Positions 1-32,148 of a stretch of DNA of 32,148 bases are shown in pieces; the stretch's first letter is position 1; each line of letters starts with the position of its first letter. Below the pieces are notes generated by a model. That model was not told the origin of the DNA. It ran no database searches and was given only the letters and a program-made list of their open reading frames with translations. Location: assembly GCA_022801815.1 (NCBI GenBank), contig JAAWTB010000005.1, positions 1 through 32,148 of the forward strand. Direction: 5' to 3'. The stretch comes from Oscillibacter sp. (GTDB lineage: Bacteria; Bacillota; Clostridia; Oscillospirales; Oscillospiraceae). The translations under genes were made by a program, and so were the position numbers.

Positions 1-183
1 GCTGTAAACTTCAAAATGGCGGTCACTCTCTGTAAAGAATTTCTCAACAATCCAAACATGACCGGGAAAGAAGTCGTGCAGAAAATCAGCCGCCACACCG
101 TTCCAATCCGGCCGGGACGGCAGGACGAGCGAAACCTTCGCGCGAAGGGCTTCGGCTGGTTCACATACCGCATTGCGGCCTAA
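1..183 (+). pseudogene. C-terminal part of a probable IS4-type transposase (5' part outside window; intact or remnant cannot be decided)
   Basis: Frame 1 reads AVNFKMAVTLCKEFLNNPNMTGKEVVQKISRHTVPIRPGRQDERNLRAKGFGWFTYRIAA* and stops at 181-183. The basic C-terminus with 'VPIRPGR..ERNLR.K' resembles IS4-family transposase C-termini as I recall them. No database search was run. Confidence 0.5.
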
Positions 184-187
184 AAAA

Positions 188-218
188 TGGGGGGCGGGGG
201 CTTGTTCCTCCGCCCCCT
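188..218 (+). terminator. GC-rich hairpin just after the transposase-like stop codon
   Basis: GGGGGCGG ... CCGCCCCC inverted repeat directly downstream of the TAA at 181-183; no clean T tract. Confidence 0.35.
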
Positions 219-225
219 CATTTCC

Positions 226-284
226 GCATTTTTTTGAAAAAGTCCAAAATCGGCCCCGAAAGGGCCGGTTTTTCAAAAAAATGC
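226..284. repeat. Long two-tier inverted repeat
   Basis: Perfect 16-bp arms GCATTTTTTTGAAAAA (226-241) and TTTTTCAAAAAAATGC (269-284), with an inner CGGCCC (251-256)/GGGCCG (262-267) stem. Confidence 0.85.
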
Positions 285-342
285 ACCGCGATAACTTAAC
301 GGAAGAAAATCTGTGTTTAAGATTACCGCTCTTTTAAAAATC

Positions 343-634
343 TCAACATGTCCCGGAAATGTAGCAGAAAACGGCTGGAGTGCTTCTTTTCCTGCATAAA
401 TCACGCTTGCCCTAAAAATACAACTTGCCCCAGAAATGCCACAAAATCAGTTTTTGCACACCCTGATTTTTTGAAGGAAATTGCCCCAAAATCAGCCGTT
501 AAGTTAAGGAAAAATCCAAATTTCAACATGTCTTGTCCATGATGTAGAAATGAGCGGTAATTGTCAAAAAACGCAAAAATTCCAAAATACTCCGAAAAAA
601 TCAACAAGTCCAGGAAATGTCGATAAAAAAGCGG
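343..634. repeat. Three imperfect direct copies of TCAACATGTCynGGAAATGTaGnnnAAAAnGCGG
   Basis: Copies begin at 343 (TCAACATGTCCCGGAAATGTAGCAGAAAACGG), 523 (TCAACATGTCTTGTCCATGATGTAGAAATGAGCGG) and 601 (TCAACAAGTCCAGGAAATGTCGATAAAAAAGCGG). A second family, TTGCCCyArAAATn, recurs at ~407, ~425 and ~481. Confidence 0.6.
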
Positions 635-661
635 AAAAGTCTGTTTTTGCAGACTTTTCCG
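632..661. repeat. Perfect 12-bp hairpin, 6-nt loop
   Basis: CGGAAAAGTCTG (632-643) TTTTTG CAGACTTTTCCG (650-661). Confidence 0.85.
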
Positions 662-724
662 AAAACGCCCTTGCAATTTCTTCCGCGATAGGTTAAAATA
701 GGCGTGGAGACATAAATAGCGGCA

Positions 725-754
725 GAGCATAGCGGGTTGCAGCCCGCTATGCTC
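725..754. repeat. Perfect 12-bp hairpin, 6-nt loop
   Basis: GAGCATAGCGGG (725-736) TTGCAG CCCGCTATGCTC (743-754). Confidence 0.85.
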
Positions 755-886
755 CGATGAAGAGTGTCCATACCACTCAACACCATAGTCTATCCAAGAC
801 TACACCGTATCTCCCATTATACTGTCATATCGCCCAATTTGCAACAGGAAATGGGTTTGGTGTTTCGCTTTGATTGAAGTTCAGTC

Positions 887-922
887 AAGCGGTGTTGAGT
901 TATACGCTCAACACCGCTTTTT
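887..922 (+). terminator. Rho-independent terminator-like hairpin in the leader of the RCC1/SLH gene
   Basis: AAGCGGTGTTGAG (887-899) / CTCAACACCGCTT (907-919) followed by a T run to 922. Confidence 0.7.
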
Positions 923-925
923 ATG

Positions 926-988
926 TTTCCAACAGACCCCTGGGCGGGGGCGCGTCCCCCCGCCCGCCCTTCGGGGCTTTGTTGGAAA
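926..988 (+). promoter_or_regulatory. Structured leader element upstream of the RCC1/SLH gene
   Basis: Closing stem TTTCCAACA (926-934)/TGTTGGAAA (980-988) encloses CCCC/GGGG and the GGGCGGGGG (942-950)/CCCCCGCCC (957-965) stem, just before the RBS. Confidence 0.5.
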
Positions 989-1013
989 TTTTATTTTGAG
1001 AGGAAGAAAACAC

Positions 1014-2744
1014 ATGAAAAAGAAATGCTTATCTTTAATCTTAGCGTTGTATCTGTGCGTTGGGCTGGCTTTTCCCGTGATGGCAGAGGGAAATTTAGGA
1101 AAAGCTGGGCAGACAAATACCGTATGCGCAGGCAGTGGAATTTCTGCTGTAATTGACCAGAATGGCTCACTATGGATTTGCGGCGATAACTGGTGCGGCC
1201 AGCTTGGCAACGGCGTACAGGGCGGCAAAAATGCGGTGAATTTTGTGAAAGTGATGGATAATGTCGTTTCTGTCAGTTGCAGTGGCAGATTTGTTGCCGC
1301 GATTAAATCGGATGGAAGTCTCTGGATGTGGGGGGACAATTCCCACGGAGAACTGGGCAACGGCGGGAAAGCAAACGCAATTATAGATGAAGCAAACCGT
1401 TACCAGACAGAACCTGTAAAAGTAATGGACGGCGTTGCCGCTGTCAGCTGCGGATCCGATTATACTGGGGCGATTAAGACAGACGGAAGTCTTTGGATGT
1501 GGGGTAACAATGAACGGGGTCAGCTTGGAAATGGTGCCTATTCGAAATCCAATATTCCAGTAAAGGTGCTGGACGATGTTGCCGCTGTCAGCTGCGGCGA
1601 TAACGCCACTACTGGCGCGGTCAAAACCGATGGCACGCTTTGGATGTGGGGCAGTAATTTCAATGGTCAGTTAGGTAACGGTGAAATACAGCGGCAAGAC
1701 GGCGTGGTTAGTCCGACAAAGATTATGGATGGTGTTGCGGTGGTCCATTGTTCCAGTATGCAATCCGCCGCTATTAAAACAGATGGAACACTCTGGACTT
1801 GGGGCGAAAGCAGTTTGTTGTCCAATAAGGCCAACCCGGTAAAGGTGATGGATGATGTTGCATCCGTCAGCGGAAACATGATTCTCAAGACGGATGGAAC
1901 ACTTTTGCTCGTAGAGGATAAAACTTCTTTTGAAACACTTTTGGGCTTAGCAGACAAATCCTCACTGGAGGGACGGACAATCATTACAACACAAGTGCTA
2001 GATAATGTAGCCGCTTTCAGCAGCAACAGCCAAGTTTTAGCTGTGAAACGGGATAGTTCCCTCTGGGTTTGGGGCAGTAATTTCAACGGCGAACTTGGAA
2101 ACGGCGGTACTGGTGATAAAAAAGAGGCCGGAGAAGGGGAAGGTGAAGTTACTTACTCTCAAACTACTCCTATAAAACTCAGTTTAACGGTGGCACTTCC
2201 TGGAACCTCTCGATCTTCTCCCGCTATAGGTAGTTTTATTGATGTAAAGGCAAGCGACTACTTTGCGGACGCAGTACGATGGGCGGTTGAAAAAGACATC
2301 ACCAGCGGCACCAGTAAGACCACATTCTCCCCCGGCGCGACTTGCAGCAAGGCGCAGATTTTGACTTTCTTGTGGCGCGCTAACGGCGCGCCGGAGCCGA
2401 CAGCAGCGAATCCGTTTACAGATATTAAACCCGTCGATTACTTCTATAAGGCGGCTCTGTGGGCCGCTGAAAAGGGGCTTGTGTCCGGTTCCACCTTTGG
2501 CGCAAACGCCGATTGTACCCGAGCCATGACTGTGGAATATATGTGGAAAGCGGCGGGAAGCCCTGCGCCCGCTAGTAAGTCCAGCTTTACCGATGTTCCC
2601 GCCAATGCGGACTATGCGCAAGCCGTGGCATGGGCGGTAGAGAACGAAATCACCAGCGGAACGGGCGGCGGTAACTTCTCTCCCAATTCCACATGTACCC
2701 GCGGGCAGATTGTCACCTTCCTACACCGGGCTATGGGTAAATAA
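1014..2744 (+). CDS. Secreted RCC1-repeat protein with three C-terminal SLH domains
   Basis: ATG at 1014 after a GAGAGGAAG RBS; signal peptide MKKKCLSLILALYLCVGLAFPVMAEG. Seven RCC1-like repeats of type DGSLWxWGxNxxGQLGNG (at least two degenerate) are followed by three SLH motifs. The longer frame from 870 has no convincing N-terminus. Confidence 0.9.
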   Translation: MKKKCLSLILALYLCVGLAFPVMAEGNLGKAGQTNTVCAGSGISAVIDQNGSLWICGDNWCGQLGNGVQGGKNAVNFVKVMDNVVSVSCSGRFVAAIKSDGSLWMWGDNSHGELGNGGKANAIIDEANRYQTEPVKVMDGVAAVSCGSDYTGAIKTDGSLWMWGNNERGQLGNGAYSKSNIPVKVLDDVAAVSCGDNATTGAVKTDGTLWMWGSNFNGQLGNGEIQRQDGVVSPTKIMDGVAVVHCSSMQSAAIKTDGTLWTWGESSLLSNKANPVKVMDDVASVSGNMILKTDGTLLLVEDKTSFETLLGLADKSSLEGRTIITTQVLDNVAAFSSNSQVLAVKRDSSLWVWGSNFNGELGNGGTGDKKEAGEGEGEVTYSQTTPIKLSLTVALPGTSRSSPAIGSFIDVKASDYFADAVRWAVEKDITSGTSKTTFSPGATCSKAQILTFLWRANGAPEPTAANPFTDIKPVDYFYKAALWAAEKGLVSGSTFGANADCTRAMTVEYMWKAAGSPAPASKSSFTDVPANADYAQAVAWAVENEITSGTGGGNFSPNSTCTRGQIVTFLHRAMGK

Positions 2745-2786
2745 ATTTGAGTAGTTTCCGATGTTTTAACAGCAATATGGAACATG

Positions 2787-2837
2787 AAAAAGCGCCCACC
2801 ACCTTTTACATTTTCAAAAGGTGGTGGGCGCTTTTTT
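2787..2837. terminator. Bidirectional terminator between the RCC1/SLH gene and spoIVA
   Basis: AAAAAGCGCCCACCACCTTTT (2787-2807) / AAAAGGTGGTGGGCGCTTTTT (2816-2836): perfect 21-bp arms with flanking A and T runs. Confidence 0.9.
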
Positions 2838-2899
2838 GAGCGCAGGAAAACCTTAATTTAATGACATTGTGGTTTTCCATGCCCGTTTTTGTTATAGGA

Positions 2900-4375
2900 T
2901 TATAGGATAATGCAGATAAGCCCCCCGCTGCCCTCGTTGATGATGCGGGTCAGGGTCTCCTGAAGCTTCTTCCGGGCGTCGTCCGGCATCCGTTTCAGCT
3001 TGCCCTGGAGGTCGTCGCTGACCAGTTCATGGAAGCTCCGGCCAAAGATGTTGGACTGCCAAATCTTGCTGGTGTCCCCCTCGAACTCCTGGAGCAGGTA
3101 GTTTACCATGTCCTCGGACTGCTTTTCGTTCCCCACGATGGGCGACACCGCCGTCTCAATGTCCGCCCGGATCATGTGGATGCTGGGGGCACTGGCCTTC
3201 AGCTTCACGCCGTAACGGCCTCCCTGCTTCATGATCTCCGGCTCCTCCAGCTTCAGCTCGTCGATGCTGGGCACCACGATGCCATAGCCCGTTTCCTTCA
3301 CATCCCGCAGGGCCCCGGCCACCTTGTCGTACTCCGCCTTTACCGCCGCCAGGCGGGTCAGCAGGCTCATCAAATCCCCGTCGTCCCCCACCTCAAAGCC
3401 CGACTGCTCCGACAAGGTGTGATAGAACAGTTCCCGGGGCAGACTCAGGCTGGCCGCCGCCACGCCGGTGCCCAAGTCAATGGAGGTAATTTTCGCCTCG
3501 CTGATGTTCTCGCAGGCCCCCAGGGCGGAGATGACGCCCTCCACCTCCCGGATGTGCTGAAGCTGGGAGGTCCCCTGGCGCACTGCATCGTAGAGGCTGG
3601 CCTTGATGGGGTGATCCGTCGGCAGGGCGTCCACCCAAGGGGGCAGGAACAGGTCCAGCTCCTGCATGGGGAACTCGTAGAGGACGGCCCGCAAGATATC
3701 CGCCACGTCCTCCTCCCCCAGGTCCAGGCAGTTTACCGGGACGCAGTTCACCTCATAGCGGCTGCTGATATCCCGGGCAATGGCCTCCGCCCGGTCGCTT
3801 TTGGGGTCCACGGAGTTCAGCAGGACGATGAAGGGCTTTCCCAGCTCCTGGAGCTCCCGGACCACCCGTTCCTCCGCCTCCAGGTAGTCTTCTCGGGGGA
3901 TGTCGGAGACGGTGCCGTCTGTGGTAATCACGATGCCGATGGTGGAGTGTTCCGAGATGACCTTCCGGGTGCCGATTTCCGCCGCCTCCGTCATGGGAAT
4001 CTCGTGGTCATACCAGGGCGTGGTAACCATCCGGGGGGCGTCGTCCTCAAACTGGCCGATAGCCCCCCGTACCATATAGCCCACGCAGTCAATGAGCCGC
4101 ACGGAGAACGAAGCGCCGTCGGGCAGCTGCACCTGGGCCGCTTCCTCCGGGACGAACTTGGGCTCCGCCGTCATAATGGTCCGGCCGGAGCCGCTTTGGG
4201 GCAGCTCATCCCGGGCTCGCTCTTTACGGTACACATTTTCAATGTTGGGAATCACCTGGGTCTCCATGAAACGCTTGATGAAGGTGGACTTGCCGGTCCG
4301 CACCGGGCCCACCACGCCGATGTAGATATCCCCCGCCGTGCGGGTGGCGATATTCTGATAAATGGTCGTGTTCAT
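2900..4375 (-). CDS. spoIVA: Stage IV sporulation protein A (spore coat morphogenetic ATPase)
   Basis: 491 aa from MNTTIYQNIATRTAGDIYIGVVGPVRTGKSTFIKRFMETQVIPNI, with a Walker A GPVRTGKS typical of SpoIVA. Confidence 0.97.
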   Translation of the reverse strand: MNTTIYQNIATRTAGDIYIGVVGPVRTGKSTFIKRFMETQVIPNIENVYRKERARDELPQSGSGRTIMTAEPKFVPEEAAQVQLPDGASFSVRLIDCVGYMVRGAIGQFEDDAPRMVTTPWYDHEIPMTEAAEIGTRKVISEHSTIGIVITTDGTVSDIPREDYLEAEERVVRELQELGKPFIVLLNSVDPKSDRAEAIARDISSRYEVNCVPVNCLDLGEEDVADILRAVLYEFPMQELDLFLPPWVDALPTDHPIKASLYDAVRQGTSQLQHIREVEGVISALGACENISEAKITSIDLGTGVAAASLSLPRELFYHTLSEQSGFEVGDDGDLMSLLTRLAAVKAEYDKVAGALRDVKETGYGIVVPSIDELKLEEPEIMKQGGRYGVKLKASAPSIHMIRADIETAVSPIVGNEKQSEDMVNYLLQEFEGDTSKIWQSNIFGRSFHELVSDDLQGKLKRMPDDARKKLQETLTRIINEGSGGLICIIL

Positions 4376-4412
4376 AGCATCCCGTCCTTTTTCCGCTCCA
4401 TATTCATGTTCC

Positions 4413-4440
4413 AATCTATGCCCGTCCGGCGGAAAGTATG
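4413..4440 (-). promoter_or_regulatory. Sigma-E-like promoter for spoIVA
   Basis: Minus strand reads CATACT-TTCCGCCGGACGGG-CATAGATT, i.e. ATACT-N14-CATAGATT (-35 4435-4439, -10 4413-4420), close to the mother-cell sigma-E consensus ATATT-N14-CATACAnT. About 38 nt from -10 to the ATG. Confidence 0.6.
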
Positions 4441-4515
4441 ACGGCCCGTCTTGTTTTGGAGAAAACACACAAGGAAGTTTCGCCTCCGACCGGGCTGATT
4501 TGGTCGAAATCACGC

Positions 4516-4544
4516 TTTACAGGTGTTCTTTAATATGGTAAACT
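4516..4544 (+). promoter_or_regulatory. Sigma-A-like promoter for the amino-acid ABC transporter
   Basis: TTTACA (4516-4521) N17 TAAACT (4539-4544). A GAACAGG-CTTG-CCTGTTC hairpin (4560-4577) sits just before the RBS. Confidence 0.5.
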
Positions 4545-4596
4545 GCTAGCGTATTAAACGAACAGGCTTGCCTGTTCCATTTTGGAGGATGAAAGC

Positions 4597-5496
4597 ATGA
4601 TGAAAAGCAAGAAGTTTTGGGCCCTCCTGCTGGCCCTTGCCATGGTCCTGAGCCTGGCCGCCTGCGGCGGCAAGGACGCAAGCTCCGATAAAAGCGGAGA
4701 CGCCGGACCCTCAGCGGCCGCTCCCGAGGACCAGACCTCCGGCGGCGCCGGAGACGAGCAAAAGGACTCTGACAGCGATCTGGCCTATGTCCAGAACAAG
4801 GGAACCCTGGTGGTGGGCATGACGGACTTCGCCCCCATGGACTACCGGGACGCCAACGGCAATTGGATTGGATTTGACGCCGACATGGCCTCCGCTTTCG
4901 CCGAGAGCCTGGGCGTCAAGGTGGAGTTCCAGGAAATCACCTGGGATTACAAGGTCATGGAGCTGGATGCCAAGAGCATCGACTGTGTCTGGAACGGCAT
5001 GACCTTAAATGACGAGGTCAAAGCGGCCATGGACACCGGGAAGGCTTACTGTCTCAACGCGCAGGTACTGGTGGTTCCTGCCGATAAGGCGGCGGATTTT
5101 GAGAATCTGACCAGTCTGGAGGGTCTGAATGTGGCCGTGGAATCCGGTTCCGCCGGTGAGGACGCCGCCGAGGCCCTGGGCGCTTCCACGACCGCTGTTG
5201 CCAAGCAGGCTGACGCGCTGATGGAGGTTTCCGCCGGTACGGCCGACGCCGCCGTCATCGACCTTTTGATGGCCGGAGCCATGATTGGTGAGGGAACCAA
5301 CTACGCAAACCTCACCTATACCGTCAACCTTAATACCGCCCAGGGCCTGGAGTCCGAGGAGTACGGCGTGGGCTTCCGCAAGGGATCCGATCTGGTGGCC
5401 GCGTGGAATGACTTCTGGTCCGCCGCCATTGCCGACGGTTCCGTCCTGGAAACCGGCACTACCTATGGCGTGCAGGAATCCCTGATTTTGGAGTAA
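4597..5496 (+). CDS. Amino-acid ABC transporter substrate-binding lipoprotein
   Basis: Lipobox LSLAACGG; SBP_bac_3-type sequence LVVGMTDFAPMDYRDANGNWIGFDADMASAFAESLGVKVEF. GGAGG RBS before ATG 4597. Confidence 0.93.
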   Translation: MMKSKKFWALLLALAMVLSLAACGGKDASSDKSGDAGPSAAAPEDQTSGGAGDEQKDSDSDLAYVQNKGTLVVGMTDFAPMDYRDANGNWIGFDADMASAFAESLGVKVEFQEITWDYKVMELDAKSIDCVWNGMTLNDEVKAAMDTGKAYCLNAQVLVVPADKAADFENLTSLEGLNVAVESGSAGEDAAEALGASTTAVAKQADALMEVSAGTADAAVIDLLMAGAMIGEGTNYANLTYTVNLNTAQGLESEEYGVGFRKGSDLVAAWNDFWSAAIADGSVLETGTTYGVQESLILE

Positions 5497-5518
5497 CCCC
5501 CTTCGTTTTTCAATCCGC

Positions 5519-5547
5519 AAAGGCAGAGAGCGCCGCTCTCTGCCTTT
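5519..5547 (+). promoter_or_regulatory. Strong intercistronic hairpin between the SBP and permease genes
   Basis: AAAGGCAGAGAGC (5519-5531) / GCTCTCTGCCTTT (5535-5547): perfect 13-bp stem with a 3-nt loop; no immediate T tract. Confidence 0.8.
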
Positions 5548-5590
5548 GGACGGTTTTCCTCCCCGAAATTTTCAATGAGAGGACGATTCC

Positions 5591-6280
5591 ATGCTTTCCT
5601 TTTTTGGTTCTCCTGAATTTTTGACGGTCCTGTCCGCTTTAAATACCGGCTTTATCAAAACTCTCCAGCTCTTTTTTGTCACGCTGGTAGGAGCGGTCCC
5701 CTTAGGACTGATCATTTCCTTCGGCTCCATGAGCCGCGTCCCTCCCCTGCGGTGGCTGACGAAGACGGCGGTTTGGATTGTTCGGGGCACGCCTTTGGTC
5801 CTTCAGATCATCGCGCTGTATTATGTTCCCGGCTTGAAGGGCTTTCCCATCTGGAGCGGCGGTGAATCGGGACGCTTTACCGCAGTAGCGGTGGCCTTTG
5901 TCATGAACTACGCCTGCTATTTCTCAGAGATTTACCGGGGTGGAATTCAGGGCGTGCCCGCCGGCCAGCAAGAAGCCGGGCTTGTGCTGGGCATGACAAA
6001 GCGGCAGATTTTTTTCAAGGTCACGCTGCTGCAAATGATTAAACGCATCGTTCCTCCTATGTCCAATGAGATCATCACTCTGGTCAAAGACACCTCCCTG
6101 GCCCGGGTGGTGGCCTTGCAGGAGGTCATCTGGATGGGAGAGTCCTTCATGAAGGGCAACCAGGGCTATGCGGGGCTGGTATGGCCGCTGTTCTTTACAG
6201 CGGTGTACTATCTTGTGTTCAGCGGCGCGGCGACTATCCTCCTGGGAAAGCTGGAAAAGAAACTGGAATATTTCCGTTGA
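5591..6280 (+). CDS. Amino-acid ABC transporter permease
   Basis: HisM/GlnP-type membrane protein with the FVMNYACYFSEIYRGGIQGVPAGQQEAGLVLGM loop. Confidence 0.93.
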   Translation: MLSFFGSPEFLTVLSALNTGFIKTLQLFFVTLVGAVPLGLIISFGSMSRVPPLRWLTKTAVWIVRGTPLVLQIIALYYVPGLKGFPIWSGGESGRFTAVAVAFVMNYACYFSEIYRGGIQGVPAGQQEAGLVLGMTKRQIFFKVTLLQMIKRIVPPMSNEIITLVKDTSLARVVALQEVIWMGESFMKGNQGYAGLVWPLFFTAVYYLVFSGAATILLGKLEKKLEYFR

Positions 6281-6295
6281 GAGGAGTTGGGTAGA

Positions 6296-7063
6296 ATGGC
6301 GATATTAGAGGTTCAACATATTGAAAAGCACTTCGGGGACACCCAGGTCCTCAAAGACATCAGCTTCACCTTGGAACAGGGACAGGCGTTGTCTATTATC
6401 GGCTCTTCCGGTTCCGGCAAGACAACCCTGCTCCGCTGCCTGAATTTCCTGGAGCGTCCGGACCACGGCGCGATTTCCGTAAAGGGCAACGTCATTTTTG
6501 CCGCGGCGGACCCCTCCACGCAGTCGGAAAAGGACATTCGCCAAAAACGGCTTCATTTTGGCCTGGTGTTCCAAAATTTTAACCTCTTCCCCCAGTATAC
6601 CGCCCTGCAAAACGTCACCTTGGCCCGGGAGCTGCTGGCCAAGGAACGGGGCGGCGAAAACAAGGAGGACATCGTTGCGGCAGGCCGGGAGCTGCTGGCC
6701 CAAATGGGACTGGCCGACCGGGCGGACCACTATCCACACCAGCTCTCCGGCGGACAGCAGCAGCGGGTGGCTATTGCCCGGGCGCTGGCTCTCCACCCGG
6801 ACATCCTCTGCTTCGACGAACCCACCTCCGCTCTGGACCCGGAGCTCACCGGCGAGGTTCTGCGGGTCATCCGCTCCCTGGCGGAGCAGAAAACCACCAT
6901 GATCATTGTCACACACGAAATGTCCTTTGCCCGGGATGTAGCGGACCAGGTGATCTTTATGGACGGCGGCGTGATTGTGGAACAGGGCGACCCCAGGGAG
7001 GTCATTGACCATCCCAAGGAGGAACGAACAAAGCAGTTCCTTTCCAGGTACGCAAACGGTTGA
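6296..7063 (+). CDS. Amino-acid ABC transporter ATP-binding protein
   Basis: Walker [10 protein letters not shown], signature [15 protein letters not shown], Walker [19 protein letters not shown] 6296 after GAGAGGAG. Confidence 0.95.
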
Positions 7064-7098
7064 GCTGCAATAACTGAACAGGAAAATTCTTTACAAAG

Positions 7099-7133
7099 AA
7101 AGCGTGCGGGAGAAACTCTCCCGCACGCTTTTT
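7099..7133. terminator. Terminator hairpin between the ABC transporter operon and sipL (convergent)
   Basis: AAAGCGTGCGGGAG (7099-7112) / CTCCCGCACGCTTT (7118-7131) plus T run; overlaps the 3' end of the convergent sipL. Confidence 0.9.
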
Positions 7134-8671
7134 CAGGCTCTTTTTCTGGGAATCAGCAGCATTTGATCCTGTGGGATATCCCCCTCTCCCTCCAGCTGGT
7201 TGGCGGAGAGGATAGCGGCGATGGTCGTGTTATATTTTTTCGCCAAATCCCAGGCGCTTTCCTGTCTTCCAATACACCGCAGAACCAGCGAGGGCGCCCC
7301 TCCCAGATCTTTGGTGGTTTCCGTATCCAGCTTGGCGGCGGAGACACAGACCTTCTTCACCCTGGCTGCCGCCTCTACGTGGAAGTCTACCGGGAAACGA
7401 ACCTCAATGCCGCGATCTCCCAAAGTGCCCTGAACCTCCTCGGCGCAGACGGCTCGGGCAGTAATCCGGCAATCCTCCGGCAGCTCCAGCTGACAGCCGG
7501 CGTCCAGGCTCCGCTCCGCCACCAGTGGTACGCCGCCCTCGTCTAAGTACATGGCCCGAACCGTTACCCCAGCCCGGAGAACCGCCATACTTCCCTCCCG
7601 GCTGACAGACACTGCGCCGCATTTGGCAGAGATGGCCAGAATGGACTCGGCCACTACGCCAATCTCCAGCACCTCCCGCAGGGTTTGGCGGCGGGAAAGG
7701 TTTTCGCAAAAGCCGGTAATGCTCAGTGGCGCAGCCTCGTAGGACATGTCATATGCGGTGGAATACAGATCACTAAGCAGGGTCAGCTCCTGCTCTTCCC
7801 GCAGCAGAGCTGTGGCATGGAGATACAGCGTTACAGCAATCTGCCGGCCCTCCGGATCGTCGCCGTCGATTTGCAGATCCGTGCCTGTCAGCTGCAATTG
7901 CATGCTGGCGGCGGAGCCCTCCACGGCCCCCTCTACCTCCATAATCTGAGAAAACGGTAATTCCGAGGTAACGGAACCGCAGCTGCCGTTATTGTCCCGG
8001 TAGAGCAGACTGATGGAAAAGACGCCTTTGAAAATCAGCTTGCTCCCTACGATTTTCGTCTCCGTGACGGTGCTGGAAACCTGACTGGTCAGCAGCTCCG
8101 CCGCCCCTTCCCGGCCTGGGGAAAGGTTCATTTCTTCTGTAAAGGTAAAATCCTTTTCTGCAATGTGCGTCAGGAGGATAGCATGCTGCTCCTCCTGGCG
8201 TTTTTCCACCTGAAGCTCTGGTTCTGCCTCCGTATCTGAACAAAATACCAAAGGTTTGCGCTGGTAGCCGGTCACATGAGTCACCAGCTTGCAGTGGGTA
8301 AAAATCTTCCGGGGGTTCAGCATGCGAGCCTCCAGAAATTCCGTCTCCGTCTCCACCGTCAAGTGTTGACAGCCTGGCAGAGCCCGGCCGTCACTTTCGG
8401 CAGTAAAGGGGATGGCGAATTCCAGTGTGCGAATGCCGCTCTCCCCGTCAGGGGTATACAGCACCGTAACCCGTAGGGTGCCGGAAAGCTCCGCTTTTCC
8501 ATCCCGCAGCTCCCGGCTGTGTAAATAGACCTTTCCGTCTGTTTGAATGATGCGGGCGATATCGGGGCAATAATCCGGCACAATGGTCTCCGCCGTCTCC
8601 TCCTGGGTTAGGGTCAGCTCCCCGCCCGTGTCATAGGCGTCCAAAGACACTTTTTTCAAATCCAGTTCCAT
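7133..8671 (-). CDS. sipL: SipL-like SpoIVA-interacting protein (DUF3794/SPOCS repeats plus C-terminal LysM)
   Basis: 512 aa starting MELDLKKVSLDAYDTGGELTLTQEETAETIVPDYCPDIARIIQTDGKV; SPOCS-type repeats; C-terminal LysM-like RQESAWDLAKKYNTTIAAILSANQLEGEGDIPQDQMLLIPR. Confidence 0.88.
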   Translation of the reverse strand: MELDLKKVSLDAYDTGGELTLTQEETAETIVPDYCPDIARIIQTDGKVYLHSRELRDGKAELSGTLRVTVLYTPDGESGIRTLEFAIPFTAESDGRALPGCQHLTVETETEFLEARMLNPRKIFTHCKLVTHVTGYQRKPLVFCSDTEAEPELQVEKRQEEQHAILLTHIAEKDFTFTEEMNLSPGREGAAELLTSQVSSTVTETKIVGSKLIFKGVFSISLLYRDNNGSCGSVTSELPFSQIMEVEGAVEGSAASMQLQLTGTDLQIDGDDPEGRQIAVTLYLHATALLREEQELTLLSDLYSTAYDMSYEAAPLSITGFCENLSRRQTLREVLEIGVVAESILAISAKCGAVSVSREGSMAVLRAGVTVRAMYLDEGGVPLVAERSLDAGCQLELPEDCRITARAVCAEEVQGTLGDRGIEVRFPVDFHVEAAARVKKVCVSAAKLDTETTKDLGGAPSLVLRCIGRQESAWDLAKKYNTTIAAILSANQLEGEGDIPQDQMLLIPRKRA

Positions 8672-8713
8672 GAAGAACTCCTTCCTTTCCCGGCAGGCAT
8701 AGAATCCATGTCC

Positions 8714-8741
8714 TACTCTATGCGCCGCCAAGGCGGAATAT
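8714..8741 (-). promoter_or_regulatory. Sigma-E-like promoter for sipL
   Basis: Minus strand ATATT-CCGCCTTGGCGGCG-CATAGAGT(A): -35 8737-8741, N14, -10 8715-8722. RBS GGAAAGGAAGGAG follows before ATG 8671. Confidence 0.65.
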
Positions 8742-8744
8742 GTT

Positions 8745-8813
8745 TCAGACCTTAAAAATCTTCTTCAGAATACCCCGGAGCATTTTAGGGGACTTCCATA
8801 CCACGATATTCAT
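8745..8813 (-). CDS. spoVM: SpoVM, 22-aa amphipathic-helix sporulation protein (absent from the supplied ORF track as its own ORF)
   Basis: ATG..TGA encoding MNIVVWKSPKMLRGILKKIFKV behind CTGAGAGGAGGCGTCTT-ATG. Ungapped match to B. subtilis SpoVM (MKFYTIKLPKFLGGIVRAMLGSFRKD) at M1, K7, P9, K10, L12, G14, I15, with conservative V16L and R17K. Located downstream of rsgA as in B. subtilis. Confidence 0.85.
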   Translation of the reverse strand: MNIVVWKSPKMLRGILKKIFKV

Positions 8814-8833
8814 AAGACGCCTCCTCTCAGTTC

Positions 8834-9037
8834 TCAACGCCGACAGCAGGCGCAGCCGCAGCCGATCAGTAGAAATGCAACCAGGAACATCAATACCCCC
8901 ACCGGGAACACGGCGGCAATCAAAATTCCTGCGCCCAGGGCCACGGCGAACAAGCCCAGCAGACGAATTCCCCCGCCGCCTCCGTTTCCGCAGCCCCAAT
9001 TTCCAAAGCCTCCAACGCCCCCATTTCTACAGTTCAT
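8834..9037 (-). CDS. Small 67-aa Gly/Cys-rich membrane protein upstream of spoVM
   Basis: MNCRNGGVGGFGNWGCGNGGGGGIRLLGLFAVALGAGILIAAVFPVGVLMFLVAFLLIGCGCACCRR, with RBS GGAAAGGAGG ahead of ATG 9037. One long or two short hydrophobic segments; ends CGCACCRR. Confidence 0.7.
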   Translation of the reverse strand: MNCRNGGVGGFGNWGCGNGGGGGIRLLGLFAVALGAGILIAAVFPVGVLMFLVAFLLIGCGCACCRR

Positions 9038-9090
9038 TGCGTCACGCCTCCTTTCCTTCCAGTATATACGGAAGGGCCGTCCAAGGTGTG

Positions 9091-9120
9091 AAAACCCCCG
9101 CCTCAAACCGGAGGCGGGGG
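9091..9120 (-). terminator. Rho-independent terminator after rsgA
   Basis: Minus strand CCCCCGCCTC-CGGTTT-GAGGCGGGGG-TTTT (9095-9104/9111-9120, T run 9091-9094). Confidence 0.85.
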
Positions 9121-9121
9121 G

Positions 9122-10003
9122 TCACTTTTTTTCCTGCCAATCCCGAAGAGGCTTCAGCTCCTCCCAAAGGCGCAGATAGCTGTCATGCCGGCTTTGCTGA
9201 ATATCTCCCCGACGGAGAGCCTCCAGCACGGCGCAGCCCTTCTCCCGCGTGTGGCTGCACCCCACAAAGCGGCACTGGTCCAGATAGGGCGCGAACTCCA
9301 AAAAGGTCTCCGGCAGACGGCGTTTCAGCTCCAGGTCCAGCTCCGCTCCGTCGAAAGAGGAAAAACCGGGAGTGTCCACCACCTCCGCCCCGCAGGAAAG
9401 GCGGTGCAATTCCACATGACGGGTGGTATGCCGTCCTCTTCCCAAGGCCATGCTGACCTCGCCCACCTGCAAGTGAAAATCTGGCTCCAACGCGTTTAAA
9501 ATGCTGGATTTTCCTACGCCGGAATTGCCTGTAAAGGCAGAGAGCTTTCCAGATATCAGGAGCTTTAAATCTTCCATTCCCTCCCCGGTCTCCGCACTGA
9601 TCCGCAGAGTTGCAAATCCAGAGGCACTATAAACATCATAGAGGATATCCGCCGGGTCCAGGTCACACTTGTTCAGCAGCACAACCACCCGGCATTCCTT
9701 CAGCGCCGCAATGGCGGACACCCGGTCTATAAGAAACGGGTCTGTTTTGGGAACAGCGGCAGAGGCGATGACCACCAGCTGGTCGATGTTGGCTACAGCG
9801 GGCCGGGAAAAAGCATTTTGCCGGGGCAAAACCTTCTCCACAACTCCTTCGCCGCCGCCTAGCTCCCGAATCTCCACCCGGTCCCCCACCAGGGGGGAAA
9901 TTCCTTCTTTCCGGAATTTCCCCCTGGCCCGGCATCGCAGGATCACTTCGCCGGTATTCACGTAGTAGAAGCCGCTGAGGGCCTTTTGAATGCGTCCTGT
10001 CAT
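9122..10003 (-). CDS. rsgA: Ribosome small-subunit-dependent GTPase A (RsgA/CpgA)
   Basis: Circularly permuted GTPase with LLNKCDLDP, GNSGVGKSSILNAL, DTPGFSS and a Zn-binding C-x5-C-x-H-x6-C region (CRFVGCSHTREKGCAV). ATG 10003. Confidence 0.96.
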   Translation of the reverse strand: MTGRIQKALSGFYYVNTGEVILRCRARGKFRKEGISPLVGDRVEIRELGGGEGVVEKVLPRQNAFSRPAVANIDQLVVIASAAVPKTDPFLIDRVSAIAALKECRVVVLLNKCDLDPADILYDVYSASGFATLRISAETGEGMEDLKLLISGKLSAFTGNSGVGKSSILNALEPDFHLQVGEVSMALGRGRHTTRHVELHRLSCGAEVVDTPGFSSFDGAELDLELKRRLPETFLEFAPYLDQCRFVGCSHTREKGCAVLEALRRGDIQQSRHDSYLRLWEELKPLRDWQEKK

Positions 10004-10004
10004 A

Positions 10005-12008
10005 TCAGCTGAACTGCACTTCCTGTATCTGGCTCTGATCCAGTATGCCGTCAAAGTAAACCTTCACGGTCTGGATGCCGGAACCTTTCAGCGGAGGATT
10101 TGTATAGACGGTTCCGTCGGCTGTGCTGACGCGCTCAGCAAACTGCGGGTTCTCCTCATCCCCCACATAGACCTCCACCAGAACCGTTGTGCGGTCATCC
10201 TGGGGCAGTGTGATGGTAATTCCCACCTCGTGGACGGTGATGCCCTTGCTGACCTTGAATTGGATGGTGTCCCATTCGCTTACCGTTGTAAGGGGCTCCA
10301 GACTCTGCCAGATTACGCTGTTGGGCTCGGCTTCGCTTTCCACGTATTCGATATCGGCAGGGGTGCAAGTCAGGTGCAGAGAATCCAGTAAGGACCGCAA
10401 CACCGCGTCAATCTGCATGCCGACGAAGTTGGACACCACCACCGGCTTTTGCTCCGGGCCCTTGCTGATAATCAGACGGATAATGTCGCCGTCTTTCAGC
10501 TCCTCATGTTCAGCGGGCTCGCTTCGGATAATATAGCCCTCGTTTACCTCGTCGCTGAACTCCATCGCGGCCTCGTCGGCAATAATTTCCAGATTGTATT
10601 TCTCCTTCAGGCTTTTCAGAAGGACATTGGCCTGAGCCACGGTCTTGTTGGTCACGTCCAGCATCTCGCCGGTATCCTCTCCGGCGCTGAGCCAGACCTC
10701 AATGAGCAGGTTGCCGCCCTTGCGGTGCTCTCCCTCTGCCGGACTCTGCCGGGCAATGGTCCCTATAGGGTAATCCTCGCTGAACTCACTTTTCTCATTG
10801 ACCTTTAAGGTGAAAATATCCCTCACGCTGTCCAGATTGGCAGCCTGTTCCGGCGTGTAGCCCAGTACCGAGGGTACCACATAGGTCTGGGGTACTTCCT
10901 GCTGCTGTTCAAAGGACTCCGTGACCATTTTAAACAGTACCGCTGCCAGAGCCAGAGCCAGCACGATGGCCACGCCTATCAGCACCTTCACCCCGGCGCC
11001 TCCGCCGCCCTGCCTGAGCGGCTCGTAGTCGTCCTCATAATCCCGGCGGCGCTCTCGGGGCCTTTCCCGCTCCCGGCCCTTGGGGGTGGGATGGAGGGTC
11101 TGGTCGTAGGTGCGGATAGGCTGGGTGGGTTCCGCCGGCTCTTCCGGTCGGAGATCCACCATGGTAAAGTCCAGATTGATGTTGGGATTTTTCCGAAAAT
11201 CCTCCAGATCCACGATCATAGCGTCGGCGGAGGCGTAACGCCGGCTCAAGTCCGGCGTCATGGCCTTCATGCAGATCAGCTCCAGTTGGGCCGGAATCTC
11301 CGGATTCAGCTCCCGAGGGGGCAGGGGCACGGCGCTGAGATGCTGGATGGCCACGGACACGGCGGAATCCCCTTCAAAGGGCAGCCGCCCGGTAAGCATT
11401 TCGTACAGGACCACGCCGGAAGAGTAAATGTCGCTTCGGGCGTCGGTCCGCTCTCCTCTCGCCTGTTCCGGCGAAATATAGTGAACGGAACCCAGGGCCT
11501 CCTGCGTCAGGGTCTGTGCGGAGTTCTCCAAACAGGCGATGCCGAAATCGGCCACCTTCACGCTGCCGTCCCGGAGCACCATGACGTTTTGCGGCTTGAT
11601 ATCCCGGTGGACAATGCCCCGGCTGTGGGCGTGGCTGAGACCCCGCATGATCTGGGTAATAAAGTGCAAAGACTCCCGCCAGTTCAGCTGGCCCCGTTTT
11701 TCCATATACTGCTTCAGCGTGATGCCGTCAATAAGCTCCATGACGATATATTCCGTATCCCCGCCCCGGCTCACGTCGTAGACCGACACGATATTGGGGT
11801 GGGACAGCTGGGCCACAGCCTGGGACTCCGCGTTAAACCGGCGGCGGAAATCCTCATCCTGGGCCAGATCGCTTTTCAATATTTTTAACGCCACAAGGCG
11901 GTTCAGCCGGTGGCACTTGGCCTTGTAGACCACCGCCATGCCTCCGGTGCCGATGCGCTCCAAAATTTCATAGCGGTTATCCAGCATTTTTCCAATGTAC
12001 TGATCCAT
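10005..12008 (-). CDS. prkC: Ser/Thr protein kinase with PASTA domains
   Basis: Kinase motifs HRDIKPQNVM and DFGIA; TM segment VKVLIGVAIVLALALAAVLF; PASTA repeats; extra C-terminal beta-type extension. Confidence 0.96.
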   Translation of the reverse strand: MDQYIGKMLDNRYEILERIGTGGMAVVYKAKCHRLNRLVALKILKSDLAQDEDFRRRFNAESQAVAQLSHPNIVSVYDVSRGGDTEYIVMELIDGITLKQYMEKRGQLNWRESLHFITQIMRGLSHAHSRGIVHRDIKPQNVMVLRDGSVKVADFGIACLENSAQTLTQEALGSVHYISPEQARGERTDARSDIYSSGVVLYEMLTGRLPFEGDSAVSVAIQHLSAVPLPPRELNPEIPAQLELICMKAMTPDLSRRYASADAMIVDLEDFRKNPNINLDFTMVDLRPEEPAEPTQPIRTYDQTLHPTPKGRERERPRERRRDYEDDYEPLRQGGGGAGVKVLIGVAIVLALALAAVLFKMVTESFEQQQEVPQTYVVPSVLGYTPEQAANLDSVRDIFTLKVNEKSEFSEDYPIGTIARQSPAEGEHRKGGNLLIEVWLSAGEDTGEMLDVTNKTVAQANVLLKSLKEKYNLEIIADEAAMEFSDEVNEGYIIRSEPAEHEELKDGDIIRLIISKGPEQKPVVVSNFVGMQIDAVLRSLLDSLHLTCTPADIEYVESEAEPNSVIWQSLEPLTTVSEWDTIQFKVSKGITVHEVGITITLPQDDRTTVLVEVYVGDEENPQFAERVSTADGTVYTNPPLKGSGIQTVKVYFDGILDQSQIQEVQFS

Positions 12009-12023
12009 TCGGCTCCTCCTTCC

Positions 12024-12755
12024 TTAGAGTTTCTTTGCCAGGACAACGGTTACATTGTCCGATGCGCCCCGGCTTTTGGAGATGGCCAGCAGACGTTCCA
12101 TGCAGGTGTTCGTATCGCCGTGGAGGACCTCCTGCATGATTTCCTCGTCTGTCACCGTGTTCACCAGCCCGTCGGTACACAGCAGAAGAAACTCCCCCGG
12201 AAAAAGCTGACAGGTATAACAGTCGCACTCCGGGTCCACGTCCGGGCCCAGGGCCCGTGTGATGAGGTTGCGGTTAGGATGGTGCCGGGCTTCCTCGGCG
12301 GTGATGTCCCCCCGCTCTACCATATGTTCTACCAGAGAGTGGTCCCGAGTCACCTGGAGAATACGCTCCCTGTTGATATGATAGGCCCGGCTGTCCCCCA
12401 CGTTGGCGATGACCACGCCGCCGTCAAACGAGACAGCGGAAACCAACGTGGTCCCCATGTTGCGGTATTCCTCCGAGGTTCTGGCGGCCTCCCGCACGGC
12501 ACGGTTGGCCAAAGCCACAGCCACCACGGAGACCTCCCGTAGCCGGTCCGGCTTTGCCTCCGGCGAAAGACGCTTTTCCATCTCCGCAGAAAAAGTGTCC
12601 ACAGCGATACGGCTGGCCAGCCGCCCGCCGGCGGCCCCGCCCATCCCGTCGCAGACTACGCAGATCGTGTGACCAAAGGCCGTTTTCACCGCATAGGCAT
12701 CCTGATTCTCTTTACGGACGAGGCCGGTGTCGGACATACTCCATAGGTTCATCAT
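12024..12755 (-). CDS. prpC: PP2C-type Ser/Thr phosphatase (Stp/PrpC)
   Basis: SDTGLVRKENQDAY, VCDGMGGAAGG, NVGDSRAY, SDNVTVVL motifs; next to prkC. Confidence 0.95.
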   Translation of the reverse strand: MMNLWSMSDTGLVRKENQDAYAVKTAFGHTICVVCDGMGGAAGGRLASRIAVDTFSAEMEKRLSPEAKPDRLREVSVVAVALANRAVREAARTSEEYRNMGTTLVSAVSFDGGVVIANVGDSRAYHINRERILQVTRDHSLVEHMVERGDITAEEARHHPNRNLITRALGPDVDPECDCYTCQLFPGEFLLLCTDGLVNTVTDEEIMQEVLHGDTNTCMERLLAISKSRGASDNVTVVLAKKL

Positions 12756-13783
12756 TGGGAATCCTCCCCTTTCTCTGCCTTTCTGCGGAGCTGTCCGCAG
12801 GCGGCGTCTATATCTCCACCCAGGCTTCGCCGCACGGTGGCGGTGAGGCCGTGAGATTTCAGACGTTTTTGAAACGCCCGCATCCGGCGGGAGGGCCGGA
12901 AGGGGCTTTCCGCCACGTCGTTCAGCGGAATCAGGTTTACGTGGCCGGGCATTCCCCGCAGCCGTTTGGCGATGAGGTCCGCCTGCCAGTCCTGGTCGTT
13001 CACGCCGTCGATCATGGCGTACTCAAAGGAGATCCGCCGCCCGGTCTTTTCAAAATAATCGTGACAGGCGGCAAACAGCTCCTCCACGCTGTAAGCCCGG
13101 TTGACGGGCATCAGCCGGGACCGGGTTTCCCCGTCCGGCGCATGGAGGGAAACAGACAGCGTCAATTGCAGTCCCAGCTCCGCCAGGCGGCGGATACCGG
13201 GCAGAACGCCGCAGGTGGACAGGGAGATGTGCCGCATCCCGATGTTCAGTCCGTCAGGGTGGTTCACAATCTCCAGAAATTTCAGCACGGCGTCCAGGTT
13301 GTCCATGGGCTCACCGATGCCCATCAGCACAATATTGGAAATGGGAGCCCCGGAGTCCTTTCCGGTGAATACCACTTGGTCCAACAGCTCTCCCGGAGTC
13401 AGGTCCCGGACCTTCCCGGCGATGGTGGACGCGCAAAAGGCGCAGCCCATCCGGCAACCCACCTGGGAGGAGATGCAGACGGTATTTCCGTGGCGGTAAC
13501 GCATCAGCACGGACTCGATGCAGTTGCCGTCCGCCAGCTCCCAGAGATATTTGATGGTACCGTCTTTGGCCGACACCTGTTTACGGGCGGCTTTGGGGAC
13601 AGTCAGGACACAGGCCTCCCGCAGCCGCTCCCGTAAAGACAGGGGCAGGTTGGACATTTCGTCAAAGGAGGCCGCGCCCCGGCTGAGCCAGGAAAAAACC
13701 TGCTTTCCCCGGAAAGCGGGCTCCCCCAACTCCTGGAGGAAGTCCCGCAGTTCCGGCAGGGTCATGGATTTGATATCGGTCAT
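12752..13783 (-). CDS. rlmN: 23S rRNA (adenine2503-C2)-methyltransferase
   Basis: Radical SAM GCRMGCAFCAST, SNIVLMGIGEPMDN; MTDIKSMTLPELRDFLQELGEPAFRGKQVFSWL. Confidence 0.96.
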   Translation of the reverse strand: MTDIKSMTLPELRDFLQELGEPAFRGKQVFSWLSRGAASFDEMSNLPLSLRERLREACVLTVPKAARKQVSAKDGTIKYLWELADGNCIESVLMRYRHGNTVCISSQVGCRMGCAFCASTIAGKVRDLTPGELLDQVVFTGKDSGAPISNIVLMGIGEPMDNLDAVLKFLEIVNHPDGLNIGMRHISLSTCGVLPGIRRLAELGLQLTLSVSLHAPDGETRSRLMPVNRAYSVEELFAACHDYFEKTGRRISFEYAMIDGVNDQDWQADLIAKRLRGMPGHVNLIPLNDVAESPFRPSRRMRAFQKRLKSHGLTATVRRSLGGDIDAACGQLRRKAEKGEDSQ

Positions 13784-13791
13784 GATTCGCC

Positions 13792-15102
13792 TCAAACGCG
13801 CCGCGTCATGCGGCAGATGTAAAAGCCGTCGGTTTCGTGGAGGTGGGGCCAGAGGGTGATCTGTCCCTCGGCTTGTCCTATGGGCTCCGGCAGGAAAAAC
13901 CTTTCCCGGGAAAACTCCGGATGGGTCCCCAGGAACGCGCCCGTCACTACCTCATTTTCCTCCGGCAGGATGGTGCAAGTCGCATACAACAGGGTTCCGC
14001 CGGGGCGGACATAGTGGGCGGCGTTTTCCAAAATGGCGCTTTGGACCACCGGCAGGGTGAACAGGCTGTCCGCCCTTTTCCGCCGGATGTCCGGCTTCTT
14101 GCGGAGGATGCCCAGCCCGGAGCAGGGTGCGTCCACCAGCACCAAATCAAAGGCGTCCCGCCACTCCTCCCGGAAGATCCGGCCGTCGGCGGCCTCTGTG
14201 CGGATGGAGGACAGGCCCAGCCGGGCCGCGCCCGCCTGGATGCGCCGGAGCTTGTTCTCATGAAGGTCGCAGGAAACAATTTCTCCTTTGTCCCCCCTGG
14301 CAATGGCAGCGGCGAAGGATTTTCCGCCGGGAGCGGCGCACACGTCCAGCACCCGGCTGCCAAGCCCCGCCGCCAGCGCCGCCAGCCGGGCCGCCGGGTC
14401 TTGAATGTAAAGGAAACCGTCCCGGAATGCCTTTAGGCGTTCCAGGTTCCCGGTACCCTGCAGCAGCAGGCAGTCCGGAAGCCAAGGATGCTTTTCCACC
14501 CGGACGCCCTCGGCCTCCAGGGATGCCGCTGCTTCCTCCGCGGAGCAGCGGCAGGTGTTGACCTGGGCTGCGGTGGGGGGCTGACGGTTGTTGCTGCGTA
14601 GAAACGCCTCTGTCCCCTCCCGGCCCAGCAGAGCCAGAAGCCGCTTCACCAGCCATTTTGGATGACTGTAGCGAATGGAGAGGTATTTCGCCTCATCCCG
14701 GCTGGGAATGGCGGGCAGGGCCTCCTTCTCCCGGCAGAGCCGCCGGAGAACGGCGTTGACCAGGCCCGCTGCCTGTCCTCTTCCCGCCTCCTTGACCAGC
14801 TCCACCGACGTGTGAACGGCGGCGTTGTCCGGTACCCGGTCCAGGAAGAGAATTTGATAGGCCCCCATCCGCAAAATGTCCGCCAGAGGCGGCTGGAGAT
14901 GGTCCAGCTTCTGGGAGCAGAAGCCGGAGAGATAAAAGTCCAGTAGCGTCTCGTTTTGAATCACGCCGTAGACAATCCGGCTGCACAGCCCCGCGTCGGC
15001 GGGAGAAAGGCCCTTTAAATGCGTGTTCAGCGCGGCGTCCGCCCAGGCTCCCCGCACGCGGCAGGCAGTCAGGATGGCCAGCGCCTCTTTCCGGGCGCTC
15101 AT
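13792..15102 (-). CDS. rsmB: 16S rRNA (cytosine967-C5)-methyltransferase
   Basis: NusB-like N-terminus and RsmB motifs VLDVCAAPGGKSFAAA, VDAPCSGLGILRKKPD, YATCTILPEENE. Confidence 0.95.
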   Translation of the reverse strand: MSARKEALAILTACRVRGAWADAALNTHLKGLSPADAGLCSRIVYGVIQNETLLDFYLSGFCSQKLDHLQPPLADILRMGAYQILFLDRVPDNAAVHTSVELVKEAGRGQAAGLVNAVLRRLCREKEALPAIPSRDEAKYLSIRYSHPKWLVKRLLALLGREGTEAFLRSNNRQPPTAAQVNTCRCSAEEAAASLEAEGVRVEKHPWLPDCLLLQGTGNLERLKAFRDGFLYIQDPAARLAALAAGLGSRVLDVCAAPGGKSFAAAIARGDKGEIVSCDLHENKLRRIQAGAARLGLSSIRTEAADGRIFREEWRDAFDLVLVDAPCSGLGILRKKPDIRRKRADSLFTLPVVQSAILENAAHYVRPGGTLLYATCTILPEENEVVTGAFLGTHPEFSRERFFLPEPIGQAEGQITLWPHLHETDGFYICRMTRRV

Positions 15103-15845
15103 ATCCGGCCTCCGCCGCGGCGGCCGTCGCGCCCGCCGTTCCGGCCCAGGAAAATCAACACATAGCGCAGCAATTGCAGGGAGGACATCAGCAGCGCCGC
15201 CACATAGGTCAGCGCCGCCGCCCGGAGGACCTTTCGGGCCCCGGTCAGCTCCTCGTCATCCAGCAGGTTCCGGCTCTCAATGGTTTCCAGAGCCCGGCGG
15301 GAGGCATTAAACTCCACCGGCAGGGTAACCAGTTGGAAAAACGTAGTCAGGGAAAACAGCACAATCCCGGTCAGAAGCAGACTCTGGCTGTACAGCAGCA
15401 GTCCGATGAGCAGCAAAATCATGGAACAGCGGGAACCCAGATTCGTGATAGGCACCATAGCGTTCCGCAGGTGAACCGGGGCGTAGCCCACGGCGTATTG
15501 AACCGCGTGGCCCGCCTCATGAGCCGCCACGCCCACCGCCGCTACGGTAGGTGCGGAATAAACGGCCTGGGAGAGGTAGATGGTGTTGTCACGGGGGTCG
15601 TAGTGGTCCGTCAGCCTGCCGCTGGTGGCGGCAATGTTTACACCGTAAACTCCATTGGCCTGGAGCACCGCCTCCGCCGCCTGGGCGCCGGTGAGATGGC
15701 GGCGGTTGGGGACCCGGCTGAATTGGCTGAAGCTGCCGCTGACCTGGGCTTGGGCCCAGAGGGAGAGCAGCATCACCGGAATCAGCAGGACTACATAAAG
15801 GTTGTTGGCCAGGAAAGTTCCGTAGCCTCCATAATAATAAGGCAT
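15099..15845 (-). CDS. Zinc metallopeptidase (YugP family, DUF2268/peptidase membrane type)
   Basis: MPYYYGGYGTFLANNLYVVLLIPVMLLSLWAQ; HEAGHAVQYA zinc motif; multiple TM segments. Confidence 0.9.
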   Translation of the reverse strand: MPYYYGGYGTFLANNLYVVLLIPVMLLSLWAQAQVSGSFSQFSRVPNRRHLTGAQAAEAVLQANGVYGVNIAATSGRLTDHYDPRDNTIYLSQAVYSAPTVAAVGVAAHEAGHAVQYAVGYAPVHLRNAMVPITNLGSRCSMILLLIGLLLYSQSLLLTGIVLFSLTTFFQLVTLPVEFNASRRALETIESRNLLDDEELTGARKVLRAAALTYVAALLMSSLQLLRYVLIFLGRNGGRDGRRGGGRI

Positions 15846-15860
15846 AAGCACCCTCGAATT

Positions 15861-16781
15861 TTAGCGTTGAATGGGATGTCCCAATAAATAAGCCGCAGCG
15901 GTCATGCGTTTTCCGCCCTTGGCCTGGAGTTCTGTCACCCGAAGGACCTTTCCGTCGCCGCAGGCGATGTCGATGCCCTGCTTCCCCGCCGCCGTGATGA
16001 CGCCGGGCCGGGCCAGTGTTTTCTCACCGGTCTCCTGAACGGCGTAGAGTTTTATCTCCTCGCCGCTGATCACGTCCGTCACGGCGCAGGGCCAAGGAAT
16101 CAGCCCCCGGATTTGGCAGCTGATTTCATGGGCGGAGCAGGTCCAGTCCACAGGGGAAAGCCCCTTCCCAAGCTTTGGGGCATAGGTGTGCCGGGCATGA
16201 TCCTGGGGAGTGCGGGAGGCCGTTCCAGCGGCCAGGGCGGCCACCGTCTCCGACAGCGCTTCCGCTCCCAGCTGCGCCAGACGCTCCGTGAGAGCCTGGG
16301 CATCCTCCGTATCCCCAATAGGAGTGGATTTTTGCAGAAGGATATCCCCGGCGTCCAGCTCCGCGGCCATATATTGAATGGTAACGCCGGTCTCCGGCTC
16401 CCCATCCAGCAGCGCCCAGTTAATGGGAGCCGCCCCCCGGTACTTGGGCAGCAAGGAGGAGTGGACATTGATGGAGCCCAAAGGCGGCACGTTCAAAATA
16501 TCCTCCGGCAGCAGTTTCCCATAGGCCGCCACTACGATAAGCTCCGGTTCCAGGGACCGCACCAGCTCCAAACTCTCGGCATTCCGCAGGGTCGCCGGTT
16601 GATACACGTCCAAACTATTTGTAATGGCATATTCCTTTACAGGTGTTGGCGTCAGCTTATGACCACGGTTTTTTGGCTTATCCGGCTGGGTCAGGACACC
16701 GCAGATTTCATGTCCGTCCTCCACCAGGCGGCGGAGGGAGGCCACGGCGAAGTCCGGCGTGCCCATGAAGAGAATTCGCAT
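15861..16781 (-). CDS. fmt: Methionyl-tRNA formyltransferase
   Basis: MRILFMGTPDFAVASL, NVHSSLLPKYRGAAPINWALLDGEPETGVT. Confidence 0.97.
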   Translation of the reverse strand: MRILFMGTPDFAVASLRRLVEDGHEICGVLTQPDKPKNRGHKLTPTPVKEYAITNSLDVYQPATLRNAESLELVRSLEPELIVVAAYGKLLPEDILNVPPLGSINVHSSLLPKYRGAAPINWALLDGEPETGVTIQYMAAELDAGDILLQKSTPIGDTEDAQALTERLAQLGAEALSETVAALAAGTASRTPQDHARHTYAPKLGKGLSPVDWTCSAHEISCQIRGLIPWPCAVTDVISGEEIKLYAVQETGEKTLARPGVITAAGKQGIDIACGDGKVLRVTELQAKGGKRMTAAAYLLGHPIQR

Positions 16782-17284
16782 CAGCCCGCCCCCTCTTCCT
16801 GCTTGCTGAAATACTCCTCCACTTCCTCATCTGTTAAAAAACGCTCGATATGCTCCGTGTAAAGGTGGCCGTCCAGATGCTCCAGCTCGTGACAGAAGCA
16901 GCGGGCCGTCAGGCCCTCTCCCTCCGCCTCAAACCAGTTGCCGTCCCGGTCCTGGGCGCGAACCCGGACATAGTCGGGCCGGGTGACCAACCCCCACTTT
17001 CCCGGGACACTGAGGCAGCCCTCCGGACCGGTCTGTTCTCCGCTTTGGGCGACGATGGTGGGATTGATCAGCTCGATAAATTCCTCCGTGTCGTCGTCCA
17101 TCACCACACAAGCCCGGCGAAGGATCCCCACCTGGGGAGCGGCCAGGCCCGCGCCGCCCGCCTCGGAAAGCGTATCAAGCAAGTCATCCATCAGCGTATG
17201 CAGGCGGCGGTTAAAGTCCGTTACCGGACGGCAGACCTTGTTCAGGCAGTCTTCCCCCTGTTCCACGATCTTACGCAATGCCAT
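16781..17284 (-). CDS. def: Peptide deformylase
   Basis: GAGLAAPQVGILRR, EGCLSVPG, CHELEHLDGHLYTE. Confidence 0.96.
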   Translation of the reverse strand: MALRKIVEQGEDCLNKVCRPVTDFNRRLHTLMDDLLDTLSEAGGAGLAAPQVGILRRACVVMDDDTEEFIELINPTIVAQSGEQTGPEGCLSVPGKWGLVTRPDYVRVRAQDRDGNWFEAEGEGLTARCFCHELEHLDGHLYTEHIERFLTDEEVEEYFSKQEEGAG

Positions 17285-17296
17285 TCTATGAACCTC

Positions 17297-19735
17297 CTAC
17301 TCCGCGGCGTTGCACTCCGCGAACATATTGAATCCCCGGTTCGCGCCGTTTCCGGCGAAGGCACGCAGCAGCCCGCCGATTTCCTCCCGGGTCTCTTTAT
17401 CATTTTTTCCTACCAGCAGACAGCGGTAGCGGTAGCGGTTGTTTACCTTCAAAATCGGGGCGGGGGCGGGGCCCAAAACCTCGCTGTCCCCAAAGCGGCG
17501 CCGCAACGCGTCCCGAACGCCGATGGCCGCCCGAAAGACCGCCCCCTCCTCCGCGCCGGAGATGGTGAGGGTGAACAGGTCCGCGAAGGGCGGGAGCCGG
17601 CGGAGCTGCCGCATCCGGATTTCGCTTTCATAAAAACGGTCATACTCCTGCCTGGCAGCGCACTGAATCACGTCGTTACCAGGGGTGTAAGTCTGGATAA
17701 TGGCCCGGCCGGATTTTCCGCCCCGGCCCGCCCGGCCCACAACCTGGATCAGCAGGCTGAAGGTCCGCTCCGCCGCCCGGTAATTCTCCACATACAGCGA
17801 AAGGTCGGCGGCCAGCACGCCTACCAGGGTTACGTTCTCAAAGTCCAGTCCCTTGGCAACCATTTGGGTGCCAAGCAGGATGGGGATGCGCTCCCTCTCA
17901 AAGCGGCGCAGCAGCTTCTCGTGGCCCTCCGCCGTCGTGTCCGCATCCATCCGCAAAACTCCCACGCCGGGAAAGAGGTCCGCCAGCTCCTCCTCTACTT
18001 TTTGAGTGCCCGCACCCACGTGCTTCATGATGCCGCCACAGACCGGGCAGGCTTCCAAGTTCCGCTGGGAGTGGCCGCAGTGGTGGCACATCAGGCGTCC
18101 GTTGGCGGAGTGGAAGGTCAGCGGCGCGCTGCACCGGGGACACTCCGGCACATGACCGCACTCCCCGCACAGCAGCATACGGCTGCTGCCCCGGCGGTTT
18201 AAGAAGAGGATGCTCTGCTCCCCCTTCTCCAAATTTCGCTCCAGCTCCCGCCGGAGCTCCGATCCAATGAGGCCGGAATTCCCCGCCTTGATCTCCTGAC
18301 GAAGATCGGCAATGAGAACCTGGGGCAGGCTGTGCTCATTATAACGCCGGGTTAGCAGTGCCTTATAATAGTTTCCCTCCTCTGCGGCCCATGCCGTCTC
18401 CACCGACGGCGTAGCAGAACCCAGGACCAGCAAAGCGCCGTCCCGGGCGCAGAGATATTTCGCGACGTCCCGGGTGTCATACCGAGGTGGATTTTCTGAG
18501 CGGTAGCTCCCCTCCTGCTCCTCATCCAGAATGATAATACCCAGATTCCGCAAAGGCGCAAAGATGGCGGAGCGTGTACCCAGTACCACTTTAACCTCCC
18601 CCCGTCGGATGCGCTTCCACTGGTCATATCGCTCTGTCACGCGGAGACCGCTGTGGAGCATGGCGGCGTCTTTTCCAAAATAAGAGGAAAATTTTCCCAT
18701 CATTTGCGGCGTCAGCACAATTTCCGGCACCAGGACAATGGCAGTCCTTCCTTTGGTCAGTATCTCCTGGACCAGGCGCAAATAGACCTGGGTTTTTCCG
18801 CTTCCGGTGACGCCGTGGAGCAGCGCACCGGAAGCCCGGCCCGTCTCCGCCAGTTTGAGGAGCCCATCAAACGCCGCCTGCTGTTCCTCATTCAGCACAA
18901 TGGGAGGCCCCGGTTCCACGTCCTCCGGCAGGGAGACCCGTAGCTCCTCCGCCTCGGAAAAGGTCAGGAGTCCTGCCCGCTCCATACCTCGCAGAACCTG
19001 GGAGGACGCGCCGGTAAAATAGGACACGTCCGCGCAGGCAGTCCGCCCGTTGGCGGCCAACAGCTTGACCACCTCGTAGCGGGCGGGAGAGGAGCGCCGT
19101 TTTACCTCCGTCAGGGCCAAAGCCTCCTCCGCGCTAAGAGCCAGCTCCGCCATCCGGCGCGTCTTATCCCCCACTTTCTGCCTGACCGCCGTCTCATGCC
19201 AGACAATTCCAGCCTTCTCCAACGCCCGGAGAGCCGGCAGAAAATCGCGGATATCCCCCAGGTCCTCCGGCCCGGCGGAGCCGCCGGAGCTTCGCAGACG
19301 TTCCAGCACCTCGGTTCCATGGCGGATACCGGCAGCGGCGGTCATGGCCGTCTCCGGGTCCAATTCCGCCTGGACCCGCCAAATTTCCCGAAGGCGGTAC
19401 CATAAACCGGCGGGCAGGATGGTCCGCGCCGCCTCAAACATGGTGCAGAAATACCGCTGGCGCATCCAAAGAGCCAATCCCAGCCCTCCGCTATCCAGCA
19501 CCGGCTCCCGGTCCAGCAGGGCGGAAAGGGTTTTCAGCCCCCGGGTCTTCTTTCCCTCGCCCCTGGCGAGAATCAGCCCCTCAGACAGCTTGTTCCCCCG
19601 GCCAAAAGGCACGGTGACCCGAACGCCGGGGACCGCCAGGTCCTCCAAACCCTCTGGGACCAGGTAGTCATAGGGCTTGTCGATGTGATACGGAGCGGCG
19701 CTGACCGCCACTTTTACAATGGCCGCGCTGTCCAT
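17297..19735 (-). CDS. priA: Primosomal protein N' (PriA helicase)
   Basis: GVTGSGKTQVYL, DEEQEGSYRSENPPRYDTRDVA, LGSATPS, zinc-binding CGECGHVPECPRCSAPLTFH. Confidence 0.97.
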   Translation of the reverse strand: MDSAAIVKVAVSAAPYHIDKPYDYLVPEGLEDLAVPGVRVTVPFGRGNKLSEGLILARGEGKKTRGLKTLSALLDREPVLDSGGLGLALWMRQRYFCTMFEAARTILPAGLWYRLREIWRVQAELDPETAMTAAAGIRHGTEVLERLRSSGGSAGPEDLGDIRDFLPALRALEKAGIVWHETAVRQKVGDKTRRMAELALSAEEALALTEVKRRSSPARYEVVKLLAANGRTACADVSYFTGASSQVLRGMERAGLLTFSEAEELRVSLPEDVEPGPPIVLNEEQQAAFDGLLKLAETGRASGALLHGVTGSGKTQVYLRLVQEILTKGRTAIVLVPEIVLTPQMMGKFSSYFGKDAAMLHSGLRVTERYDQWKRIRRGEVKVVLGTRSAIFAPLRNLGIIILDEEQEGSYRSENPPRYDTRDVAKYLCARDGALLVLGSATPSVETAWAAEEGNYYKALLTRRYNEHSLPQVLIADLRQEIKAGNSGLIGSELRRELERNLEKGEQSILFLNRRGSSRMLLCGECGHVPECPRCSAPLTFHSANGRLMCHHCGHSQRNLEACPVCGGIMKHVGAGTQKVEEELADLFPGVGVLRMDADTTAEGHEKLLRRFERERIPILLGTQMVAKGLDFENVTLVGVLAADLSLYVENYRAAERTFSLLIQVVGRAGRGGKSGRAIIQTYTPGNDVIQCAARQEYDRFYESEIRMRQLRRLPPFADLFTLTISGAEEGAVFRAAIGVRDALRRRFGDSEVLGPAPAPILKVNNRYRYRCLLVGKNDKETREEIGGLLRAFAGNGANRGFNMFAECNAAE

Positions 19736-19744
19736 CCGGCAGCG

Positions 19745-19960
19745 TTACGCCTCTCCGGCGGCCACTTCCTCACCGGCGGCGGTGAGCTTGCCGTCCGCCA
19801 CCTCATGGATGGCAAGGGTCACCGGCTTCTCATCCAGGTGCTGGCCGGTAACCTCCGCCTCTTCGGCGATCTGGCGGGCCCGGCGGGCCACCACGTTCAC
19901 CAGCATATAACGGTTGGGGATATAGGAATTGAGCTTGCTCATGGCGGGGTACAGCATCAT
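19745..19960 (-). CDS. rpoZ: DNA-directed RNA polymerase omega subunit
   Basis: PAMSKLNSYIPNRYMLVNVVARRARQIAEEAE; between gmk and priA. Confidence 0.88.
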   Translation of the reverse strand: MMLYPAMSKLNSYIPNRYMLVNVVARRARQIAEEAEVTGQHLDEKPVTLAIHEVADGKLTAAGEEVAAGEA

Positions 19961-19998
19961 AGTAGATCGACTTCCTTTCCGATTTCAATATATGGCGG

Positions 19999-20595
19999 TC
20001 AGCTTCCGCTGATGATTTCCATGCGCTCCATGGATCGGCAGTGCTCGGCTGTCATAATGGCATCCAGCTCCATGGCGGCGTTTTCAATGGTGTCGTTGAT
20101 CACGAAATAGTGATAGGCCCCAGCCGTACGGCACTCCACCTTGGCCCGCAGGAGCCGCTTTTCAATTTTCTCCGGGCTGTCCGTGCCCCGGAGGGTCAGA
20201 CGCCGAGCCAGTTCCTCCCAGCTTGGGGGCGCGATGAAGATGAGTACGGCGTCGGGCCGTTTCTGCGCAATCTGCAGGGCGCCCTGGACGTCGATCTCCA
20301 AAATCACGTCCCGGCCTGCCGCCATGGCTTCGTCCACAAAACGCTTGGGCGTACCGTAGAAATTGCCCACATACTCGGCGTATTCCAAAAAGGCGTCTTG
20401 GGCCATCCACTCATGAAAGGTGTCCACGTCCAAAAAGTGGTAATGGACGCCGTTTTCCTCCCCCTCCCGGGGCTGGCGGGTAGTGGCGGAGACGGAGACG
20501 TATACGTCCTTCCGCTTCTCCAGCAGCACTTTCAGCACGCTTCCCTTTCCCACGCCGGAAGGACCGGACACGATGAAGGTCTTTCCCTTTTTCAT
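19999..20595 (-). CDS. gmk: Guanylate kinase
   Basis: [45 protein letters not shown]. Confidence 0.97.
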
Positions 20596-20831
20596 GCTTC
20601 CTCCTGTTCCCCCGCGCCAAACGTATCCGTTGGCAGGGACGATAAAATCACATGATCGCTGTCCATAATAAAGATGGAGGCGGTTTTTCGTCCATAGGTG
20701 GCGTCAATCAGCATCCCCCGCTCCCGGCTCTCCTGCGTCATGCGGCGAATGGGGGCGGAGTCAGGACCCACAATGGCCACCACCCGCTCCCGGGAAACCA
20801 TGCTTCCAAAACCAATGTTGATAAATTCCAT
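20592..20831 (-). CDS. remA: RemA-family regulator (DUF370)
   Basis: [64 protein letters not shown]; between yicC and gmk. Confidence 0.93.
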
Positions 20832-20833
20832 AC

Positions 20834-21715
20834 TTACTCCACATTCTGTACCTGTTCCCGCATCTTCTCTACCTCGGCTTTCAGATTCACCACCACCTGG
20901 GCGATGGTCACGTCGCCGCACTTGGAGCCGATGGTATTGGCCTCCCGGTTCACCTCCTGGATAAGAAAATCCATCTTCCGTCCCATGGGTTCTGTAGACT
21001 CCAGCATAGTCCGCAGCTGGGCTGTATGGCTTCGCAGCCGGACTGTCTCCTCATCCACCGCCACCTTGTCGGCGTAGATAGCCGCTTCGGTGAGGATGCG
21101 CTGGGAGTCGATGGATGCGCTTTGCAGCACCTCCTGTATCCGGGCGGTGAGCTTGGCCCGGTACTCCGCTACCGTCTCCGGAGAGCGGGCCTCTACCTGG
21201 GCAGTGTAGTCCTCAATGGCGGAAAGTCGGTTTCCAATGTCCTCTGCCAGCCGGGAACCCTCCACGCCCCGCATCTCGGTAAAGGCCGCCAACGCTGCGT
21301 CCAGCACGGCGCAGAGGTCTGCGCTGACAGTTTCCAGGTCCTCGTCCGCCTTGGTGACGGCAAGGACATCCGGAAATCGGGCCAAGATCTCCGGCAACGC
21401 CTTGTAGGCGCCATCGCCGCAGACCTCCGCCAGCTCGTTCAGGGCGGCGGCGTACTGTGCCGCCAGCTCCCGGTTGACGCTTACTTGTGTCACGTCGGCG
21501 GCAGAAGCGTCCACGGTGACGAACACGTCCACCTTCCCCCGGGAGACCGCCCTTTGAACCCGCTGTTTCAGCGCATCCTCGGCAAAGATATACAGTCGGG
21601 GCATCTTCACCGTACAGTCCAGGTAGCGGTTGTTGACCGACCGGACTTCTACGGTGATATCCCGACTGTTTCGCGTCTCTCTGGCCCGGCCATAGCCGGT
21701 CATGCTTTTGATCAT
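20834..21715 (-). CDS. yicC: YicC/YloC family endoribonuclease
   Basis: [33 protein letters not shown] ... [22 protein letters not shown]. Confidence 0.96.
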
Positions 21716-21733
21716 GGTGATCTCCCCTTTTTT

Positions 21734-22336
21734 TCAGATAAAACAGCAGTAACCGCCGTTGCACAGCGTATAGGCACAGCACAGGGTAAGGCAGGGATTC
21801 CCGGCGCACAAAGTTCCAAAGGGCTCTCCCCCGGGCCGGTAGGGCGAACCGTTCCGCATCAGCTCCAGCGCACGCCGGTACTCCGGATTATGGGGCTCCA
21901 TCTGGCAGGCAGTCTCATAATACCGCAGGGCCTCGTCCATCCAGCCCCGGCGGTAGCACACCGCGCCTTTGAGGAAATTCCACTCGGCGCCATGGTCTCC
22001 AATGTTGTTCAAAAGGGCCTCCGCCCGGGCAATGTCGCCCACCTGAATCGCGGCCCGGACCTGCTGAAACACGGAGGACCCGCCGGAACCATAGGACTGC
22101 TGCCAGCCCCCGGCGTAGGAGGACCCGGCGGTCCTGCCCCCACCGCTGCCCCGCCGCCGGTTGATCTCCTCATAAGCGGCGTTAATCTCCTTCATTTTCT
22201 CCTGAGCCAGGTCAGCCAGGGGATTATCGTGGTAATTGTCCGGATGGTATTTCCTCGCCAGCTCCCGGTAGGCCCGCTTGACTTCCTCGTCCGTGGCGCT
22301 CTCCGAAATGCCGAGTACCTGATAGGGATCGTTCAT
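21734..22336 (-). CDS. DnaJ-domain protein with TPR-like C-terminal part
   Basis: MNDPYQVLGISESATDEEVKRAYRELARKYHPDNYHDNP (HPD motif). Confidence 0.9.
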   Translation of the reverse strand: MNDPYQVLGISESATDEEVKRAYRELARKYHPDNYHDNPLADLAQEKMKEINAAYEEINRRRGSGGGRTAGSSYAGGWQQSYGSGGSSVFQQVRAAIQVGDIARAEALLNNIGDHGAEWNFLKGAVCYRRGWMDEALRYYETACQMEPHNPEYRRALELMRNGSPYRPGGEPFGTLCAGNPCLTLCCAYTLCNGGYCCFI

Positions 22337-23223
22337 GTGTGTTTCTCCTGTGCTTCTCTCTTGTTCTCTCCGCCGCCGCGGAAGGTTCCTTCCAGCACCG
22401 CCTTTCCCACACGGAAAAGGCCGGCGTAAAGGGTGGTCTTCAAAACCGGCGTCCAAACGCCGAAGTCCCACAGCTCAAAGGCCGTGGCCATCATATGAAT
22501 GGAGTGGTCCAGGGTGGCGGCAAAGCTCTCCCGGGCCTCCTCCGTCCAAATGCCCTTTGCCAGCCCGTAGCGCAGAGCCACTGGGTTATAGATTCCGGCG
22601 GCGGCGTCTTTCTTCAAATCGTCCGCAGCGTCTACCAGGTAAACCCAGCGGCCCAGGTGGTAGAGCATCTGCTCCAAAACCCGCCGCCGGACCGGCTCGT
22701 CCACCGCTTGGGCAGCCCCTTGCAGCAATACCGCAAAGGTATCCGCCGCCCGGTCCATAGAGGGGCAGTTTGCCCGCTCCAGCTCCGCCAGGGCCATCAG
22801 CTGACGGCGGGTGGATGCGTCGAACGCAGGCCGGGCTTTTGCGGCCTTCCGGTAAGCCCCTTCCAAAACAGCGGAGGCTCCCCGGTATTTCAGGCCATGA
22901 AACCAATCGTGATCCTCCACGCCGTCCCGGGCCTGCCAATAGGCCATAATGACGCTCTCGTCCGCTGCCAAAACCAACGCCTCCGTACTCTCCAGCCGGT
23001 CCCGTCCATGGACGGGATGCGCGGCGCAGCGGCCGTAGTGGACAGGCCCCTCCTCCCTCTCTGAGAGGAGGATGGCCAGGAAGGTAAAATCATAGTTCAG
23101 AATGAACCTGGCCGCCGTTCCATATCGCTTTCCCAGGACATGACAGAGGCCGCAGTAGGCCCGGCCGAAGCGCCTGCGCTCCTCCTCCGGAAGGTCCTGG
23201 GACGGCCGGACATAGCCGAACAT
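22333..23223 (-). CDS. DUF5685-family protein
   Basis: MFGYVRPSQDLPEEERRRFGRAYCGLCHVLGKRYG..., VYLVDAADDLKKDAAAGIYNPV. Confidence 0.8.
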   Translation of the reverse strand: MFGYVRPSQDLPEEERRRFGRAYCGLCHVLGKRYGTAARFILNYDFTFLAILLSEREEGPVHYGRCAAHPVHGRDRLESTEALVLAADESVIMAYWQARDGVEDHDWFHGLKYRGASAVLEGAYRKAAKARPAFDASTRRQLMALAELERANCPSMDRAADTFAVLLQGAAQAVDEPVRRRVLEQMLYHLGRWVYLVDAADDLKKDAAAGIYNPVALRYGLAKGIWTEEARESFAATLDHSIHMMATAFELWDFGVWTPVLKTTLYAGLFRVGKAVLEGTFRGGGENKREAQEKHT

Positions 23224-23633
23224 CAGAACAGCCGGACAATGGTGAAGGACAGTCCTCCCCGGGCCCGGAGGCGGCGGTCATAGACGATGGCCCCCAGTAT
23301 ACCCAAGGCAAATCCCCCCACGGCGGCGGTATATTGGACCGCCACGCTGAGGGTGACCGCCATGGCGGCAAAATAGCCCAGGAAGAACAGCGCCACCGGG
23401 ATCAAATAGACCAAGGCCACGATGCGGAGCATCTTCTTGGTGCTGCTTTCCACCACCACCTTCTGCCCTGGGGCGGCGCCAATGGGATTCCGCGCCCGGG
23501 CGCGGACGGCCGCGCCGGTGACGCCGCAGCCGGCGCACTCCTCGCAGTCGTGGCCGCAGGCAGATTTCCGGGGAACGGAAATCTCCGCATGACCGGCATC
23601 CAGGATTCGTTCAACCGTTGCGATTTGTGTCAT
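23223..23633 (-). CDS. RseC/MucC-like SoxR-reducing system protein
   Basis: MTQIATVERILDAGHAEISVPRKSACGHDCEECAGCG plus two TM segments. Confidence 0.85.
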   Translation of the reverse strand: MTQIATVERILDAGHAEISVPRKSACGHDCEECAGCGVTGAAVRARARNPIGAAPGQKVVVESSTKKMLRIVALVYLIPVALFFLGYFAAMAVTLSVAVQYTAAVGGFALGILGAIVYDRRLRARGGLSFTIVRLF

Positions 23634-23654
23634 AGTCTCCTCCCAACATGGATT

Positions 23655-25007
23655 CTACCCGGTAATTTCCTCGTCCGCCGGTTCATCTCCCAGGGCCGGC
23701 GCCTCTTCCGGAGGCGGCTCCTCGGTGCTCTCCCGGATGGTGGCCTGAATCTGATACAAGCCGTTTATGCCAATGTCGCCCTTGTCCACCGTCACCTCCG
23801 CCGGAATGGTGTAGGTACCGGAGGCGGCGGAGTAATCATCCAGGTCCACCGTTACGACGATGTCCTCCCCCGTGAGGGCGGACACGTCCGCCTCCGTACC
23901 GAAGACCTTCACCGCCAGGCTGCCCGTCAGTGCCTCTACCTGTTTCCCTTCCGGCAGGTTCAGCCAGGAGATGTTCTCCGTGGAAATGGTAGAGCTGGTC
24001 ATATCCTCAAAGCGGATGCGCAGAGCCGCACGGGTGACGCCGCTGACGTTTGTGCAGCCATCAGGCGGGATAATTAGATAGTTGGTGGTGGTGTAACTTT
24101 CCGAAGCCGTAGTGCCCAATTCCGTCAGTTTGTAGGTGCCCAGCACCAGGGTTTCCACATTTTTCAGCTCGGTGGCGTCGCCGGAAACAGCGATGGTCGC
24201 CGGTTCGATGAAGTATTCCGTGTTCCGCGCACGGCAGCCGGGAGCGTCAATGAAGTTAACAACCAGGCGCAGTTCCTTGGTGACGAAGACCGGCAGCGTG
24301 GCCGTAACGCTCTCCACCGAGGAGTGGATGTTCGCCTTGTCCAAAATCTGGCCGTTTTGATCGTAGAATTGCAGCTCCAGGTTTTGTGTTACCGTCTCCA
24401 CCGCGCTGTCGCCAATGTCCAAGGTAACCTTGGCGTAGCTGATGGGGTCAATGTCCTCCTGGAGTCCCCGGACCTCCACCTCCGTATGGGAGAGCTCCAC
24501 CTGTCCGGCGGAGTAGCTTTCGGCCACGTTGCCCACCAGTTCGCAGCTGACGCCGATGGTCCGGCTGTAGAGTTCGCTGATGTTTACGGTTGCCATGCTG
24601 ATGCTGGCGCCCTCCCTTTGGATGGCGTTGTTTCCAAACCGGGAGTCCGTGAAGCTGACAACGTAGTTAACCCGCTGCACTCCGGCGCTGGTCACATCAA
24701 AAAGACTGGCGGTGACCCGGATATGGGCCCGGTCTAAACTGGAAATGCTCCAGCGGGTGCCCTTCAGCTCCAAATCAATGGTCCGGTCTGTGTCTTCGTC
24801 CACCAGCATCAGCCCCCGGTCCGTCAAGGTGCTCTCATATAAATACTCAATGGGAATCTCCAAGAACTCCCGGGTCTGGGTCTGCGGCGCACCGTTTGGG
24901 CCGCTGGTCAGGTCGGCATACAGCCAGATACCGGCGGCTACCAGAACCGACAGCAGCACGTAGACAACCTTGCGGCGTCCTGTTTTCTCGTTTTCCACCT
25001 TAGGCAC
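23655..25007 (-). CDS. cdaR: YbbR-domain protein, CdaA regulator
   Basis: N-terminal TM and repeated YbbR-type beta domains; overlaps the cdaA stop. Confidence 0.92.
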   Translation of the reverse strand: MPKVENEKTGRRKVVYVLLSVLVAAGIWLYADLTSGPNGAPQTQTREFLEIPIEYLYESTLTDRGLMLVDEDTDRTIDLELKGTRWSISSLDRAHIRVTASLFDVTSAGVQRVNYVVSFTDSRFGNNAIQREGASISMATVNISELYSRTIGVSCELVGNVAESYSAGQVELSHTEVEVRGLQEDIDPISYAKVTLDIGDSAVETVTQNLELQFYDQNGQILDKANIHSSVESVTATLPVFVTKELRLVVNFIDAPGCRARNTEYFIEPATIAVSGDATELKNVETLVLGTYKLTELGTTASESYTTTNYLIIPPDGCTNVSGVTRAALRIRFEDMTSSTISTENISWLNLPEGKQVEALTGSLAVKVFGTEADVSALTGEDIVVTVDLDDYSAASGTYTIPAEVTVDKGDIGINGLYQIQATIRESTEEPPPEEAPALGDEPADEEITG

Positions 25008-25872
25008 CTCCGTCCTTCTTGGAGCGCAGCAGACCCGTCAGGCTGAATTTCTGCTTTTCCGTCCCGGTCTCCTCCTGCGGAAGCAGTTCGTTCCGCAGGA
25101 GGTTATCCAGAGTCTCCGGCTTCAAGTGCCGTTTCAGCATTCCGCCGGTGGCCACAGAGATGGACCCGGTTTCCTCCGACACAATAACCACCACCGCGTC
25201 GGAGTTTTCGCTCATGCCGATGCCCGCCCGGTGCCGCATGCCTAAATCCCGGGACAGGTTCACGTTCTTGCTCAGGGGGAGCATACACCCCGCCCCCAGC
25301 ACTCGTCCGCGGCGGACAATCACCGCGCCGTCATGCATGGGCGCTTTCACAAAGAAAATATTTTTTAAAAGCTCGCTGGAAACCGACGCATCCAGCACTG
25401 TGCCGCTGCGGACCATGTCGTCCAGCAGAATTTCACGCTCGAACACGATCAGCGCCCCAGTACGGGACTGGGACATCTCCGAGCAGGCCAGCACGGTCTG
25501 TTCGATAGTCTGCTCCAACACGCTGGCGTTCTCCGTCCGGGTGAAGAGGGCCAGGATACGGCGGCTTCCCATCTCCTCCAAAATCCGGCGGATTTCCGGC
25601 TGAAACAGGATGATGAGGGCGAGTACGCCCACCTCTACCATGCGGCTGAGCAGGTAATAGATGCCGTTGAGCCCAAAGAGATAGCTCAAAAGCAGCGCCG
25701 CCAGGAACACGAACAGTCCCTTTAAAAGACTGGCAGCCTTGGTGGTCTGTACCAGAGTCAGCACCTTATACAGTGCAAACGCCATGATGACAATATCCAG
25801 GACATCGGTTGCCTCAATGGTCAGCAGATACCGGCCGATGGTGGCAATCAGTTCCGTTAGCGTTACATTCAT
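25000..25872 (-). CDS. cdaA: Diadenylate cyclase (c-di-AMP synthase)
   Basis: Three N-terminal TM helices; DAC motifs HDGAVIVRRGRVLGAGCMLPLS and GMRHRAGIGMSE. Confidence 0.97.
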   Translation of the reverse strand: MNVTLTELIATIGRYLLTIEATDVLDIVIMAFALYKVLTLVQTTKAASLLKGLFVFLAALLLSYLFGLNGIYYLLSRMVEVGVLALIILFQPEIRRILEEMGSRRILALFTRTENASVLEQTIEQTVLACSEMSQSRTGALIVFEREILLDDMVRSGTVLDASVSSELLKNIFFVKAPMHDGAVIVRRGRVLGAGCMLPLSKNVNLSRDLGMRHRAGIGMSENSDAVVVIVSEETGSISVATGGMLKRHLKPETLDNLLRNELLPQEETGTEKQKFSLTGLLRSKKDGGA

Positions 25873-25956
25873 TTTTACGTCGTCATCCCTTTCTTCCGCG
25901 CCGCCGGGAGAGCGGCTGTTCCCGCCGTGAGAAACGTCAGGTCACGAATACTATAG

Positions 25957-25985
25957 ATTATATAGAATCCGGCGGTAAAAAGCAA
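25957..25985 (-). promoter_or_regulatory. Sigma-A-like promoter upstream of cdaA
   Basis: Minus strand TTGCTT-N17-TATAAT (-35 25980-25985, -10 25957-25962). Confidence 0.7.
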
Positions 25986-26025
25986 GGTAAACCAAGGGAA
26001 AATTACCGGAAAATTCACGGTCTGT

Positions 26026-27159
26026 TCAGAAAGCCCTCCCCAAAATCCCCTGAACCGCCCGAAGCAGCCGGGCAATCTCCTCCGGCGTGTTGAAATCAGA
26101 GAAGCTGACGCGCACGGTACCGGTGTCCAGCGTCCCCGCCGTGCGGTGGGCGTAAGGGGCGCAGTGAATGCCTGCCCGGACGGCAATTCCCCGCTCCGCC
26201 AGGGCGGAGCCGATGGTTTCTACGTCCACGCCTTCCGCTGTCAGGGAGAGAACCCCTGTTTGGTTTTGAAGTCCCGGAGAAGCAAAGAGACGCAGGCCGG
26301 GCATAGCTTCCAGACCCTGAAGGGCCAGCTGTGTTAAATGCTTTTCATGCGCCAGGATCTTATCTGGTCCTCCCCGGCGGACATACCGAACGCCGGCCAG
26401 CAGACCCGCGATTCCCGGCATGTTGAGGGTTCCGGCCTCCAGGCGATCCGGCAGAAAGTCCGGCATCCGCTGCTGGATGGACTGGCTTCCGGTGCCCCCT
26501 TCCAGAAGAGGACGGGTAAGCACGTCCTCCCGGCAAAGCAGTACGCCGGTTCCCTGGGGACCGTAAAGGCCCTTGTGTCCCGGCATGGCGATGAAGGCTG
26601 CTCCCAAAGCCTCCATGTCCAAGGGCAGCACCCCAGCGGACTGAGAGGCGTCGATGATGAAAGGGACGCCCCGGCTCCGGCAGATGGCGGAAATCTCCCC
26701 CACCGGCTGGATGAAGCCAAAGACATTGGAGACGTGGCTGCAAACCACCGCATCTGTTCCGGGGACAATGAGACGGTCAAAGGCTTCCGTCACCGCCTTC
26801 GGCTGGAAAAGCGGAGCGGCAGCAACGGCAATTTTCGCCCCCAAAGCCTCCAGGGGCCGGGTTACGGCGTTGTGCTCATAGCCGGAGACCACTGCCCGCC
26901 CGCCCGGCGGCACCAGGCTTTTGATAGCGATATTTAGTGCATGGGTAGCGTTAAGGGTAAATACCACCTGCTCCGGATTTTTCAATCCGAACAGCTCCGC
27001 CAGTTCCGAACGGCACCGGAAAGCCGTGTCGGCGGCCCGGGCGGCGGCGGGATAGCCTCCCCGCCCCGGGGAGCTCATGGAGGCCAGGGCCTCCCACATG
27101 GCGGCGGCGACAGAAGCGGGTTTTTGAAAACTGGTGGCCGCGCTGTCGAAATAAATCAT
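26026..27159 (-). CDS. Class V aminotransferase / cysteine desulfurase family protein (EF2568-like)
   Basis: MIYFDSAATSFQKPASVAAAM, VFTLNATHALNIAIKSL, PLP-lysine motif AMPGHKGLYGPQGTGVL. Confidence 0.9.
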   Translation of the reverse strand: MIYFDSAATSFQKPASVAAAMWEALASMSSPGRGGYPAAARAADTAFRCRSELAELFGLKNPEQVVFTLNATHALNIAIKSLVPPGGRAVVSGYEHNAVTRPLEALGAKIAVAAAPLFQPKAVTEAFDRLIVPGTDAVVCSHVSNVFGFIQPVGEISAICRSRGVPFIIDASQSAGVLPLDMEALGAAFIAMPGHKGLYGPQGTGVLLCREDVLTRPLLEGGTGSQSIQQRMPDFLPDRLEAGTLNMPGIAGLLAGVRYVRRGGPDKILAHEKHLTQLALQGLEAMPGLRLFASPGLQNQTGVLSLTAEGVDVETIGSALAERGIAVRAGIHCAPYAHRTAGTLDTGTVRVSFSDFNTPEEIARLLRAVQGILGRAF

Positions 27160-27407
27160 GGCCTCACCTCCTGGTACAGGCCTTTCTGAAACAAAAATAT
27201 TTGAACGGGGTCCAGACTGTCCCTGTGGAGAGCGGTCAGGGCCTCCGGCAGATCGGAAACTGCCACGCGCACAGCGTAAGCACAGCCCATATCCGTCAGG
27301 TCTCTGGAAGGCCGGAAGATATGGCAGCGGATGCCCGCCCGGCCCAGGGACTTCTGCATCCGCTGGGCATAGGTTACGGAGCGGGCCAGGATGATATAGT
27401 GCTCCAC
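27156..27407 (-). CDS. DUF3343 putative Se/S carrier-like protein
   Basis: GTG start after AAAGGAGG: VEHYIILARSVTYAQRMQKSLGRAGIRCHIFRPSRDLTDMGCAYAVRVAVSD; overlaps the aminotransferase start. Confidence 0.8.
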   Translation of the reverse strand: MEHYIILARSVTYAQRMQKSLGRAGIRCHIFRPSRDLTDMGCAYAVRVAVSDLPEALTALHRDSLDPVQIFLFQKGLYQEVRP

Positions 27408-27466
27408 AAACACTCCTCCTTTCTCTCCTATTCTATGGGGCTGGGAGCGAAAGGTGCCAAAGCGTG

Positions 27467-27492
27467 AAAACGCCCCGCCGGAGAGCGGAGCG
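27467..27492 (-). terminator. Terminator downstream of ispF
   Basis: Minus strand CGCTCCGC-TCTCCG-GCGGGGCG-TTTT. Confidence 0.65.
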
Positions 27493-27512
27493 AAAAACAC
27501 AGTTTGAGGCGT

Positions 27513-28001
27513 TTAAACACGGAGGCGTTCCACTAATACCACAGCGTGGGCCGCCATGCCGGAGCCGTCTCCGGTGAAGCCCAGCCCCTCCTCGGTGGTG
27601 GCCTTGACGTTGACCTGTTCCGACTCAATTCTCAAGGCAACGGCGATATTCTCCGCCATTCGGGCCTTGTAGGGGGCAACCTTCGGCGCCTGGGCCAGGA
27701 GCGATGCGTCAATGTTCACCACGGCGAAGCCCTTCTCCTCCAGGAGATGGCCCGTCTCTTCCAGCAGCTTCAGGCTGGAAATACCCTTGTAGGCTGGGTC
27801 CGTGTCCGGGAACAGCTTCCCGATGTCCCCCAGCCGGGCGGCTCCCGTCAAGGCGTCTATGACGGCGTGGACCAATACGTCCGCGTCCGAATGGCCCAAA
27901 AGTCCCGTTTCCCACGGGATTTCTACACCGCCCAGAACCAGCTTTCGCCCTGGGACCAGGCGGTGAACGTCATAGCCATGGCCCACCCGCAGATTTGTCA
28001 T
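27513..28001 (-). CDS. ispF: 2-C-methyl-D-erythritol 2,4-cyclodiphosphate synthase
   Basis: [51 protein letters not shown]. Confidence 0.97.
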
Positions 28002-28738
28002 CGTCCTTCCTCCCGGGCCTTTACAATGGCCTCCGCCAAAATCATATCCATAGGCGTGGTAATTTTCAGATTTTCCTCCTCGCCCTCTACCAGGAAGACC
28101 ACCTTTCCCAGCCGCTCCACAGCGGAGGCATCGTCGGTAACAGGAGCCTCCTGCTCTAAAGCGGACTGGAGGGCCGCCTTCAGCAGGCTGGCCTCAAAGA
28201 CTTGGGGGGTCTGAACGGCCCGGAGGCGGCCCCGGTCCAGGGTCTCCTCCACCCCGCCATCCTCCCGAACGGATTTCATGGTATCCTTCACTGCCACGGC
28301 GGGCGCAGCGGCGGAACAGCGGGCGGCGGCAAAAACCACCCGGTCAACGAGTTCCGGCGTCACCAGGGGGCGGGCTCCATCCTGCACCGCCAAAAGCTCC
28401 ATCTCCGGCGATGCCTCCAGGGCCGCCAGCAGCACGGAGTGGACCCGGTTCTCTCCGCCCCGGATCACCTTTGTGCACTTTGTCAGCCCATAGGTCCGGC
28501 AAAGCTGAGAAATCTCCAGGATATCCTCCTCCCGGGCGGCAACGATGACCTCGTCCACGCTTCCGGCCACCTGAAGCGCCGCCAGGGTCCGCACCAGCAC
28601 CGGCACGCCCTCCAGGGGCTGAAGCAGCTTGTTTATGCCGCCCATCCGGCTGGAGCTACCCGCAGCCGCCACCAAGGCGGCGCAGCGGGACCGCCTGGCC
28701 TCCCGCACTTTTTTGAAAAACGGCAGCACCTCAAACAC
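27998..28738 (-). CDS. ispD: 2-C-methyl-D-erythritol 4-phosphate cytidylyltransferase
   Basis: [47 protein letters not shown]. Confidence 0.96.
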
Positions 28739-28758
28739 CCTCTCCGCCCCATCGGGCC

Positions 28759-29262
28759 CTACTGCGGAACCGGCGGCTTCTGCATAACCGCGCGGTCCAG
28801 CCGCGCCTCCGCCTCTTGATAGGCGCAGCCCTCCACCAGCGCAATTTCCGAGAGAATGATCTGCTTCGCGCTGTGAAGCATTTTCCGCTCCCCCGTGGAA
28901 AGCCCGCGGCGGGACTCCCGCCGCATCAGGCTCTTCACCACACGGGCCACCTCGTTGAGGTTCCCGCTTTTCAGCCGGAGGAGATTTTCCTGATAACGTT
29001 TGTTCCAGTTCGCACTGGCTTCTACCTCCAAGGCGGGGATTCCGTCGAAAAATGCCTCGGCCTCCGCCTCCGAGATGATGGACCGGATACCGATGGCCTG
29101 GGAGTTTGCAGTGGGAATCTTCAAAATCAGCCCGCCCACAGGCATTTTGAAGACGTAATACTCCTTCAGCGTGCCCGCCACCTTTTCCTGGACCACATCA
29201 TCGATGACACCTGCCCCGTGCATGGGATGCACGATCAGGTCCCCGATTTGGAACATGGACAC
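28759..29262 (-). CDS. CarD family transcriptional regulator
   Basis: MFQIGDLIVHPMHGAGVIDDVVQEKVAGTLKEYYVFKMP. Confidence 0.94.
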   Translation of the reverse strand: MSMFQIGDLIVHPMHGAGVIDDVVQEKVAGTLKEYYVFKMPVGGLILKIPTANSQAIGIRSIISEAEAEAFFDGIPALEVEASANWNKRYQENLLRLKSGNLNEVARVVKSLMRRESRRGLSTGERKMLHSAKQIILSEIALVEGCAYQEAEARLDRAVMQKPPVPQ

Positions 29263-29317
29263 CCCTTTCTCTGTCGCGGCCTCCGCCGCTGTGTTGTTTG
29301 CCTCTTAAATATTCCTG

Positions 29318-29363
29318 ATTCCATGCTGGTTCAAATTCCGTGCCGAGATTCCCGATTCCGTGC
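29318..29363 (-). repeat. Three short direct repeats GCAyGGAAT upstream of carD
   Basis: Plus-strand ATTCCATGC (29318-29326), ATTCCGTGC (29335-29343), ATTCCGTGC (29355-29363); spacings 17 and 20 nt. Confidence 0.6.
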
Positions 29364-29451
29364 GAAAGACTGCCCTGGATAGGGACTGCTGTCCAACGAA
29401 GTTCCTATGAGACAAACACCACACAGCAGAGGCCCCGCAGAGAGCGGCGGC

Positions 29452-30801
29452 TCAGCGCTTGTTGGAGCGCCGCCAGATGTGCATCTTCTCCGCCTCGGCA
29501 ATAAGCTCCTCCCGGAACTGGGGATGCGCCAGGCCTATGAGGCCCTCCGCCCGCTCCCAGGTGGATTTGCCCTTGACGTTAAACTTGCCGTACTCCGTCA
29601 CAATCCAGTGAAGGTTCGTGCGGGTGGCCGTCACCACGGACCCCTCCACCAGAGTAGGCCGGATGCGGGACTTCAGCTGCCCGCTCTTCTTATCCAGGAA
29701 GGAGGAAGAGCAGCAGATAAAGCTCTTGCCGCCCTTGGCCAGGTACGCGCCCATAACGAAGTCCTGCTGTCCGCCTGCGCCGGAGATGTGGTTAACGCCG
29801 GAGGACTCGGAGGACACCTGGCCAAAGAGGTCAATGTCCACCGCGCCGTTGATGGAGGTGAATTTATCGATTTGGGACACCCGGGCGATATCGTTGACAT
29901 AATTGACCGGAGCAGCCATGCATTCGGGATTGTTGTTCAGGAAGTCATAGAGCTTCTGCGTGCCCGCAGCAAAGGCGTAGGTCTGCCGGCCCCGGTCAAA
30001 GGGCTTGCGGGCCCCGGTGATGCGGCCTGCCATGGACATATCCACAAAAGCATCCACGTACATTTCGGTGTGGACGCCCAAGTCCTTCAAATCGGACTCG
30101 GCAATCATTTTGCCGATGGCGCTGGGCATGGAGCCAATGCCCAGCTGGAGGCACGCGCCGTCCTCGATTTCCGGGACTACCAGGTTGGCCACGGCCAGGT
30201 CCACCTCGGAGGCCGGAGCGGCCCCGCCGCCCAAAATCTCCATGGGGGGATTCTCCCCTTCCACGACCATTGTTACATCACTGATATGTACACCGTTTTC
30301 AAAGCCGCCCAGGCACACAGGAATATTCTTGTTAACCTCGACAATGACGGTTTTGGCGCACTCGCACACCGCCTTCATGTGGGAACCGCCGGGACCGAAG
30401 TTGAACCAACCGTGCTCATCCATAGGAGCCACCTGGAACATGGCCACATCCAAAGTCTGAATGCAGTCGCGGTAGTAGCCCGGCAGCTCGGAGTAGCGCA
30501 GGGGAATATAATAGGCAAATCCCTCTTTGATGGCCTTCCGTTCGATGCCGCTCATATGCCAGGAGTTCCATGCAAAGTGCCCGGCAGCGTCCGGCACATC
30601 AAAAATAGCGGGCCGGCGGGTCAGGATGCCGCCCCGGATGTTCACATCCTTCAGCTCGCCCATCCGGGCGGCCAGGGCTTTATCCAGGGCATTGGCGGAG
30701 CAGACTGTCCAGCCATAATCCAGCCAGTTGCCGGACTGAACCACCTTAACCGCCTCATCGGCGGTGGTCAATTTCTGGCGGTATTCCTCCTGAAAGTTCA
30801 T
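29452..30801 (-). CDS. Acetyl-CoA hydrolase/transferase family protein (butyryl-CoA:acetate or 4-hydroxybutyrate CoA-transferase type)
   Basis: [73 protein letters not shown]. Substrate not resolvable from sequence by eye. Confidence 0.88.
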
Positions 30802-30886
30802 AATTGCTTCCTCCATCTGTATTGATTTTCTGTCTCCCCGCAAAGCGCGGTGGGTAAATTTCTACAGCATGACATCTATGTTCAAT

Positions 30887-30915
30887 AGTATATCATCTTT
30901 GGGAAAATATTGCAA
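30887..30915 (-). promoter_or_regulatory. Sigma-A-like promoter for the CoA-transferase
   Basis: Minus strand TTGCAA-N17-TATACT. Confidence 0.65.
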
Positions 30916-30948
30916 CGTCAAAACGTGAAAAAAATAACATGTTTTTCC

Positions 30949-30978
30949 AAAAAAGCGGCGGACCCACAGGCCCGCCGC
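30949..30978 (-). terminator. Terminator downstream of the S1-domain gene
   Basis: Minus strand GCGGCGGgCC-TGTG-GGtCCGCCGC followed by TTTTTT. Confidence 0.8.
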
Positions 30979-31010
30979 CTAATTCTCCGGCTTTTGCGGT
31001 TTGCGAAGGC

Positions 31011-32135
31011 TTACTCCTCCGTCTCTTCCCCTTCGAATTCCTCCACCGTAGGAGCCAGCAGAGCACGGATAGACAGGGAGATCTTTTTCCGCTCTTCGTC
31101 CACGGCGGTGATCTTAGCGTCCACCATCTGACCCTCGGACAGCACGTCCTCCGGCTTCTCAATGCGGCGGTCGGCAATCTGGGAAATGTGAATCAGGCCG
31201 TCCACGCCGGGGACCACCTCGGCAAAGGCGCCGAAGGTCATCAGCTTGACGATGCGGACAGAAGCCACGTCACCCACGGCGTACTTGTCCATAAACACCT
31301 GCCAGGGGTCCACGTTGTGGTCCTTGACGCCCAGGGAAATCTTCCGCTTCTCGGGGTCGAAGGAAATGACGTAAACCTCCATGGTGTCGCCCACCTTGCA
31401 TACCTCGGAAGGAGTCTTGATGCGGCTCCAGCTCAGCTCCGAGATATGTACCATGCCGTCTACGCCGCCGATGTCGACAAACACGCCGTAGCTGGTCATG
31501 GATTTCACAGTGCCAGTATAACGCTTGCCTACCTCAATGTTGGCCCAGATTTCCTCCTGAGCGGCCCGGCGGGCCTCGTCGGAGACGGAACGGATGGAGC
31601 CAACCACCCGGCGGCGGGCGCGGTTTACCTCGGTGACGCGGAGCTGAACCTTCTGGCCCTTCATGGCGGAGAGGTCAGCGCCTCTGGGCTGGCCGCTCTG
31701 GGATGCGGGAACAAACACCCGCACGCCCTTGACGGACACCACAATACCGCCCTTGTTCTCCTCGGTGACAGTGCCTTCCATCACAGTCTTCTCTTCCACG
31801 GCCTGCTCGATGTTTTCCCAGATCTTCACAGCATCCAGCCGCTTCTTGGAGAGTTCGGCGTACCCTTCCACATCATTGACGCGGACAATGTAGGTCTCAA
31901 TTTCGTCTCCCACCTTCACCACGTCCTCGGGCTTGGCGCTGGGATCGTCGGTCAGCTCGCTGAACTTGATGTAGGCCGCCTGCTTGGCGCCCACATCCAC
32001 CTGCACCTCCGTCGGAGTGATGGCGGTGACAATGCCGGTTACCTTCTCCCCTGTATTTAAAGTTTTGAAGGACTGGTTCAGCAGTTCCTCAAAGGACTCC
32101 TCGTTGTTCTCCACCGCTCTGATTTCTTCACTCAT
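31011..32135 (-). CDS. rpsA: S1 RNA-binding domain protein, 30S ribosomal protein S1-like (four S1 repeats)
   Basis: 374 aa; repeated S1 motifs, e.g. GEKVTGIVTAITPTEVQVDVGAKQAAYI, GKRYTGTVKSMTSYGVFVDIGGVDGMVHISELSW. Confidence 0.92.
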   Translation of the reverse strand: MSEEIRAVENNEESFEELLNQSFKTLNTGEKVTGIVTAITPTEVQVDVGAKQAAYIKFSELTDDPSAKPEDVVKVGDEIETYIVRVNDVEGYAELSKKRLDAVKIWENIEQAVEEKTVMEGTVTEENKGGIVVSVKGVRVFVPASQSGQPRGADLSAMKGQKVQLRVTEVNRARRRVVGSIRSVSDEARRAAQEEIWANIEVGKRYTGTVKSMTSYGVFVDIGGVDGMVHISELSWSRIKTPSEVCKVGDTMEVYVISFDPEKRKISLGVKDHNVDPWQVFMDKYAVGDVASVRIVKLMTFGAFAEVVPGVDGLIHISQIADRRIEKPEDVLSEGQMVDAKITAVDEERKKISLSIRALLAPTVEEFEGEETEE

Positions 32136-32148
32136 GGCTGCATATACC

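Follow-up and report, generated by a model that had tools for sequence, protein, structure and literature searches.

A predicted hairpin microprotein encoded directly upstream of spoVM in Clostridia

Analysis of a 32,148-nt stretch of an Oscillibacter genome (hereafter the window) revealed that a 67-residue open reading frame directly upstream of spoVM is a real, selected protein-coding gene. Its homologues place it in a far larger Clostridia family, of which it is the form found in one lineage; the conserved element of the family is a predicted two-helix hydrophobic hairpin core. Members lie ahead of spoVM in many spore-formers from gut and environmental habitats. We infer, with about an even chance of being right, that this microprotein is a membrane hairpin made by the mother cell and working alongside SpoVM in the SpoVM-SpoIVA-SipL basement layer.

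Gene organization of the locus

The source genome is a MAG of 1.83 Mb and 65% completeness, the relatives of which are named Oscillibacter, Dysosmobacter or Oscillospiraceae bacterium. The relevant features of the window are as follows.

2900..4375, minus strand: spoIVA
4413..4441, minus strand: sigma-E-like promoter of spoIVA, TCATACT-N14-CATAGATT
7133..8671, minus strand: sipL, downstream of spoVM (two SPOCS matches and a LysM match)
8715..8743, minus strand: sigma-E-like promoter of sipL, ACATATT-N14-CATAGAGT
8745..8813, minus strand: spoVM, MNIVVWKSPKMLRGILKKIFKV (NCBIfam score and SpoVM profile search)
8834..9037, minus strand: SpoVM-linked hairpin microprotein (uP), 67 residues (ORF, homologues, dN/dS, AlphaFold2)
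Parts of the microprotein: variable Gly/Cys N-terminus, residues 1-21; helix 1, residues 22-43; turn with the invariant P45; helix 2, residues 46-66; CGCACCRR tail
9047..9053, minus strand: ribosome-binding site of the microprotein, AAGGAGG, read from the sequence, 9 nt 5' of the ATG
9061..9089, minus strand: conserved mother-cell-type promoter (shared motif), ACACCTT (9089-9083) followed by TATATACT (9068-9061)
9095..9120, no strand assigned: GC-rich hairpin terminator of rsgA, between the rsgA and microprotein units
9122..10054, minus strand: rsgA, upstream neighbour in a separate unit, named from its own sequence alone

The initial annotation had described a 67-residue frame with its own ribosome-binding site that ends 20 bp before spoVM, in a unit separated from rsgA by a terminator. 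Both points hold: translation of the window gives this frame at 8834-9037 on the minus strand, preceded by AAGGAGG at 9053-9047, with 20 bp between its stop codon and the ATG of spoVM at 8813, and rsgA ends at 9122 in front of the hairpin at 9095-9120. The spoVM of the window is real, although it scores 21 bits against an NCBIfam cut-off of 31. Together with sipL and spoIVA, it completes the set of known basement-layer genes of Clostridia within the window. The microprotein shares its surroundings with the SpoIVA-SipL layer, the genes of which carry sigma-E-like promoters here; SpoIVA and SipL, however, are large soluble scaffold proteins, whereas the microprotein is a predicted membrane hairpin. 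Adjoining spoIVA is a gene for an RCC1-repeat protein with S-layer homology domains (870-2744, plus strand).

The microprotein is a selected gene

Conservation in relatives, on which the reading of the initial annotation depends, was found in 34 of 36 same-genus genomes, with the microprotein directly 5' of spoVM in every same-genus locus inspected. Among 49 distinct cores, dN/dS has a median of 0.09 in frame, compared to 1.4 and 3.1 in the two other frames; together with the homologues, this led us to reject a chance ORF. In the two remaining genomes (G005 and G036, 79-80% complete), the microprotein, sipL and spoIVA were all not found, indicating that either the cluster is absent from the assembly or sporulation has been lost.

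Being the first ORF 5' of spoVM and separated from it by a short gap, the frame might be a leader that only regulates spoVM translation, the peptide itself being irrelevant. This explanation is scarcely tenable and largely refuted by the dN/dS of 0.09, by residues invariant across several orders and by the retention of the microprotein where spoVM is missing; the leader-peptide reading was therefore rejected.

The microprotein is paired with spoVM across lineages

At the level of the order, a profile built on 26 members matched 122 of 247 genomes, normally once per genome. In all 69 genomes with matches to both proteins, the two genes are adjacent on the same strand with the microprotein first, mostly 10-60 nt apart; the sole two extra matches in these genomes are weak second matches within longer frames. 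The pairing tracks spoVM rather than sipL, as seen in three genomes: spoVM lies at a great distance from sipL in G044 and is divergent from it in G041 and G054. At the level of the class, the microprotein was found in 90 of 293 genomes with one match each. It adjoins SpoVM in 72 of the 72 carriers with a detected SpoVM, and nine further carriers have a divergent SpoVM next to it. The membrane microprotein paired with spoVM that the initial annotation had proposed is thus borne out, and adjacency in 69/69 and 72/72 genomes argues against frequent occurrence away from spoVM.

Beyond the class, strong matches are confined to the genus g259. Its homologues at first appeared off-locus, yet a broader SpoVM profile placed the SpoVM start 1-7 nt past the microprotein stop in 7/7 genomes, and they were rejected as counter-examples. 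Moreover, in at least 76 of 80 named spoVM loci, including those of Oscillibacter valericigenes Sjm18-20, Agathobaculum desmolans and A. butyriciproducens, spoVM is preceded by the microprotein or by a small hydrophobic ORF resembling it, and a divergent two-helix ORF lies there even in some genomes that the microprotein profile missed. Many of the genomes are MAGs and the profiles have limited sensitivity for proteins of 22-50 residues, so absences are softer than presences. Locus L292 (G735) has two hydrophobic ORFs of 51 and 50 residues, both similar to the microprotein, in tandem 5' of spoVM, possibly as a result of duplication.

Architecture of the hairpin

Sequence comparison of 32 diverse members from several orders revealed three invariant residues, G37, P45 and G61, two almost invariant ones, G28 and G35, and an almost uncharged core of ~38 residues. 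The N-terminus is net positive in 32/32 members, and the C-terminus is neutral or positive; by the positive-inside rule, both ends are predicted to face the mother-cell cytosol. AlphaFold2 predicted helices at residues 22-43 and 46-66 preceded by a disordered N-terminus, in a modest model with a mean pLDDT of 68 and a pTM of 0.37. The ORF of the window fits the family profile, which comprises a G-x-G in helix 1, a proline at the turn and a glycine in helix 2.

The Gly/Asn/Cys-rich N-terminus and the CGCACCRR tail are confined to Oscillibacter and close kin. The emphasis that the initial annotation had laid on this N-terminus and on the GCGCACCRR end was therefore misplaced, since these segments are variable in the genus and absent in other families, whereas the hairpin core is conserved. 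A Gly/Cys-rich coat protein was rejected as the defining feature because the N-terminus varies and the cysteines are not conserved outside the genus.

Comparison with known families

Searches against Pfam and NCBIfam gave no score over the curated cut-offs, only scattered weak matches. Neither a fold search of the PDB with the hairpin nor a phage tblastn search returned a match, and PHROG gave none for the window protein, other members having scattered weak matches to unnamed families (best E 0.015). The NCBIfam model of SpoVM did not match the microprotein either, which has two hydrophobic helices instead of a short amphipathic one. SpoVM (NF033436) is similar in being a tiny sporulation membrane protein that is encoded in one transcription unit with the microprotein and occurs in sporulators only. 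It differs in forming a single amphipathic helix of 22-30 residues, compared to the two-helix hairpin of unrelated sequence.

Two helices with charged ends are the architecture of class II holins, and the microprotein shares the two helices and the positively charged ends. It may accordingly be some other small membrane protein of sporulation that has nothing but its promoter in common with spoVM, with a role in the cortex, in membrane lipid packing or in class II holin-like mother-cell lysis. We regard this as quite unlikely, given that the microprotein has no match to characterised phage families, has no lysin or other lytic enzyme as a neighbour and is fixed to spoVM; a shared promoter alone leaves the constant order and adjacency over many lineages unexplained. 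A holin or phage origin, in particular, is not supported by the PHROG search with the window protein or by the phage tblastn search.

The probable C. difficile counterpart

In C. difficile, the gene for CD25622, a 50-residue protein of unknown function, shares a transcript with spoVM, and VM transcription is under sigma-E control (Ribis et al. 2017, PMC5607322). CD25622 was described as unique to, or "primarily conserved among the Peptostreptococcaceae" (PMC5607322). An insertion in CD25622, probably polar on spoVM, caused a 3-5-fold heat-resistance defect and coat bearding, matching the spoVM mutant, and the authors concluded that CD25622 has little impact (PMC5607322).

Our class search recovered a 50-residue family member (E=7.8e-6) before spoVM and adjoining rpmB in G868. 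The C. difficile tpi forward primer has an exact match in this genome, and the reverse primer matches apart from 2 positions at a distance corresponding to the 227-bp product, which suggests that G868 is Clostridioides or a close relative. CD25622 is likewise a small ORF of 50 residues directly 5' of spoVM and near rpmB, but lacks the Gly/Cys-rich N-terminus of the Oscillibacter microprotein. We conclude that CD25622 is probably the C. difficile member of the family, matched by position, length and neighbours, and that the family extends well beyond the range stated for CD25622, spanning several Clostridia orders and one genus beyond. The label "uncharacterised" in the initial annotation holds only with a qualification, since the C. 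difficile counterpart was noticed in 2017 (PMC5607322). The novelty of the family is as judged from the libraries and open-access literature searched.

The microprotein and SpoVM without each other

SpoVM is missing from the locus in nine of the class-level carriers, namely seven genomes of family f166, G070 and G756. The broader SpoVM profile, which recovered the left-out divergent controls G868, G104 and G127, gave only partial weak matches in these nine genomes, eight of which have spoIVA. In f166 (loci L279, L280, L281, L315, L316, L317 and L318), rpmB adjoins the microprotein in five of seven loci, whereas the microprotein of G070 sits before sipL. A terminator-like inverted repeat directly follows the microprotein in L280. 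Family f166 is a candidate for SpoVM-less Alkaliphilus; the existence of distant SpoVMs in Alkaliphilus, Thermoanaerobacter and others is a question left open by Galperin et al. 2012 (PMC3533761). Conversely, spoVM occurs without an upstream hairpin microprotein in f171, f190 and f154 (inspected loci L286, L287, L291, L297, L299 and L303).

Retention in nine genomes without detectable SpoVM indicates that the microprotein is not just a SpoVM accessory. It also bears on the suggestion that the hairpin protects or times SpoVM, either by shielding it from proteolysis or by adapting FtsH, with which B. subtilis SpoVM interacts according to the citation of Cutting 1997 in PMC5607322. The strict gene pairing, a gap frequently short enough for coupled translation and the hydrophobic hairpin would suit such a role, which is nonetheless unlikely, the microprotein being kept in those nine genomes.

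The same genomes raise the possibility, albeit a fairly unlikely one, of an anchor independent of SpoVM, in which the hairpin itself would tether SpoIVA/SipL to the outer forespore membrane, side by side with SpoVM and as its replacement where SpoVM is lost. The nine carriers in which even a lax profile detects no SpoVM, the spoIVA in eight of them and the absence of the microprotein from SpoVM-keeping lineages such as f171 and f190 are consistent with this idea. However, the probable double mutant of C. difficile is no more severely affected than the spoVM mutant (PMC5607322), and with a protein as short as SpoVM, a strongly diverged copy could escape detection. If true, an independent anchor would help to answer the question of Galperin et al. 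2012 on SpoVM-less spore-formers (PMC3533761).

Link to sporulation and the shared promoter

Among class-level genomes, spoIVA is present in 85 of 90 microprotein carriers compared to 134 of 204 non-carriers (Fisher p=3e-8). SpoVM is present in four of the five carriers without spoIVA, in which an assembly gap probably explains the absence of spoIVA. The microprotein is thus nearly confined to SpoIVA-carrying genomes, and these counts argue against its presence in non-spore-formers.

The unit of microprotein and spoVM is preceded by a putative mother-cell-type promoter. The motif ACC-N14..18-nnTA[TGA]A[AC]TG occurs upstream of the pair in 50 of 80 related loci, compared to 0/80 in a downstream control and 0.5 in shuffles. 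Compared to the consensus sequences of B. subtilis sigma factors, the -10 element resembles that of sigma-E/sigma-K (CATAnnnT), whereas the -35 element (ACC) is like that of sigma-K (mACm) at least as much as that of sigma-E. The sipL and spoIVA promoters of the window match sigma-E better. A promoter of the microprotein type, GCACCTT-N13-CATAGAAT, also lies at 27407-27457 on the minus strand, before a small ORF, judged by eye to be DUF3343-like, and a gene for a class-V aminotransferase (26026-27159).

Proposed role in the basement layer

The basement-layer role beside SpoVM is proposed because the microprotein is a selected, single-copy gene with a conserved hairpin, a fixed position at spoVM, co-occurrence with spoIVA, a shared promoter motif and a cotranscribed counterpart in CD25622. 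We propose that, once the cell has divided asymmetrically, a mother-cell sigma factor would direct joint transcription of the microprotein gene and spoVM, with coupled translation possibly fixing the microprotein:SpoVM ratio. The microprotein would then insert as a helical hairpin into the mother-cell-derived outer forespore membrane, leaving both ends in the mother-cell cytosol. The small-residue G-x-G face of helix 1 and G61 of helix 2 may mediate helix packing or self-assembly. As a membrane-embedded partner beside SpoVM, the hairpin could stabilise or position SpoVM and the SpoIVA-SipL scaffold.

The strongest evidence against a major role in C. difficile is the CD25622 insertion, the only known mutant and probably a polar one, the phenotype of which does not go beyond that of the spoVM mutant (PMC5607322). 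In addition, the existence of several lineages that have SpoVM without the microprotein, a -35 element as sigma-K-like as sigma-E-like and the modest structural model weigh against the basement-layer role.

Textbooks describe SpoVM as the protein that anchors the spore coat in the membrane, yet C. difficile can largely do without it, and searches of several spore-formers did not find it. Its invariant neighbour, hitherto treated as an oddity of the Peptostreptococcaceae, is a concrete candidate for a missing component. As a marker, the microprotein located divergent SpoVM genes below the SpoVM-profile cut-off in Clostridioides and in the families f31 and f23.
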